Notes under the pieces: model-generated | The model's input: the letters and a program-made list of their open reading frames with translations, nothing else | The model's database searches: none | Told to the model about the DNA's origin: nothing | Assembly: GCA_031286585.1 (NCBI GenBank) | Contig: JAITUC010000009.1 | Location: 62,001 to 126,000, forward strand | Source: Delftia acidovorans | GTDB taxonomy: Bacteria > Pseudomonadota > Gammaproteobacteria > Burkholderiales > Burkholderiaceae_C | Direction of reading: 5' to 3' | DNA length: 64,000 bases | Program-made: the position numbers and the translations under genes | Shown here: piece by piece, positions 1 through 64,000 of the stretch | Layout: each line of letters begins with the position of its first letter | Numbering within the stretch: position 1 is the stretch's first letter

Positions 1-12
1 GGAGCTGCAGGC

Positions 13-901
<889 letters not shown>

Positions 902-909
<8 letters not shown>

Positions 910-1717
910 AGACCGCCGTTTCCACAAGCGCACGCTGTTCCTCGTCGCCTACCTGCTGTTCGCCGTGCTGCCCATCTACTGGATGGTCAACATGAGCTTC
1001 AAGACCAACGAGGAGATCCTGTCGAGCTTCTCGCTGTGGCCCCAGCACTTCACCTGGGCCAACTACCAGACCATCTTCACCGACGCCTCCTGGTACTCGG
1101 GCTACATCAACAGCCTGATCTACGTGGCCATCAACACCGTGATCTCGCTCACGGTGGCCCTGCCCGCGGCCTATGCGTTCTCGCGCTACCAGTTCCTGGG
1201 CGACAAGCATGTGTTCTTCTGGCTGCTGACCAACCGCATGACGCCACCGGCCGTCTTCCTGCTGCCCTTCTTCCAGCTCTACACCACGGTGGGCCTGATG
1301 GACACGCACATCGCCGTGGCCCTGGCCCACCTGCTGTTCAACGTGCCGCTGGCCGTCTGGATCCTGGAGGGCTTCATGAGCGGCATCCCGCGCGAGATCG
1401 ACGAGACGGCCTATATCGACGGCTACTCCTTCCCGCGCTTTTTCCTCACCATCTTCCTGCCGCTGATCAAGGCCGGCGTGGGCGTGGCGGCCTTCTTCTG
1501 CTTCATGTTCAGCTGGGTGGAGCTGCTGCTGGCGCGCACGCTGACCAGCGTCAACGCCAAGCCCATCGTGGCGACCATGACGCGCACCGTCTCGGCCTCG
1601 GGCATGGACTGGGCGACGCTGGCGGCGGCCGGCGTGCTGACCATCGTGCCGGGCGCCATCGTGATCTGGTTCGTGCGGCATTACATCGCCAAGGGTTTCG
1701 CCATGGGGAGAGTTTGA
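902..1717 (+). CDS. glpQ: Glycerol ABC transporter permease GlpQ
   Basis: Second permease of the importer, 271 residues, MalG/UgpE type. The EAA loop reads EIDETAYIDGYSFPRFF near residues 162-178, and the C-terminus FAMGRV is typical of this permease class. It overlaps glpP by 8 bp, which suggests translational coupling of the heterodimer partners. A dispersed repeat begins right after its TGA and separates it from the DUF2160 gene. The symbol follows the Rhizobium glp operon and must not be confused with the E. coli glycerophosphodiesterase GlpQ. Confidence 0.85.
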
Positions 1718-1865
1718 GGCACCCCCTGAGCGGCTTACGCCGCTTCCCCCTCTCTACCCGCTTCGCGGGGGAGGGGGACGACACCCTCGGTGCGGGGCGG
1801 CGCGGCCGGCGTAGGCCCTTCCTCGGTGTCCCTGGGCTGGGCTCTGCCGGTTTCGAGAAGCTGCG
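1718..1865 (+). repeat. Stop-anchored dispersed repeat, copy A
   Basis: About 148 bp that starts immediately after the glpQ TGA with ggcaccccctgagcggc. It contains the stem AGCGGC-TTAC-GCCGCT, a pyrimidine/purine-rich second hairpin, and ends near tgtccctgggctggg. Four other copies occur in the window (near 4043, 28602, 31778 on the minus strand, and 44875). This one lies inside an operon, so it is unlikely to be an absolute terminator. Confidence 0.8.
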
Positions 1866-1898
1866 GTATTGATGCTGGATTTCTGAAAGGACTCGTCA

Positions 1899-2207
1899 AT
1901 GTTTTCCTGGATGGCCTGGACGCTGCCGGTGGCGGTGTTCTTCAGTTGCATCGTGCTGATGCTGGTGGGCATGACGCTGTGGGAGCTGCGCAGCCCGACG
2001 GTGATGCGCAAGGGCTGGCTGCCGATGGCGACGACGCGCGGGGACCGGCTGTTCATCGGGCTGCTGCTGGCGGCCTATGTGAATCTGGCCTGGGTGGGGC
2101 TGGGCGAGAGGATGGTGCAGTGGTTCTCGCTGGAGGCCGAGCCTTCGGTGTGGATCAGTTTCGTGCTGTCCATGCTGGTCCTGGCCCTGGTCATGCGCAA
2201 GGGCTGA
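1899..2207 (+). CDS. DUF2160 small membrane protein of the glycerol importer
   Basis: A 102-residue protein with three hydrophobic segments (about residues 5-27, 49-68 and 80-98) and a short basic loop. Small DUF2160 proteins are found between the permease and binding-protein genes of glycerol-type ABC operons, and that is its position here. An aaagga ribosome binding site lies about 8 bases before the ATG. No biochemical role is known to me. An accessory membrane subunit of GlpPQ is the obvious guess. Confidence 0.8.
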   Translation: MFSWMAWTLPVAVFFSCIVLMLVGMTLWELRSPTVMRKGWLPMATTRGDRLFIGLLLAAYVNLAWVGLGERMVQWFSLEAEPSVWISFVLSMLVLALVMRKG

Positions 2208-2307
2208 TCACTTCATTCCATTTATCGACAGCCGGGCCCGATGCTCCCCCGGGGCCCGCTGGTGCATGTGCATGTCGGGGAGACAGCAAGAATCTAGGAG
2301 ACGGCAG

Positions 2308-4041
<1,734 letters not shown>

Positions 4042-4042
4042 G

Positions 4043-4185
4043 GGCACCCCCTGAGGCGCTGACGCGCCTTCCCCCGTATGCACGGCGCCCTCTCTCGCTT
4101 CGCGGGAGGGGGACGACGCCCTCGCCGCGAGGCAGCTCTTGCTCGGCGTCCCTGAGTTGGGCCGCGCCGGTTTTGAACGGCATGC
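4043..4185 (+). repeat. Stop-anchored dispersed repeat, copy B
   Basis: Begins two bases after the glpV TAA with ggcaccccctgaggcgc. It shares with copy A the 5' hairpin, the gggggacgac block, the cggcgtccctgag block and the gccggtttt 3' end. Orientation is the same as glpV. Confidence 0.8.
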
Positions 4186-4399
4186 CCTGTGCTGACATCC
4201 CTGCCTCTTGCCAGATTCGTTGACTGCTACAAACACGAAACGAAAGATAGCGAAGAAAAAAATACAAAAACGAGCGAAAATAGCGGAAAACCCGATTCCG
4301 TCCCCTTCGCATTGGGCGCAGGCGTGGCGTTCCGGGCGCTGACATGGCGGCTACATGGCGCCCTGTTAACTTGCTCCCACATCCCTTCGTCGAAGATCC
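4186..4399 (+). promoter_or_regulatory. glpD upstream control region
   Basis: 214 bp without a gene. It holds a candidate -35 TTGACT (4220-4225) with a weak -10 AAAGAT 17 bases later (4243-4248). Around these lies an A-rich block with repeated cgaaa units: acgaaacgaaa near 4235-4245 and cgagcgaaaa at 4271-4280. DeoR-family regulators such as GlpR often bind such repeated units, so this could be the glpD operator. That is an inference; no regulator gene is in the window. Confidence 0.4.
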
Positions 4400-5989
4400 A
4401 TGTCCCTCGCTGCTTCCCCTTTGCCCACCGGCCGTGCCGCCCTGCTGGACCGCCTGGCCCAGCCTGAAACCTACGATCTGGCCATCATCGGCGGCGGTGC
4501 CACCGGCCTGGGCGTGGCCCTGGACGCGGCGGCGCGCGGGTTCAAGGTCGTGCTGGTGGAGTCGCACGACTTCGCCAAGGGCACGTCCTCGCGTGCAACC
4601 AAGCTGGTCCATGGTGGCGTGCGTTATCTGGCCCAGGGCAACATCGCCCTGGTGCGCGAAGCCCTGCACGAGCGCACCACGCTGCTGCACAACGCGCCCC
4701 ACCTGGCGCAGCCGCTGGCCTTCGTCATGCCGTCCTACAAGCTGCTGGACACGCCGTTCTATGGCATCGGCCTCAAGATGTACGACGCGCTGGCCGGCAA
4801 GGCGGGCCTGGGCGCCACCGAATTCCTCTCGCGCTCCAGCACCGTCAAGTGCCTGCCCACCGTGCGCCAGCAAGGCCTGAAGGGCGGCGTCAAATACTGG
4901 GATGGCCAGTTCGACGATGCCCGCCTGGCGCTGGCGCTGGCACGCACGGCCGCTGCCAAGGGCGCGCTGCTGGTCAACTACTGCCCCGCGCTTGAACTGT
5001 TACATGAAGGCGGCAAGGTCGCCGGCCTGGTCTGCGAAGACACGGAATCGGGCCGGCGCTTCACGCTGCGCGCCAAGTGCGTGGTCAACGCCACCGGCCC
5101 CTGGGTGGACCTGTTCCGCCAGCAGGATGCCGAGGCCCAGGGCCGTCCCGTCAAGCCCATGGTCGCGCCCAGCCAGGGCGTGCATGTGGTCGTGGACCGC
5201 GACTTCCTGCCCAGCGACCATGCCCTGCTCGTGCCCAAGACGGCCGATGGCCGCGTGCTCTTTGCAGTGCCCTGGCTGGGCAAGGTCATCCTGGGCACCA
5301 CGGACACTCCGCGCAACGATCTGGCGCGCGAGCCCCTGCCGTTCCCCGAGGAACTGGACTTCATCCTCACCGAGGCCGGACGCTACCTCACGCGCCAGCC
5401 CACGCTGGCCGACGTGCGCAGCATGTGGGTCGGCCTGCGCCCGCTGGTCAAGCCCCAGGACGACGACGGCGAGAACACCAAGAAGATCAGCCGCGAGCAC
5501 ACGGTCATGTCCAGCCGCACCGGCCTGGTCACCGTCACGGGTGGCAAATGGACCACCTACCGCGCCATGGCCGAGGACGTGCTCTCCGAGTGCTTTGCCA
5601 TCGGCCGCCTGCCGCACCGCCCCGGCGGCGTCACGGCCCACCTGCCGCTGGCCGGCGCTCCGGCCGAGTCCGCCGTGCACCACCGCATGAACCAGGTCCA
5701 GGGCCTGCACTCCTATGGAACGGAAGCCTCGGCAGTGGAAGCGTTGCCGGGCAACGGCGAATGGCTGGCAGAGGGCCTGAACGAAGCCATGGTGCGCTTT
5801 GCCGCGCGCTTCGAATACGCGCGCACGGTGGAAGACGTGCTGGCGCGCCGCAGCCGCCTGCTGTTCCTCGATGCACGCAAGGCCGCCGAGGTGGCGCCGC
5901 GCGTGGCCGCCATCCTTCAGGAGGAGCTGGGCCAGGACGCAGGCCTGGCGGACTTCCTGCCGCTGGCGGCACAGTACCTGCCGGACTGA
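4400..5989 (+). CDS. glpD: Aerobic glycerol-3-phosphate dehydrogenase GlpD
   Basis: A 529-residue FAD-dependent enzyme that oxidises glycerol-3-phosphate to dihydroxyacetone phosphate and passes electrons to quinone at the inner membrane. The dinucleotide fold GGGATGLGVALDAAARG lies at about residues 31-47. The substrate-site region GTSSRATKLVHGGVRYL follows near residue 65, and the C-terminal DAO_C domain is complete. The length matches the family. It lies downstream of the glycerol importer, so imported glycerol is presumably phosphorylated by a GlpK encoded elsewhere and oxidised here. A terminator follows 22 bp after the stop. Confidence 0.95.
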   Translation: MSLAASPLPTGRAALLDRLAQPETYDLAIIGGGATGLGVALDAAARGFKVVLVESHDFAKGTSSRATKLVHGGVRYLAQGNIALVREALHERTTLLHNAPHLAQPLAFVMPSYKLLDTPFYGIGLKMYDALAGKAGLGATEFLSRSSTVKCLPTVRQQGLKGGVKYWDGQFDDARLALALARTAAAKGALLVNYCPALELLHEGGKVAGLVCEDTESGRRFTLRAKCVVNATGPWVDLFRQQDAEAQGRPVKPMVAPSQGVHVVVDRDFLPSDHALLVPKTADGRVLFAVPWLGKVILGTTDTPRNDLAREPLPFPEELDFILTEAGRYLTRQPTLADVRSMWVGLRPLVKPQDDDGENTKKISREHTVMSSRTGLVTVTGGKWTTYRAMAEDVLSECFAIGRLPHRPGGVTAHLPLAGAPAESAVHHRMNQVQGLHSYGTEASAVEALPGNGEWLAEGLNEAMVRFAARFEYARTVEDVLARRSRLLFLDARKAAEVAPRVAAILQEELGQDAGLADFLPLAAQYLPD

Positions 5990-6010
5990 TTCCGGCTGCC
6001 GTCCCTCCCA

Positions 6011-6045
6011 GCAAAACGCCCTGCATTGCAGGGCGTTTTGCTTTG
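6011..6045 (+). terminator. Rho-independent terminator after glpD
   Basis: A perfect 15-bp inverted repeat (6011-6025 and 6027-6041, centre ctgcattgcag) with A/T ends (gcaaaac / gttttgc), followed by ttt. The flanking A and T runs mean it could work in both directions. Confidence 0.85.
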
Positions 6046-6191
6046 GGGAGGCAGGCGCAGATCAAAGAAACATTGTTAAAATTGATGGATATGTATTTTT
6101 GATTGTTTTTATGAATCAGAATGCTGTCCATGGCATCCATGACGGTGCCGGCGAACAGCAGCCAGCACAAGGCTGACGAGGGAGGGGAACG

Positions 6192-6290
6192 ATGAAGAAA
6201 GCGCGTGAAAGCCCGTTTTCCGCAGGGCGAGGGCCGTGCCCGAGCCCAACGCGGTGGCCCCAAGCCGCTGCGATGTCTGCGCCGCCGTAG
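6192..6290 (+). CDS. Possible 32-residue peptide in the glpD-rplN gap
   Basis: A short reading frame (MKKARESPFS..., 32 residues) preceded by an unusually strong ribosome binding site, gagggagggg, ending 3 bases before the ATG. It lies in a segment bounded by the glpD terminator and a second clean terminator at 6341-6367, with an AT-rich stretch at 6061-6120 that could hold a promoter. The peptide is basic and proline-rich with no known motif. It may be a leader peptide, a small protein, or chance within a small RNA. Outside it, 6042-6484 shows nothing else codable. Confidence 0.25.
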   Translation: MKKARESPFSAGRGPCPSPTRWPQAAAMSAPP

Positions 6291-6340
6291 TCCGCGCGGC
6301 CAGCCCGCAGGCGACGATTGCGTTGAGTCTGCCACCCTTT

Positions 6341-6367
6341 GCCGAGCCCGCCAGGCTCGGCTTTTTT
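6341..6367 (+). terminator. Rho-independent terminator of an unassigned transcript
   Basis: An 8-bp stem gccgagcc/ggctcggc (6341-6348 and 6354-6361) with a 5-base loop, followed by six T. No annotated gene ends here. It implies a transcript starting after 6045, perhaps a small RNA or the short peptide at 6192. Confidence 0.75.
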
Positions 6368-6484
6368 ATGGGCGTTTCCGATGGAGTGCAGCCATCGGGA
6401 GGTCCCGCCTGCTCCTGGGTTGATAGCGCTCTTGTGGGGCTTGCGCAACGCTGCCGGCCAGGGGTGGAAAAGACAGCTAAGGGT

Positions 6485-6513
6485 TTGACGCGCAAAGGAA
6501 TTTCTGGGACAAT
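6485..6513 (+). promoter_or_regulatory. sigma-70 promoter of the spc-alpha operon
   Basis: TTGACG at 6485-6490 and GACAAT at 6508-6513 with exactly 17 bases between. The expected transcription start is near 6520, leaving a leader of about 155 bases before rplN. Confidence 0.65.
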
Positions 6514-6519
6514 CCCATG

Positions 6520-6674
6520 CTTCACGTGAAAATCGTGAAGTTATCTGCCCAGTGGAAGCGCCGAGAAATGGTTTTCGGCGTGGACGACGGGCCCAAGACT
6601 GACTGGCTGCTCGCGGCCCTTGAGAAGACTCTGGGGCTGTCGAGTGTTTGCTGGAGCAAGTTGGGAATATTGAA
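6520..6674 (+). promoter_or_regulatory. rplN mRNA leader with two hairpins
   Basis: A 7-bp hairpin CTTCACG/CGTGAAG (6520-6526 and 6534-6540) falls right at the predicted 5' end of the transcript, where such stems protect mRNA. A second stem cgccga/tcggcg lies near 6559-6582. No protein-binding role is shown by the sequence. Confidence 0.4.
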
Positions 6675-7043
6675 ATGATCCAAACAGAATCTCGGTTAGA
6701 GGTTGCCGACAACACCGGCGCGAAGTCTGTTCAGTGCATCAAGGTGCTGGGCGGTTCTCATCGTCGCTATGCGAGTGTTGGTGACATCATCAAGGTGAGC
6801 ATCAAGGAAGCTGCACCGCGTGGACGCGTCAAAAAAGGCGAGGTCTACAGCGCGGTCGTGGTGCGCACGGCGAAGGGTATTCGCCGCGCTGATGGCTCGC
6901 TCGTCAAGTTCGACGGCAATGCCGCCGTGCTGCTGAACGCCAAGCTGGAGCCTATCGGCACCCGCATCTTTGGCCCCGTGACTCGTGAACTGCGCAACGA
7001 AAAGTTCATGAAGATCGTGTCCCTGGCACCTGAAGTTCTCTAA
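6675..7043 (+). CDS. rplN: 50S ribosomal protein L14
   Basis: A 122-residue protein, the standard L14 length, starting [18 protein letters not shown]. An upstream in-frame start at 6648 was rejected because it adds nine residues that L14 lacks. L14 sits at the interface of the ribosomal subunits near L19. It is the first gene of the cluster here: the S10-operon genes (rpsJ to rpsQ) that usually precede rplN are not in the 685 bp between glpD and this gene, so the cluster is split. Confidence 0.98.
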
Positions 7044-7053
7044 AGGAAGCACC

Positions 7054-7374
7054 ATGAACAAGATTCGCAAGGGCGACCAAGTCATCGTGCTGACCGGCCG
7101 TGACAAGGGCAAGCAAGGCGTGGTCTCGGCTCGCAAGGACGACTCCCACCTGCTGATCGACGGCATCAACCTGGTGAAGAAGCACGTCAAGCCGAACCCC
7201 ATGAAGGGCACCACCGGCGGCATCGTGGAAAAGGCCATGCCCATCCACCAATCCAACGTGGCCATCTTCAATGCAGCGACCGGCAAGGCCGATCGCGTGG
7301 GCATCAAGGTGCAAGCCGACGGCACGCGCGTTCGCGTGTTCAAGTCCAACGGCGCCGAAATCAAGGCGGCCTAA
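7054..7374 (+). CDS. rplX: 50S ribosomal protein L24
   Basis: A 106-residue L24 with the N-terminal KOW motif ([17 protein letters not shown], residues 6-22), an RNA-binding element. L24 starts early 50S assembly by binding the 5' part of 23S rRNA. It follows rplN by 10 bp with an aaaggaag ribosome binding site and precedes rplE in the usual spc order. Confidence 0.98.
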
Positions 7375-7384
7375 GGGGTAACAC

Positions 7385-7924
7385 ATGGCACGACTGCAAA
7401 AACTGTATCGCGAAAAGATCGCGGCTGAACTGAAGGAAAAGTTCGGCTACACCTCCACCATGGAAGTGCCCCGCCTGACCAAGATCACCCTGAACATGGG
7501 TGTGAGCGAAGCCGTGGCCGACAAGAAGGTGATGGACAACGCCGTGGCCGACCTGACCAAGATCGCTGGTCAGAAGCCCGTGGTGACCAAGGCCAAGAAG
7601 GCTATCGCCGGCTTCAAGATCCGCGAAGGCCAGGCCATCGGCTGCATGGTGACCCTGCGTGGCGTTCAGATGTATGAATTCCTGGACCGTTTCGTCACCG
7701 TGGCTCTGCCCCGCGTGCGTGACTTCCGTGGTATCTCCGGCCGTTCGTTCGACGGTCGCGGCAACTACAACGTCGGCGTCAAGGAACAGATCATCTTCCC
7801 CGAAATCGAGTACGACAAGGTGGACGCTCTGCGTGGTCTGAACATCAGCATCACGACCACGGCAAAGACCGACGACGAGTGCAAGGCACTGCTCGCCGCT
7901 TTCCGTTTCCCCTTCAAGAACTGA
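7385..7924 (+). CDS. rplE: 50S ribosomal protein L5
   Basis: A 179-residue L5, normal length, with the conserved [20 protein letters not shown] segment near residues 61-80 and the C-terminal [14 protein letters not shown]5 binds 5S rRNA in the central protuberance together with L18 and contacts P-site tRNA. It is followed after 8 bp by rpsN. Confidence 0.98.
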
Positions 7925-7932
7925 GGTGGCGC

Positions 7933-8238
7933 ATGGCTAAAGTTGCATTGATTCAGCGCGAACTCAAGCGCGAAAAGCTGGCGGCCAAGTACGCTGCCAA
8001 GTACGCAGAACTGAAGGCAATCGCCGCTGACGCAAAGCGCAGCGACGAAGAGCGCGACGCCGCTCGCCTGGGCCTGCAGAAGCTGCCCCGTAACGCGAAC
8101 CCTACTCGCCAGCGCAACCGCTGCGAGATCACGGGTCGTCCCCGTGGCACCTTCCGTCAATTCGGTCTGGGCCGCGCCAAGATCCGTGAACTGGCCTTCG
8201 CTGGCGACATCCCCGGTGTCACCAAGGCCAGCTGGTAA
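7933..8238 (+). CDS. rpsN: 30S ribosomal protein S14 (zinc-free type)
   Basis: A 101-residue S14, the long form without the CxxC zinc site (only one Cys, in [12 protein letters not shown]). The start [15 protein letters not shown] fits the family. An upstream in-frame ATG at 7879 lies inside rplE and was not used. S14 binds the 3' major domain of 16S rRNA in the 30S head. The zinc-free paralogue is often the zinc-limitation copy in other bacteria, but here it is the operon copy, as is usual in proteobacteria. Confidence 0.97.
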
Positions 8239-8258
8239 GCAAGCAGGAGAGATTAAAC

Positions 8259-8654
8259 ATGAGCATGAGTGATCCCATCGCTGACTTGCTGACCCGCATC
8301 CGCAATGCACAAATGGTCTCCAAGACCACCGTGACGGCTCCTTCCTCCAAGGTCAAGGTTGCCATCGCCCAGGTGCTGAAGGATGAAGGCTACATCGACG
8401 GCTTCCAAGTGAAGACCGACGCTGGCAAGTCCGAACTCGAAATTACCCTGAAGTACTACGCCGGCCGTCCGGTGATCGAGCGCATCGAGCGCGTGAGCCG
8501 TCCCGGCCTGCGCGTGTACAAGGGCCGCGACGCAATCCCCCAGGTCATGAACGGTCTGGGCGTGGCCATCGTCACCACTCCCAAGGGCGTGATGACGGAT
8601 CGCAAGGCACGCGCCACCGGCGTGGGCGGCGAAGTGCTGTGCTACGTGGCCTAA
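8259..8654 (+). CDS. rpsH: 30S ribosomal protein S8
   Basis: A 131-residue S8. The start [18 protein letters not shown] has two nearby ATGs (8259, 8265). The first is kept because aggaga ends about 9 bases before it, though the second is possible. S8 binds helix 21 of 16S rRNA and, in E. coli, represses the spc operon by binding near rplE. Whether an S8 box exists here was not resolved. Confidence 0.97.
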
Positions 8655-8678
8655 CGGACATTAAGGAGAAATACTGAA

Positions 8679-9212
8679 ATGTCTCGCGTAGCAAAGACTC
8701 CCGTGGCCATCCCCGCAGGCGTGGATGTGTCCATCAAGGCTGACCAGATCAATGTGAAGGGCACCGGCGGCACGCTGTCGCTGGCCCAGAACGTTCTGGT
8801 GAAGATCTCCAACAACGAAGGCAAGCTGTCTTTCGAGCCCGTCAACGACTCGCGCGAAGCCAACGCCATGAGCGGCACCATGCGTCAGCTGGTGAACAAC
8901 ATGGTGGTGGGCGTGAGCAAGGGCTTCGAGAAGAAGCTGTCGCTGGTCGGCGTGGGCTTCAAGGCTTCGGCCTCTGGCGCCAAGCTGAACCTCGCGATCG
9001 GCTATTCGCACCCGGTGAACTTCGAAATGCCGGCCGGCATCACTGTTGCCACCCCCACGCCCACGGAAATCGTGGTCAAGGGTGCTGACCGCCAGGCCGT
9101 TGGCCAACTGGCTGCTGAGATCCGTGCCGTTCGTCCTCCCGAGCCCTACAAGGGCAAGGGCATCCGTTACTCGGATGAGAAGGTCGTGATCAAAGAGACC
9201 AAGAAGAAGTAA
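8679..9212 (+). CDS. rplF: 50S ribosomal protein L6
   Basis: A 177-residue L6, typical length, ending with the conserved [20 protein letters not shown] element (about residues 152-171). L6 sits near the factor-binding centre of the 50S subunit. An aaggagaaa ribosome binding site precedes the ATG. It is placed between rpsH and rplR as usual. Confidence 0.98.
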
Positions 9213-9223
9213 GGAGCTGCATT

Positions 9224-9589
9224 ATGTTGACCAAGAAAGAGCAGCGTCTCCGTCGTGCCCGCCAGACCCGCATCCGCATTGCCCAGCAAGGCGTGGCACG
9301 TCTGAGCGTGAACCGTACGAACCTCCACATCTACGCAAGCGTGGTGTCGGAAGACGGCACCAAGGTGCTGGCTTCGGCCTCGACTGCCGAAGCCGAAGTG
9401 CGCACCCAACTGGGCGCCATCGGCAAGGGTGGCAACGTGGCTGCCGCTACGCTGATCGGCAAGCGCATTGCCGAGAAGGCCAAGGCTGCAGGCGTGGAGA
9501 AAGTGGCTTTCGATCGCGCTGGTTTCGCATACCACGGCCGCGTGAAGGCTTTGGCAGAAGCCGCTCGTGAAGCCGGCCTGCAGTTCTAA
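9224..9589 (+). CDS. rplR: 50S ribosomal protein L18
   Basis: A 121-residue L18 with a basic N-terminus ([16 protein letters not shown]) and the conserved [20 protein letters not shown] near the C-terminus. It carries 5S rRNA into the 50S subunit together with L5. It lies 11 bp after rplF and 15 bp before rpsE. Confidence 0.98.
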
Positions 9590-9604
9590 GCGGAGCGGAT
9601 AGAA

Positions 9605-10126
9605 ATGGCAAAGTTTTCTCCCAAGGTGCAAGACGAAGGTCGTGACGACGGTCTGCGCGAAAAAATGATCGCGGTGAACCGCGTCACCAAGGTTGTGAAG
9701 GGCGGTCGTATCCTCGGCTTCGCTGCACTGACCGTGGTTGGCGACGGTGATGGCCGTGTTGGCATGGGCAAGGGCAAGTCCAAGGAAGTGCCTGCAGCCG
9801 TGCAAAAGGCGATGGAAGAATCCCGTCGCAACATGATCAAGGTGTCCCTGAAGAACGGCTCGATCCATCACACCGTGATGGGTCAGCATGGTGCAGCATC
9901 CGTGATGCTGAACCCCGCTCCCAAGGGTACCGGCATCATCGCCGGCGGCCCGATGCGCGCCGTCTTCGAAGTGCTGGGCATCACCGACATCGTGGCCAAG
10001 AGCCATGGCTCGTCGAATCCCTACAACATGGTCCGCGCGACTTTTGACGCTCTGAAGAACTCCACGACCCCTTCGGAAGTGGCAGCCAAGCGCGGCAAGT
10101 CGGTTGAAGACATCTTCACCGCCTGA
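9605..10126 (+). CDS. rpsE: 30S ribosomal protein S5
   Basis: A 173-residue S5. The N-terminal double-stranded RNA-binding domain has [20 protein letters not shown] (about residues 29-48), and the C-terminal [15 protein letters not shown] element is present. S5 acts in decoding fidelity and mRNA entry on the 30S subunit. Spectinomycin-resistance positions lie in the loop near residues 20-30, which looks wild type. Confidence 0.98.
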
Positions 10127-10140
10127 TCGGAGTCAATCAC

Positions 10141-10323
10141 ATGACAACGCAACAAACCGTGAAGGTGCAACTGGTGCGCAGCCCCATTGGCACCAAGGAA
10201 TCGCACCGCGCCACCGTCCGTGGCCTGGGCCTGCGCAAGCTGAACAGCATCAGCGAACTGCAGGACACGCCTGCCGTGCGCGGCATGATCAACAAGATCA
10301 GCTATCTGGTCAAAGTCCTCTGA
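10141..10323 (+). CDS. rpmD: 50S ribosomal protein L30
   Basis: A 60-residue L30 ([17 protein letters not shown]...), the normal bacterial length, with the conserved [16 protein letters not shown]. It binds 23S rRNA near L7Ae-like folds of the large subunit. It lies 14 bp after rpsE and 11 bp before rplO. L30 is absent from some bacterial groups, so its presence here is informative. Confidence 0.97.
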
Positions 10324-10334
10324 AAGGATTGATG

Positions 10335-10766
10335 ATGGAACTCAATAGCATCAAGCCTGCAGCAGGTGCCAAGCATGCCAAGCGCCGTGTCGGCCGCGGC
10401 ATCGGCTCCGGCCTGGGCAAGACTGCCGGCCGTGGTCACAAGGGCCAGAAGTCGCGTTCGGGTGGCTACCACAAGGTGGGCTTCGAAGGCGGTCAAATGC
10501 CTCTGCAGCGCCGTCTGCCCAAGCGTGGCTTCAAGTCGCATCTGCTGAAGTTCAATGCAGAAGTGACCCTGTCCGCTCTGGAACAGCTGGGCCTGGCCGA
10601 AGTCGATCTGGCAGCTCTGAAGCAAGCCGGTCTGGTTGGTGAAATCGCAAAGGTGGTCAAGGTCATCAAGAGCGGTGAAATCAGCAAGGCTGTCAAGCTC
10701 AACGGCATCGGCGCCACCGCCGGCGCCAAGGCTGCCATCGAAGCTGCCGGCGGCAGCATCGCCTGA
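10335..10766 (+). CDS. rplO: 50S ribosomal protein L15
   Basis: A 143-residue L15 with the glycine/basic N-terminal extension ([19 protein letters not shown], about residues 20-38) that penetrates 23S rRNA. The tandem ATGATG at 10332-10337 gives two starts. The second is chosen because aaagga then lies 6 bases away. A longer in-frame extension back into rpsE and rpmD is a frame artefact. Confidence 0.96.
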
Positions 10767-10790
10767 TTAATGATCTGAAAGAAGACATCC

Positions 10791-12110
10791 GTGGCTACTA
10801 GCGCAGCTCAAATTGCAAAAACCGGAAAATTCGGCGATCTTCGCCGCCGTCTGGTTTTTCTGTTGCTCGCGCTGGTCGTTTACCGCATCGGGGCTCATAT
10901 CCCCGTGCCGGGCATCGATCCAGCGCAGCTGCAGCAGCTGTTCAATGGCCAGCAGGGCGGCATTCTCAATCTGTTCAACATGTTCTCGGGTGGGGCGCTC
11001 TCGCGCTTCACGGTGTTCGCACTGGGGATCATGCCGTACATCTCGGCATCGATCATCATGCAGCTCATGACCTACGTGGTCCCTACATTCGAGCAGCTGA
11101 AAAAGGAAGGTGAATCGGGTCGTCGCAAGATCACCCAGTACACCCGCTACGGCACTCTGGGCCTGGCGATTTTTCAGTCCCTGGGAATCGCCGTGGCTCT
11201 GGAAAGCTCCGCAGGTCTGGTTCTGAGCCCCGGTTTCGGCTTCCGCCTCACGGCGGTGGTCAGCCTGACGGCCGGCACCATGTTCCTGATGTGGCTCGGT
11301 GAACAGATCACGGAACGTGGTCTGGGCAACGGCATCTCGATCCTCATCTTCGGAGGTATCGCCGCAGGTCTGCCGAGCTCCATCGGTGGTCTGCTGGAGC
11401 TGGTGCGCACCGGTGCCATGAGCATCCTGGCCGCGATCTTCATCGTTCTCGTGGTGGCAGCCGTGACGTACTTCGTCGTGTTTGTCGAGCGGGGACAACG
11501 CAAGATCCTGGTGAACTATGCGCGTCGTCAGGTGGGTAACAAGGTGTATGGCGGCCAGTCTTCGCACTTGCCGCTGAAGCTGAACATGGCGGGGGTCATT
11601 CCTCCCATCTTCGCTTCCTCGATCATCTTGCTGCCGGCGACCGTTGTGAACTGGTTCAGTGCAGGGGAATCCATGCGCTGGCTGAAGGACATTGCTAGCA
11701 CGCTGACCCCCGGTCAGCCGATCTATGTGATGCTCTACGCCACCGCCATCATCTTCTTCTGCTTCTTCTACACGGCCCTGGTGTTCAACAGCCGGGAAAC
11801 CGCCGACAACCTGAAGAAGAGTGGTGCCTTCATCCCCGGGATCCGTCCCGGTGACCAGACGGCCCGCTACATTGACAAGATCCTGGTTCGCCTGACCCTG
11901 GCTGGCGCGGTGTACATCACATTCGTGTGCTTGTTGCCCGAGTTCCTGATCCTGAAGTACAACGTTCCGTTCTACTTCGGTGGCACATCACTGCTGATTA
12001 TTGTGGTGGTGACCATGGACTTCATGGCCCAGGTGCAGAACTACATGATGTCGCAACAGTACGAATCGCTCCTCAAAAAGGCGAACTTCAAAGCGACACT
12101 TGGCAATTGA
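10791..12110 (+). CDS. secY: Protein translocase subunit SecY
   Basis: A 439-residue SecY with ten predicted membrane helices. It is the channel of the SecYEG translocon that exports unfolded proteins and inserts membrane proteins. The start is GTG (GTGGCTACTAGC), 24 bp after rplO. The cytoplasmic loop [19 protein letters not shown] (about residues 228-246) and the SecA-contact loop [13 protein letters not shown] are intact. The gene next to it is rpmJ; the infA gene found between secY and rpmJ in many relatives is absent. Confidence 0.98.
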
Positions 12111-12242
12111 ACTAAGTGATGGGCCTGGCCGGCGGTGCCGGCGGGTCCAGTAAGAGTTAGTAGACGCCCACTCGATCTATCCATCGCGGGCAAGTTTCCC
12201 GGTCGATAGGCCGTAACGGATGTAGAGTTTTAGGAGAATGAA
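12111..12242 (+). other. secY-rpmJ gap with a GC-rich hairpin
   Basis: 132 bp that hold no infA and no reading frame in the coding direction worth keeping. A stem of about 12 bp with one bulge lies near 12121-12148 (gggcctggccggc / gccggcgggtcc). No T run follows, so it is more likely a processing or pausing element than a terminator. A ttttaggag ribosome binding site for rpmJ closes the gap. Confidence 0.45.
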
Positions 12243-12356
12243 ATGAGAGTTTCGGCTTCGGTCAAAAAAATCTGCCGTAACTGCAAGATCATCCGCCGCA
12301 AAGGTGTGGTGCGAGTGATCTGCACGGACCAGCGCCACAAGCAGCGCCAGGGTTGA
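12243..12356 (+). CDS. rpmJ: 50S ribosomal protein L36
   Basis: A 37-residue L36 starting [15 protein letters not shown]. Its zinc ligands are Cys11, Cys14, Cys27 and His32, the zinc-binding (C+) form. taggag lies 4 bases before the ATG. The gene lies 22 bp before rpsM, as in other spc-alpha clusters. It is short enough to be missed by length-filtered gene calls. Confidence 0.96.
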
Positions 12357-12378
12357 TAGGAAAGTTTGAGGACGAATA

Positions 12379-12744
12379 ATGGCACGTATCGCTGGCATTA
12401 ACATCCCGCCGCATCAGCACGCTGAAATCGGCCTGACCGCTATCTATGGGATCGGTCGCACCACTGCACGCAAGATCTGCGAAGCCGCTGGCATCGCATA
12501 TTCCAAGAAAATCAAGGAACTGACTGACGGCGATCTGGAAAAGATCCGTGATCAGCTGACTTCCCTGACCCTGGAAGGTGATCTGCGTCGCGAAACAACG
12601 ATGAACATCAAGCGTTTGATGGACATCGGTTGCTATCGCGGTTTCCGTCATCGTCGTGGCCTGCCCATGCGTGGTCAGCGTACCCGCACGAATGCACGTA
12701 CCCGCAAGGGTCCGCGCAAGGGTGCCGCGGCTTTGAAGAAATAA
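12379..12744 (+). CDS. rpsM: 30S ribosomal protein S13
   Basis: A 121-residue S13 starting [19 protein letters not shown], with the H2TH-like helices and the C-terminal basic tail ([15 protein letters not shown]) that contacts P-site tRNA. The motif [18 protein letters not shown] is intact. It is the first alpha-operon gene; in E. coli the S4 repressor site is in its leader. Confidence 0.98.
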
Positions 12745-12762
12745 AGAGATTGAAAGATCACT

Positions 12763-13167
12763 ATGGCTAAGTCTCCCGCAAACAACGCTGCACAGCGCGT
12801 TCGCAAGAAAGTCCGCAAGAACATTTCGGACGGCATTGCCCACGTGCACGCTTCGTTCAACAACACGATCATCACCATCACCGACCGCCAAGGCAACGCT
12901 CTGTCGTGGGCCTCGTCGGGTGGCCAGGGCTTCAAGGGTTCGCGCAAGTCGACTCCCTTCGCTGCCCAGGTGGCTTCGGAAGTGGCTGGTCGTGCTGCCA
13001 TCGAACAGGGCATCAAGAACCTGGACGTCGAAATCAAGGGTCCCGGTCCTGGCCGTGAATCCTCGGTTCGCGCCCTGGGCGCCCTGGGCATCCGCATCAC
13101 TTCCATCGCGGACGTGACGCCGGTTCCCCACAACGGCTGCCGCCCTCAAAAGCGCCGTCGTATCTAA
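12763..13167 (+). CDS. rpsK: 30S ribosomal protein S11
   Basis: A 134-residue S11 with the signature [18 protein letters not shown] at the C-terminus and the central [20 protein letters not shown] (about residues 47-66). S11 forms part of the 30S platform and binds the mRNA near the Shine-Dalgarno helix. It lies 18 bp after rpsM. A structured 90-bp leader separates it from rpsD. Confidence 0.98.
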
Positions 13168-13187
13168 GCTTTTTCACCAAGCCCACC

Positions 13188-13235
13188 GCCGCCCAGATGT
13201 GTAACATCGCGGGCGGCTCCCGTGCTTGTGCACGG
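13188..13235 (+). promoter_or_regulatory. Two hairpins in the rpsD leader
   Basis: A perfect 7-bp stem GCCGCCC/GGGCGGC (13188-13194 and 13211-13217) encloses an inner GATG/CATC stem. It is followed at once by a perfect hairpin CCGTGC-TTGT-GCACGG (13220-13235). The rpsD start lies 22 bp further on. An S4 autogenous site is possible, but no consensus was matched. Confidence 0.5.
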
Positions 13236-13257
13236 CAGATGACACAAAGGAAATCAA

Positions 13258-13881
13258 GTGGCACGCTATATCGGCCCCAAGGCCAAACTCTCCCGCCGTG
13301 AAGGCACTGACCTGTTCCTGAAGAGCGCACGTCGCTCGATCGCCGACAAGTCCAAGTTCGACACCAAGCCCGGCCAGCATGGCCGTACTTCCGGTCAGCG
13401 TACTTCCGACTTCGGCCTGCAGCTGCGTGAAAAGCAGAAGGTCAAGCGCATGTACGGCGTGCTGGAAAAGCAATTCCGCCGCTACTTCGAAGCCGCCGAC
13501 AAGAAGAAGGGCAACACCGGTGCCAATCTGCTGTCGCTGCTGGAGTCGCGTCTGGACAACGTGGTGTACCGCATGGGCTTCGGCTCGACCCGCTCGGAAG
13601 CGCGTCAGCTGGTGTCGCACAAGGCCATCACGGTCAACGGCCAATCCGTCAACATCCCTTCCTACATGGTGAAGGTGGGTGACGTGGTCGCCGTGCGTGA
13701 AAAGTCCAAGAAGCAGGCTCGTATCGTCGAAGCCCTGCAACTGGCTGGTCAAGTCGGTTTCCCCGCATGGGTGGAAGTGTCTGCCGACAAGGCTGAAGGC
13801 ACGTTCAAGAAGTCGCCTGACCGCGACGAGTTCGGTGCAGACATCAACGAATCCCTGATCGTTGAGTTGTACTCGCGTTAA
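13258..13881 (+). CDS. rpsD: 30S ribosomal protein S4
   Basis: A 207-residue S4 that starts 30S assembly by binding the five-way junction of 16S rRNA. It contains the S4 RNA-binding domain ([20 protein letters not shown], about residues 94-113). The start is GTG (gtggcacgctat), with aaagga 7-8 bases upstream. In E. coli S4 also represses the alpha operon; the structured leader just upstream may serve that role here. Confidence 0.98.
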
Positions 13882-13912
13882 TTCCGCGCAGCGACATTTC
13901 TGTAAAACCGTC

Positions 13913-13939
13913 CCCCAGCCGCGAGGCATCGCGCTGGGG
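13913..13939 (+). promoter_or_regulatory. Hairpin between rpsD and rpoA
   Basis: CCCCAG/CTGGGG outer stem (13913-13918 and 13934-13939) with an inner GCGA/TCGC stem. No T run follows, so read-through into rpoA is expected. It may be a processing site. Confidence 0.4.
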
Positions 13940-13993
13940 TGCTTCACCAGCCTTACCGGTGTAACGAGCCGGGGGTATTGAGAGGAAGTCTGC

Positions 13994-14992
13994 ATGCAAA
14001 CCAATTTGCTGAAGCCCAAGACTATCAATGTCGAGCAGCTTGGCCACAATCGCGCCAAAGTTGTTCTGGAGCCGTTTGAGCGTGGCTACGGCCATACGCT
14101 GGGCAACGCCCTGCGCCGTGTCCTGCTCTCCTCCATGGTGGGTTACGCAGCGACGGAAGTGACGATTGCTGGTGTGTTGCACGAGTACTCGTCCATCGAC
14201 GGTGTCCAGGAAGATGTGGTCAACATCCTGCTGAACCTCAAGGGTGTGGTGTTCAAGCTGCACAACCGCGATGAGGTCACGCTCTCCCTGCGCAAGGATG
14301 GCGAAGGCGTCGTGACGGCGCGCGACATCCAGACGCCCCACGACGTGGAAATCATCAACCCTGATCATGTCATCGCCAACCTGTCGCAAGGCGGCAAGCT
14401 GGACATGCAGATCAAGGTGGAGAAGGGCCGCGGCTATGTGCCCGGCAACGTGCGCCGCTATGGCGACGAGTCCACGAAGTCGATCGGCCGCATCGTGCTG
14501 GACGCTTCGTTCTCGCCCGTCAAGCGCGTGAGCTACGCCGTCGAATCGGCCCGCGTCGAACAACGCACCGACCTCGACAAGCTGGTGGTGGAGATCGAAA
14601 CCAATGGTGCGATCACTGCCGAGGACGCCGTGCGCGCCTCCGCCAAGATCCTGGTGGAACAGCTCGCCGTGTTCGCTCAGCTGGACGGTGGCGATATCGC
14701 CAGCGTCTTCGATGCTCCGGCCGGTGGCCGTGGTGCCGCAACCGCCTTTGATCCCATCCTGCTGCGTCCCGTGGACGAGCTGGAACTCACCGTGCGTTCG
14801 GCCAACTGCCTCAAGGCAGAGAACATCTACTACATCGGCGACCTTATCCAGCGTACCGAAAACGAGCTGCTCAAGACCCCCAACCTGGGTCGCAAGTCGC
14901 TCAACGAGATCAAGGAAGTCCTGGCTTCCCGCGGTCTGACGCTGGGCATGAAGCTCGAGAACTGGCCGCCTGCTGGCCTGGAAAAGCGCTAA
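13994..14992 (+). CDS. rpoA: RNA polymerase alpha subunit
   Basis: A 332-residue alpha subunit. The N-terminal domain, which dimerises and binds beta/beta', is marked by [20 protein letters not shown] (residues 23-42). The C-terminal domain, which binds UP elements and activators, is marked by [21 protein letters not shown] near residues 294-314. Both are complete. gagaggaa precedes the ATG. The gene lies between rpsD and rplQ in the standard alpha order. Confidence 0.98.
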
Positions 14993-15005
14993 GCACTATA
15001 ATTGC

Positions 15006-15030
15006 AGGCTCCGCTTTTTTTGCGGAGCCT
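15006..15030 (+). terminator. Hairpin with poly-T loop between rpoA and rplQ
   Basis: A 9-bp stem aggctccgc/gcggagcct encloses a loop of seven T. There is no T tract after the stem, so it may only weaken read-through to rplQ. A TATAAT at 14997-15002 lies just upstream but lacks a good -35. rplQ begins 150 bp later, a long gap for this cluster. Confidence 0.4.
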
Positions 15031-15180
15031 CAGTGCCTCGGGCAGTACCTGATACGGCTGCACGAATTAATCAACAACTTGCGCAAATTCGGTTGAGGCA
15101 AGCTGCAGATCCGGTAACGGGTCCAGGCTTGCATCCTTGTTTGCACAAGTCCTAATTACATATCTTAGGAATAAAGCACC

Positions 15181-15573
15181 ATGCGTCACGGTCACGGCCT
15201 CCGCAAACTCAATCGCACCTCTTCGCACCGCCTGGCGATGCTGAAGAACATGATGAATTCGCTCATCGAGCACGAAGCCATCAAGACCACCGTTCCCAAG
15301 GCCAAGGAACTGCGCCGCGTGATCGAGCCCATGATCACCCTGGCCAAGGTTGACACCGTTGCCAACCGCCGTCTGGCATTCGACCGCCTGCGCGACCGCG
15401 ACAGCGTGACCAAGCTCTTTAACGAGCTGGGCCCCCGCTTTGCCAAGCGTCCTGGTGGCTACACCCGTATCCTGAAGATGGGTTTCCGCGTGGGCGACAA
15501 CGCCCCCATGGCCTTCGTGGAACTGGTCGAGCGCGCTGAAGAAGGCGCCGCCGAAGCCAAGGCAGCTGAATAA
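15181..15573 (+). CDS. rplQ: 50S ribosomal protein L17
   Basis: A 130-residue L17 starting [20 protein letters not shown], with the conserved [15 protein letters not shown] and [18 protein letters not shown]. It is the last gene of the alpha operon. L17 lies near the peptide exit tunnel. taggaa lies about 9 bases before the ATG. The C-terminal alanine/glutamate tail ([11 protein letters not shown]) is normal. Confidence 0.98.
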
Positions 15574-15578
15574 TCTGC

Positions 15579-15584
15579 TATAAT
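15579..15584 (+). promoter_or_regulatory. -10 element of the tRNA-fMet gene
   Basis: A perfect TATAAT ends 10 bases before the mature 5' end of the tRNA. No convincing -35 lies within rplQ at the right distance. The tRNA may use this promoter and may also be read through from rplQ, as no terminator lies between them. Confidence 0.45.
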
Positions 15585-15594
15585 TTTGGAATAC

Positions 15595-15671
<77 letters not shown>

Positions 15672-15676
15672 AATTG

Positions 15677-15709
15677 AAAAGGGCTACGACACTGTCGTAG
15701 CCCTTTTTT
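15677..15709 (+). terminator. Terminator after tRNA-fMet
   Basis: A 10-bp stem gggctacgac/gtcgtagccc (15681-15690 and 15694-15703) with a 3-base loop, preceded by four A and followed by six T. It closes the alpha operon/tRNA unit and may also serve the minus-strand gene ending at 15753. Confidence 0.92.
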
Positions 15710-15752
15710 CATGCCCTCGCACCAGGGCAAAGGCCCGGCAGACGGCCCGGCA

Positions 15753-16070
15753 TCAGCCGCCGAGCTGGCTGCCTATGCGCTGGCCCAGCCGCAGGCGCAC
15801 GCGGTGGGCGATTTCCTGAGCGGCATCGGGGCTGAGCACTTCGCTGATGTGCAGCAGCTCGGTGTAGTGCATGTACAGAAGGCCGCGCAGGGTCTTGAAT
15901 GCGGCCTCGTGCTCGGCGCCGCAGACGCTGGCGTCATTGGCTAGCACGCGCTCCACCACGCCGGCCTGCAGCAGCGGGATCTTGCAGATGACGGCGTGGC
16001 GGGCGATCTCCAGGTCGATTTCCTGGAGCCGGCATTCCCATTCCTCGGGCAAGAATCGGTTGGCTGGCAT
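15753..16070 (-). CDS. Hypothetical protein, 105 residues
   Basis: Starts MPANRFLPEEWECRLQEID with aaaggaga about 9 bases upstream. A longer frame from 16142 was rejected because it has no ribosome binding site. The protein is all-helical in appearance, acidic/leucine-rich, with no signal peptide and Cys at positions 12, 28 and 51. I do not recognise the family. It stands alone between the tRNA terminator and the DASS symporter and is transcribed away from the symporter. Clean start and codon use suggest a real gene. Confidence 0.65.
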   Translation of the reverse strand: MPANRFLPEEWECRLQEIDLEIARHAVICKIPLLQAGVVERVLANDASVCGAEHEAAFKTLRGLLYMHYTELLHISEVLSPDAAQEIAHRVRLRLGQRIGSQLGG

Positions 16071-16364
16071 GTCGGCTTTTCTCCTTTTTTCACTGCATGG
16101 GTACGCCGGGGCGAAAGGCTCCCGGTCTGGGGATGCTGTCATGTGAGCGGGGCTCGGTGGCCTGGATCGCCTGGTTTACTGGCGCGGCCTTGATGCCTGT
16201 CAAACTTCGGTGGCGCAGGCGCCCGCTGGAAGCCGGGCTCATGCTGCACTGCATCATGATGTCAGTCATGCGGCGCGGCCGCCAGTGCCCGTGCAGGCTG
16301 GTGGGCTTTTGCTCCCGGCAGGCCATGCTCTCTCGGCGCCGCTCCGGCAACGCAAAGGATCCAC
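16071..16364. promoter_or_regulatory. Divergent promoter region before the anion symporter
   Basis: 294 bp between divergent starts. The only notable element is a perfect palindrome CATCATGATG at 16252-16261, a possible operator for the symporter gene. No clear sigma-70 promoter was found. Confidence 0.3.
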
Positions 16365-17870
16365 ATGCTCGAGAAGATCGCCTCGCTGTTCCGCTATTTC
16401 AAGGCGGCCGTACCGTTCCGGCTGGTGCCGGCACTGATCGCCACCGCCGTGCTGTTCGGCCTGCTGCTGCTGCCCGTGCCCGAGGGGCTGACGCCCAAGG
16501 GCTGGCAGCTGGTCGCCATTTTCCTGACCACGATCGTGGCCATCATTCTCAAGGTCATGCCCATTGGCGTGATGGCCTTGATGGCCATCGTCATCGTCTC
16601 GCTGTCCCAGGTCACATCCGGCTCGTCCAAGGGCGCCATCACCGATGCGCTGAGCAGCTTTTCCAGCCCGCTGATCTGGCTGATCGTGGTGGCCATCCTG
16701 ATCTCGCGCGGCCTCAAGAAGACGGGGCTGGGCAGCCGCATCGGCCTGATGTTCATCGCCCTGCTGGGCAAGCGCACCATCGGCATCGGCTACGGCCTGG
16801 CGATCTGCGAGCTGGTGCTGGCACCGTTCACGCCCAGCAACACGGCGCGCGGCGGCGGCATCGTGCACCCGATCATGAAGTCCATCGCCAATGCCTTCGA
16901 GTCGGACCCGGCCAAGGGCACGCAGGGCAAGGTAGGCACCTACCTGGCCCTGGTCAACTACCACGCCAATCCCATCACCTCGGCCATGTTCCTGACCGCC
17001 ACCGCGCCCAACCCGCTGGTGGTGGATTTCGTGGCCAAGGCCACGGGCCAGGCCCTGCACCTGAGCTGGACCACCTGGGCGCTGTACATGCTGCTGCCGG
17101 GCCTGCTGTGCCTGCTGCTGATGCCGCTGGTGATCTACCTGCTGTCGCCGCCCGAACTCAAGGCCACGCCCAATGCCGTGGAGTACGCACGCAGCGAGAT
17201 GGCGCGCATGGGTCCGCTGTCGGGCAAGGAGCGCGTGATGCTGGGCACCTTCGGCCTGATGCTGCTGCTGTGGGCCAACGTGCCGCAGATGCTGTTCGGC
17301 CCGGCCTTCGTGCTGGACCCGACGGTGGTGGCCTTCCTGGGCCTGTTCATGCTGATCATCACGGGCACCATCGACTGGGATGACGTGCTGTCCGAGAAAA
17401 GCGCCTGGGACACCCTGGTGTGGTTCGGCGCCCTGGTCATGCTGGCCGAGCAGCTCAACAAACTGGGTGTGGTGTCCTGGTTTGCCGATGGCCTGAAGAA
17501 TGCCATCGTCGCCAGCGGCCTGGACTGGCTGCCCGTGGCGGCCATCCTGGTGGCGGTTTTCGTGTTCTCGCACTACCTGTTCGCCAGCACCACGGCCCAC
17601 ATCAGCGCCATGATGCTGGCTTTCCTGACCGTGGGTGCGCAGCTGATTCCGGCCGACTATGTCGTGCCCTTCATGCTGATGATGACGGCCGGCTCGGCCA
17701 TCATGATGACGCTGACCCACTACGCCACCGGCACCTCGCCCATCATCTTCGGCAGCGGCTATGTCACGCTGGGCAACTGGTGGCGCGTGGGTGCGGCCAT
17801 GTGCGTGATCGAGCTGCTGGTCTTCGCCGTGGCGGGCAGCGCCTGGTGGAAGCTGCTGGGCCTGTGGTGA
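16365..17870 (+). CDS. DASS-family anion:sodium symporter
   Basis: A 501-residue inner-membrane protein with about 12 hydrophobic segments. It fits the divalent anion:Na+ symporter family (CitT/TtdT/YbhI/SodiT1 type). The two substrate/Na+ loops are visible as FTPSNTARGGGIVHPI (about residues 153-168) and FASTTAHISAMMLAF (about 406-420). Such proteins import or exchange citrate, succinate, malate or tartrate; the substrate cannot be told from sequence. No catabolic gene lies beside it: the downstream operon is convergent with a 12-bp gap. It starts at an ATG with caaaggatcc upstream. Confidence 0.9.
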   Translation: MLEKIASLFRYFKAAVPFRLVPALIATAVLFGLLLLPVPEGLTPKGWQLVAIFLTTIVAIILKVMPIGVMALMAIVIVSLSQVTSGSSKGAITDALSSFSSPLIWLIVVAILISRGLKKTGLGSRIGLMFIALLGKRTIGIGYGLAICELVLAPFTPSNTARGGGIVHPIMKSIANAFESDPAKGTQGKVGTYLALVNYHANPITSAMFLTATAPNPLVVDFVAKATGQALHLSWTTWALYMLLPGLLCLLLMPLVIYLLSPPELKATPNAVEYARSEMARMGPLSGKERVMLGTFGLMLLLWANVPQMLFGPAFVLDPTVVAFLGLFMLIITGTIDWDDVLSEKSAWDTLVWFGALVMLAEQLNKLGVVSWFADGLKNAIVASGLDWLPVAAILVAVFVFSHYLFASTTAHISAMMLAFLTVGAQLIPADYVVPFMLMMTAGSAIMMTLTHYATGTSPIIFGSGYVTLGNWWRVGAAMCVIELLVFAVAGSAWWKLLGLW

Positions 17871-17882
17871 GGACGGGTGACC

Positions 17883-18470
17883 TCATGCAGCGGTCCGTGG
17901 CTCGCCCAGCGACAGCATGAGCCGGTTGGCCCAGTTGAAGAAGGCCGTGCCGTGCAGCGCATCGGAGATGGCGGCATCGTCCAGGCCGGCGGCGCGCAGC
18001 GCATCGATGTGGGCTGGCTCCAGCGCAGGCGGCGTCTGGGTCAGCGCCACGGCGGCCGTGACGATGGCGTTCCAGAGCGGCCCCAGGTCCGTGCCGGGGC
18101 CTTCGTCGAGCAGGCGCTGCACGTCGCCGCCCCGGCGTGAGAAGTGCGTGGCAAAGCGCGCATGGACCGAGGCGCAGTAGATGCAGCCATTGGCGCGCGA
18201 GGTGGCCGCAGCGGCCAGCTCGCGCTCGGCGCGCGGCAGGCCGGCGTCGGGGTTGTAGAAGATGTCCTTGTCGGTGCGCGTGCGCGCGCCCAGCGTGTCG
18301 GGGTCGCGCGCCAGCAGGCGGAAGTAGGGCGACTGCGCGCGTGAGGCATCGACCAGGCCTGCCTGGTGGCGTTCGGTCAGCTCGCTTTCGTCCAGCGGTT
18401 CGATCCATGGCAGCCAGTCGAGCTGGTCCTGGGTGAAGGCCTGGGGCGCGGCGGAGTTCGTGGAGGTCAT
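17883..18470 (-). CDS. AhpD-like alkylhydroperoxidase-domain protein (Avi_7169 family)
   Basis: A 195-residue all-helical protein of the AhpD/carboxymuconolactone decarboxylase superfamily. The redox motif Cys96-I-Y-Cys99-A-S-V-His103 is the CxxCxxxH core of peroxidatic AhpD proteins. I recall it as the 'alkylhydroperoxidase domain, Avi_7169' family, found beside the genes that flank it here. It is the last gene of the operon and overlaps the CMD gene by 4 bp (ATGA). A role in reducing a peroxide or oxidised thiol made by the monooxygenase is inferred. The true substrate is unknown. Confidence 0.85.
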   Translation of the reverse strand: MTSTNSAAPQAFTQDQLDWLPWIEPLDESELTERHQAGLVDASRAQSPYFRLLARDPDTLGARTRTDKDIFYNPDAGLPRAERELAAAATSRANGCIYCASVHARFATHFSRRGGDVQRLLDEGPGTDLGPLWNAIVTAAVALTQTPPALEPAHIDALRAAGLDDAAISDALHGTAFFNWANRLMLSLGEPRTAA

Positions 18471-19162
18471 GGCTGGGCTTGCAGGGAGGTGGGTTGATGG
18501 GCTGCCGGGGGCGCGGGGCGTGCAGCCAGCACGCGCAGCCCCGCCACGACACGGATCTGGAAGGACAGGAAGGACGCCAGCTGGGACAGGATGACGATGT
18601 CCGTCTCGCTCCAGCCCGCCTGTTGCAGCGCCTGCAGGGCCCCGGCGCTGGCGTCGCGCGGGTGGTAGGCCAGCAGGTGGGCATGTGCCAGCGCCGCGGC
18701 CAGGCGGGGGCCCAGCAGTGCGGCGTGGGCAGGGTCCACGGCATAGGCAGGGCCTGGCTGGTCCTCGCGGCTGAGCGGGCCCGCCGGGTAGCGGCCGTAG
18801 GGGCCGTGCGGACCGCTGCCGGCCTGCAGGCTCTGGGCGCGGCCACGCACCACTTCGGACGCCACGACGGCGGCCAGTTCCGCATCCTCGGTGGCCAGCG
18901 CGCGTGCATAGAAGGCGGCGCTGCGCGGCTCGCCATGCAGCCCGGCCGTGAAGGCGGCCAGGGCCAGCCGCTCGCGCAGCGAGACCGTGCCGGGCACGGG
19001 CTCGGCGGGCGTGAACAGGGCGGCAAAGCTCTGCTGGGCCTGCGCGCGTGCCTCGGTGCGGTGGCGGCGCACGCGGTCCAGGGCGCTGCCGGGGGCGATG
19101 TCGGCGAGGTGGTCGATCACGTCGCCGGGAAAGCGGGGCGTTGCGGTGGTGTTCATGATCAT
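18467..19162 (-). CDS. Cysteine-free CMD-domain protein (Avi_7170 family)
   Basis: A 231-residue helical protein related to carboxymuconolactone decarboxylase-like proteins (the family I recall as 'CMD domain, Avi_7170'). It has no cysteine at all, so it cannot do AhpD-type thiol chemistry and may be a structural or ligand-binding partner of the next protein. The start overlaps the monooxygenase stop as ATGA; a second ATG two codons on (19156) is an alternative. The last three bases overlap the AhpD-like start. The middle part (GSGPHGPYGRYP, about residues 115-126) is glycine/proline-rich. Confidence 0.75.
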   Translation of the reverse strand: MIMNTTATPRFPGDVIDHLADIAPGSALDRVRRHRTEARAQAQQSFAALFTPAEPVPGTVSLRERLALAAFTAGLHGEPRSAAFYARALATEDAELAAVVASEVVRGRAQSLQAGSGPHGPYGRYPAGPLSREDQPGPAYAVDPAHAALLGPRLAAALAHAHLLAYHPRDASAGALQALQQAGWSETDIVILSQLASFLSFQIRVVAGLRVLAARPAPPAAHQPTSLQAQP

Positions 19163-20277
19163 GCGGCTTGCAGCAGTCCGGCCCGGACTGCGGGGAGGGA
19201 AGAGGGCGCTGGGGTGGACGCATCGGCACGGCGCCAGCCCAGGGCCGGGGCCACATGGGCGGCCGTCAGTTCGATGGAGCGCAGGATGGCGGCGTGCGGC
19301 GGATCGATGGAATGCACCTGGAAGACGATGTCGCTCACCCGCGCCAGCGCCGTGTCGGCGCGCAGCGAGGCGATGACCTCGTCGGGCGTGCCCACATGCA
19401 CGTCGTAGGCGGCGATGAGATCGGCCAGCGGCGCCTGCGGATCGACGCGGGCCGCCCACTGCGAGGGCTGGGCCGCGTGGCGCCGGGCCACGCGGCGCAG
19501 GCCGGCCTCGGCCCAGCGCAGCGCTTCGTCGCGGCTGTCGGCCACGAACAGCGTGCGCGAGCCCAGGATGCGCGGCGCCCGCCCTGCGGGCAGGCGGGCG
19601 AGGTAGGCGTCGATGATGGGGTTCTGGATCTCGGACAGCGTGGCCTGCGGCGCGCCTTCGGGCCGTGGCTGGGTGCGCGACAGCATCAGGCCGTCGCCGT
19701 TGGCCCCGGCCCGCGCACCGCCCTCGGCCGAGAACGTGGCCTGCCAGACGCGCTCCAGCAGCTGCGGCGCGGCAGGGTACAGGCGCACGCCGCCGGCCAG
19801 CGCGCGCCCGGCCCAGGCGTCCTGCAGCACGCCGAAGTGGTGCGCGAAGACGGCGCCGCGCTCGGCACCCTGCACGCCGAAGGCCTCGAAGGATTCGGCC
19901 GTGCCGCCCGTGCCCAGGCCCACCTCCAGGCGGCCGCCGGTCAGCAGGTCCAGCACGGCCGCGTCCTCGGCCACGCGCAGCGCGTTTTCCAGCGGCAGCG
20001 TGATCACGCCCGTGCCGATGCGGATGCGCCGCGTGCGCGCCGCCACATGGGCCAGAAAGACGAAGGGCGAGGGCAGGCCGCCCTCGCTTTCATGGAAATG
20101 GTGCTGGGCCACCCAGGCCGTGTCGAAGCCCTGGGCCTCGGCATGGGCGATCTGCTCGGCCACCAGGCGGTAGCGTTCGCCGGCCGGCGCATCGTCGAGC
20201 AGGCGGCTGAAGAAGCCCAGGCGCGGGCCGCTGCGGGTGGCGGAGCCGCTGGTGGTGTCAGGCGGGATGGGGGACAA
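19159..20277 (-). CDS. Luciferase-like FMN-dependent monooxygenase (KPN_01858 family)
   Basis: A 372-residue enzyme of the bacterial luciferase/alkanesulfonate monooxygenase class, which uses reduced FMN and oxygen. Seen are FDTAWVAQHHFHESEG (about residues 49-64), RIRIGTGVITLPLENALR and VGLGTGG. The start is inferred as TTG at 20277: the ATPase reading frame runs to 20258, aaggag lies 8 bases before this TTG, and no ATG exists nearby. This family keeps company with a peptide-type ABC importer and CMD/AhpD proteins. A flavin reductase gene is not in the window, so FMNH2 must come from elsewhere. Confidence 0.85.
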   Translation of the reverse strand: MSPIPPDTTSGSATRSGPRLGFFSRLLDDAPAGERYRLVAEQIAHAEAQGFDTAWVAQHHFHESEGGLPSPFVFLAHVAARTRRIRIGTGVITLPLENALRVAEDAAVLDLLTGGRLEVGLGTGGTAESFEAFGVQGAERGAVFAHHFGVLQDAWAGRALAGGVRLYPAAPQLLERVWQATFSAEGGARAGANGDGLMLSRTQPRPEGAPQATLSEIQNPIIDAYLARLPAGRAPRILGSRTLFVADSRDEALRWAEAGLRRVARRHAAQPSQWAARVDPQAPLADLIAAYDVHVGTPDEVIASLRADTALARVSDIVFQVHSIDPPHAAILRSIELTAAHVAPALGWRRADASTPAPSSLPAVRAGLLQAA

Positions 20278-21949
20278 AATCAATGCTCCTTGTGCCGGGA
20301 ATGGCGTCCATGAGTTCGCGTGTGTAGTCGCTGGTGGGGCGCAGGAACACGTCCTCCACGCTGCCCGCGTCCACCACCTTGCCTGCGCGCAGCACCGACA
20401 CCGTGTCGGCAATCTGGCGCACCACGGCAAGGTCGTGCGAGATGAAGAGATAGGTCAGCCCCAGGTCCTGCTGCAGCTGGGCGAGCAGGGCAAGGATCTG
20501 TGCCTGCACCGTCACGTCCAGGGCCGAGACGGCCTCGTCCAGCACCAGCACCTGCGGCTGCAGCACCAGCGCGCGCGCAATCGCCACGCGCTGGCGCTGG
20601 CCGCCCGACAGCGCATGCGGGCGCCGCTGCAGCACGGCCGGCGGCAGGCCCACGCGGGCCAGCATGTCGTGCACGCGCTGGCGGCGCTCACTGGCGGGCA
20701 GCGGGTCGAAGTTCAGCAGGGGCTCCTCGATGATGTCGAACACGCTTTGGCGCGGGTCCAGAGAACTGAACGGGTTCTGGTAGACCAGCTGCACGCGGCG
20801 GCGCAACTGGCGCAGGGCTTCGCCGCGCAGGCCCGTGACCTCGATGCCTTCGATGCGGATGCGGCCCGCCGTGGGCCGGCCCAGGCCCACGATGGCGCGG
20901 ATGGTGGTGGTCTTGCCCGAGCCCGACTCGCCCACGATGGCATGCGTGCTGCCCCGGCGCACGCGCAGCGACACGCCGTCCACGGCGCGGAAGATGCCGC
21001 GCCCGTGGGCCGAGGCATGGCCGGGCGCCGCGAACTCGTGCACCAGGTCCTCGACCTCGATGGCCCAGTCATCGGCCGTGGCCGGCCTGGGCGTGCGGCG
21101 CGGCGCGGGCGCCAGCGACGGCGCATCGGCCAGCAGCCGCCGCGTATAGGCGCTTTGCGGATTGCGCAGCAGCTCCAGCGTGGGGCCCTGCTCCTGGATG
21201 CGGCCGCCCTGCATGACGACCAGGCGGTGCGAACGGTCGGCCGCCACGCCCAGGTCATGCGTGACCAGCAGCACGGCCGTGCCGGTCTCGCGGCGCAGCG
21301 CGTCGATCAGGTCCAGGATGCGCCGCTGCACGGTCACGTCCAGCGCGCTGGTGGGCTCGTCGGCAATGATGAGGGCGGGCCGCAGCGCGATGGCGATGGC
21401 GATCAGCACGCGCTGGCGCATGCCTCCCGACAGCTCGTGCGGATACTGGCGGGCGCGCAGCGCGGGCTGGGACAGGCCCACGCGCGCCAGCAGTTCCAGC
21501 ACGCGCGCTTCCACGGCCGTGCGGTCGCGCAGGCCGTGGATGCGCAGGATCTCGCCCACCTGGTCGCCCACCGTGCGAACGGGGTTCAGCGACATGGTGG
21601 GGTCCTGCGGCACCAGGCTGACCACGCGGCCGCGGATGGCATTCCAGCGTGCGGCCGGCCAGCCCGAGACCTCGGTGCCCTGCAGGCGGATGCTGCCGTG
21701 CTCGCGGTAGCCGTTGTCGGCCAGAAGGCCGATCACGGCCTGGGCCGTGGTGGTCTTGCCCGAGCCCGATTCGCCGACCAGGGCCACCACCTCGCCCGGC
21801 GCCACGGAAAACGACACGCCGTGCACCACGCGCTGCGCCTGGCCTGCGGCATCGCGGTAGGCCACGGCCAGGTCCTGCACTTCGAGTACGGGGGCGGTGG
21901 TTGCCACCGCTGGTGCGGCGTGGATGCGTTCCTCGATGGCGGCGCTCAT
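20258..21949 (-). CDS. Duplicated ABC ATPase of the oligopeptide/nickel type (DppD-DppF fusion)
   Basis: 563 residues with two complete nucleotide-binding domains. Domain 1 has Walker A GESGSGKTTT near residues 55-64, signature LSGGMRQR and ADEPTSALD. Domain 2 has Walker A GESGSGKTTT near 345, signature LSGGQRQR and LDEAVSALD. In most peptide importers these are two genes (DppD, DppF); here they are fused, as in YejF/GsiA. It overlaps the upstream permease by 4 bp and the downstream monooxygenase by 20 bp. It energises import through the two permeases encoded just upstream. Confidence 0.9.
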   Translation of the reverse strand: MSAAIEERIHAAPAVATTAPVLEVQDLAVAYRDAAGQAQRVVHGVSFSVAPGEVVALVGESGSGKTTTAQAVIGLLADNGYREHGSIRLQGTEVSGWPAARWNAIRGRVVSLVPQDPTMSLNPVRTVGDQVGEILRIHGLRDRTAVEARVLELLARVGLSQPALRARQYPHELSGGMRQRVLIAIAIALRPALIIADEPTSALDVTVQRRILDLIDALRRETGTAVLLVTHDLGVAADRSHRLVVMQGGRIQEQGPTLELLRNPQSAYTRRLLADAPSLAPAPRRTPRPATADDWAIEVEDLVHEFAAPGHASAHGRGIFRAVDGVSLRVRRGSTHAIVGESGSGKTTTIRAIVGLGRPTAGRIRIEGIEVTGLRGEALRQLRRRVQLVYQNPFSSLDPRQSVFDIIEEPLLNFDPLPASERRQRVHDMLARVGLPPAVLQRRPHALSGGQRQRVAIARALVLQPQVLVLDEAVSALDVTVQAQILALLAQLQQDLGLTYLFISHDLAVVRQIADTVSVLRAGKVVDAGSVEDVFLRPTSDYTRELMDAIPGTRSIDFVPHPA

Positions 21950-22911
21950 GCAGGCCTCCGTGCGAAGGCCGTGGCGATGCGGTTGGCCGCCAGCACCACG
22001 GCCACCACGATCAGGCCCGGCGCCGTGGTCAGCCACCAGGCGGTGGCGATGTAGTTGCGGCCCTCGGCGATCAGCAGCCCCCATTCGGGCGTGGGCGGCG
22101 GCGCGCCGTAGCCCAGAAAACCCAGCGTGGAAATCGCGAGGATCGCCGAGCCGAACTGCAGCGCCGCCATGGCGATGACCGAGGTCAGCGAATTGGGCAG
22201 CACATGGCGCCACAGCACGGCGGCAAAGCGCCCGCCGCTGCCAAAGGCGGCCTCCACGTAGTCGGAGCGGCGCACGCGCACCACCTCCGAGCGCACCAGG
22301 CGCGCAAAGCTGGCCACCGAGACCACGCCCACGGCAATGGCCGCGTTGATGGTGCCAAAGCCCAGCACGATGATGATGGTCAGCGACAGCAGCAGCGAAG
22401 GCACGGCCAGCAGCACATCGACCAGGCGCATCAGCGCATCTTCCGTGCGCCCGCCCGTGGCCCCGGCCAGCAGGCCGATCAGCGTGCCCACGGCCAGGCC
22501 CACGCCCACGGCCACGAAGGCGCCCGACAGCGAATGCACGGCGCCATGCACCACGCGTGCCCACAGGTCGCGCCCCAGCGCGTCCGTGCCCAGCCAGTGC
22601 GCGGCGCTGGGCGCCAGCAACTGCTGGCCGGCCTGGCCCGCGATCGGGTTCTGGTGGGCGAACCAGCCGGGCGCCAGCGCCCACAGCGCGGCCACGGCAA
22701 TCACCAGCCAGGCCAGGGCCAGCGTGGGCGGCAGGCGTCTCAGGGATTGCAGGCGGGCCGGCAAGGCGAAGCTGCGGCGCGCAGCGGCTGGCGCAGGGGC
22801 CGAGGACGATGCAGCAGGCAGCGCAGTGGAAATGGGCGTATGAGCAGGCGTGGCGGGCGCGGCCTGGGCTTCCAGGGCCGGGGAAAGGGCGCTTGAGACG
22901 GCGGTGTTCAT
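21946..22911 (-). CDS. ABC permease, DppC type
   Basis: A 321-residue permease with an unusually long alanine/proline-rich N-terminal tail (about 50 residues) before the first membrane helix. The DppC-type N-domain (QLLAPSAAHWLGTDALGRDL, about residues 98-117) and the EAA loop (YVEAAFGSGGRFAAVLWRHV) are present, with about six helices. It overlaps its partner permease and the ATPase by 4 bp at each end. The N-terminal tail is low complexity, and the start could lie further in, but the ATGA overlap favours the long form. Confidence 0.88.
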   Translation of the reverse strand: MNTAVSSALSPALEAQAAPATPAHTPISTALPAASSSAPAPAAARRSFALPARLQSLRRLPPTLALAWLVIAVAALWALAPGWFAHQNPIAGQAGQQLLAPSAAHWLGTDALGRDLWARVVHGAVHSLSGAFVAVGVGLAVGTLIGLLAGATGGRTEDALMRLVDVLLAVPSLLLSLTIIIVLGFGTINAAIAVGVVSVASFARLVRSEVVRVRRSDYVEAAFGSGGRFAAVLWRHVLPNSLTSVIAMAALQFGSAILAISTLGFLGYGAPPPTPEWGLLIAEGRNYIATAWWLTTAPGLIVVAVVLAANRIATAFARRPA

Positions 22912-23855
22912 GGCCGGTTCTCCACGGAATGGCGCAGGCGCGGATCGAGCAGCGGGTACAGCAGATCCACGGCGAGGTTGATGAGTACGAAGGCGGCGGC
23001 CGAGACGACCACCACGGCCTGGAGCACGGCCGTGTCCTGGTTGCCCACGGCCTGCTGGGTCAGCGTGCCCAGGCCGTTGAGGCCGAACACGGCCTCCGTC
23101 ACCACGGCACCAGCCAGCAGCTCGCCGAACAGCACGCCGGCAATGGTCAGCGTGGGCAGCAGGGCATTGCGCGCCACATGGCGCAGCAGCACCCAGCGGC
23201 GCGAGGCGCCCTTGGCCCGCGCCACGGCCACGAAGGGCTGGGCCAGCACGGCGTCGATATTGCGCAGCAGCACCTGGGCCAGCGGCGCCGAGATCGGCAC
23301 GGCCAGGGTCAGCGTGGGCAGCACCAGTCCTTCCCAGGGGCCGGGATTGATCACGGCGATCCAGCCCAGGCGGAACGACACCACCTGGATCAGCATGATC
23401 CCCAGCCAGAACACGGGCACCGAGACAAAGACCGAGGGCAGCGAATGCAGCGCATTGCGCAGCCAGGACAGGGGCGCCAGGCTGGCGGCCGCCGCCAGCG
23501 CCACGGACAGCAGCGCGGCTGCGGCAAAGCCCAGGGCCGCGAGCTTGAGCGTGGGCGGCAGGCTGGTGGCCAGGCCCTGGCTCACCGGCACGCCGGCCTG
23601 CAGCGAATAGCCGAAGTGGCCCGTGAGGAACTGGCCCAGCGTGTGCAGGTACTGCTGCCACACGGGCTGGTCCGAGCCGTAGGCGGCGCGGATGTCGGCG
23701 ATCTCCTGCGGGCCCAGGCCCAGCTCGGGATTCAGGAACTTGATCAGCACGGCGTCGCCCGGCAGCAGCTGCAGCAGGATGAACGAGACCGTGAAGGCCG
23801 CCCACAGCACCAGGGCGGCCTGGGCGATGCGGCTGAGCAGATAGCGGCGCGGCAT
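22908..23855 (-). CDS. ABC permease, DppB type
   Basis: A 315-residue permease with six hydrophobic segments. The DppB N-terminal segment is MPRRYLLSRIAQAALVLWA and the EAA loop reads FVAVARAKGASRRWVLLRHV (about residues 211-230). It pairs with the DppC-type permease, which it overlaps by 4 bp. It lies 27 bp after the binding-protein gene. Confidence 0.9.
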   Translation of the reverse strand: MPRRYLLSRIAQAALVLWAAFTVSFILLQLLPGDAVLIKFLNPELGLGPQEIADIRAAYGSDQPVWQQYLHTLGQFLTGHFGYSLQAGVPVSQGLATSLPPTLKLAALGFAAAALLSVALAAAASLAPLSWLRNALHSLPSVFVSVPVFWLGIMLIQVVSFRLGWIAVINPGPWEGLVLPTLTLAVPISAPLAQVLLRNIDAVLAQPFVAVARAKGASRRWVLLRHVARNALLPTLTIAGVLFGELLAGAVVTEAVFGLNGLGTLTQQAVGNQDTAVLQAVVVVSAAAFVLINLAVDLLYPLLDPRLRHSVENRP

Positions 23856-23882
23856 GGGAGCGGTTCCGGGGGAGCGTTCCGG

Positions 23883-25556
23883 TCAGCGCTTGGCCAGCCA
23901 AGTGCTGTAGAAGCTGGGCCGGCCCACGGCCTCGAAGCCCACGTCGCGCACCCAGCCTGCGCCCGCAAAGGCCTGGGGCTCCTCGAAGATGGGAATCACA
24001 TAGGCCTGGTCGATCAGGTAGTTCTGCACCTCGCCGGCCAGCGCCAGGCGCCTGGCGGAATCGGTCTCGGCCGCGATGGCGTCGAACAGGCCGTTGAGCT
24101 TCGTGTCCTCGAAGGACTTGACCTTCTGGCTCACGCCGCCCTTTTGCAGCAGCACGTTGCGGTTGGTCGGGTAGTAGTTGCTCTTGATCACGTCGGGATC
24201 GGCGCGGCCCACCATGCCGGGCAGCACGCCGGTCTTGTCGGGGTCCAGCGTGTCCACGGCGCGGCTGCCCGCGTCGCCCGACAGCACGTTGAGCTTGACG
24301 CCGATGCGCGCCCACTGCTGGGCCACGAGCTGCAGCGTCTCCTTGTTCTGCGGCTGGGGCAGGGACTCGTAGGTGGACAGCACGAAGTCCTGCCCGTTCT
24401 TCTGGCGCAGGCCGTTGGCGCCCAGCGTCCAGCCGGCCTCGTCCAGCAGCTGTTTCGCCTTGGCCTCGTCATAGGCCAGCTTGGCCGACAGGTCCACGAA
24501 GCCGGCCGCCGTGGAGGCGATCACCGAGCGCGCCTGCGGATAGCGCGGCGAGAACAGCGTCTCCACGATCTCCTTGGCATTGGTGCCATGCAGCAGCGCC
24601 TGGCGCACCTTGAGGTCGGCCACCAGGGCGTTGTCCGGGCGGATGGCCACGCTGTTGTTCACGCCGCGCGTGGGCGGGGCGTAGATGCTGAACTTCTGCT
24701 CCTCGACGCGCTTTTCGTCATAGGCCTGGATCTGGCGGATCAGCCCGGCCTGACCGGCCAGCAGCGCGCCGATGCGCACGCTGTCCTCGGGCGTGACGAT
24801 GAACTTCACCTCGTCCAGCCGCGCGCGGCCCTGGTGGGCCAGCTTGGCGGGACCCCAGGCATAGTCCTTGCGCACCTTGAGCACCAGTTCCTTGCCCAGC
24901 GTCTCGCTGGCCACCACGAAGGGGCCGGAGCCGATGATGCGGGTGGCGTCGCCCAGCTCCTCGAAGGGGCGGTCCAGCGTGGCCGGCGAGACCAGGCCCG
25001 AGCCGATCACCGAGGTGCCCTGCAGGAAGCCCGGCGAAGGCTTCCTGAAGAAGAACTTCACCGTCAGCGGATCGACCACCTCGCTGCGCTCGTAGTTGTT
25101 GATCACCTCGGACACCGGCTGCTTGAGCGCCTTGTTGCCCAGGCCGTAGGTGTCGAAGTTGCGCGCCACGGCCGCCGCGTCCAGCGGGGTGCCGTCGGAG
25201 AAGGTGACGCCGGGCCGCAGCTTGAAGCTGTACTCGGTGGCGTCGGCGTTCACGGTCCAGGACTCGGCGATCCAGGGCTGGATCTCCAGCGTCTTCGGGT
25301 CCTGGTAGGTCAGCTTGTCGGTGATCTGGTTGAGCACGCCGCCGTTGGGGTAGAAGCCCCCGGCCGGCGGATAGAGGTTGGTATGGGCCTGCTGCTCCAG
25401 ATAGACCAGGGTGCCGCCCTCCACGGGGCCGGCAGCCGCGCCCGCCTGGGCCGTATCGGCCTGCCGGGAGCACGCCGCCAGCAGCAGGCTGCTGCCCGCC
25501 AATACCGCTATCGCGGCCTTCCATGCCACCTGACCCGCCTTCGATTGGGAAAACAC
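23883..25556 (-). CDS. ABC substrate-binding lipoprotein (KPN_01854-like, SBP family 5)
   Basis: A 557-residue periplasmic binding lipoprotein of the DppA/OppA/NikA family. From the GTG start at 25556 (cgagg about 7 bases upstream) it has a lipoprotein signal ending LLLAAC, with the lipidated Cys at residue 29. An in-frame ATG at 25628 gives an extension without ribosome binding site that would bury the signal. The order SBP-permease-permease-ATPase-LLM-CMD-AhpD matches the set I recall as the KPN_01854/KPN_01858 neighbourhood. The ligand is unknown; peptide- or thioether-like organic molecules are candidates. Confidence 0.85.
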   Translation of the reverse strand: MFSQSKAGQVAWKAAIAVLAGSSLLLAACSRQADTAQAGAAAGPVEGGTLVYLEQQAHTNLYPPAGGFYPNGGVLNQITDKLTYQDPKTLEIQPWIAESWTVNADATEYSFKLRPGVTFSDGTPLDAAAVARNFDTYGLGNKALKQPVSEVINNYERSEVVDPLTVKFFFRKPSPGFLQGTSVIGSGLVSPATLDRPFEELGDATRIIGSGPFVVASETLGKELVLKVRKDYAWGPAKLAHQGRARLDEVKFIVTPEDSVRIGALLAGQAGLIRQIQAYDEKRVEEQKFSIYAPPTRGVNNSVAIRPDNALVADLKVRQALLHGTNAKEIVETLFSPRYPQARSVIASTAAGFVDLSAKLAYDEAKAKQLLDEAGWTLGANGLRQKNGQDFVLSTYESLPQPQNKETLQLVAQQWARIGVKLNVLSGDAGSRAVDTLDPDKTGVLPGMVGRADPDVIKSNYYPTNRNVLLQKGGVSQKVKSFEDTKLNGLFDAIAAETDSARRLALAGEVQNYLIDQAYVIPIFEEPQAFAGAGWVRDVGFEAVGRPSFYSTWLAKR

Positions 25557-25816
25557 GTTCGTACCTCGCCGCCGCTGGGGCGCTGAAAAACAAGACTGCC
25601 GGCACAGGACCGGCTCCATGTTTTTCATGCTATCGATGCCAAATATTTGCGCTCATATATCGAGTTGCATCGTTATTTGGAAAACGACTAAGGGATGGCG
25701 CCCCCGCATATCTGCCCAGTGCATAAGCGCAGACGGATTCGTTTGTTTGCCGCGCATGCGGCGGTCCCAACAATGGGCTGGTACGTCCTTCACCGAAATC
25801 CACCGAAAGCCCGTCC
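25557..25816. promoter_or_regulatory. Divergent control region of the LLM/ABC operon and OsmC
   Basis: 260 bp, with a strongly AT-rich core at about 25620-25690 in otherwise GC-rich DNA. A perfect palindrome CAAATATTTG lies at 25640-25649, with a CCAAATA copy (25639-25645) mirrored by TATTTGG at 25674-25680. Promoters for both directions should lie here. No regulator gene is found in the locus, so a global regulator (for example of sulfur or peroxide status) probably acts here. This is inferred. Confidence 0.45.
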
Positions 25817-26368
25817 ATGAGCCATCTCAACGAATACCTCGCCGAAAAGCGCGCCGCCGTGCTCGCCCGCAGCGCCGCCGTCGCGGCCGGCACGGCACAG
25901 CCCGCCCATCTCAAGGCCCATGTGCGCGCCGAGGGCCGCAGCGGCGTGCGCCGCCTGCGCATCCGCGAGCACCAGGTCATCAGCGACAGCCCGCCCGACT
26001 TCGCGGGCTACAACCTTGGCCCGAGCTCGCCCGAGCTGCAGCTGGGCGTGCTGGGCACCTGCGTGACCCACATCTTTCTGATCCAGGCGGCCGAGCGCCA
26101 GGTGCCCGTGGAGAGCCTGGAGGTCGAGGTCACGGGCATCATCGACCCGCGCGGCGGCAAGCCCGGCCACGAGGCCACGCCCATCTGGCCGCATGAGATC
26201 GGCTACACCGTGCACATCGACTCGCCCGCCAGCCGCGCCGACATCGACGCGCTGTTCGAGGCCGTGGAGCGCACCTGCCCCATCCTCAACCTGCTGCGCA
26301 ATCCGCAGAACATCCGCGCCGAAGTGCGCCACACCGATTCCAGCGCAGCCGCGCGCCTGGCGGCCTGA
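25817..26368 (+). CDS. OsmC-family peroxidase
   Basis: A 183-residue OsmC/Ohr-family protein, which reduces organic hydroperoxides with two cysteines. Both are present: Cys82 (LGVLGTCVTHIFLIQ) and Cys154 (ERTCPILNLLRN). The length exceeds classical Ohr (about 140) because of an N-terminal extension, as in OsmC-like YhfA-type proteins. It starts the plus-strand arm of the locus, divergent from the LLM/ABC operon, and is followed by the VOC gene after 25 bp. This puts two thiol-peroxidase-like proteins (OsmC, AhpD-like) around one monooxygenase. Confidence 0.88.
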   Translation: MSHLNEYLAEKRAAVLARSAAVAAGTAQPAHLKAHVRAEGRSGVRRLRIREHQVISDSPPDFAGYNLGPSSPELQLGVLGTCVTHIFLIQAAERQVPVESLEVEVTGIIDPRGGKPGHEATPIWPHEIGYTVHIDSPASRADIDALFEAVERTCPILNLLRNPQNIRAEVRHTDSSAAARLAA

Positions 26369-26393
26369 ACACCGTGCGGAAAGCACCCCTGCC

Positions 26394-27227
26394 ATGACCC
26401 TGCCACTCGACCACATCGTCATCGCGGTCCAGGACCTGGAACGCACCATTGCCGACTACACCGCGCTGGGATTCAACGTGCTGCGCGGCGGCGAGCACCC
26501 GGGCCGCTCCACGCACAACGCCCTGGTGGTGTTTGCCGACGGCGCCTATTTCGAGCTCATCGCCTGGCGCGCACCCGCGCCCGAGGAGCGCTGGTGGCAG
26601 CAGCTGCAGCGCCACGGCGAGGGCATTGTCGATTTCGCGCTGCTGCCGTCGGAGACCGGCGCCGTGGTCGCCGCAGCCCAGGCGCGCGGTCTGGACTACG
26701 AGGCGCCCTACGAAGGCGGCCGCCTGCGTCCCGACGGCGCGCAACTGCGCTGGCGCAATGCACGCGCCCGCAGCCAGGACCTGCCCTTTCTCTGCGGCGA
26801 CCTCACGCCGCGTGCCCTGCGTGTGCCCGAAGGAGAGGCGCGCGTGCACCCCAACGGCGCCACCGGCGTGGCCCGGCTGCACGTGGCCGTGCATGACCTG
26901 CGGGCCAGCCTGGCACGCTGGCGTGCGCTGCTGGGTGAAGGCGCCGAGGTCGGGGAGGCCCGGCTGTCGGCCGATGGCGGCGCCTACCGCGCCTCGCTGA
27001 AGCTGGGGGGGCCGGGCGCCACCGAGCTGGTGTTGTCTGCCCCGGCCCAGGGCGTGGCCACGGGTGCGCTGGGCCACCGGCTGGCCACGCGCGGCGAAGG
27101 CCCTTATGCGATCGGGCTGGACGTGCGGCAGCCGGCATCTGCGCTGGCACTGGACGAGACCGCCACGCACGGCGCGCGCATCGTGCTGGCCCAGGTTTCC
27201 CCTGCCCGGGAAACCGCCGCCGCCTAG
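26394..27227 (+). CDS. VOC/glyoxalase-like domain protein
   Basis: A 277-residue protein with two vicinal-oxygen-chelate-type halves: the first begins LPLDHIVIAVQDLERTIADY (residues 3-22), the second near GVARLHVAVHDLRAS (about residue 160). This matches the glyoxalase_3-type fold. The first half keeps a metal-ligand-like His (DHIV) and Glu (YFELIAW). Function is unknown; ring-cleaving, lyase or isomerase chemistry is possible. It lies 25 bp after osmC and is probably co-transcribed. ATG 26394 is preferred over upstream in-frame starts inside osmC. Confidence 0.75.
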   Translation: MTLPLDHIVIAVQDLERTIADYTALGFNVLRGGEHPGRSTHNALVVFADGAYFELIAWRAPAPEERWWQQLQRHGEGIVDFALLPSETGAVVAAAQARGLDYEAPYEGGRLRPDGAQLRWRNARARSQDLPFLCGDLTPRALRVPEGEARVHPNGATGVARLHVAVHDLRASLARWRALLGEGAEVGEARLSADGGAYRASLKLGGPGATELVLSAPAQGVATGALGHRLATRGEGPYAIGLDVRQPASALALDETATHGARIVLAQVSPARETAAA

Positions 27228-27343
27228 GCGAAATGTGCGGGCGCTAGAATGGCGCCCCGCTGACACCCATGCCCACCCCGGTGGGCGTTTTCGTTGCGGC
27301 CGCGGCCTCCCTTGAGGGGCGCCGCGGCGCGGCGCTGCTTGCC

Positions 27344-28600
27344 ATGACGACTGCTTCCACTCCTGCCACGCTGGGCATAGATTTCGGTACCTCCAACTCC
27401 GCCATGGCCTGGCGCGCCCCCGGCCAGACCGCACGCCTGCTGCCGCTGGAAGGCGAAGCCTGCGGCATGCCCACGGCGCTGTTCTTCCATACGGACGAGC
27501 ACAGCACCCATTTCGGGCGCGACGCCATGGCCCAGTACCTGGACGGCGAGCCGGGCCGGCTCATGCGCTCCCTCAAAAGCCTGCTGGGCAGCGCGCTGCT
27601 GCAGGAAAAGACGGCGGTGCACGACCAGTTCGTGAGCTACCAGGACATCATCGGCCTGTTCCTGCGCCGCGTGGCCGACCGGGCGCGTGCCTCGCTGGAC
27701 GGCCGCCTGCCCGAGCGCGTGGTGCTGGGCCGGCCCGTGCATTTCGTGGACGACCATCCCGAGCGCGACCGCCAGGCCCAGCAGGCCCTGGCCGATGCCG
27801 CGCGCGCCGCAGGCCTGGGCGAAGTGGATTTCCAGATGGAGCCCATTGCCGCCGCGCTGGACTACGAGCAGCGCCTCACGCAGGAATCCGTGGTGCTGGT
27901 GGTGGACATCGGCGGCGGTACCTCCGACTTCACTGTCGTGCGCCTGGGCCCCGAGCAGGCCGGCTGCAGCGACCGCCGCGACGACATCCTGGCCACCAGC
28001 GGCGTGCACATCGGCGGCACGGACTTCGACCACCGGCTCAACCTGGCCCAGCTCATGCCACTGCTGGGCTACCGGCACATCGGCCCCAGCGGCCGCGAAG
28101 TGCCCAGCCGCGTGTTCTTCGACCTCTCGACCTGGCACCTGATCCAGTGGCTGTACTCGCCCAAGGCCCTGGCCGAGGCGCGCAACCTGCGCACCGACTA
28201 CAGCGACCAGCGCCTGCACAAGCGCCTGATGGACGTGCTGGAACTGCGCGAAGGCCATCGCCTGGCCTCCGTGGTGGAGCAGGCCAAGATCGAGGCCTCC
28301 ACGCGCCATGCCGAATCGCCCATCGAGCTGGGCTGGCTGGAATCGGGCCTGTCCGCCGCCATCTCGCCCGAGGTGCTGCACGAGCAATTGCAAGGCCCGC
28401 TGCAACAGGTCGTGGCCTGCGCCCAGGATTGCCTGCGCCTGGCCGGCGTGGCGCCCCAGGCGCTGGACGCCATCTACCTCACGGGCGGCTCATCGGCCCT
28501 GCGCACGCTGCGCGATGCGCTGCGCGAGGCCTTCCCCGGCGTGCCGCAGGTCGAAGGCGACCTGTTCGGCGGCGTGGCCACCGGCCTCGCGTATGCATAA
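27344..28600 (+). CDS. Hsp70-family protein, YegD-like
   Basis: A 418-residue protein made of an actin-like ATPase domain only. Phosphate-1 loop LGIDFGTSNSAMAW (residues 9-22), phosphate-2 VVDIGGGTSDFTVV and adenosine loop YLTGGSSALRTLRDAL are intact. It has no substrate-binding domain, as in E. coli YegD. YegD-type chaperone homologues have no clear cellular role. The ATG at 27344 is chosen; an in-frame ATG at 27269 would add 25 residues without similarity. Repeat copy C follows the TAA. Confidence 0.85.
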   Translation: MTTASTPATLGIDFGTSNSAMAWRAPGQTARLLPLEGEACGMPTALFFHTDEHSTHFGRDAMAQYLDGEPGRLMRSLKSLLGSALLQEKTAVHDQFVSYQDIIGLFLRRVADRARASLDGRLPERVVLGRPVHFVDDHPERDRQAQQALADAARAAGLGEVDFQMEPIAAALDYEQRLTQESVVLVVDIGGGTSDFTVVRLGPEQAGCSDRRDDILATSGVHIGGTDFDHRLNLAQLMPLLGYRHIGPSGREVPSRVFFDLSTWHLIQWLYSPKALAEARNLRTDYSDQRLHKRLMDVLELREGHRLASVVEQAKIEASTRHAESPIELGWLESGLSAAISPEVLHEQLQGPLQQVVACAQDCLRLAGVAPQALDAIYLTGGSSALRTLRDALREAFPGVPQVEGDLFGGVATGLAYA

Positions 28601-28601
28601 G

Positions 28602-28745
28602 TCCCCCTGAGCGGCTGCGCCGCTTCCCGTTGCACGGCGCCCCCCTCTCGCTACGCGGGCGGCGCACGGGCAACCGGCGACACCCTCGCGGTCGGGGCGG
28701 CGCGGCCGGCCCAGGTCCTTGCTCGGTGTCCCTGAGTGTGAAGGC
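28602..28745 (+). repeat. Stop-anchored dispersed repeat, copy C
   Basis: Starts one base after the Hsp70-gene TAA with tccccctgagcggctgcgccgctt. It ends near cggtgtccctgagtg. The AGCGGC/GCCGCT hairpin is present (loop TGC). It separates convergent genes (Hsp70 and rsmI). Confidence 0.8.
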
Positions 28746-28769
28746 CACTGTGGTGCTGCCGCCTTGGGC

Positions 28770-29711
28770 TTAATCCTCTATCGGGTCCTCCTCGGCGGCC
28801 TGCTTGATCGCCAGCGCGGCGTCGTAGAGGCGGTTGCGCGGTGCGCCCGTGATCTCGGCCGCCAGGCGCACGGCGGTCTTGGTGGGCAGCTCGGCCAGCA
28901 GCAGGCGCAGCACGCGCAGCGCTTCGCCGTCGGCCTCGTCGCCGCCCAGGTCCACCGGGTGCAGCACCACGGCGAATTCGCCCTTGCTGCGCTGGGGCAC
29001 GGCCTGCAGCCAGGCCGGCAGCGCGCTGGCGGGCATGGTGGCAATGTCCTCGAACTGCTTGGTGATCTCGCGCGCCAGCGTCACCGGGCGCTCGCCCAGC
29101 GTGGCCAGGGCGGTGGCCAGGTCGGCAATGCGGTGGGGGGCCTCCAGCAGCACGGTGCAGCGCGGCTGCAGGGCCAGTTGCTGCACGGCGGCCAGGCGCT
29201 CGGCCGATTTGGTGGGCAGAAAGCCCGCGAAGACGAACCCTCCCTCGCCCTGCGAAGGCGTGACCGCGCCGGCCACGCTGATGGCCGCCGTGATGCTGCT
29301 GGCGCCGGGCAGCGGAATGCAGCGCAGGCCTGCAGCCTGCACGGCTGCGCACAGGCGTGCGCCGGGGTCGCTGACGCCGGGCGTGCCCGCATCGCTGACA
29401 TAGGCGATGCGCTGGCCCTGCTGCAGCCGCGCCACGATCTGCTGGGCCGCCTCGGCCTCGTTGTGCTGGTGCACGGCCAGCAGCTGGCTGCCGGGCCGGT
29501 CCAGGCCATAGGAGCGCAGCAGGCCCTGCGTGTGGCGCGTGTCCTCGCAGGCCACGCAGTCCACCAGCTGCAGCACATGCAGGGCGCGCAGGCTGATGTC
29601 GGCCAGGTTGCCGATGGGAGTGGCCACCACGTAGAGGGCGCCCTGCGGATAATGCTGGGATGCCGCAGCATCCTTGGCTGCGCCCAGCGCGGTGGCGAAA
29701 GAGGTAGTCAA
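28770..29711 (-). CDS. rsmI: 16S rRNA (cytidine-1402 2'-O) methyltransferase RsmI
   Basis: A 313-residue SAM-dependent methyltransferase of the tetrapyrrole-methylase fold that methylates C1402 in the 30S decoding centre. Motifs: LYVVATPIGNLADIS (residues 26-40), SDAGTPGVSDPGARL (about 107-121) and PLPGASSITAAIS. The start is inferred as TTG at 29711, with aagga 7 bases upstream. No ATG precedes the first motif. Its start codon shares one base with the divergent yraN ATG. The neighbours yraN, diaA and dolP are the same as in E. coli. Confidence 0.93.
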   Translation of the reverse strand: MTTSFATALGAAKDAAASQHYPQGALYVVATPIGNLADISLRALHVLQLVDCVACEDTRHTQGLLRSYGLDRPGSQLLAVHQHNEAEAAQQIVARLQQGQRIAYVSDAGTPGVSDPGARLCAAVQAAGLRCIPLPGASSITAAISVAGAVTPSQGEGGFVFAGFLPTKSAERLAAVQQLALQPRCTVLLEAPHRIADLATALATLGERPVTLAREITKQFEDIATMPASALPAWLQAVPQRSKGEFAVVLHPVDLGGDEADGEALRVLRLLLAELPTKTAVRLAAEITGAPRNRLYDAALAIKQAAEEDPIED

Positions 29712-30127
29712 TGGGTTTCCTTGCGAAAAAGCCGGCAGGCGCGGGGCCGTCTGCCCTCACGACCCGGCACCGGGGCCAGCAGGCCGAGGATGCGGCGCTG
29801 GCCCATCTGCAGGCGGCCGGCCTGCGTCTGGTCGAGCGCAATTATCGGACGCCGGGCCGCGGCGGCGGCGAGATCGACCTCATCGTGCAGGCGCGCGACG
29901 GCACCGTGGTCTTCGTCGAGGTGCGCAGCCGCGGCACGCATGCCTTCGGCGGTGCCGGCGCCAGCATCGGCGCCACCAAGCAGCGGCGCATCGTATTTGC
30001 GGCACGCCACTACCTGATGCGCTGGTCCGCGCCGCCGCCGTGCCGCTTCGACGTGGTGCTGGTCGAGCCCGGTGCCGGGACCTCTGTGCAGTGGCTCCAG
30101 GCCGCCTTTGACGCCGAAGGCGCCTGA
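29711..30127 (+). CDS. yraN: YraN/UPF0102 family endonuclease-like protein
   Basis: A 138-residue protein with the Holliday-resolvase/PD-(D/E)xK-like core: RNYRTPGRGGGEIDLI (residues about 43-58) and VVFVEVRSR. The usual catalytic Lys of VEVK is Arg here, a common variant in this family. The ribosome binding site aaagagg (29699-29705) lies inside rsmI. YraN proteins are widespread and their function is poorly known. In E. coli the gene lies between lpoA and diaA; lpoA is missing here. Confidence 0.88.
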   Translation: MGFLAKKPAGAGPSALTTRHRGQQAEDAALAHLQAAGLRLVERNYRTPGRGGGEIDLIVQARDGTVVFVEVRSRGTHAFGGAGASIGATKQRRIVFAARHYLMRWSAPPPCRFDVVLVEPGAGTSVQWLQAAFDAEGA

Positions 30128-30200
30128 ACCGTTACCGCTGCAGCACAAATAACGCCTGGCTACGAAAGACTTCAAGGGCGGCAGTTATCATCGGGCCTCC

Positions 30201-30809
30201 ATGCTTGAGCAACGTATCCAACAGCATTTCATCGACAGCGCCGACCTGAAATACCAGGCTGCCCAGGCGCTGAGCCAGCCCATTGCGGCGGCAGTGCAGG
30301 CCATGCTGGCCTGCGTGACCAGCGGCGGCAAGGTTCTGGCCTGCGGCGCCGGCGCCTCCGCCAGCGACGCCCAGCTGTTCGCCGCCCTGTGCGTGGCCGG
30401 CTTCGAACGCGACCGGCCCGAGCTGGCTGCCGTGGCCCTGGTCTCCGACGGCGGCCTGCTGGGCACCGTGGGTGCCACGGGTTCGGGCGGCAACGCCACC
30501 CAGTACCTGGCGCGCCAGATACGCGCCCTGGGCCAGCCCGGCGACCTGCTGCTGGTGCTGTCCGCCACGGGCAACGACGTGGCCGTGCTCGAAGCGCTGG
30601 ATGCCGCCCATGAGCGCGACATGATGGCCGTGGTGCTGACCGGCCGCACGGGCGGCTCCCTGGCCGGCCGCGTGCGCGAGACCGATGTTCTGATCTGCGT
30701 GCCGCACGACCGTGCGGCGCGCGTGCGCGAAACCCATACGCTGGTGCTGCACTGCCTGTGCGACGGCGTGGATGCCCAACTGCTGGGTGAACAGGAGATG
30801 CCTTTATGA
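30201..30809 (+). CDS. diaA: SIS-domain protein, DiaA/GmhA-like
   Basis: A 202-residue sugar-isomerase-fold protein close to DiaA, the DnaA initiator-associating factor, and to GmhA (sedoheptulose-7-phosphate isomerase). Seen are GKVLACGAGASASDAQLF (about residues 43-60), with GNG replaced by GAG, and LLLVLSATGNDVAVLEAL. The neighbourhood (rsmI, yraN, dolP) argues for DiaA over GmhA. It overlaps the next gene by 4 bp (ATGA), so the two are coupled. Confidence 0.8.
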   Translation: MLEQRIQQHFIDSADLKYQAAQALSQPIAAAVQAMLACVTSGGKVLACGAGASASDAQLFAALCVAGFERDRPELAAVALVSDGGLLGTVGATGSGGNATQYLARQIRALGQPGDLLLVLSATGNDVAVLEALDAAHERDMMAVVLTGRTGGSLAGRVRETDVLICVPHDRAARVRETHTLVLHCLCDGVDAQLLGEQEMPL

Positions 30810-31537
30810 AGTTCCGTTGGTCCCGCACCGCCTGCGCCGTGCTCGCCGTCGCGTCCCTGGGCGCCGCCCTGTCGGGCTGTGTCGCCCTGCTGGGTGGCAG
30901 CGCCGTGATGGCCGGCATGTCGGTGGCGGACCGCCGCACCACCGGCACCCAGGTGGAAGACCAGGGCATCGAGCTGCGTGCCAGCAACCGCATCGCCGAG
31001 GTGCTGGGCGACAAGGCCCATGTCAACGTCACCAGCTACAACCGCCAGGTGCTGCTGACCGGCGAGGCCGGCAATGAGGCCGACCGCCAGACCATCGAGA
31101 AGCTCGTGCGCGAGCAGCCCACGGTGCGCAATGTCTTCAACGAAGTGGTGGTGGCACCCTTCACCTCCACGCTGAGCCAGCGCTCCAAGGACGCGCTGAT
31201 CACCACCCAGGTCAAGGCCAGCCTGCTGGACGCCAAGGACATCCAGGCCTCGGCCTTCAAGGTCGTGACCGAGAACAAGGTCGTCTTCCTGATGGGCATC
31301 GTCACCCCGCGCGAAGCCAAGCGCGGCGCCGAGATTGCCCGCGGCATCAACGACGTGACCAAGGTCGTGCGCGTGGTGGAGGTCATCTCCGAGGACGAAC
31401 TGGCCCGCATGCTGCCCCAGTCCGCGCCCGTGGTCACCGACGACTCCGGCAAGGCTGCCGCAGCCAGCGCTCCCACCAGCCTCTCGGAAAGCAGCCTGTC
31501 CACCCCCGCAGGCGCCACCGTCACTCCGGTAAAGTGA
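30806..31537 (+). CDS. dolP: BON-domain lipoprotein DolP (YraP)
   Basis: A 243-residue outer-membrane lipoprotein. The signal ends LSGC with the lipidated Cys at residue 25. Two BON domains follow (about residues 55-115 and 130-200; SYNRQVLLTGEAGNEADRQ and NKVVFLMGIVTPREAKRG). DolP supports outer-membrane integrity and division-site amidase activity in E. coli. The C-terminal 40 residues form a serine/alanine/threonine tail that E. coli DolP lacks. A strong terminator follows 17 bp after the stop. Confidence 0.88.
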   Translation: MKFRWSRTACAVLAVASLGAALSGCVALLGGSAVMAGMSVADRRTTGTQVEDQGIELRASNRIAEVLGDKAHVNVTSYNRQVLLTGEAGNEADRQTIEKLVREQPTVRNVFNEVVVAPFTSTLSQRSKDALITTQVKASLLDAKDIQASAFKVVTENKVVFLMGIVTPREAKRGAEIARGINDVTKVVRVVEVISEDELARMLPQSAPVVTDDSGKAAAASAPTSLSESSLSTPAGATVTPVK

Positions 31538-31554
31538 TCACCGCCGCCTGAAAG

Positions 31555-31582
31555 AAAAAGCCGGAACATGTTCCGGCTTTTT
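31555..31582 (+). terminator. Bidirectional terminator after dolP
   Basis: A perfect 28-base palindrome (aaaaagccggaa / ttccggcttttt around catg). A runs on one side and T runs on the other make it usable on either strand. Confidence 0.92.
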
Positions 31583-31623
31583 GTTTTGGGCATAGGAAGA
31601 TCTCGTTCCTCAGGGCATAGCAC

Positions 31624-31778
31624 TTGAATCTGGCAGGGCCTAAAGCCAGGGACACCAAGCAAGGGCCTACGCCGGCCGCGCCGCCCCGCAGCGAGGGTGT
31701 CGTCCCCCTCCCTTGCGAAGCAAGTAGAGAGGCGCCGTGCAACGAGGGGGAAGCGGCGTAAGCCGCTCAGGGGGTGAG
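31624..31778 (-). repeat. Stop-anchored dispersed repeat, copy D
   Basis: Minus-strand copy. Read on that strand it begins ggctcaccccctgagcggc and contains AGCGGC-TTAC-GCCGCT, gggggacgacaccctcg and ggtgtccctggct. Its first 12 bases overlap the end of the minus-strand dehydrogenase gene and provide that gene's TGA. Confidence 0.82.
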
Positions 31779-32678
31779 CCTCTTAATGAGGCTCGATGTA
31801 TCCCAGCGCCTGCCGCCCATCTGCTGCACATCGGCATAGAACTGGTCCACCAGGGCCGTGACGGGCAGGCGCGCGCCATTGCGCTGGGCTTCGGCCAGCA
31901 CCAGGCCCAGGTCCTTGCGCATCCAGTCCACGGCGAAGCCGAAGTCGAACTTGCCTTCGGCCATGGTGCGGCCGCGGTTGTCCATCTGCCAGCTCTGGGC
32001 TGCGCCCTTGCCGATGACATCGAGCACGCTGGGAATGTCCAGGCCCGCGCGCTGGCCGAAGGCGATGGCCTCGGACAGGCCCTGGACCAGGCCCGCGATG
32101 CAGATCTGGTTGACCATCTTGGTGAGCTGGCCGGCGCCGCTGTCGCCCATCAGCGTGCAGGCGCGCGAGAAGGCCATGGCCACGGGCTGCATGGTGGCGA
32201 AGGCGGCCTCGTCGCCGCCGCACATCACGGTGAGCTGGCCGTTCTGGGCGCCGGCCTGGCCGCCCGAGACGGGTGCGTCGATGAACTGCAGGCCCAGCTC
32301 CAGCCCGGCCGCATGCAGCTCGCGCGCGACTTCGGCCGATGCCGTCGTGTGGTCGGCGAAGATGGCGCCGCGGCGCATGCCGGCGAAGGCGCCGTCCGGC
32401 CCCAGCACGACCGAGCGCAGGTCATCGTCATTGCCCACGCAGCTGAACACGATGTCGGCGCCGGCCACGGCCTCGCGCGGCGTGGCCGCGTGGCCGCCGT
32501 TGAACTCCTCGCACCAGGCGCGGGCCTTGGCCGGCGTGCGGTTGTAGACCGTGACGCGGTGGCCTGCCGTGGCCAGGTGGCCGGCCATGGGGTAGCCCAT
32601 GACGCCCAGCCCCAGGAAGGCCACGGAAAGAGGAGCGGTGTCCGCATAGCTGCGGGCGGCGATGGAGGAGTCGGACAT
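31767..32678 (-). CDS. Beta-hydroxyacid dehydrogenase (HIBADH/GarR family)
   Basis: A 303-residue NAD(P)-dependent oxidoreductase. The nucleotide fold is FLGLGVMGYPMAGHLATAGH (residues 20-39). The substrate loop is DAPVSGGQAGAQNG, and the catalytic Lys lies in GQLTKMVNQICIAG. The family includes 3-hydroxyisobutyrate dehydrogenase and tartronate semialdehyde reductase; the sequence does not decide. The last codons ACC-CCC-TGA (Thr-Pro-stop) belong to dispersed repeat copy D, so the repeat appears to have replaced or set the natural end. It lies downstream of pilU with no functional link. Confidence 0.85.
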   Translation of the reverse strand: MSDSSIAARSYADTAPLSVAFLGLGVMGYPMAGHLATAGHRVTVYNRTPAKARAWCEEFNGGHAATPREAVAGADIVFSCVGNDDDLRSVVLGPDGAFAGMRRGAIFADHTTASAEVARELHAAGLELGLQFIDAPVSGGQAGAQNGQLTVMCGGDEAAFATMQPVAMAFSRACTLMGDSGAGQLTKMVNQICIAGLVQGLSEAIAFGQRAGLDIPSVLDVIGKGAAQSWQMDNRGRTMAEGKFDFGFAVDWMRKDLGLVLAEAQRNGARLPVTALVDQFYADVQQMGGRRWDTSSLIKRLTP

Positions 32679-32803
32679 GGAAGCAATCCTGAGAGGTGGT
32701 GGGAGGCGGGTGGCGCAGGGCCGCGTCCGGCGTGGCCCTGGAAGGAGCCGGCATGCCGGCTCAGCGCACTGAAGGCGCGGTCAGGGCGTGCATGGCACGC
32801 CCC

Positions 32804-33940
32804 TCAGACGATGGCGAAATGCTCGGTGCCCGCCGCCAGGTCCAGCGACTTGGCGCGCTGGCTGCCCAGCTTGATCTGCAGCCGCAGGTCGTTGACCGAG
32901 TCGGCATTGCGCAGTGCATCCTCGTAGGTGACCAGGTTGGATTCGAACAGGTCGAACAGCGCCTGGTCGAAGGTCTGCATGCCCAGGTTGCGGCTCTTTT
33001 TCATGATCTCCTTGATCTCGGTGACCTCGCCCTTGAAGATCAGGTCGGAGATCAGCGGCGAGTTGAGCATCACCTCGATGGCGGCCACGCGGCCCTTGCT
33101 GTCCTGCTTGGGCAGCAGGCGCTGGGAGACCATGGCGCGCAGGTTCAGCGACAGGTCCATCAACAGCTGCGGGCGGCGGTCCTCGGGGAAGAAGTTGACG
33201 ATACGGTCCAGTGCCTGGTTGGCGCTGTTGGCGTGCAGCGTGGCCAGACACAGGTGGCCGGTTTCCGAGAAGGCGATGGCGTGCTCCATGGTCTCGCGGT
33301 CGCGGATTTCGCCCATCAGGATCACGTCGGGCGCCTGGCGAAGGGAGTTCTTGAGCGCCGCTTCCCAGCTGTCCGTGTCCAGGCCCACTTCGCGCTGCGT
33401 GACCACGCAGTTCTTGTGCGGATGCACGAATTCGATGGGATCCTCGATGGTCACGATATGGCCGTAGGAGCTCTCGTTGCGCCAGTCCACCATGGCGGCC
33501 AGCGTGGTGGACTTGCCCGAGCCCGTGGCGCCGACCAGGATGCACAGGCCGCGCTTGGTCATGGCCACCTCCTTGAGCACCTGGGGCACGCCCAGGCTGT
33601 CGATCGTGGGCAGGGCCAACGGAATCGTCCGCATCACCATGCCCACGCGGCCCTGCTGGATGAAGGCGTTGACGCGAAAGCGCCCTATGCCCGGCGGCGA
33701 GATGGCGAAGTTGCACTCCTTGGTGCGCTCGAAATCGGCGATCTGCTTGTCGCTCATGACCGAGCGCGCCAGCGTCAGCGTGTGCACGGGCGACAGCGGC
33801 TGCGGCGACACCTTGGTGATGCGCCCGTCGATCTTGATCGCCGGCGGGAATTCCGCCGTGATGAACAAGTCGCTGCCGTTGCGGCTGACCATGAGCTTGA
33901 GCAGGTCGTTGATGAACTTGGTGGCCTGATCTCTTTCCAT
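32804..33940 (-). CDS. pilU: Twitching motility ATPase PilU
   Basis: A 378-residue secretion-type ATPase that works with PilT in type IV pilus retraction. Walker A GATGSGKSTT (about residues 133-142), Walker B/Asp-box region and His box ETGHLCLATLHANSANQALD are present. The C-terminus is longer than in PilT and lacks the AIRNLIRE motif, which fits PilU. It is transcribed pilT-cNMP-pilU. A gap of 125 bp with an ACTC microsatellite (34045-34064) separates it from the cNMP gene. Confidence 0.93.
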   Translation of the reverse strand: MERDQATKFINDLLKLMVSRNGSDLFITAEFPPAIKIDGRITKVSPQPLSPVHTLTLARSVMSDKQIADFERTKECNFAISPPGIGRFRVNAFIQQGRVGMVMRTIPLALPTIDSLGVPQVLKEVAMTKRGLCILVGATGSGKSTTLAAMVDWRNESSYGHIVTIEDPIEFVHPHKNCVVTQREVGLDTDSWEAALKNSLRQAPDVILMGEIRDRETMEHAIAFSETGHLCLATLHANSANQALDRIVNFFPEDRRPQLLMDLSLNLRAMVSQRLLPKQDSKGRVAAIEVMLNSPLISDLIFKGEVTEIKEIMKKSRNLGMQTFDQALFDLFESNLVTYEDALRNADSVNDLRLQIKLGSQRAKSLDLAAGTEHFAIV

Positions 33941-34065
33941 TGCCGTATTCCCCCGGGCATTGCGCGCCGTTGTGGCGCACAGGTTGTTTTGTTATTTGCA
34001 GGTAGGCCGGTCCGGCCCGCAGGGGCCAGGCGTCCTCATATTCAACTCACTTACTCACTCACTGT

Positions 34066-34698
34066 CTATGTGTGCTGCTCTTCGCCCAGGCGCACGCTGA
34101 TGGCGCGCAGCCGGAACGAGAGCTTGCGCGCCAGCAGCGCCATCAGCTTGGCGGCCAGCGCGGCGTCCTTGACCATCATCTCGTCCAGCGCCTCGGCGCT
34201 GAGCACGCCGATCTCGCAGTCGGTCAGCGTGGTGCAGCTGGAAAAGCGCGGACCGCCGTCCAGCAGGGACATCTCGCCCAGGATGTCGCCGGGCCGCGTC
34301 TGCGCCAGGCGCATGCGCTCGCCCCAGGGCTGCTGGCGCTCCACGGCGATCTGGCCGGACAGCACCACGGCCATGAAGCTGCCGTTCTCTTCCTGGCGGA
34401 TCACGTCGCGCTGCGGTGCCACGGCCGCGTAGATGAAGTATTCACTGAGCCGCTGCAGGCTGGCCGCATCCAGCTGGCCCAGGTAGCGGTCGCGCGACCA
34501 CAGCTGCTCCAGCTGACCGCCGCCGCCGCGCGGCAGCCGCGCGGCGCCGACCTCGATGGCGCGCGCCTCCCACGGAACAGGGGGCGTGTGGGGGTCCATG
34601 AAGCCATGCGCCGCCAGCGTGGTCGTGAAGAAGGCCGATTCGGAGGCCGGGGCTGAAGGCTCCTGGCCGCTTCGCAGCTTGCGGAAAATGCTTTTCAT
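34066..34698 (-). CDS. Cyclic-nucleotide-binding domain protein between pilT and pilU
   Basis: A 210-residue protein with one cNMP-binding fold (about residues 75-185; the phosphate-binding-cassette region is GDILGEMSLLDGGPRFSSCT). There is no HTH, so it is not a CRP-type transcription factor. A short N-terminal region lacks a known fold, and the C-terminal helix is LAAKLMALLARKLSFRLRAI. The canonical cassette RxA is replaced by RFS, so cAMP binding is uncertain. Its place between the two retraction ATPases suggests it senses a ligand to tune pilus retraction. This is inferred. Confidence 0.82.
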   Translation of the reverse strand: MKSIFRKLRSGQEPSAPASESAFFTTTLAAHGFMDPHTPPVPWEARAIEVGAARLPRGGGGQLEQLWSRDRYLGQLDAASLQRLSEYFIYAAVAPQRDVIRQEENGSFMAVVLSGQIAVERQQPWGERMRLAQTRPGDILGEMSLLDGGPRFSSCTTLTDCEIGVLSAEALDEMMVKDAALAAKLMALLARKLSFRLRAISVRLGEEQHT

Positions 34699-34729
34699 GG
34701 CGCGTGGCGGAAGGCTGGGCGGGTGATGG

Positions 34730-35773
34730 TCAGCCCGGGAAGTTTTCCGGTATCTTGGCCTTGGCGCGGGCTTCCGCGGGGCTGATCAGGTTGCGCCGCA
34801 CCAGATCGGTCAGGTTCTGGTCCAGCGTCTGCATGCCCACATTCTGACTCGTCTGGATGGTGGAGTACATCTGGGCCACCTTGGCCTCGCGGATCAGGTT
34901 GCGGATGGCGCTGGTGCCCAGCATGATCTCGTGGGCGGCAATGCGGCCCTGACCGTCCTTGGTCTTGCACAGCGTCTGCGAGATCACGGCCTGCAGCGAT
35001 TCGGAGAGCATGGCGCGCACCATTTCCTTTTCCTCGGCCGGGAAGACGTCGATGATGCGGTCGATGGTCTTGGCTGCGCTGGAGGTGTGCAGGGTGCCGA
35101 AGACCAGATGGCCCGTCTCGGCGGCGGTCATGGCCAGGCGGATGGTTTCCAGGTCGCGCATTTCGCCCACCAGGATGGCGTCCGGGTCCTCGCGCAGCGC
35201 CGAGCGCAGCGCGGCCGAGAACGACTGCGTCATCGGGCCGACTTCGCGCTGGTTGATCAGGCACTTCTTGGAGTCGTGCACGAATTCGATGGGGTCCTCC
35301 ACCGTCAGGATGTGGCCGTACTCGGTCTCGTTGAGGTGGTTGACCATGCCGGCCAGCGTGGTGGACTTGCCCGAGCCCGTGGGGCCGGTCACCAGCACCA
35401 GGCCGCGCGGCTTCAGGGCCAGGTCGGCGAAGATGCGCGGCGCGTTGAGCTGCTCCAGCGTCAGGATCTTGCTGGGAATGGTCCGGAAGACGGCGGCCGC
35501 GCCCCGGTACTGGTTGAAGGCGTTGACACGGAAGCGCGCCAGGCCCTCGATCTCGAACGAGAAGTCCACCTCCAGGAACTCTTCGTAGGCCTTGCGCTGG
35601 GAGTCGCTCATGATGTCGTAGACCATGGCGTGGACCGTCTTGTGGTCCAGCGGATCGACATTGATGCGGCGCACATCGCCGTGCACACGGATCATCGGCG
35701 GCAGCCCCGCGGACAGGTGCAGGTCGGAGGCCTTGTTCTTGACGCTGAATGCCAGCAATTGGGTGATGTCCAC
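34730..35773 (-). CDS. pilT: Type IV pilus retraction ATPase PilT
   Basis: A 347-residue PilT. Walker A GPTGSGKSTT (about residues 131-140), His box AETGHLVFGTLHTSSAAKT and the PilT-specific AIRNLIREAK are present. The start is GTG at 35773 (MDITQLLAFSV), with gggag about 8 bases upstream. This gives the same N-terminus as known PilT. An upstream ATG at 35830 would add 19 unrelated residues. It is divergent from yggS with 37 bp between starts. Confidence 0.95.
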   Translation of the reverse strand: MDITQLLAFSVKNKASDLHLSAGLPPMIRVHGDVRRINVDPLDHKTVHAMVYDIMSDSQRKAYEEFLEVDFSFEIEGLARFRVNAFNQYRGAAAVFRTIPSKILTLEQLNAPRIFADLALKPRGLVLVTGPTGSGKSTTLAGMVNHLNETEYGHILTVEDPIEFVHDSKKCLINQREVGPMTQSFSAALRSALREDPDAILVGEMRDLETIRLAMTAAETGHLVFGTLHTSSAAKTIDRIIDVFPAEEKEMVRAMLSESLQAVISQTLCKTKDGQGRIAAHEIMLGTSAIRNLIREAKVAQMYSTIQTSQNVGMQTLDQNLTDLVRRNLISPAEARAKAKIPENFPG

Positions 35774-35810
35774 GGAGTTCGCTCCCTCGTTTGGTACGCT
35801 GGCGGCAATT

Positions 35811-36536
35811 ATGACGACGATTGAAAACAAGCTTCAACAGATTCACGAACGGATTGCCGCGGCCTGCGCGCAGGCGGGCAGGGCGTCCGGCTCGGTGCAA
35901 CTGCTGTCCGTCTCCAAGACTTTCGGTGCCGATGCCGTGCGCGAGGCCGTGCTGGCCGGCGAGCGCAGCTTCGGCGAGAACTACATCCAGGAAGGCGTGG
36001 AAAAGATCGCCGCCGTGCGCGCCATGGGCCTGCCCGGGGGCGAGGCCCTGCAATGGCATTGCATAGGCCCCATCCAGAGCAACAAGACGCGGCTGGTGGC
36101 CGAGCATTTCGACTGGGCCCAGACCGTGGACCGCCTGAAGATCGCCGAGCGCCTGTCGGCCCAGCGTCCCGAGGGCCTGGCGCCGCTGCAGGTCTGCATC
36201 CAGCTGAACGTGGATGGCGGCGAGACCAAGGCCGGCGTGGCCCCGCAGCAGGCGCTGGAGCTGGCCGCCGCCATCGTGCGGCTGCCGCGCCTGGCGCTGC
36301 GCGGCGTGATGAGCATTCCCGACGATGCGCCGGGCTTCGAGGCCCAGCGCGAGGTGCATGCCCGCGCCGCCGCCGTCTTCGCGCAGATCCGCGCCAGCGG
36401 CCTGCCGGGGCTGGAGCGCTTCGACACGGTATCCATGGGAATGACCGGCGACCTGGAAGCGGCCGTGGCCGCAGGCAGCACGATGGTGCGTGTCGGCAGC
36501 GGCATCTTCGGGCAGCGGGATTACGCCCCGCGTTGA
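35811..36536 (+). CDS. yggS: PLP homeostasis protein (YggS/PLPBP family)
   Basis: A 241-residue protein with a single TIM-barrel PLP-binding domain. The Lys that binds PLP lies in LLSVSKTFGADAVREAV (about residue 36), and GENYIQEGVEK and MGMTGDLEAAVAAGSTMVRVGS are conserved. It buffers free pyridoxal phosphate. It is divergent from pilT, the same arrangement as in Pseudomonas. The gene ends 15 bp before a convergent gene. Confidence 0.95.
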   Translation: MTTIENKLQQIHERIAAACAQAGRASGSVQLLSVSKTFGADAVREAVLAGERSFGENYIQEGVEKIAAVRAMGLPGGEALQWHCIGPIQSNKTRLVAEHFDWAQTVDRLKIAERLSAQRPEGLAPLQVCIQLNVDGGETKAGVAPQQALELAAAIVRLPRLALRGVMSIPDDAPGFEAQREVHARAAAVFAQIRASGLPGLERFDTVSMGMTGDLEAAVAAGSTMVRVGSGIFGQRDYAPR

Positions 36537-36551
36537 GCGGGGAGCGCCGGC

Positions 36552-37820
36552 TCAGCTCCCGCTTGGCCGTTTCATCTGGCAATCCGTGGGCAACTCCACC
36601 TGCTCGGGCGTGTAGACGGCATCCGTGCGAAAGCCGTAGTTCGTGCCTTCCCAACCGGCCTTGACCAGCTTGCCGTCCACCGGGGCGATGGTGTTGACCA
36701 CCTGGGGCAGCAGCAGCTGGTGGTCCTTGCCACGCATGCGCACGGGGCCGACCACGGTGTCCATCTGCAGATCCTCCAGGGCCAGCGCGATCTTCACGGG
36801 CTCGGTGGATCGGGCCTTGGCCATGGCGGCGGCCAGCATGCGCGGCACCAGGTCCATGCGGGGGGCCAGGAAGTCCTTGCCCATGCGGGCCTTGTATTCC
36901 TGGGCGCGGGCGTCGGCCAGCGGGCGGCCGGCCTGGCCCGGGTGCCATTCGGCCACCCAGGTCAGCTGGCCGATGCGGGTCTGGGCGAAGGATGTCACCG
37001 TGCCCGGCATGCCGCCCGCGCTGTGGTTGAAGTAGCGCAGGTCATAGCCCGAGTCGGCGGCCGACTTGAGCAGCAGGGTCAGGTCCTGGCCCCAGTTGCC
37101 GGTGATCACCGAGTCCGCACCCGTCTCCTTGATCTTGGCCACATAGGGCGCGAAGTCCTTGACCCGGCCTATGGGATGGAGCATCTCGCCCGTGAACTGG
37201 ATGTCGGGCCGGGCGGCGGCCACCATCTGGCGCCCGTAGGCCGCCCACTGCTTGCCGTGGGCGTAGTCCTGGTTGAGCAGGTAGACCTTGCGGATGCCCG
37301 GCTGGGTCTTGATGAAGCTGGCAATCGCCTGCATGCGCATGGCGGTGTTGGCATCGAACATGAAGTGCCAGAAGCTGCAGGCCTTGCCCGTCAGCTCGGG
37401 GTCGATGGAGGAGTGGTTGAGCACCAGCACCTCCTTGCCCGGATTGCGCTGGTTGTGGCGCGAGGCCGCCTGCACCAGTGCCGCCACCACCGATGAGCCC
37501 GATCCGCCCGTGACCACCACGCGCGCGCCTTGGTCGATGGCCGCCTGCAGCGCGGCCTGGCTCTCCTGGGCCGAGAGCTTGCTGTCGAACTGCAGCAGCT
37601 GCAGCTTCGCCCCGTTGAACAGCCCGCCCTTGGCGTTCACGTCCTCGACCGCGTATTGCACGTGGTCGCGCATCAGCTCGCCCGTGCTGACGAAAGGGCC
37701 GGACAGCGGGTCGATGAAGGCGATCCTGAATGTGTCGGTTCCCTGGGCGTGGGCGCACGTGCCGCACAGCAGGGCGGCGGCGAGTGTGGTGGAAGGCTGG
37801 CAAAAGCGGCTGATGGGCAT
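36552..37820 (-). CDS. Branched-chain-type periplasmic ligand-binding protein
   Basis: A 422-residue binding protein of the LivJ/peripla_BP_6 family with a signal peptide ending CAHA (residue about 25). The fold starts FRIAFIDPLSGPFVSTGELM. The start MPISRFCQP has gaggag upstream; a longer frame starting at 37919 was rejected. No permease or ATPase genes are nearby. It lies 25 bp after the TetR gene on the same strand, so they are likely co-transcribed. It may supply ligand to a transporter encoded elsewhere, or sense the carboxylic acid that the divergent enzymes use. Confidence 0.88.
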   Translation of the reverse strand: MPISRFCQPSTTLAAALLCGTCAHAQGTDTFRIAFIDPLSGPFVSTGELMRDHVQYAVEDVNAKGGLFNGAKLQLLQFDSKLSAQESQAALQAAIDQGARVVVTGGSGSSVVAALVQAASRHNQRNPGKEVLVLNHSSIDPELTGKACSFWHFMFDANTAMRMQAIASFIKTQPGIRKVYLLNQDYAHGKQWAAYGRQMVAAARPDIQFTGEMLHPIGRVKDFAPYVAKIKETGADSVITGNWGQDLTLLLKSAADSGYDLRYFNHSAGGMPGTVTSFAQTRIGQLTWVAEWHPGQAGRPLADARAQEYKARMGKDFLAPRMDLVPRMLAAAMAKARSTEPVKIALALEDLQMDTVVGPVRMRGKDHQLLLPQVVNTIAPVDGKLVKAGWEGTNYGFRTDAVYTPEQVELPTDCQMKRPSGS

Positions 37821-37845
37821 GTCCTGTCTCCTCGATGGATGGTCG

Positions 37846-38568
37846 TCAGTCCTTGCCGGGCGGCTCGGCACGGGGCCGGCTGCGCCGTGCAGGCGTCTTT
37901 TTCGCGGGGGGTGCGGCAATGGCTTCGGTCGTGGTGGCTGGCGCCGTGCGCAGGCCCAGCACGCGGCTGGCCAGCTCGGTCAGTTCGGCCACCATCTCGG
38001 CCGGGCCCAGGCGGCCACCGGGGCGGTACCAGTTGTAGAGAAAGCCCGGCAGGCTGCAGGCGGCCTGGGCGGTGATGCGTGTCTCGCGGAAATCGAGATG
38101 GCCGCTGGCGCGGCCTTCTTCGAGCAGCGCGCAGAACTGGCGGTAGAACTGGCGCGCCAGCGTGCGCGAGGCCTTCATGTACGCAGGGCTGAAGGCCTGG
38201 GGCTCGCGGTAGGGAAAGAAGGCCGCCGGATAGTGGGCAATGGTGGCGGCGATCAGCCGCTGCAGGCCGTCCACGGCCTTCTCGTGCGCGGCGCGCGCAT
38301 CGTCGGCCGCGAAGTCCAGCACGGTGAAGCAGGCCTCGGTGGGCGCCCAGCACAGGGTTTCGAAGATCTCCTGCTTGTTGCGGAAGTAGTAGTAGACGAA
38401 GGGCTTGGTCACGCCCAGGGCCTGGACGATCTGCTCCATGGTGGTGTTGGCGTAGCCGTTGCGGTCGAACAGGGCCTCGGCCGCCTTGAGGATGCGTTCG
38501 CGCTTTTCATCGGAGCCGGCCGTGGGAAGGCGCTGGCGGCCGCGCGGGGTGACAGGGGGCTTGGGCAT
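37846..38568 (-). CDS. TetR-family regulator
   Basis: A 240-residue regulator with the TetR HTH (about residues 20-68; LFDRNGYANTTMEQIVQALG followed by VTKPFVYYYFRNKQEIFE). The C-terminal 30 residues form a basic/alanine-proline tail (KKTPARRSRPRAE) that is not part of the fold. It is divergent from the acyl-CoA ligase and probably represses both sides through the two palindromes at 38617-38649, with an acyl-CoA as likely inducer. Confidence 0.9.
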   Translation of the reverse strand: MPKPPVTPRGRQRLPTAGSDEKRERILKAAEALFDRNGYANTTMEQIVQALGVTKPFVYYYFRNKQEIFETLCWAPTEACFTVLDFAADDARAAHEKAVDGLQRLIAATIAHYPAAFFPYREPQAFSPAYMKASRTLARQFYRQFCALLEEGRASGHLDFRETRITAQAACSLPGFLYNWYRPGGRLGPAEMVAELTELASRVLGLRTAPATTTEAIAAPPAKKTPARRSRPRAEPPGKD

Positions 38569-38616
38569 GCGGGAGATCTCGTGTCGCTCGTGTCGCGTCG
38601 GTGGCTGCGGTGGTTA

Positions 38617-38649
38617 TACCGATGGGTAGCAATGTTCTACCAGCGGGTA
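38617..38649. promoter_or_regulatory. Twin TetR operators
   Basis: Two palindromes of the form TACC-N4-GGTA at 38617-38628 and 38638-38649, 21 bp centre to centre (two helical turns). The whole block is also an inverted repeat ATACC...GGTAG/CTACC...GGTAT. It lies between the divergent TetR and ligase genes over an AT-rich stretch with tatatt at 38650-38655. Confidence 0.7.
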
Positions 38650-38736
38650 TATATTGGCAAGACGCCGATCCAAGAATCAGATCAAGGCTATCCCTTAGGA
38701 CTGGTTCCGGGATGGCCAGACACCCAGGAGACAAGC

Positions 38737-40332
38737 ATGGCGGATTCCGAGACCCTCATTCCCCTGCATGAGGCCCTGCGCCGCAATGCGCGCAACCATC
38801 CCGGCCGCGACGCCTACATCTGGTATGGCCGCCACATCAGCTGGGCCGAGATGGACGCGGCCAGCGACGCCTTTGCCGCGCGGCTGCAGGCGCTGGGCGT
38901 GGGCCGGGGCGAGCCCGTGGCGCTGTTCATGAACAACTGCCCGCAGTACATCGTGGCGCACTACGGCATCCAGAAGATCGGCGCCATCGTCTGCCCCTGC
39001 GGGCCGCTGAACAAGGAGCATGAGCTGCAATACCAGCTCGATGACCTCAAGGCCCGCGTGATCGTCGCGGCCGACGTGCTGCTGCCCGTGGTGGACAAGG
39101 TGCGCGCCAGCACGGCGCTTCAGCATGTGCTGGCCGTGCGCTACGGAGACTGGCTGCCGGAGTCCCCCACGCTGGCGCTGCCTGCCGAGCTGCAGGCCCC
39201 TGTGCAGCCGCTGCCCGAGGGCGTCGAGTCATTCTGGGATGCCATGCACAGCGGTGCCAAGCCTGTGTCCGTGGACGTCTCGCTGGACGATGTCTCGCTG
39301 ATGACCTACACCTCTGGCACGACGGGACTGCCCAAGGGCGCCATGCTCAGCTACGGCAATGCGGCCAGCAAGACGGCGGGGGCCTCCAGCGCCACGGGCG
39401 TGAACGGTGGGGATATGCTGCTGGCCGTGGCGCCGCTCTATCACATTGCCGGCATGTCCATGGGCGTGAACATGCCCGTGCACAGCGGCGCCACCTGCGT
39501 GCTGCTGCACCGCTTCGACCCGCTGGCCGTGGCCCAGGCGCTGGAGCGCTACCGCGTGACCTGGTGGTACAGCATCGCGCCCATGAACGTGGCCGTGATG
39601 CAGCTGCCGGGCGTGGAGGCCATGGACTTTTCGGCGCTGCGCCGCAACACCGTGACCAGCTTCGGCATCGCCTACACCGAGGAACTGGCGCGGCAGTGGA
39701 AGCGCTTCACCCCGAACTGCGTCTCCAGCGAGGCAGCCTATGGCCTCAGCGAGACCCACACCATGGACACCACCATGCCTGGCGACGCCATCCGCTGGGG
39801 CACGCACGGCAAGCCGCTGCCCGGCAACGAGGTGCGCATCATCGACCCCGAGACGGGCGATCCGCTGCCGGCCGGCGAAGTGGGCGAGATCACCGTCCGC
39901 GGCCCCGGCAACTTCAAGGGCTACTGGAACAAGCCCGAGGCCACGGCCCGGACCCTGAAGAACGGGTGGGTCCACACGGGCGACATGGGCCGCATCGACG
40001 CCGAGGGCTACCTGACCTTCATCGGCCGCTTCAAGGAAATGATCAAGGTCTCGGGCTACAGCGTCTTCCCCGAGGAGGTGGAGGCCATCCTCATCAAGCA
40101 CCCGGCCGTGGCCCAGGCCGCCGTGATCGGCGTGCCCGATCCCCACAAGGGCGAGGTCGTGCGCGCCTTCATCGTCATGCGGCCGGGCCGGCAGGTCGCG
40201 GCCGAGGACCTGGTGCAGTGGTCGCGCGAGAACATGGCCAGCTACAAGGCGCCGCGCGAGGTGCGTTTCATCGAGGCGCTGCCCGCCACGGGCGCAGGCA
40301 AGGTATTGCGGCGCTTGCTGCGCGACCAATAA
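38737..40332 (+). CDS. Acyl-CoA ligase (AMP-forming)
   Basis: A 531-residue ANL-superfamily enzyme that activates a carboxylic acid to its CoA thioester with ATP. P-loop TYTSGTTGLPKG (residues 190-201), YGLSETHTMD, GWVHTGDMGRIDAEGYL and the final catalytic Lys in GAGKVLRR are all present. aggag lies 6 bases before the ATG; this start removes a long false N-terminal extension. It forms an operon with the carboxylase 16 bp downstream. The substrate is likely a medium-chain or branched fatty acid, to be carboxylated next. Confidence 0.92.
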   Translation: MADSETLIPLHEALRRNARNHPGRDAYIWYGRHISWAEMDAASDAFAARLQALGVGRGEPVALFMNNCPQYIVAHYGIQKIGAIVCPCGPLNKEHELQYQLDDLKARVIVAADVLLPVVDKVRASTALQHVLAVRYGDWLPESPTLALPAELQAPVQPLPEGVESFWDAMHSGAKPVSVDVSLDDVSLMTYTSGTTGLPKGAMLSYGNAASKTAGASSATGVNGGDMLLAVAPLYHIAGMSMGVNMPVHSGATCVLLHRFDPLAVAQALERYRVTWWYSIAPMNVAVMQLPGVEAMDFSALRRNTVTSFGIAYTEELARQWKRFTPNCVSSEAAYGLSETHTMDTTMPGDAIRWGTHGKPLPGNEVRIIDPETGDPLPAGEVGEITVRGPGNFKGYWNKPEATARTLKNGWVHTGDMGRIDAEGYLTFIGRFKEMIKVSGYSVFPEEVEAILIKHPAVAQAAVIGVPDPHKGEVVRAFIVMRPGRQVAAEDLVQWSRENMASYKAPREVRFIEALPATGAGKVLRRLLRDQ

Positions 40333-40348
40333 GAAAGACCGGAGTTCC

Positions 40349-43300
40349 ATGTTCCACAAGATCCTGATTGCCAACCGTGGCGAGATCGCGCTGCGCATCG
40401 TGCGCGCGCTGCGCGAGCTGGGCGTGCCCAGCCTGGCCGTGTATGCCGCAGACGATGCGCAGGCGCCCCATGTATCCGCTGCCGATGCGGCCGTGGCCCT
40501 GGGCGCCAGCGGCCCCTCGGCCTACCTGGACGGCACCCAGCTGCTGCGCATTGCGCACGAGCATGGCTGCGACGGCATTCATCCCGGCTACGGCTTTCTC
40601 AGCGAGAACGCGGGCTTCGCCCAGGCCTGTGCCGATGCGGGCCTGTGCTTCATCGGCCCCACGCCGGAGCACCTGGCACTGCTGGGCGACAAGGCCCGCG
40701 CACGCGATCTGGCGCGCCGCTGCGGCGTGCCGCTGATGCCGGGCAGCAGCGAGGCCGTCACGCTGGAGCAGGCCCAGGCCTTTTTCGAGGCGCAGCGGGC
40801 CGGGGGCGCCAGCGGCATCATGGTCAAGGCCATCGGCGGCGGCGGCGGGCGCGGCATGCGCGCCGTGGCGCGCGCCGAGGACCTGCCCGCCGCCTACGAG
40901 CGCTGCCGCAGCGAGGCGCGCGCCGCCTTCGGCGTGGACGGCGTCTATGTGGAGCGGTTGATGACGGGCGCTCGCCATATCGAGGTGCAGATCCTGGGCG
41001 ACGGCGGCGCAGGCCCCATCGCGCTGGGCGAGCGTGAATGCACGCTGCAGCGGCGCTTCCAGAAGCTGGTGGAGATCGCCCCCAGCCCCAGCCTGGCGCA
41101 GCCGCTGCGCGAGCGCATCACGCGCGACGCGCTGCGCATGGCCGCCGAGATCGGCTACGAGAGCCTGGGCACCTTCGAATTCCTGGTCGATGCCGCCTCC
41201 GACTCCCTGCCCTATGTCTTCATCGAGGCCAATCCGCGCCTGCAGGTCGAGCACACCATCACCGAGGAGGTCTTCGGCATCGACCTCGTGCAGGCCCAGA
41301 TCCGCGTGGCGGCCGGCGATCACCTTGGAGAGCTGGGCCTGGATGCCAGGACACCGCCCGCGCCGCGCGGCTATGCCATGCAGTGGCGCATCAACGCCGA
41401 GACGCTGGATGCCGCAGGCCAGTCGCGCCCCGGCAGCGGGCGCATAGGCACGCTGCAGTGGCCGGCCGGGCCCGGCATCCGCATCGACACGCATGCGGTG
41501 GCGGGCGCCAGCCCCTCGCCGCACTACGACACGCTGCTGGCCAAGCTCATCGTGCACAGCAGCACACCGCGCTTTGAAGACGCGCTGCGCCGCGCACGCC
41601 GCGCGCTGGGCGAATGCCGCATCGACGGTCTGGCCACCAACCTGCCGCTGCTGCAGGCGCTGGCCGGGCGGCCCGAGATGGCGTCGCAGGCCGTGCACAC
41701 CCGCTGGCTGGAAGAGGCCCTTCCCGAATTGGTGGCGGATGCCCAGGCGCTGGCCGAAGGCGCGCGCCGCACGGCCGTGGCCGCCGATGTCCCGATGGCG
41801 GCCGAGGCTGCCGGCGCGCCCGTCCCCGAAGGCGCCATCACGGCCCCCATGCCCGCACGCATCGTGCAGTGGAGCGTGGCCGTGGGCGATGCCGTGGCCG
41901 CAGGCGCCGAGCTGGGCGTGCTCGAAGCCATGAAGATGGAGCATGTGCTGCTGGCGCCGCAGGCCGGCGCCATCACCCGACTGCTGGCCGAGGCCGGTAC
42001 CTATGTGGCCCAGGACCAGCCCCTGCTGGTGCTGGCCGCCGCCGAAGGCGTGCAGGCCGACGCACGCGCGCAGCAGTCCGCACAGGACCCGGACCACATC
42101 CGCGCCGACCTGCAGCGCGTCATCGACCGCCACGCCTTCACGCTCGATGCCGCCCGGCCCGAGGCCATGGCCAAACGCCATGCCCAGGGCAGCCGCAGCG
42201 CACGCGAGAACATCGCCGACCTCTGCGACACCGGCAGCTTCATCGAGTACGGTGCGCTGGCCATTGCCGCGCAGACGCGCCGGCGCAGCATGGACGACCT
42301 GATCGCCAACACGCCGGCCGATGGCATGGTCACGGGCATGGGCTCCATCAACGGCGCGCAGTTCGGCGAGGAGCGCTCGCGCGCCATCGTCATGTCCTAT
42401 GACGCCACGGTGCTGGCGGGCACCCAGGGCGCGCGCAACCATGCCAAGACCGACCGCATGCTGGGCATTGCGCTGGCGCAGAAGCTGCCCGTGGTGCTGT
42501 TCGCCGAAGGCGGGGGCGGGCGCCCCGGCGATACCGACACGCCCGTGGTCGCGGGCCTGCACGTGCACACCTTCGCCGCCTATGCGGCCCTGTCGGGCCA
42601 GGTGCCCGTGGTCGGCATCACGCACGGCCGCTGCTTCGCGGGCAACGCGGCCCTGCTGGGCTGCAGCGACGTGATCATCGCCACGCGCGCCAGCAGCATC
42701 GGCATGGGCGGGCCGGCCATGATCGAGGGCGGCGGGCTGGGTGTCTTCCGGCCCGAGCAGATCGGTCCCAGCGGCGTGCAGCATGCCAATGGCGTGATCG
42801 ACGTGCTGGTCGAGGACGAGGCCGAAGCCGTGGCCGCCGCGCGCCACTACCTGTCGTTCTTCCAGGGCCGCACCACGGACTGGAGCGCACCCGACACGCG
42901 CGCCCTGCGCCATGTGGTGCCCGAGAACCGGCTGCGCGCCTATGACACGCGCGCAGCCATGGCCCACCTCGTGGACCAGGGCAGCCTGCTCCTGCTGCGC
43001 ACGGGCTTCGGCGCAGGCATCCACACGGCGCTGGCGCGCATCGAAGGCCGGCCCGTGGGACTGATGGCCAACAACCCCTCCCACCTGGGCGGTGCCATCG
43101 ATGCCGATGCGGCCGACAAGGCCGCGCGCTTCATGCAGCTGTGCAATGCCCATGGCCTGCCCGTCGTGAGCCTGGTGGACACGCCCGGCTTCATGGTCGG
43201 CCCCGAGATCGAGAAGACCGCCCAGGTGCGCCATGTCAGCCGCCTGTTCGTCACGGCGGCCAAGCTGCGCGTGCCCTATTTCAGCGTGGTGCTGCGCAAG

Positions 43301-43642
43301 GGCTACGGCCTGGGGGCCATGGGCATGACGGCCGGCAGCTTCCATGCGCCAGTGTTCAACGTGGCCTGGCCCACGGGCGAGTTCGGTGCCATGGGTCTGG
43401 AAGGCGCCGTGCGCCTGGGCTTTCGCAAGGAACTGGAGGCCCTGCCCGAGGGCGCCGAACGCAGCGCCCTGTTCGACCGGCTGCTGGCCCAGCAGTACGC
43501 CCACGGCGAGGCCATGCACATGGCCGGCACGCTGGAGATCGACGCCGTCATCGACCCCGCCGACACGCGCGCCTGGCTGTCGCGCGGCCTGGCGGGGGCG
43601 CGCGTCGCGCCTGCCCAAGCCGGCTTCGTGGACACCTGGTAG
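40349..43642 (+). CDS. Single-chain biotin-dependent acyl-CoA carboxylase
   Basis: A 1097-residue fusion of all three catalytic parts. The biotin carboxylase covers residues 1-450 (ATP-grasp VKAIGGGGGRGMRAV; EANPRLQVEHTITEE near 293). The biotin carrier domain has EAMKMEH with the biotinylated Lys529. The carboxyltransferase covers about 590-1090 (LVDTPGFMVGPEIEK). Such one-chain enzymes are described as long-chain acyl-CoA carboxylases in mycobacteria and some proteobacteria; most carboxylases use two or more genes. It should carboxylate the CoA thioester made by the ligase. The exact acyl chain is unknown. Confidence 0.93.
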   Translation: MFHKILIANRGEIALRIVRALRELGVPSLAVYAADDAQAPHVSAADAAVALGASGPSAYLDGTQLLRIAHEHGCDGIHPGYGFLSENAGFAQACADAGLCFIGPTPEHLALLGDKARARDLARRCGVPLMPGSSEAVTLEQAQAFFEAQRAGGASGIMVKAIGGGGGRGMRAVARAEDLPAAYERCRSEARAAFGVDGVYVERLMTGARHIEVQILGDGGAGPIALGERECTLQRRFQKLVEIAPSPSLAQPLRERITRDALRMAAEIGYESLGTFEFLVDAASDSLPYVFIEANPRLQVEHTITEEVFGIDLVQAQIRVAAGDHLGELGLDARTPPAPRGYAMQWRINAETLDAAGQSRPGSGRIGTLQWPAGPGIRIDTHAVAGASPSPHYDTLLAKLIVHSSTPRFEDALRRARRALGECRIDGLATNLPLLQALAGRPEMASQAVHTRWLEEALPELVADAQALAEGARRTAVAADVPMAAEAAGAPVPEGAITAPMPARIVQWSVAVGDAVAAGAELGVLEAMKMEHVLLAPQAGAITRLLAEAGTYVAQDQPLLVLAAAEGVQADARAQQSAQDPDHIRADLQRVIDRHAFTLDAARPEAMAKRHAQGSRSARENIADLCDTGSFIEYGALAIAAQTRRRSMDDLIANTPADGMVTGMGSINGAQFGEERSRAIVMSYDATVLAGTQGARNHAKTDRMLGIALAQKLPVVLFAEGGGGRPGDTDTPVVAGLHVHTFAAYAALSGQVPVVGITHGRCFAGNAALLGCSDVIIATRASSIGMGGPAMIEGGGLGVFRPEQIGPSGVQHANGVIDVLVEDEAEAVAAARHYLSFFQGRTTDWSAPDTRALRHVVPENRLRAYDTRAAMAHLVDQGSLLLLRTGFGAGIHTALARIEGRPVGLMANNPSHLGGAIDADAADKAARFMQLCNAHGLPVVSLVDTPGFMVGPEIEKTAQVRHVSRLFVTAAKLRVPYFSVVLRKGYGLGAMGMTAGSFHAPVFNVAWPTGEFGAMGLEGAVRLGFRKELEALPEGAERSALFDRLLAQQYAHGEAMHMAGTLEIDAVIDPADTRAWLSRGLAGARVAPAQAGFVDTW

Positions 43643-43702
43643 GCCCTGAAAACGCCACGGGCGGCATGCTAAGCTGGCTGCCTTTCCGACGAACATGATG
43701 GC

Positions 43703-43721
43703 GGGCCTGCATTGCAGGCCC
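43703..43721 (+). other. Hairpin between carboxylase and aminotransferase genes
   Basis: A perfect 9-bp inverted repeat GGGCCTGCA/TGCAGGCCC separated by one T, with no T run. It shares the core ctgcattgcag with the glpD terminator. Possibly an mRNA processing or stability stem in the 101-bp gap. Confidence 0.45.
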
Positions 43722-43743
43722 CGCTGCCTCTGGAGACCTCCCC

Positions 43744-44886
43744 ATGCCCGGACTTCTGCCCGATATCGATCCCGACGGCCTGCTTGAATTCTCGGTGGTC
43801 TACACCGACCGCGCGCTCAACCACATGTCCAAGCGCTTCGCGGGCGTGATGCAGGACATCCTCACCACGCTGCAGGAGGTCTACCACGCCCACACGGCCG
43901 TGCTGGTGCCGGGCAGCGGCACCTTCGGCATGGAGGCCGTGGCGCGCCAGTTCGCCAACCGCGAAAAGGTGCTCATCGTGCGCAACGGCTGGTTCAGCTA
44001 TCGCTGGACCCAGATCTTCGAGGAAGGCGGCCTGGGCGGTGGCGCCGTGGTCTGCAAGGCGCGCCGCCAGGGCCCGGGCAGCCAGGACCCCTGGGCGCCG
44101 TGTGCCGCCGAGGACGTGGCCGCCGCCATCCGCACCGAAAAGCCCAAGGTCGTGTTCGCCCCGCACGTGGAAACGGCCAGCGGCATCATCCTCAGCGACA
44201 GCTACCTGCGCACCGTGGCCGACGCCGCGCACGAGGTGGGCGCGCTCTTCGTGCTGGACTGCGTGGCCTCGGGCGCCATGTGGGTGGACATGGAAAAGAC
44301 CGGCGTGGACGTGCTGATCAGCGCCCCGCAAAAGGGCTGGAGCAGCTCACCATGCTGCGCCATGGTCATGCTCTCGCAGCGTGCGCGCGAAGCCATCGAG
44401 CACACGCAAAGCTCCAGCTTCTCCTGCGACCTCAAGAAGTGGATGCAGATCGCCGAGGGCTACGAAAAAGGCCAGCACGCCTACCACACCACCATGCCCA
44501 CCGACGCCCTGGTGCGCCTGCGCGACGTGATGCTGGAGACGCGTGCCTACGGCTTCGCCAAGGTGCGCGACGAGCAGATCGCCCTGGGCGCCAAGGTGCG
44601 TGCCCTGCTGGAGTCGCGCGGCTTTCCCAGCGTGGCGGCCGAAGGCTGGAAGGCACCGGGCGTCGTGGTCAGCTACACCACCGACCCCGGCATCCAGAGC
44701 GGCAAGAAGTTCATGGAAGCCGGCCTGCAGACCGCCTCGGGCGTGCCCCTGCAGTGCGACGAAGGCCCGGACTTCAAGACCTTCCGCATCGGCCTGTTCG
44801 GCCTGGAAAAATGGCACAACGTGGACCGCACCGTCGGCCACATCGCCAAGGCCCTCGACGACATCGGCGTAAATGGCACCCCCTGA
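43744..44886 (+). CDS. Class V aminotransferase (alanine-glyoxylate type)
   Basis: A 380-residue PLP enzyme of fold type I. The PLP Lys is in ISAPQKGWSSSP (about residue 199), with the DCVASGAMWVDME strand before it. Alanine-glyoxylate or serine-pyruvate transaminase activity is typical; the substrate is unknown. It follows the carboxylase by 101 bp and may belong to the same unit. The last codons GGC-ACC-CCC-TGA lie in dispersed repeat copy E, so the repeat supplies the Gly-Thr-Pro end and the stop. Confidence 0.87.
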   Translation: MPGLLPDIDPDGLLEFSVVYTDRALNHMSKRFAGVMQDILTTLQEVYHAHTAVLVPGSGTFGMEAVARQFANREKVLIVRNGWFSYRWTQIFEEGGLGGGAVVCKARRQGPGSQDPWAPCAAEDVAAAIRTEKPKVVFAPHVETASGIILSDSYLRTVADAAHEVGALFVLDCVASGAMWVDMEKTGVDVLISAPQKGWSSSPCCAMVMLSQRAREAIEHTQSSSFSCDLKKWMQIAEGYEKGQHAYHTTMPTDALVRLRDVMLETRAYGFAKVRDEQIALGAKVRALLESRGFPSVAAEGWKAPGVVVSYTTDPGIQSGKKFMEAGLQTASGVPLQCDEGPDFKTFRIGLFGLEKWHNVDRTVGHIAKALDDIGVNGTP

Positions 44887-44985
44887 GCGGCTGCGCAGCT
44901 TCCCCCAGGGGACGACGCCCTCGGCTAGGCGCCCCCGCTGCGAGGCGGCTCTGGCTCGGCGTCCTGCCTTCAGGCAGTGTCAGCG
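44875..44985 (+). repeat. Stop-anchored dispersed repeat, copy E
   Basis: The shortest copy, about 110 bp, starting ggcaccccctgagcggc and ending near ggctcggcgtcctgcc. The hairpin is AGCGGC-TGC-GCAGCT, slightly diverged. Its first 12 bases are the coding end of the aminotransferase gene. Confidence 0.78.
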
Positions 44986-45045
44986 CTTGAGGCCGCACGG
45001 CATGGCATTGCTGTTGAATGCATTTTTTGATTTGAAAGAACCCTC

Positions 45046-45465
45046 ATGAACAAGACCCTCACCACCCTGGCCGCCTCCTGCGGCCTGATGCTCGCCGCAC
45101 TGACCGGCGTGGCTGCCCATGCGGCCGAACCCGTCACCACGGCCAGCGGCCTGGTCTATGAAAGCCTCAAGGAAGGCACGGGCGCCAGCCCCAAGGCCAG
45201 CGACACGGTGCGCGTGCACTACCGGGGCTACTTCCCCGACTCGGGCAAGGACTTCGACAGCTCCATCACGCGCGGCCAGCCCATCGAATTCCCCCTGACC
45301 GGCGTCATCCCCTGCTGGACCGAAGGCGTGCAGAAGATGAAGGTCGGCGGCAAGGCCAAGCTGACCTGCCCGCCCTCCATCGCCTACGGCAGCCGTGGCG
45401 CGGGCGGCGTGATCCCGCCCAACGCCACGCTGAACTTCGAGGTGGAACTGCTGGGCATCAAGTGA
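45046..45465 (+). CDS. FKBP-type peptidyl-prolyl isomerase, periplasmic
   Basis: 139 residues: a signal peptide ending AAHA (about residue 26) and one FKBP domain (VRVHYRGYFPDSGKDFDSS; PPSIAYGSRGAGGVIPPN). It isomerises Xaa-Pro bonds in exported proteins. It lacks the N-terminal dimerisation domain of FkpA, so it is a minimal FKBP. Its terminator follows 40 bp after the stop. It is flanked by unrelated genes. Confidence 0.93.
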   Translation: MNKTLTTLAASCGLMLAALTGVAAHAAEPVTTASGLVYESLKEGTGASPKASDTVRVHYRGYFPDSGKDFDSSITRGQPIEFPLTGVIPCWTEGVQKMKVGGKAKLTCPPSIAYGSRGAGGVIPPNATLNFEVELLGIK

Positions 45466-45504
45466 TGGAGAGCCCGCTGGCCGGGCCAGCCTCCGCTTGA
45501 TGCA

Positions 45505-45530
45505 AAGCCGGCCTGCGGGCCGGCTTTTTT
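45505..45530 (+). terminator. Terminator after the FKBP gene
   Basis: A 9-bp stem aagccggcc/ggccggctt (45505-45513 and 45518-45526) with a 4-base loop, followed by a run of six T that begins in the stem. Confidence 0.93.
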
Positions 45531-45553
45531 ACGGTCGCTGAAAGGGATATGCC

Positions 45554-46468
45554 GTGGACTCACGCCAACCGCTGGACGCGCGCGCCGCCGCGCTGATGCT
45601 CATGCTGTGCCTGATCTGGAGCCTGCAGCAGATCCTGCTCAAGGCCACGGCCGAGGCCATTGCGCCCACGCTTCAGATCGCGCTGCGCTCGGGCGCGGGC
45701 GCCGTGCTGGTGTGGCTGTTCATGCGCTGGCGCGGCATGCGCGTGCAGTGGGGCGACGGCAGCTGGCGCCCGGGCCTGGCCGTGGGCACGCTGTTTGCGC
45801 TGGAATTCCTGCTGGTGGGTGAGAGCATCAACCACACCTCGGCCGCCCATGTGGTGGTCTTCCTGTATTCCGCCCCCGTGTTCGCGGCGCTGGGCCTGCA
45901 CTGGAAGCTGCCATCGGAGCGCCTGGCGCCGCTGCAATGGCTGGGCATCGCACTGGCCTTTGCCGGCATAGCGCTGGCCTTCCTGGGCGGCGGCAAGCCT
46001 TCGAAGGCGGGCGGCGCCGCCATGCTGCTGGGCGACCTGCTGGCGCTGGCCGCCGGCGTGGCCTGGGGCGCCACCACGGTGGCCATCCGCACCACGCGGC
46101 TGGCATCGCTGCCCGCCGCCCAGACCCTGCTCTACCAATTGGCCACCGGTTTTGCGCTGCTCCTGCCCGCCGCCTTCCTGCTGGGCCAGACCCGCTTCGA
46201 GCCCACGCCGCTGGCCTGGGCCGGCCTGGCCTTCCAGTCCGTGCTGGTCTGCTTCGTGAGCTTCCTGGTCTGGTTCTGGCTGCTCACGCAATACCTGGCC
46301 TCGCGCCTGGGCGTGTTCTCTTTCATGACGCCCATCTTCGGCGTGGTCTTCGGTGCCTGGCTGCTCAGCGAGCCCATCGAGCCCAACTTCCTGGCGGGGG
46401 CGCTGATGGTATTGGCGGGGGTGTTGCTGGTGAGCGGTTATGGGTGGCTGAAGTCGCTCAGGCGGTGA
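45554..46468 (+). CDS. EamA/DMT-family transporter
   Basis: A 304-residue membrane protein with ten hydrophobic helices in two EamA halves (about residues 10-140 and 155-295). The start is GTG at 45554 (MDSRQPLDARAA). Relatives export amino acids or other small metabolites; no substrate can be named. It lies 24 bp after the FKBP terminator, so it has its own promoter, which was not recognised. Confidence 0.88.
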   Translation: MDSRQPLDARAAALMLMLCLIWSLQQILLKATAEAIAPTLQIALRSGAGAVLVWLFMRWRGMRVQWGDGSWRPGLAVGTLFALEFLLVGESINHTSAAHVVVFLYSAPVFAALGLHWKLPSERLAPLQWLGIALAFAGIALAFLGGGKPSKAGGAAMLLGDLLALAAGVAWGATTVAIRTTRLASLPAAQTLLYQLATGFALLLPAAFLLGQTRFEPTPLAWAGLAFQSVLVCFVSFLVWFWLLTQYLASRLGVFSFMTPIFGVVFGAWLLSEPIEPNFLAGALMVLAGVLLVSGYGWLKSLRR

Positions 46469-46477
46469 GACCAGAGA

Positions 46478-47659
46478 TCAGGCCGGCCGGGGTAGCGGAT
46501 CCGTGCCCTCGTTGAGCACGGAAAGATAGCGCCGATAGCTGAAGACCCGGCCTCGCTTGCGGCCGGTCACTTCCTCAATGATGCCCAGGCGCTGCAAGTC
46601 GGCGAGCGCCGTGTTGACGGTGGGCGAGGACAGTCCCGTCTGCCGGACCAGTTGGTTCGACGTCAGGAAGGGGTTGAGCTGGAACAGGTCGTGGATGCGC
46701 AGTGTGGAGTTGGCGCGCTCGCCCTCGGTCGCGATGCGTTCGCGGTCCTGCCTGAACAGATCGACGATATGGGTGGCGGCCTCGAAGGCCTGGTTCGCGG
46801 TCTGTGCCACGCCGGTGAGAAAGAAGTCGAGCCAGGCTTCCCAATTGCCGTTCTCGCGCACTTCCTGCAGCAGCCGGTAGTACTCGGCCCGATGCGTCTT
46901 GAGAAATAGGCTGAGGTAGAGCAGCGGCTTGTTCAGCACGCCGTTGATGCAGAGGTACAGCGTGACCAGCAGGCGGCCGATGCGGCCATTGCCATCGAGG
47001 AACGGATGCAGTGTCTCGAATTGCACATGCAGCAGGCCCGCCTTGATGAGGGCGGGCAGGCGGGAGGCATCTTCGTGCATGAAGCGTTCAAATGCGTCGA
47101 GGCAGGGGCCGAGCTCGTTGACGGGCGGCGGCACGAACAAGGCGTTGCCTGGACGCGTGCCGCCAATCCAGTTCTGCGAGCGTCGGAACTCGCCGGGGCT
47201 TTTGGTGCCGCCGCGTCCGCTTTGCAGCAGCCTGCCATGCATCTCGCGGATCAGGCGCAGTGACAGCGGCAGTTCCCGCAGGCGCTCCAGTCCGTACATC
47301 ATCGCGTCCACATAGTTCGAAACTTCGCGGATGTCGTCGATGGGCTGGCCCGCCTGGGCCTCGGCTTCGAAGCGCAGCAGGTCCGACAGCGTCGATTGCG
47401 TGCCCTCGATCTGCGAAGAAAGCACGGCCTCCTTGCGCACGTACATGTAGAGGAACAACTCCTGGCGGGGCAGCAGCATGGTGATGCCATCGAGCCGTCC
47501 CAGCGCACGCTCGGCAAGGCTGAGCTTTTCCAGGAGCGCGAGCACATCGATGGCCGGCTCCGGCGGCAGCGGTGGCGGTACGAAGGCGCGCACCTTTTCG
47601 CCTGCTGCGGATGTCTCGATGAAGCGGCCAAGCCGCTGGCTGGTAGGGGAATCGGGCAT
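46478..47659 (-). CDS. Fic-domain AMPylase with C-terminal winged HTH
   Basis: A 393-residue protein. The Fic catalytic motif is complete: His218-P-F-L-D-G-N-G-Arg226-I-G-R. An N-terminal inhibitory helix carries Ser81-xxx-Glu85-Gly86 (SSQIEG), the class II autoinhibition motif. The C-terminal part (about residues 325-393) is a winged helix (QLNPFLTSNQLVRQTGLSSP). Such proteins transfer AMP to a target and are often self-regulated. No toxin-antitoxin partner gene is visible. Palindromes lie 23 bp upstream of the ATG, suggesting self-control of transcription. Confidence 0.93.
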   Translation of the reverse strand: MPDSPTSQRLGRFIETSAAGEKVRAFVPPPLPPEPAIDVLALLEKLSLAERALGRLDGITMLLPRQELFLYMYVRKEAVLSSQIEGTQSTLSDLLRFEAEAQAGQPIDDIREVSNYVDAMMYGLERLRELPLSLRLIREMHGRLLQSGRGGTKSPGEFRRSQNWIGGTRPGNALFVPPPVNELGPCLDAFERFMHEDASRLPALIKAGLLHVQFETLHPFLDGNGRIGRLLVTLYLCINGVLNKPLLYLSLFLKTHRAEYYRLLQEVRENGNWEAWLDFFLTGVAQTANQAFEAATHIVDLFRQDRERIATEGERANSTLRIHDLFQLNPFLTSNQLVRQTGLSSPTVNTALADLQRLGIIEEVTGRKRGRVFSYRRYLSVLNEGTDPLPRPA

Positions 47660-47681
47660 GGGCTGACTATGGCTTCGGAAG

Positions 47682-47746
47682 CTTATTTAAGCAAATGCGG
47701 GTTTTCTTAAATAACGAAAGCACCAAGTTAAGCAGACTTAAATAAG
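47682..47746. promoter_or_regulatory. Three TTAAATAA-type operator sites before fic
   Basis: CTTATTTAAG (47682-47691), CTTAAATAAC (47706-47715) and CTTAAATAAG (47737-47746). The first and third are exact reverse complements. The block is AT-rich inside GC-rich DNA. It lies just upstream of the Fic start and between two same-strand genes (norR end at 47785). Likely bound by the winged helix of Fic. Confidence 0.6.
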
Positions 47747-47784
47747 CCTTCGTCTCAAGGCGGCGTGCCGACCGCATGACCCCC

Positions 47785-49356
47785 TCATGCCAGTCCCAGC
47801 CGCCGCGCCAGCCGCTGCAGGTTGGCGCGGTCCATCTGCAGCTCGCGTGCGGCGGCGGCCCAGCTGCCGTGGTGGCGCTGCAGGCTGGCGTCGATCAGGT
47901 GGCGCTCGTAGCTCTCCACGGCTTCTCGCAGGCCTTGGGGGTTGACGCCGGGCGGTGCGGCCTGTGGGACGGGCAGGGACGGGGTGGCCGTCGCCGGGGG
48001 CTGCGCGTCATCCCAGAGATCGGCCGGGCCCAGCGTGACCATGCGTGCCCGGCCACCGGCTGGAGCGGCGGAGGGCGCACGGCTCAGTGCACGCAGCACG
48101 CCGCGGCTGATGAGGTGCTCCAGCTCCCGCACATTGCCGGGCCAGTCCTGGGCGAGCAAGGCCGATTGCGCCGCGGGGTGCAGGCGCAGGCCGCCCAGGC
48201 CCAGGCGCGAGCGGTTTTCCTCGAGGAAGAAGCCGGCCAGCATCAGCACGTCGCTGTCGCGCTCACGCAGCGCGGGCACGCGCAGCGGGTAGACGCTCAG
48301 GCGGTGGAAGAAGTCGGCGCGCATGCGGCCTGCCGCCACCTCGGCGGCCAGGTCGCGGTTGGTGGCGGCGATCACGCGCACGTCCACATGGTGCTCGCGG
48401 TCCGAGCCCAGGCGCTGCAGCTGGCCGCTTTGCAGCACGCGCAGCAGCTTGGCCTGCACGGCCAGGGACAGCTCGCCCACTTCGTCCAGGAACAGCGTGC
48501 CCTGGTCGGCCTGCTCGAACTTGCCGCTGCGCTCGGACAGCGCGCCCGTGAAGGCGCCGCGCACATGGCCGAACAGCTCGCTTTCGACCAGGTTGTCGGG
48601 CAGGGCCGCGCAGTTGATGCTGACCAGCGCCCGACCTGCACGCGCCGACTGCGCATGCACGGCCTGGGCCACCAGTTCCTTACCCGTGCCGGTATCCCCC
48701 GTGATCAGCACGTTGAGGTCGCTGGCGGCGACCAGGGCGATGTCCTTTTGCAGCGCGCGCATCGCCGGGCTCTGGCCGATCAGCGGACGCGATGACTCGC
48801 CCCCGGGGGCGGCGCCGGGCGCGGGCAGGGCGCGCGCACTGCGCGCCAACCGGCGCAGCCGCTCGGCCGTGGTCACGGTGGCCGCCGCCAGGTGGCTGAA
48901 GGCCTGCAGCGCCGCCAGCGCTGCCGGGTCGGCAAAGCGCCCGGGGTCCAGCGCGTCCAGCGTGAGAAGGCCCCAGGGCAGGCCGCCCGTCTGCAGCACG
49001 CAGCCCATGCAGTCGTGCACCTCCAGCGGCCCGTGGCCCTGGGCCACCAGGCCGTCATAGGGATCGGGCAGCGGGCTGTCGGGCGCAAAGCGCATGGCCT
49101 GGCCCGCTGCCAGCAACTGGGCAAAGCGCGGGTGCTCGGCAATGCGAAAGCGCCGGCCCAGCGCATCGGGCACCAGGCCATCGATGGCCACGGGCCGCAG
49201 CCACTCGCCCTCCAGCCGCAGCAGGGCGGCGGCATCGGCCGGCAGCACGGCGCGCAGGGCCGCCAGCAGGCGGCGAAAGCGCTCGCGCTCGGGCAGTTCC
49301 TGGGCCAGGTCGGCCACCAGGGGGGTCAGGGCATGCAGGGCGGTGGATGTGGTCAT
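47785..49356 (-). CDS. norR: Nitric-oxide-responsive sigma-54 activator NorR
   Basis: A 523-residue enhancer-binding protein. N-terminal GAF domain (NO sensor with an iron centre; residues about 20-180), AAA+ domain (Walker A GDTGTGKEL; sigma-54-contact loop GAFTGA; FLDEVGEL) and C-terminal HTH (WAAAARELQMDRANLQRLARR). An upstream TTG start was set aside in favour of the ATG at 49356. It is divergent from hmp; NorR boxes and a sigma-54 promoter lie between. In E. coli NorR drives norVW; here the linked target is hmp. Confidence 0.93.
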   Translation of the reverse strand: MTTSTALHALTPLVADLAQELPERERFRRLLAALRAVLPADAAALLRLEGEWLRPVAIDGLVPDALGRRFRIAEHPRFAQLLAAGQAMRFAPDSPLPDPYDGLVAQGHGPLEVHDCMGCVLQTGGLPWGLLTLDALDPGRFADPAALAALQAFSHLAAATVTTAERLRRLARSARALPAPGAAPGGESSRPLIGQSPAMRALQKDIALVAASDLNVLITGDTGTGKELVAQAVHAQSARAGRALVSINCAALPDNLVESELFGHVRGAFTGALSERSGKFEQADQGTLFLDEVGELSLAVQAKLLRVLQSGQLQRLGSDREHHVDVRVIAATNRDLAAEVAAGRMRADFFHRLSVYPLRVPALRERDSDVLMLAGFFLEENRSRLGLGGLRLHPAAQSALLAQDWPGNVRELEHLISRGVLRALSRAPSAAPAGGRARMVTLGPADLWDDAQPPATATPSLPVPQAAPPGVNPQGLREAVESYERHLIDASLQRHHGSWAAAARELQMDRANLQRLARRLGLA

Positions 49357-49372
49357 AAAGACTGCGATGGCT

Positions 49373-49408
49373 GTCAAAAAGACTCGATTTGACGAAGGTC
49401 ATATTGAC
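49373..49408. promoter_or_regulatory. NorR binding sites
   Basis: GTCATATTGAC at 49398-49408 is a perfect GTCA-N3-TGAC site. GTCAAAAAGAC at 49373-49383 matches except for one base. They lie upstream of the sigma-54 promoter of hmp and close to the norR start, which suggests NorR also limits its own expression. Confidence 0.7.
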
Positions 49409-49449
49409 GCATGAAACGCCAAACCATTGTTCTGCAAGGGCTGCAGTCC

Positions 49450-49464
49450 TGGCACGGCCCTTGC
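49450..49464 (+). promoter_or_regulatory. sigma-54 promoter of hmp
   Basis: TGGCAC at 49450-49455 and TTGC at 49461-49464, with exactly 10 bases between the GG and GC pairs, matching the -24/-12 consensus. Transcription would start near 49476 and the hmp start lies at 49527. Confidence 0.85.
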
Positions 49465-49526
49465 CTTTGTCAAGGCATGCCCGGCATCCCACCGGCATGC
49501 CCGTCCCCGTACCCAAGGAGTTTTTC

Positions 49527-50702
49527 GTGCTGACCGACCGCCAACGTGCCATCGTCCAATCCACCGTCCCGCTGCTTGAAACCGGCGGCGAGGCGCTGAT
49601 CACCCACTTCTACCAGACCATGCTGGGCGAGTACCCCGAAGTGCGCGCCCTGTTCAACATGGCCCACCAGCAAAGCGGTGCCCAGCCGCGCGCCCTGGCC
49701 TACAGCGTGCTCATGTACGCCAGGCACATCGACCGGCTCGAAGCCCTGGGCGACCTGCCCGCGCAGATCATCCACAAGCACGTGGCGCTGCAGGTGCAGC
49801 CCGAGCACTACCCCATCGTCGGCACCTGCCTGCTGCGCGCCATCCGTGAAGTGCTGGGCGCCGAGATCGCCACCGACGAGGTCATAGCTGCCTGGGGCGC
49901 CGCCTACCAGCAGCTGGCCGACATCCTGATCGGCGCCGAACGCCAGGCCTACGACCGCACGGCGGCGGCCGAGGGTGGCTGGCGCGGCGAGCGTGCCTTC
50001 GTGGTCGAGGACAAGGTGGCTGAAAGCGCCGAGATCACCTCGTTCTACCTGGTGCCGGCCGATGGCGGCCCCGTCATCGCCCACCAGCCCGGCCAGTACA
50101 TCGGCCTGCGCCTGGTGGTGGACGGCCTGGAGCAGCGGCGCAACTACTCGCTGTCCGCGCCCGCCGACGGCCGCAGCCTGCGCATCAGCGTCAAGCGCGA
50201 GGCGGGCGGCAAGGTCTCCAGCTTCCTGCACGACCGGGTCCAGGTCGGCGACGCGCTGCAGCTGTTCCCGCCCGCAGGCCACTTCACGCTGCAGCCCGGC
50301 GAGCGTCCGCTGGTGCTGATCAGCGGCGGCGTGGGCATCACGCCGACCCTGCCCATGCTGGATGCGGCCTTGCCCAGCAAGCGTCCCGTGGTCTTCATCC
50401 ACTGCGCGCGTGAGCGCGGTGTCCATGCCTTCCGTGAACGTGTGGATGCGCTGGCCGCAATGCATCCGCAGCTCAGCCGGTACTACTGCTATGACCGGGT
50501 GGAGGAGGGCGATGAGGCCGATGCGCAGGGACTGCTGACCGCCCGGCAGTTGGGTGAGTGGCTGCCTTCAGTGGATGCCGATGTGTATTTCCTGGGGCCC
50601 CGGCCGTTCATGCGCTCGGTGAAGGAGTCGCTGCGGGTGCTGGGGGTGCCGGAAGGGCAGGTCCGCTATGAGTTCTTTGGGCCGGCGGAGGCGTTGGCCT
50701 GA
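49527..50702 (+). CDS. hmp: Flavohemoglobin, nitric oxide dioxygenase
   Basis: A 391-residue protein that converts NO to nitrate. The globin domain (1-145) keeps Tyr29, Gln53 and haem-ligand His85 at the same numbers as E. coli Hmp when the GTG at 49527 is the start. aaggag lies 6 bases upstream of that GTG. The FAD domain shows RRNYSLS and the NAD domain ISGGVGITPTL. Upstream in-frame ATGs were rejected because they break this register. Expression should depend on NorR and sigma-54. Confidence 0.96.
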   Translation: MLTDRQRAIVQSTVPLLETGGEALITHFYQTMLGEYPEVRALFNMAHQQSGAQPRALAYSVLMYARHIDRLEALGDLPAQIIHKHVALQVQPEHYPIVGTCLLRAIREVLGAEIATDEVIAAWGAAYQQLADILIGAERQAYDRTAAAEGGWRGERAFVVEDKVAESAEITSFYLVPADGGPVIAHQPGQYIGLRLVVDGLEQRRNYSLSAPADGRSLRISVKREAGGKVSSFLHDRVQVGDALQLFPPAGHFTLQPGERPLVLISGGVGITPTLPMLDAALPSKRPVVFIHCARERGVHAFRERVDALAAMHPQLSRYYCYDRVEEGDEADAQGLLTARQLGEWLPSVDADVYFLGPRPFMRSVKESLRVLGVPEGQVRYEFFGPAEALA

Positions 50703-50785
50703 TTTGCCGTCGATTCGCTCGGGTCCACTGGCCTGAGTAAGTGGTGGAGCAGGGGCCGGGCCTTGGCCCGCCATGCATCGGGCGA

Positions 50786-52741
50786 TCAGCCCTGCACGGC
50801 CCACATGCCCTGGTTGTCCGATACCCACTCCCCGAACGCCTGTGCGGGCATGGGCTTGCTGCACAGATATCCCTGGAAGAAGTCGCATCCCTTGCCACGC
50901 AGGAATGCCAGTTGCTCGGCCGTTTCCACCCCCTCGGCCAGAACCTTGAGCCCCATGGCATGCCCCAGCGCGATCACCGAGCCGCTGATGGCCATGTCGT
51001 CCGCGCTGTGCGGGATGTCGCGGATGAAACCCTGGTCGATCTTGAGCAGGTCCAGCGGAAAGCGCTTGAGGTGGGCCAGCGAGGAGTAGCCGGTGCCGAA
51101 GTCGTCAATGGCCAGCCGCAGGCCCTGGGCGCGCAGGCGGCGCATGACGGCCAGGGCCTCCTCGGGGCGCTCGGCCAGTGCGCTTTCTGTGATTTCCAGT
51201 TCCAGGCAGTGTGGCGCAAAGCCGGTGGCGGCCAGCGCGTCGGCGGTGGCGCCGGCGATGTCGGTGAGCAGGAACTGGTGCAGCGAGACGTTGACCGCAA
51301 TGGTCATCTCGGGCAGGCCCTGATCGCGCCAGCGCTGGCCCTGGGCGCAGGCTTCGCGCAGCACCCACAGGCCCAGCGGGCCGATGACGCCCGAGCTTTC
51401 GGCCACAGGGATGAAGCGGGCCGGAGAGATGAGGCCTTCGTCCGGGTCCAGCCAGCGCACCAGGGCCTCGGCGCCCAGCAGGCGGCCCGTGGCCAGGTCG
51501 ATCTGGGGCTGGAAGTACAGGCGCAGGTGGCCCCGTTCAATGGCCTGGCGCAGCCGCGCCTCCATGGCCAGGCGCTCGCGCGCGGCCAGGGTCATGTCTT
51601 CCTCGAAGAAGCACCAGGCGCGGCCGCTGCGCGATTTGGCGCCGTAGACGGCGGCGTGCGCGCCCTGCAGCAGGTCCTGGGCATTGCCGGCGTGGGACGG
51701 GTACAGGCAGATGCCCACGCTGACGCCGGCCATGACGGACAGGCCGTCTGGCGAGCTCCAGGGCTGTCCTGCCGCCGCGATGAGCTGGCGCGCGCGGGCG
51801 ATGGCATCGCCACGCTCGCTCATGCCCTTGATCAGCACGGCCAGTTCGTCGCCGGCCATGCGGCCTATCAGGTCCTGCGGGCCCAGCGAGTCTTGCACGC
51901 GGGCGGCGATATGGCGCAGCACCTGGTCGCCAATGGCGTGGCCGTAGCTGTCGTTGACGTCCTTGAAACGGTCGATGTTGAGCAGCATCACGGCCAGCGC
52001 GCCCTGCCTGGCGGCGGCCTCGGCCACGGCGTCCTCCAGCAGGGCGCTGAAGCGCACGCGGTTGGGCAGGCCGGTGAGCATGTCGCGGTGGGCCAGGAAT
52101 TCGAGCTGGGCCTCGCGCGCCTTCTCGGCCGAGATGTCGGTGAACATGCACACGTAGTGCGTGATCCTGCCCTGGGCATCCTTGACGGCGCTGAGCGACA
52201 TGCGCTCGGGGAAGACTTCGCCGTTCTTGCGGCGGTTCCAGATCTCGCCCTGCCAGTGGCCGGTGGCCTGCATGCCGGCCCACATGGCCTCGTAGAAGGC
52301 CTTGTCATGGCGGCCGGACTTGAACATGCGAGGTGTCTGGCCCAGCATCTCCTGCTCGGTATAGCCCAGCAGCCGCGTGAAGGCGCTGTTGACCGAAAGG
52401 ATGCGGCTGCGCGCATCGGTGACCACCACGCCCTCCATGGTGTTGTCCACCACGGCGGCTGCCAGGCGCTGGCGTTCGTCGGCCTCGTGGCTGGCGGCCA
52501 GGGCGGAGCGGGCCGCGCGCTCCCCACGGCGCATGCGCCACAGAAGCCAGCCGCCGCCCACGGCCGTGACCAGCACCAGGGCCACCGAGGACAGCATGCG
52601 CCGCTGCGCCGCCGCCTCGGGCGGAATCTGCAGGTGCGTCAGCAGCCATTCCACGCCCCAGAGCCACAGCAGACCTGCGCACACGTACAGGGTCATTGCG
52701 CCCCAGAGCGGTATTCGGGGCTGCTCTCCCTGATCTTGCAT
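50786..52741 (-). CDS. Membrane PAS-GGDEF-EAL protein, probable c-di-GMP phosphodiesterase
   Basis: 651 residues: two membrane helices (about 15-37 and 49-68), PAS domain (about 90-205), GGDEF domain with a degenerate site (AGDEL at 296-300) and EAL domain (EAL at 425-427, then DDFGTGYSSL, LKIDQGFI and AEGVET). The EAL catalytic set is intact. The GGDEF lacks the first Gly and an upstream RxxD I-site, so the cyclase is probably weak or GTP-sensing only. The ATG at 52741 has gagga upstream; an earlier TTG was not used. It is convergent with hmp. Confidence 0.9.
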   Translation of the reverse strand: MQDQGEQPRIPLWGAMTLYVCAGLLWLWGVEWLLTHLQIPPEAAAQRRMLSSVALVLVTAVGGGWLLWRMRRGERAARSALAASHEADERQRLAAAVVDNTMEGVVVTDARSRILSVNSAFTRLLGYTEQEMLGQTPRMFKSGRHDKAFYEAMWAGMQATGHWQGEIWNRRKNGEVFPERMSLSAVKDAQGRITHYVCMFTDISAEKAREAQLEFLAHRDMLTGLPNRVRFSALLEDAVAEAAARQGALAVMLLNIDRFKDVNDSYGHAIGDQVLRHIAARVQDSLGPQDLIGRMAGDELAVLIKGMSERGDAIARARQLIAAAGQPWSSPDGLSVMAGVSVGICLYPSHAGNAQDLLQGAHAAVYGAKSRSGRAWCFFEEDMTLAARERLAMEARLRQAIERGHLRLYFQPQIDLATGRLLGAEALVRWLDPDEGLISPARFIPVAESSGVIGPLGLWVLREACAQGQRWRDQGLPEMTIAVNVSLHQFLLTDIAGATADALAATGFAPHCLELEITESALAERPEEALAVMRRLRAQGLRLAIDDFGTGYSSLAHLKRFPLDLLKIDQGFIRDIPHSADDMAISGSVIALGHAMGLKVLAEGVETAEQLAFLRGKGCDFFQGYLCSKPMPAQAFGEWVSDNQGMWAVQG

Positions 52742-52814
52742 GTGGTTCCTCAGAACGTTCCCAGAACGTGTGACTTGCGCAGGGTCGTGTCCATGCTGCG
52801 ACAATTGCGCCGCT

Positions 52815-53663
52815 ATGACCCAAGCCTATATTCTTACCCTTTCGTGCCCCGACCGGCTCGGTCTGGTACATGCCGTCTCGGGCTTTCTGCTCGAACAGGG
52901 CGGCAACATCGAAGAGGCCGCGCAGTATAACGACCCGGCCACCGGACTGTTCTTCATGCGCGTGCAGTTTGCCTGCAACGGCTGCGATCCCGCGGCCCTC
53001 AAGGCGGCCCTGACCGACCTGGCCACCCAGTACCAGATGAAATGGCGCCTGCACACCGAGGCCGAAGCCATGAAGACCGTGCTGATGGTCAGCAAGGAAG
53101 GCCACTGCCTCAACGACCTGCTGTTCCGCTGGAAAAGCGGCCTGCTGCCGGTGGACATCCGCGCCATCATCAGCAACCACCGCGAGTTCTACCAGCTGGC
53201 GGCCAGCTACAACATCCCCTTCCACCACATCCCCGTCACGGCAGCCACCAAGGCCCAGGCCGAGGCAAAGCAGTTCGAGATCATCGAGGCCGAAGGCGCC
53301 GAACTCGTGGTGCTGGCGCGCTACATGCAGGTGCTGTCCAACGACCTGTGCACCAAGCTGGCGGGCCGCGCGATCAACATCCACCACAGCTTCCTGCCCA
53401 GCTTCAAGGGCGCCAAGCCCTACTACCAGGCCCATGACCGCGGCGTGAAGCTGATCGGCGCCACGGCCCACTATGTGACGGCCGACCTGGACGAAGGCCC
53501 GATCATCGAGCAGGACGTGGCCCGCGCCGACCACACCGACACCGTGGAGGACCTCACGGCCCGCGGCCGCGACACCGAGAGCCAGGTGCTGGCCCGCGCC
53601 GTCAAGTGGCACAGCGAGCACCGCGTCATCCTCAACGGCCACAAGACCGTGGTCTTCCGCTGA
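52815..53663 (+). CDS. purU: Formyltetrahydrofolate deformylase
   Basis: A 282-residue enzyme that hydrolyses 10-formyl-THF to formate and THF. N-terminal ACT domain (SCPDRLGLVHAVSGFLLEQ, about residues 10-28) and C-terminal formyltransferase fold. The catalytic trio is visible: Asn in AIISNH, His in INIHHSFLPSF and Asp in TADLDEGPIIEQD. The start at 52815 replaces a false extension. It is divergent from the EAL gene (73 bp). Confidence 0.94.
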   Translation: MTQAYILTLSCPDRLGLVHAVSGFLLEQGGNIEEAAQYNDPATGLFFMRVQFACNGCDPAALKAALTDLATQYQMKWRLHTEAEAMKTVLMVSKEGHCLNDLLFRWKSGLLPVDIRAIISNHREFYQLAASYNIPFHHIPVTAATKAQAEAKQFEIIEAEGAELVVLARYMQVLSNDLCTKLAGRAINIHHSFLPSFKGAKPYYQAHDRGVKLIGATAHYVTADLDEGPIIEQDVARADHTDTVEDLTARGRDTESQVLARAVKWHSEHRVILNGHKTVVFR

Positions 53664-53682
53664 ACCCGGCTTCCGGCCGCCG

Positions 53683-54606
53683 ATGGCGAACGTGACCCTT
53701 GCCGCCGGCAGCGGCTTTGCCCCGCCCGGCAGCGGCGCCCGCCGCATCCCGCCCATACAGTGCCTGCTCACTTTCGAGGCGCTGGCGCGGCTGCGCAGCG
53801 TGACGCAGACGGCCGAGGAGCTGTGCGTCACGCCCAGCGCCGTCAGCCACCGCGTGCGCCAGCTCGAGCAGATCCTGGGCACGCGGCTGTTCGGCCGCTC
53901 CGATTTTTCCCTCACCACCGAGGGCAGCGCCTACCTGTCCCACGTGCGCGAGGGCCTGGGCGCGCTGCAGCGCTTTCCGGGCGAGGTGACGGCGCCGGGC
54001 CGCCGCAGGCTCAAGCTCGCGGTCACGCCCACCTTCGCGCGCGTGATCCTGATCCCGCGCCTGCGCCAGTTCACGGAAACCTATCCCGAGATCGACATCG
54101 CCCTGCAGGTCTCCATCCCGCTGCTGGACGTGGTGGCCGAGGATGCCGACCTGATGGTGCGCTTCGGCCCCGGCCACTATGCCGATGTGGAGCACATCGA
54201 GCTGGCGCGCGACATGGTCACGCCGCTGGCCTCGCCGGCCTTCATCCGCGAGCACGGTCCCTTCGAGCAGCCCCAGGACCTGGAAGGCATGCCCCTGCTG
54301 CGCAGCCCGCTGGAGCCCTGGCGCACCTGGTTCGGCGCCACCGGCCTGGACTGGCCCGAGCCGCACGAGGGCTCGCAGTTCAACGACATCGGCCTGATGT
54401 GCGACGCGGCCTCGGCCGGCATGGGCATCGCCCTGGTGCGCCACAAGCTGGGCGCGCCCTGGCTGGACAATGGCACCCTGGTGCGCCTGTTCGACGTGGA
54501 CACGGCCAGCCCCCATGCCCACTACCTGTGCTGGCGCACCGGCACCATGGACCGCTGGGAGTGCGCCGCCTTTGCGGAATGGTTGAAGAGGGCGATGGCC
54601 TGCTGA
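53683..54606 (+). CDS. LysR-family regulator, GcvA-like
   Basis: A 307-residue LysR protein with an N-terminal HTH (LTFEALARLRSVTQTAEELC, about residues 29-48, then VTPSAVSHRVRQLEQILG) and a substrate domain. A roughly 20-residue N-terminal lead precedes the HTH. It lies 19 bp after purU in the same direction, so it may regulate one-carbon or glycine metabolism, as GcvA does. It could also control glcD downstream (109 bp). Confidence 0.87.
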   Translation: MANVTLAAGSGFAPPGSGARRIPPIQCLLTFEALARLRSVTQTAEELCVTPSAVSHRVRQLEQILGTRLFGRSDFSLTTEGSAYLSHVREGLGALQRFPGEVTAPGRRRLKLAVTPTFARVILIPRLRQFTETYPEIDIALQVSIPLLDVVAEDADLMVRFGPGHYADVEHIELARDMVTPLASPAFIREHGPFEQPQDLEGMPLLRSPLEPWRTWFGATGLDWPEPHEGSQFNDIGLMCDAASAGMGIALVRHKLGAPWLDNGTLVRLFDVDTASPHAHYLCWRTGTMDRWECAAFAEWLKRAMAC

Positions 54607-54621
54607 GGCGCCCATAACGGG

Positions 54622-54648
54622 TTTCGCGGATTTCGCGGATTTCACGCG
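54622..54648 (+). repeat. Three 9-bp tandem units
   Basis: tttcgcgga, tttcgcgga, tttcacgcg in a row after the LysR gene. The third is degenerate. It may be a chance slippage product. Confidence 0.5.
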
Positions 54649-54715
54649 CCGTTGCAATAAACATCAGCGCAGTCCCGCTGCACAAAGACGGCGGCATCGC
54701 CTAAAGTCAGGCTCC

Positions 54716-56269
54716 ATGACTTCCGCCAGCTCCCCAGCCAGCCCCGCTCCCGGCGCCATGGCCTCGGCCGCCGCCGATGCGGCCCACCAGCAGCCCACAG
54801 TCTCCGAGCGCGCACGGCGCCAGGCCGAGGTCGTGGCCGCGCTGGCCCGCCATGTGCCCGCGCATGCCCTGCTGTGGAATGCCGAGGACACCACGCCCTA
54901 TGAATGCGACGGCCTCACGGCCTACCGCCAGCGCCCGCTGGTGGTCTGCCTGCCCGAGACCGAGGCCCAGGTCCAGGCCGTGCTGCGTGCCTGCCACGCC
55001 ATCCGGGTGCCCGTGATCGCGCGCGGCGCGGGCACCGGGCTGTCGGGCGGTGCGCTGCCCCATCCCATGGGCGTGACGCTGTCGCTGGCCAAGTTCAACA
55101 AGATCCTCCAGGTCGATGCGGCCAGCCGCACGGCCGTGGTGCAGTGCGGCGTGCGCAACCTGGCCATCAGCGAGGCCGCCGCGCCCTTCGGCCTGTACTA
55201 CGCGCCCGATCCCAGCAGCCAGATCGCCTGCACCATCGGTGGCAACGTGGCCGAGAACTCGGGCGGCGTGCACTGCCTCAAGTACGGGCTGACCGTGCAC
55301 AACGTGCTCAAGGTGCGCGGCTTCACCGTGGAGGGCGAGCCGGTGGAGTTCGGCTCCACGGCGCTGGACACGCCGGGCTTCGACCTACTGGCCCTCCTGG
55401 TCGGCAGCGAGGGCATGCTGGCCGTGACCACCGAAGTCACCGTGCGGCTGATCCCCAAGCCCCAGCTGGCGCGCTGCATCATGGCCAGCTTCGACGACGT
55501 GCGCAAGGCCGGCGACGCCGTGGCCGCCGTGATCGCGGCCGGCATCATCCCGGCTGGGCTGGAGATGATGGACAGGCCCATGACGGCCGCCGTCGACGAC
55601 TTCGTCAAGGCCGGCTACGACCTTACGGCCGAGGCCATCCTGCTGTGCGAGAGCGACGGCACGCCCGAGGAGGTCGAGGAAGAGATCGCCCACATGAGCG
55701 AAGTGCTGCGCAGCGCGGGCGCCACGGCCATCACGGTGAGCGAGAGCGAGGCCGAGCGCCTGCGCTTCTGGAGCGGGCGCAAGAACGCCTTTCCCGCCAG
55801 CGGGCGCATCAGCCCCGACTACATGTGCATGGACTCCACCATCCCGCGCAAGCGCCTGGCCGACATCCTGCTGGCCATCCAGGAGATGGAAAAGAAATAC
55901 GGCCTGCGCTGCGCCAACGTCTTCCACGCGGGCGACGGCAACCTGCACCCGCTGATCCTGTTCGATGCCAACGACCCCGACGAACTGCACCGCTGCGAGC
56001 TGTTCGGCGCCGACATCCTGGAGACCAGCGTGGCCATGGGCGGCACGGTGACGGGCGAGCATGGCGTGGGCGTGGAAAAGCTCAACTCCATGTGCACCCA
56101 GTTCACCACGGCCGAGAACGACCAGATGTTCGCCCTCAAGGCCGCCTTCGACCCGCAGGCCCTGCTCAACCCCGGCAAGGTGATTCCCACGCTCAACCGC
56201 TGTGCCGAGTACGGAAAGATGCTGGTGCGCGGCGGCCAGATCTCCCACCCGGACCTGCCGAGATTCTGA
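54716..56269 (+). CDS. glcD: FAD-linked oxidase, glycolate oxidase subunit GlcD type
   Basis: 517 residues: FAD-binding PCMH domain (VIARGAGTGLSGGALPHPMG, about residues 100-119; NVAENSGGVHCLKYG) and C-terminal domain with the metal/substrate motif NVFHAGDGNLHPL. It belongs to the GlcD/D-lactate dehydrogenase class. glcE and glcF usually follow, but here a tandem repeat and an unrelated minus-strand gene follow instead. It may therefore act with subunits encoded elsewhere or as a stand-alone D-2-hydroxyacid oxidase. M15 (ASAAADAA) is an alternative start. Confidence 0.85.
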   Translation: MTSASSPASPAPGAMASAAADAAHQQPTVSERARRQAEVVAALARHVPAHALLWNAEDTTPYECDGLTAYRQRPLVVCLPETEAQVQAVLRACHAIRVPVIARGAGTGLSGGALPHPMGVTLSLAKFNKILQVDAASRTAVVQCGVRNLAISEAAAPFGLYYAPDPSSQIACTIGGNVAENSGGVHCLKYGLTVHNVLKVRGFTVEGEPVEFGSTALDTPGFDLLALLVGSEGMLAVTTEVTVRLIPKPQLARCIMASFDDVRKAGDAVAAVIAAGIIPAGLEMMDRPMTAAVDDFVKAGYDLTAEAILLCESDGTPEEVEEEIAHMSEVLRSAGATAITVSESEAERLRFWSGRKNAFPASGRISPDYMCMDSTIPRKRLADILLAIQEMEKKYGLRCANVFHAGDGNLHPLILFDANDPDELHRCELFGADILETSVAMGGTVTGEHGVGVEKLNSMCTQFTTAENDQMFALKAAFDPQALLNPGKVIPTLNRCAEYGKMLVRGGQISHPDLPRF

Positions 56270-56324
56270 GGCGACGTGCAACGGGCGACGTGCAACGGGC
56301 GCGGTGCAACCGGCGCCGTGCAAC
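56270..56324 (+). repeat. Four 14-bp tandem units after glcD
   Basis: Units of the form GGGCGACGTGCAAC start at the base after the glcD TGA: 56270-56282, 56283-56296, 56297-56310 and 56311-56324. The first unit is 13 bp; units 3 and 4 have two or more changes. They end 8 bp before the stop of the minus-strand lipoprotein gene. Confidence 0.85.
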
Positions 56325-56331
56325 CCGCTGG

Positions 56332-57354
56332 TCACGGCTGCCGCAGGCAGCGCAGCCACAGCCCGTCGAGCGCGCGGGCCAGCGCACCTTGCTTCCTCGG
56401 TACGGCCAGGTCCTCCGCCAGGTCTTCGATCATGGCCTCCAGCGGTACGGCATGGGACAGAGTGCGCACGCCGCATTCCATCGCCAAGGCGGTGTCCAGG
56501 TAGACCACGCGCGCACCGGCCACGCCCCAGCGCGTGAGTTCGCGCACACGGCCGACCTGGTTCAGCCGCAGGCGCATTGCCTCCAGCCGCTCGGCCAGGG
56601 ATCTGCGGATGCGCTCGCCTGCCTCGGGCCGGTCCTCCTCCAGCCTGCGCAGCGCCGCCTCCTGCTGCTCGAGCGTGCGCTCCAGCGCGCGCAGAGCCGC
56701 CTCGCGCCCCAGCCGGGCCTCGTCGTAGCGCGGCAGGGCGGCACGCAACCGCTCCAGCGTCTGCTTGCGTTCGCGTGCATAGACCGGCTCGGCGGGGCGC
56801 CCGGAACGCACGCAAGCGTCGGCGGCCAGCACCAGCCGCGGCGGAGAGGCTTCGGCGCCCAGCCTTTGCGGGCGGAAGCTGCGGCAGTCTGTCATTTCCT
56901 CCAGCCTGCGCAGGTCTTCCAGGTGCAGGCGCAGGCGTTCCGCGTCCTTCTGCGCCTCAAGCCGATGGCGACCCAGCATCTCCTGGCGCTGGCGCTCCAG
57001 CATCAGCAATTCGCGCCAGCCACCGCGCAGCCGGGCCTCGAACCGCGCCTGCTCGCCATCGGCAGCCCGCTGCAGCTGCTCGGCATCCTGGCGCAGCCGC
57101 CACTGCAGGTATCCATGCGTGCCTGATCTCTCGCAGGTGTACTCGACGATGCGCCCGCCGCTTCCATCGCCCACGCTGCGCCATGCACTGCGCGCGCATG
57201 CGTTCCTCTCCTGGAGTACCTTGCCTATCGAGACCCCCGATGCACCGCCCCAGGACGCGGCCCGGACCGCCAGGACATCACCGTCGTCACCGCCGCAACC
57301 GCCCAGCACCAGTACAAGGCTCGAGGGCAGCTGCCACACTCGTTGCCAACGCAT
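56332..57354 (-). CDS. Hypothetical coiled-coil lipoprotein
   Basis: 340 residues with a lipoprotein signal (VLGGC, lipidated Cys near residue 20). The central part is a long charged helix rich in Arg, Glu, Leu and Gln (about residues 85-160 and 205-270), likely coiled coil, with paired cysteines outside it. I do not recognise the family. The plus-strand frames across it are shadows. It is divergent from an HTH gene, and the 118 bp between them holds two palindromes, so the pair may form one regulated unit. Confidence 0.65.
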   Translation of the reverse strand: MRWQRVWQLPSSLVLVLGGCGGDDGDVLAVRAASWGGASGVSIGKVLQERNACARSAWRSVGDGSGGRIVEYTCERSGTHGYLQWRLRQDAEQLQRAADGEQARFEARLRGGWRELLMLERQRQEMLGRHRLEAQKDAERLRLHLEDLRRLEEMTDCRSFRPQRLGAEASPPRLVLAADACVRSGRPAEPVYARERKQTLERLRAALPRYDEARLGREAALRALERTLEQQEAALRRLEEDRPEAGERIRRSLAERLEAMRLRLNQVGRVRELTRWGVAGARVVYLDTALAMECGVRTLSHAVPLEAMIEDLAEDLAVPRKQGALARALDGLWLRCLRQP

Positions 57355-57389
57355 TTGCTCCCCCGTGCATGTGATTTCCAGATCGATGG

Positions 57390-57444
57390 TTGATATTAAC
57401 TATCAATCAAAAAGAGATGTGATTTTTCCAAATACTCACATCTC
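57390..57444. promoter_or_regulatory. Two palindromes between the lipoprotein and HTH genes
   Basis: TTGATA-N5-TATCAA at 57390-57406, and a 9-bp inverted repeat GAGATGTGA (57414-57422) with TCACATCTC (57436-57444) spaced by 13 bases. The block is AT-rich. These are good candidate binding sites for the HTH protein, covering both divergent promoters. Confidence 0.6.
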
Positions 57445-57472
57445 AATCAGACCAATCCCATAGCGTTCGCGC

Positions 57473-57895
57473 ATGCAGGATGCAAAGCAGCGGTTTGCTC
57501 AAAAATTACGTGATTCGATGCAGGCCCAGGGCTACGAAGCCAGGCCTGCCGTGCTGGAGCACGAGTTCAATTCCCGTTTCTGGGGCAAGCCCATGTCCCA
57601 GCACGGCGTGCGCCTTTGGCTGGTCGGCAAGACCATGCCCAACGCCAAGAAACTCGCTGCGCTGGCCGATTGGCTGCAGGTGCCGCTGGAGGAGTTCCTG
57701 CGCTCGCCGCAGCAGGTGCGTGAGGTGCGCGAGCCCAAGAGCGCCTGGTCCGCAGGCCTGGGCTACGAGGACAACGAACTGTTCAAGATCTACCTGCGCC
57801 TTCCCGTGCCCAAGCGCCGGCTGGCGCGCGACGTGATCCTGGCCATTGCGCGCGCCCATGATGCCGAGGAAGCGGAACGCGCCGCTGGCTCGTAG
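57473..57895 (+). CDS. Small HTH (XRE-like) regulator
   Basis: A 140-residue protein whose N-terminal half resembles a lambda-repressor-type HTH (GKPMSQHGVRLWLVGKTMPN, then KKLAALADWLQVPLEEFL, residues about 38-75). The C-terminal half is short and uncharacterised. Proteins like this occur in Burkholderiales genomes and prophages. It may repress itself and the divergent lipoprotein gene. No other phage gene lies near. Confidence 0.8.
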   Translation: MQDAKQRFAQKLRDSMQAQGYEARPAVLEHEFNSRFWGKPMSQHGVRLWLVGKTMPNAKKLAALADWLQVPLEEFLRSPQQVREVREPKSAWSAGLGYEDNELFKIYLRLPVPKRRLARDVILAIARAHDAEEAERAAGS

Positions 57896-57957
57896 CCAGT
57901 CGGCGCGTCGGGTGCTCATCGGTCCGCCCACTGCGGGGCAGCGGCCCCGCCCGTGCA

Positions 57958-58308
57958 TCAGCCGCCCATGGCGCGCTGGCGTGCCTCGCGCTGGGCGGGC
58001 GTCTCGTTGAGCAGTTCATTGATCACTTCCTGCCGCGTCTTGCCTGCGCCGGTCTGCGGTGCGGCAGCCGGATAGACGCCGGCATTGAAGCGCGAGGTGC
58101 CGCCCTGGCGCACGGCTGCCTCGGCCTCGGCAACCACCTGGGCGCGTGTCTTGCTGCTTTGGAAATGTTCGGGATGCACGACGACGCCTGCCTCGTTGTT
58201 GGCAGGATGCATGTATCCGGCCGCCGAGGCCATGCCGGGCAGCAGCAGCGCTGCCGATGCGGCCAGGCCGGCGATGAGGGTGGCGGGGGTGAAGCGGCGT
58301 TGCGACAT
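57958..58308 (-). CDS. DUF4148 secreted protein
   Basis: 116 residues: signal peptide ending ASAAG (about residue 30), then two copies of the DUF4148 motif KTRxxV (KTRAQVVAEAEAAVRQG and KTRQEVINELLNET). DUF4148 proteins are common, small and periplasmic in Burkholderiales, with no known function. aaagga lies upstream of the ATG. A CusR/CopR-like box lies 128 bp upstream, suggesting metal control, and the metal efflux operon is next door. Confidence 0.85.
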   Translation of the reverse strand: MSQRRFTPATLIAGLAASAALLLPGMASAAGYMHPANNEAGVVVHPEHFQSSKTRAQVVAEAEAAVRQGGTSRFNAGVYPAAAPQTGAGKTRQEVINELLNETPAQREARQRAMGG

Positions 58309-58435
58309 GGTGTGATTCCTTTCAGGGACGTTGGTAATTCGTTCTCCCCACGCCCCGCGATGCGGAACGCCGGGGAGAGGACTCCAATGTAGAAATCACG
58401 CGCCCACACCAGCCCCACAGGATGGTGACATTGCT

Positions 58436-58449
58436 GTCATACAACCGAC
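58436..58449. promoter_or_regulatory. CusR/CopR-like metal-response box
   Basis: TGACA-TTGC-TGTCA, a perfect palindrome with the 4-base spacing of the CusR box. It lies between the czcA terminator and the DUF4148 gene, so DUF4148 is the likely target. No two-component genes are in the window. Confidence 0.55.
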
Positions 58450-58465
58450 ATACGCCAAAAGCATC

Positions 58466-58496
58466 CAAAAAAAGGCCACGGGCATCCCGTGGCCTT
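58466..58496 (-). terminator. Terminator of the czcCBA operon
   Basis: Read on the minus strand: a 10-bp stem aggccacggg/cccgtggcct with a 3-base loop, followed by seven T. It lies 19 bp after the czcA stop. Confidence 0.92.
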
Positions 58497-58514
58497 CGTG
58501 GAGCGGCTTGGCCG

Positions 58515-61700
<3,186 letters not shown>

Positions 61701-61723
61701 GGAGTGCTCCGTTCATGTCCGCA

Positions 61724-63091
61724 TCAATGGGAGTGCTCGGCCGTGGCCTTGCCCAGCTCGGCCTTGAGCATGAAGCTGCCCTCGACCACGTAGGATTGGC
61801 CGGGCTTGAGGCCTTCGAGCACCTCGGTGGCCTTGCCGTCGCTGCGGCCCACGCGCACGGGCTGGGCGCGGAAACCGCCCTGCGCGGGCACGAAGACCAC
61901 GGTCTGCTGCTCCATCGACTGCAGCGCCTGCGCTGCCACGGCCAGCGGCACCTGCCGGGACGATGCCGTCAGCTCCACGTTCACGAACAGGCCCGGGCGC
62001 CACACGCCGTCCGGATTGGGCAGGGTGATGCGCGCGGGTGCCGTGCGCGTGTCCTGGCCGATCAGGGCGCCCACATAGGCCACCTCGCCCGTGGCCGAGG
62101 AGTCGAAGGCCGTGGCGCGCACCGTGGCCTTCTCGCCCACGCGCACGGCGGGCAGGTCGGGCGCGGCCACGCGCATCTCGGCCCAGACGCTGCGCAGGTC
62201 GGAGATGGTGAAGACCTGGGTGGTGTCCTGCACGGCCTCGCCCACGGACAGGTGCTTTTCCACGATCACGCCGTCGAACGGCGCACGCAGCTCGAAGCGG
62301 TTGAGCCCGCCCGCGCCGCCCGTGCCAGCGCCCGTGGCGGCCAGTTTCTGCTGGGCGTTGGAGACGGCGATCTCGGCCTCGCGCAGCGCCTGGCGGGCCT
62401 GCAGGTAGTCCTGCTCGGCCGAGACCTTTTCCTCCCACAGCTGCTTTTCGCGCGCGAAGGTGGTGCGCGCCAGCTCCAGGCGCTTGCTGGCGGCCAGCAG
62501 CTCGCTGCGCTGCTCGGAGACGGCGGCGCTGCTGAGCACGGCCAGCAGCTGGCCCTTCTTCACGTTCTGGCCCAGGTTGGCGGGGACGGTTTCGGCAATG
62601 CCGGCCACGCGCGGCACGACGTGGGCCGTGCGGTCTTCGTTGAAGCGGATCTCGCCGGGCAGCTGCAGCACGGAGCGCACGGTGGCCGGCCCGGCCTCGG
62701 CCAGGCGCACGCCGGCCGCCTGCATGCGCTGGGCGTCCATGGCGATCAGGCCTTCGTCGTCGCCATGGCCGGCCTCGGCGGCGGCTGCAGGTTTGGCGGA
62801 GGGCTTGGCTTCGGATTTTTCCGACTGGGATTCCTCGTGGTGTTCATCGTCGGCATGGCCTTCATCGTGCTTGTGGCCGTCGGCGGCGGCTGCGGCGGCA
62901 CCGTGATGCTCGCCATCGGCGTGGCCCGCGGCCTCGCTGTGGCCATGGCCATGGCTGTCGGCCTTGGCTGCGCCCGGCGGGCCGCTGCGCAGGATCAGGG
63001 TGGCGGCCAGCGCGCCCAGGGCCAGGATGACGGCGATGGCCACGAGGGTACGGCGCGGTCCGAGGGGGGAGGAGGAGGGCTTGGTGTTCAT
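61724..63091 (-). CDS. czcB: Heavy-metal efflux adaptor CzcB
   Basis: 455 residues: an N-terminal membrane anchor (about 15-35), then a histidine-rich periplasmic stretch (about residues 45-95, with more than ten His in HGHGH, GEHHG, DGHKHDEGH and DEHHEE). The adaptor hairpin and beta-barrel follow, with a C-terminal AEHSH. The His-rich part should bind Zn/Co/Cd before hand-over to CzcA. It is longer than most adaptors because of this stretch. Confidence 0.92.
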   Translation of the reverse strand: MNTKPSSSPLGPRRTLVAIAVILALGALAATLILRSGPPGAAKADSHGHGHSEAAGHADGEHHGAAAAAADGHKHDEGHADDEHHEESQSEKSEAKPSAKPAAAAEAGHGDDEGLIAMDAQRMQAAGVRLAEAGPATVRSVLQLPGEIRFNEDRTAHVVPRVAGIAETVPANLGQNVKKGQLLAVLSSAAVSEQRSELLAASKRLELARTTFAREKQLWEEKVSAEQDYLQARQALREAEIAVSNAQQKLAATGAGTGGAGGLNRFELRAPFDGVIVEKHLSVGEAVQDTTQVFTISDLRSVWAEMRVAAPDLPAVRVGEKATVRATAFDSSATGEVAYVGALIGQDTRTAPARITLPNPDGVWRPGLFVNVELTASSRQVPLAVAAQALQSMEQQTVVFVPAQGGFRAQPVRVGRSDGKATEVLEGLKPGQSYVVEGSFMLKAELGKATAEHSH

Positions 63092-63121
63092 GGTCTGGAT
63101 GCAATCAGGTTGCTATCGGAA

Positions 63122-64000
63122 TCAGAGGCCGGACTCGCTGCCCAGCAGGCGGTCGATGTCGGCGGCGGCGCGGTGGGTGGCCAGCAGCTGGTCCAGGTAC
63201 TGGCTGCGCGCCTCGGACCAGGTGCGTTGTGCGTCCAGCACGTCGAGGTAGGCGAACTTGCCCAGCGCGAACCCGCGCGAGGCCAGCTCGTAGGCCGTGC
63301 GCGCCGTGGGCAGCACCTCCTCGGCCAGCTGGCGCGCCTGCTCGCGGCTGGCCTGCAGCAGCTCGCGCGCCTCGAACAGCCGGGCCTGCAGTTGCACGCG
63401 CGTGGCCAGCAGCTGCTCCTCGGCCTGGTCGGCCAGGCGCAGGGCCTGAAGCTGGTTGCCGCGGTTGCTGTCGAACACGGGCAGGGGCACGGAAACGCCC
63501 ACCACGAGCTGGTTGCGCCCCACTTCGGTGGCGCGCTTGACGCCCAGGCTGACCGTGGGATCGGGCAGGCGGCGCGCGCGCTCCAGATCGACCGTGGCGC
63601 GGCTTTGCTCCAGCGCCTGGCGCGCACGCAGCACGGCGGGCGCCTGTTCGATGCGCTGCTGCAGGGCTGCCAGCTCAGGCAGCAGGGGCAGCGCGTCCAC
63701 CGCGCCCTCGGCCTGGCCGAAGGGGCGCACCCGCTCGCCCCACAGCGCCTGCAGCTGGCCGCGCGCCACGCGCAGGGCCGAGCGGGCCTGTGCCTGCTCC
63801 AGCCGGGCGCCGGACTCGGCCACGCGGGCCTTGGTTTCCTCCAGCGGCGCCACCTTGCCGGCCGCCACGCGCCGGGCCGCGGCCTCGCGGGCGCCGCTGG
63901 CGATCTCCAGCGTCTGCCCGGCCAGGACCACGCGCTGCTGCGCGGCCAGCACGCCGAAGAAGGCCGTGCCCACGTCGGCGCGCAGCGCGGCCTCGGCCCC
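63122..64000 (-). CDS. czcC: Outer-membrane efflux protein CzcC (TolC family), 5' end outside window
   Basis: Only the last 292 residues are in the window; the reading frame is open through 64000, so the start lies beyond it. The sequence is long alternating helices (VDLERARRLPDPTVSLGV, then QLVVGVSVPLPVFDSNRGN), typical of the TolC-like second OEP repeat. It is the first visible gene of czcCBA, 30 bp before czcB. The C-terminus SESGL is intact. Confidence 0.9.
   Translation of the reverse strand, partial: GAEAALRADVGTAFFGVLAAQQRVVLAGQTLEIASGAREAAARRVAAGKVAPLEETKARVAESGARLEQAQARSALRVARGQLQALWGERVRPFGQAEGAVDALPLLPELAALQQRIEQAPAVLRARQALEQSRATVDLERARRLPDPTVSLGVKRATEVGRNQLVVGVSVPLPVFDSNRGNQLQALRLADQAEEQLLATRVQLQARLFEARELLQASREQARQLAEEVLPTARTAYELASRGFALGKFAYLDVLDAQRTWSEARSQYLDQLLATHRAAADIDRLLGSESGL

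Follow-up and report, generated by a model that had tools for sequence, protein, structure and literature searches.

A cluster of nine genes at positions 17883 to 27227 of a 64,000-nucleotide stretch of Delftia acidovorans DNA (the window) probably encodes a sulfur-starvation scavenging system, through which cells short of sulfate would obtain sulfur from organic compounds. Judged from sequence comparison, the importer with its binding lipoprotein, a luciferase-like monooxygenase (LLM), a CMD/AhpD pair, an OsmC-family protein and a VOC protein are one conserved unit depleted in cysteine and methionine. Four of the families occur in many soil, plant and enteric bacteria and have had no function in annotation so far; their placement in sulfur scavenging would show which organic sulfur these bacteria live on.

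The nine-gene locus and its relatives

All nine genes of the original prediction were confirmed in position. The minus strand encodes an AhpD-like protein (17883..18470; TIGR04030, 280 bits; CxxC at residues 96 and 99), a CMD protein (18467..19162; TIGR04029, 191 bits; predicted AhpD-like fold), the LLM (19159..20283; TIGR04027, 555 bits; TTG start), three components of a peptide/nickel/opine-type importer recognised by profile matches, namely a fused two-domain ATPase (20258..21949), permease 2 of the OppC/NikC type (21946..22911) and permease 1 of the OppB/NikB type (22908..23855), and a binding lipoprotein (SBP; 23883..25628; TIGR04028, 868 bits). The plus strand encodes the OsmC-family protein (25817..26368; two conserved cysteines, C82 and C154) and the VOC protein, a match to Glyoxalase_3 (26394..27227). 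Stop and start codons overlap by 4 bp (ATGA) at four junctions (permease 1/permease 2, permease 2/ATPase, LLM/CMD and CMD/AhpD), and the LLM begins at its TTG within the 3' end of the ATPase gene. For the SBP, the GTG at 25556 is a more probable start than the ATG at 25628, because a conserved ribosome-binding site and GTG appear in the promoter alignment; read from this GTG, it has 557 residues with a single cysteine, located in the lipobox, and one methionine after the start.

The SBP, LLM, CMD and AhpD proteins all exceed the curated cut-offs of NCBIfam models (TIGR04028, TIGR04027, TIGR04029 and TIGR04030, respectively), which are four consecutively numbered hypothetical equivalogs, and these are the families that had been named from sequence alone (KPN_01854, KPN_01858, Avi_7170 and Avi_7169). 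The names and descriptions shown for TIGR04027-04030 (KPN_01858, KPN_01854, Avi_7170 and Avi_7169) state no substrate or pathway; sulfur scavenging is proposed here. To call the system undescribed was nevertheless too strong, given these four models and a relative whose crystal structure is solved and for which a substrate has been claimed (PMC11354265).

Relatives were compared in 107 loci (the window, 80 genome contigs, 18 genome stretches and 8 plasmid records), which hold 104 distinct LLM proteins, three of them present twice; ranked by LLM similarity, the contigs represent the best 80 of at least 574 confirmed relatives. CMD and AhpD adjoin the LLM in 106 of the 107 loci, L147 being the exception. 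This near-universal co-occurrence elsewhere bears out the proposal that the genes act as one machine. A peptide-type importer adjoins the LLM in 84 of the 107 loci by a mechanical rule that also counts L063 and L067, where the peptide importer is a different one; by the same rule neither importer type is present in 14 loci, among them one with Liv genes just past the distance and two cut contigs. OsmC is nearby in 27 loci and a VOC protein of any type in 37. In some Variovorax a Liv-type importer takes the place of the peptide importer while OsmC, VOC, LLM, CMD and AhpD are kept; thus OsmC and VOC belong to the unit.

Cysteine and methionine depletion and the neighbouring genes

The window cluster contains 21 cysteines and methionines in 3031 residues (0.69%), compared with a mean of 3.4% and a minimum of 1.21% in ten recognised window genes identified by reading. 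The LLM has no cysteine and one methionine in the 373 residues after its start, OsmC has no methionine after its start, and VOC has one cysteine and no methionine after its start. Across loci the content is 0.28% in the SBP (81 loci), 0.23% in CMD (106) and 0.76% in the LLM (107), versus 3.01% in 948 flanking and 3.24% in 175 control ORFs, both sets being mechanical and including some shadow frames, and the LLM/CMD/AhpD trio lies below its own flanks in 106 of 106 loci. The per-locus survey inflates the window AhpD and VOC values by N-terminal ORF extension, and separately recomputed values were used instead. Among annotated plasmid genes, those of the cluster average 0.64% (42 genes) against 2.63% for others (100 genes; p 2e-12). 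As yardsticks in E. coli, eight Tau/Ssu proteins have 0-2.4%, eight Opp/Gsi proteins 2.0-7.7% and RutA 5.25%, the first two ranges overlapping slightly (TauB 2.36, OppA 2.03).

Could low cysteine and methionine simply follow from family constraints or a high GC content and carry no information on sulfur? This is very improbable. The difference between the LLM and other LLMs (n=3) is not significant, and the shadow frames in the mechanical ORF sets also leave this explanation some room; against it, same-genome neighbours are mostly normal, paralogues (n 5 to 43) contain more cysteine and methionine in 6 of 7 families (the SBP, the two permeases, ATPase, AhpD and VOC), the annotated-gene comparison is significant (p as above), and the depletion is common to proteins as unrelated as the binding protein, permeases, ATPase, VOC and LLM. 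Passages of two reports describe sulfur-acquisition proteins as lacking cysteine and methionine (PMC7661421, PMC8557817). This known mark of sulfur-starvation proteins, taken with the sulfur-related neighbours, makes it very probable that the cluster scavenges sulfur, and it suggests which adjoining genes share the starvation programme, as much of the A. vitis island may do. SsuEADCB and TauABCD likewise combine an importer with an oxygenase in proteins poor in cysteine and methionine, but they have another importer class and other substrates, and the window cluster has extra thiol proteins.

The neighbours include a CysB-family regulator gene adjoining the AhpD end of the trio in L152, with a sulfurtransferase further on, rhodanese-domain proteins in L103, L080 and L087, MetQ-like proteins close to several loci, an NMT1/SsuA-type binding protein or tauA close to some, and tauA with acyl-CoA-dehydrogenase-family genes close to some. 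None of 15 neighbour seeds, which were picked after the loci were viewed and several of which are not sulfur-specific, is found in 68 of 106 loci; a seed appears in 2 of 20 control stretches, which are shorter (12 kb against about 20-25 kb). A matched Pfam tally of 106 flank genes gives NlpA 3, Rhodanese 2 and Acyl-CoA_dh_2 3, all absent among the 25 of 138 control families listed (104 of 176 control genes); it is only suggestive of sulfur neighbours, and weak, because singletons mostly fall outside the families listed. Composition and neighbours together back the earlier guess of a sulfur-containing ligand.

Proposed chemistry

Within sulfur scavenging, thioether chemistry is somewhat favoured, and the likeliest mechanism appears to be that the LLM breaks C-S bonds while thiol-based repair follows. 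Under sulfate limitation, the importer would bring in an organosulfur molecule; thioethers are the likeliest candidates, such as an S-substituted cysteine, a mercapturate or a small peptide bearing one. Reduced FMN would be supplied by a reductase encoded elsewhere (no partner flavin reductase was found among the nine cluster genes), and the LLM would oxidise the substrate so that the C-S bond is broken, leaving a carbonyl compound together with a sulfenic acid or thiol. Reduction of the sulfenic acid or of peroxide by-products would fall to OsmC and to the CxxC AhpD, with which the cysteine-free CMD would pair as an inactive subunit; VOC would handle the carbonyl or another intermediate, and the released sulfur would pass to cysteine. 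Both the CMD/AhpD complex and the step through a sulfenic acid are inferred. A broader scheme is tentative: a widespread, hitherto unassigned proteobacterial route for taking sulfur from thioethers, in which LLM cleavage of the C-S bond yields a sulfenic acid, a half-dead CMD/AhpD heterodimer is the dedicated sulfenate reductase, and importers (peptide-type, Liv-type) are exchangeable.

The Cmo/Yxe routes of B. subtilis for S-alkylcysteine and S-(2-succino)cysteine also pair an ABC importer with an LLM, and CmoJ yields a sulfenic acid that needs reduction. The YxeL/K/P part list resembles the Pantoea locus, which carries GNAT, LLM and two amidohydrolase genes. However, the Cmo/Yxe LLM belongs to a different subfamily from that of the window (TIGR04027), the importer class presumably differs as well, and the yxe part list does not include CMD/AhpD, OsmC or VOC. 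Neither the N-acetyltransferase nor the M20 deacetylase of the YxeK/CmoJ route is among the nine window genes, and an M20-like gene is nearby in 4 of 107 loci.

The window LLM matches PF00296 (Bac_luciferase, 144 bits); TIGR04027 is its best family, and no YxeK/NtaA-type or SsuD model is among the 25 of 27 families listed for it. The latter result bears on sulfonate or sulfone scavenging, an unlikely alternative in which the LLM would free sulfite from C-SO3 or a sulfone (like SsuD, MsuD and SfnG) and the thiol proteins would only guard against flavin-derived peroxide. Low cysteine and methionine would be equally expected, and the NMT1/SsuA-type binding protein or tauA beside some loci fits, but the importer is peptide-type or Liv-type and not SsuABC, and sulfite release alone would presumably need no AhpD/CMD pair or OsmC. 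Such chemistry would be a variant inside sulfur scavenging.

In the same family as the window LLM is PCX02514 of Klebsiella sp. PCX (PDB 8K74, 407 bits to the window LLM), for which poly(acrylic acid) is the claimed substrate; a crystal structure, a product mass, lowered polymer weight and weaker point mutants are reported (PMC11354265), in sections that do not take up gene context. Oxidation of this polymer or another long carboxylate as the role of the cluster is extremely improbable: the kcat given there is 0.00214 per second, the reported activity depends on NADPH and is not seen when NADH, FAD, FMN or FMNH2 is supplied, which is unusual for the family, an ABC importer would be unlikely to take up a polymer, and the depletion and sulfur neighbours are left unexplained. 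Polymer degradation, the one published claim found for these families, is unlikely to be their natural role.

Thiol proteins and the control region

The original prediction invoked two cysteine peroxidases. AhpD, whose CxxC, the active-site motif of AhpD peroxidases, is present in 81 of 81 aligned rows, and OsmC, with two cysteines conserved in 23 of 23 rows, are the two cysteine proteins of the cluster; CMD has zero cysteines in the window and no alignment column with at least 30% cysteine (81 rows), and is therefore not a cysteine peroxidase. Its predicted model (pLDDT 87.7) has AhpD-like proteins as best-ranked PDB matches (prob 1.00, best E 1.9e-3, none at or below 0.001). In Pantoea, Erwinia and Comamonas terrae, CMD and AhpD form a single chain, nine fusions being counted, L135, L136 and L144 by mechanical rule alone. 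Sestrin2 (PDB 5dj4) is the only AhpD-type match, among the 50 listed, that spans both lobes of the Comamonas terrae fusion model (rmsd 14.6, E 0.03, model pTM 0.65), a modelled likeness that may serve as a shape lead only.

E. coli YciW also has two AhpD-like lobes in one chain, as in the Erwinia fusion (22% identity over 329 residues, E 6e-11 and 6e-13 in the two search directions), and a CysB motif upstream of it is noted in part of one report (PMC10821248). YciW was ruled out as an orthologue by motif (NGSPAC in place of NGCIYC), by score (below the cut-off for TIGR04029/04030) and by composition (2.67% cysteine and methionine); no LLM lies beside its gene.

Overexpression of AhpD alone is reported to confer allicin resistance in P. 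syringae, which counts in favour of the scavenging reading, and allicin-resistance islands also carry AhpD and OsmC (PMC7119367). Some plasmid carriers of the cluster were isolated from onion, a sampling-biased observation. A defensive role against plant thiosulfinates or other sulfur compounds that react with thiols, in place of a nutritional one, is nonetheless quite improbable for the cluster: passages describing these islands name no LLM or peptide importer (PMC7119367), and the depleted importer and LLM point to use in starvation.

The divergent SBP/OsmC control region contains a conserved element, ATAACGATGCAACTCGATATATG (25654..25676, minus strand), identified in the promoter alignment. 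Its own genome has one site at 0 mismatches and one at 3, the latter between acyl-CoA-ligase-type and glycine-cleavage-T-type genes (identities by reading ORFs). No like site lies in front of that genome's cysI, sbp and ssuA (the three genes named by reading), which lends no support to the element as a shared sulfur-regulator site. In iron-limited K. pneumoniae, KPN_01858 and TauC are both raised.

Conserved gene core and exchangeable importers

The cluster (17883..27227 of the window) comprises a minus-strand series encoding a binding lipoprotein, two permeases, a fused ATPase, a luciferase-like monooxygenase (LLM), a CMD protein and an AhpD-like protein, with ATGA overlaps at four junctions, and divergent genes for OsmC and a VOC protein, with a control region common to both sides. 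The genome is Delftia-like (LLM 95% to D. acidovorans NBRC 14950 and D. tsuruhatensis NBRC 16741, the closest kin among the matches listed). The binding protein, LLM, CMD and AhpD score past the cut-offs of the NCBIfam families TIGR04028, TIGR04027, TIGR04029 and TIGR04030, respectively, all classed as 'hypothetical equivalog'; their consecutive numbering suggests one jointly built set. An element at 25654-25676 (core ATAACGATGCAACT), which has one full match in its own genome, is kept between the binding protein and OsmC genes in Delftia, Comamonas and Acidovorax.

At a threshold of E 1e-80, TIGR04027 has matches in 16 of the 398 phylum genomes and 4 of the 200 family genomes searched, with the window's genome counted in both tallies; 14 control genomes give no match. 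Among 107 loci (the window, 80 contigs that were the best 80 of at least 574 confirmed relatives by LLM similarity, 18 stretches of other genomes and 8 plasmid records), 106 have LLM together with CMD and AhpD. The machine of the original prediction is real and conserved. OsmC is nearby in 27 loci and a VOC protein of either type in 37. The sole locus having LLM without CMD or AhpD (L147) belongs to a 2 Mb genome, and its surroundings read as phage-like.

The importer near LLM is peptide-type in 84 loci (two of which, L063 and L067, carry a different peptide importer), Liv-type in 9 and neither in 14 (including L103, with Liv genes slightly beyond the counted distance, and the incomplete contigs L074 and L125). 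Three Variovorax loci (L069, L072, L100) have LivK, LivHM, LivG and LivF in place of the peptide importer, in a single run that keeps OsmC, VOC, LLM, CMD and AhpD. Six genomes of one genus outside the window's class have a Liv-type binding protein of the Variovorax kind after AhpD, and five of the six have a MetQ-like lipoprotein ahead of LLM; the full order read in L138 and L140 is MetQ, LLM, CMD, AhpD, LivK, LivHM, LivG, LivF. These swaps, with LLM, CMD and AhpD retained, indicate that this trio is the constant core and the importer is exchangeable.

Cysteine and methionine content

The nine cluster proteins of the window contain 21 Cys+Met in 3031 residues (0.69%), ranging from 0.27% (LLM) to 1.55% (AhpD, in which two of the three such residues are the CxxC cysteines), versus a mean of 3.4% and a minimum of 1.21% for ten other window genes recognised by reading (p 0.0003). 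Means over the loci are 0.23% for CMD, 0.28% for the binding protein, 0.76% for LLM, 1.02% and 1.45% for the permeases, 1.15% for the ATPase, 1.88% for OsmC and 1.99% for AhpD, compared with 3.01% for flanking ORFs (n=948) and 3.24% for those of 20 control stretches (n=175); in 106/106 loci the trio has a lower value than the ORFs flanking it. Cluster members also have less Cys+Met than same-family paralogues: binding protein (0.32 versus 1.48, n=21), permeases (0.93 versus 2.92, n=5; 1.46 versus 2.89, n=21), ATPase (1.13 versus 2.76, n=43), AhpD (2.08 versus 5.37, n=6) and VOC (0.65 versus 1.38, n=12); for LLM the difference from paralogues (1.14, n=3) is not significant. With annotated genes alone, the values are 0.64% for the cluster (42 genes) and 2.63% for others (100 genes; p 2e-12).

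Scarcity of cysteine and methionine in sulfur-acquisition proteins is already published (PMC7661421, PMC8557817), as in Gordonia, for which 3.01% is reported for the proteome versus 0.88-1.33% for induced oxygenases (PMC7661421). Among E. coli yardsticks, sulfur proteins (TauA 0%, SsuE 0%, TauD 0.35%, SsuD 1.05%, TauB 2.36%) overlap slightly with others (OppA 2.03%, GsiC 4.26%, RutA 5.25%, OppD 7.74%). Judging from sequence, the cluster very probably serves sulfur scavenging, and the earlier guess of a sulfur-containing ligand was right. We regard it as a novel version of an organosulfur scavenging system and not as a system of a new type.

Proposed chemistry and thiol proteins

Poly(acrylic acid) is the sole published substrate found for the LLM family in literature searched by family, gene and product names. 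PCX02514 of Klebsiella sp. PCX (PDB 8K74), a family member scoring 407 bits to the window LLM, is described in the available text of PMC11354265 as hydroxylating this polymer using NADPH, and not with NADH, FAD, FMN or FMNH2, at a kcat of 0.00214 per second. We judge this to be a side activity or artefact; C-S oxidation is the likeliest chemistry of LLM. AhpD/CMD and OsmC would then reduce a sulfenate, a step proposed because of three precedents: CmoJ, whose product is reported to be a sulfenic acid that is subsequently reduced (PMC10863075), YxeK (PMC9706529), and AhpD, whose overexpression alone reportedly confers allicin resistance (PMC7119367). The available text of the latter study records no insertion in osmC. 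In iron-limited K. pneumoniae, KPN_01858 and TauC are both reported to be higher (PMC7194016), at most a hint of common control.

The CxxC of AhpD is present in 81/81 alignment rows and two cysteines of OsmC in 23/23; the CMD alignment has no conserved cysteine, and the window CMD lacks cysteine entirely. The top-ranked structure matches of the predicted CMD model (pLDDT 87.7) are AhpD-like (2oyo, 6k40, 3c1l) at probability 1.00, with 1.9e-3 as the best E value and none reaching 0.001. We take CMD to be a partner lobe for AhpD that lacks cysteines. The two are fused in 9/107 loci (six genomes of one family, Pantoea, Erwinia and Comamonas terrae), six of the nine fusions being shown in an alignment. 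The modelled C. terrae fusion (pTM 0.65) matches single AhpD chains and, across both lobes, weakly matches Sestrin2.

Neighbouring genes

In 68 of 106 loci, not one of 15 neighbour gene types, chosen after inspection of the loci and several not sulfur-specific, occurs. Product names reveal no sulfur gene on the plasmids of Roseateles, Rhizobium BT04, Erwinia, Paracoccus and Terrarubrum, which make up five of the eight annotated records. Elsewhere the trio adjoins a CysB-family regulator, with a sulfurtransferase farther along (Variovorax VAI-C, L152), or lies next to tauA, acyl-CoA-dehydrogenase-family genes and a second LLM (A. vitis). Nearby genes encode rhodanese-domain proteins (L103, L080, L087), a Cys/Met PLP enzyme (L080), MetQ-like proteins (L059, L063, L067; weaker in L052), and GNAT, LLM and amidohydrolase proteins (Pantoea At-9b). 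Numerous neighbours are likewise Cys/Met-poor, including 8 of 13 annotated ones below 1% in A. vitis.

On the A. vitis plasmid (L157, 2240-20693), many Cys/Met-poor genes ring the cluster, among them an isopenicillin-N-synthase-family oxygenase, LLM, tauA and the acyl-CoA-dehydrogenase family; this stretch is a candidate sulfur-starvation island. The rhodanese-domain protein of L103 (8230-9867) is immediately ahead of LLM. Locus L132 of the window's own genome (C19, ~7499-10148) encodes a second TIGR04029-like CMD protein (71 bits, under the cut-off), adjoining genes that read as FAD-dependent monooxygenase-type and TctC-type, and Variovorax L152 has a Cys/Met-poor FAD-oxidoreductase and TctC pair close to the trio. 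In L138 (4200-6521) and L107 (17693-20011), a molybdoenzyme gene that reads as BisC/DMSO-reductase-like is no more than 10 kb away from the trio.
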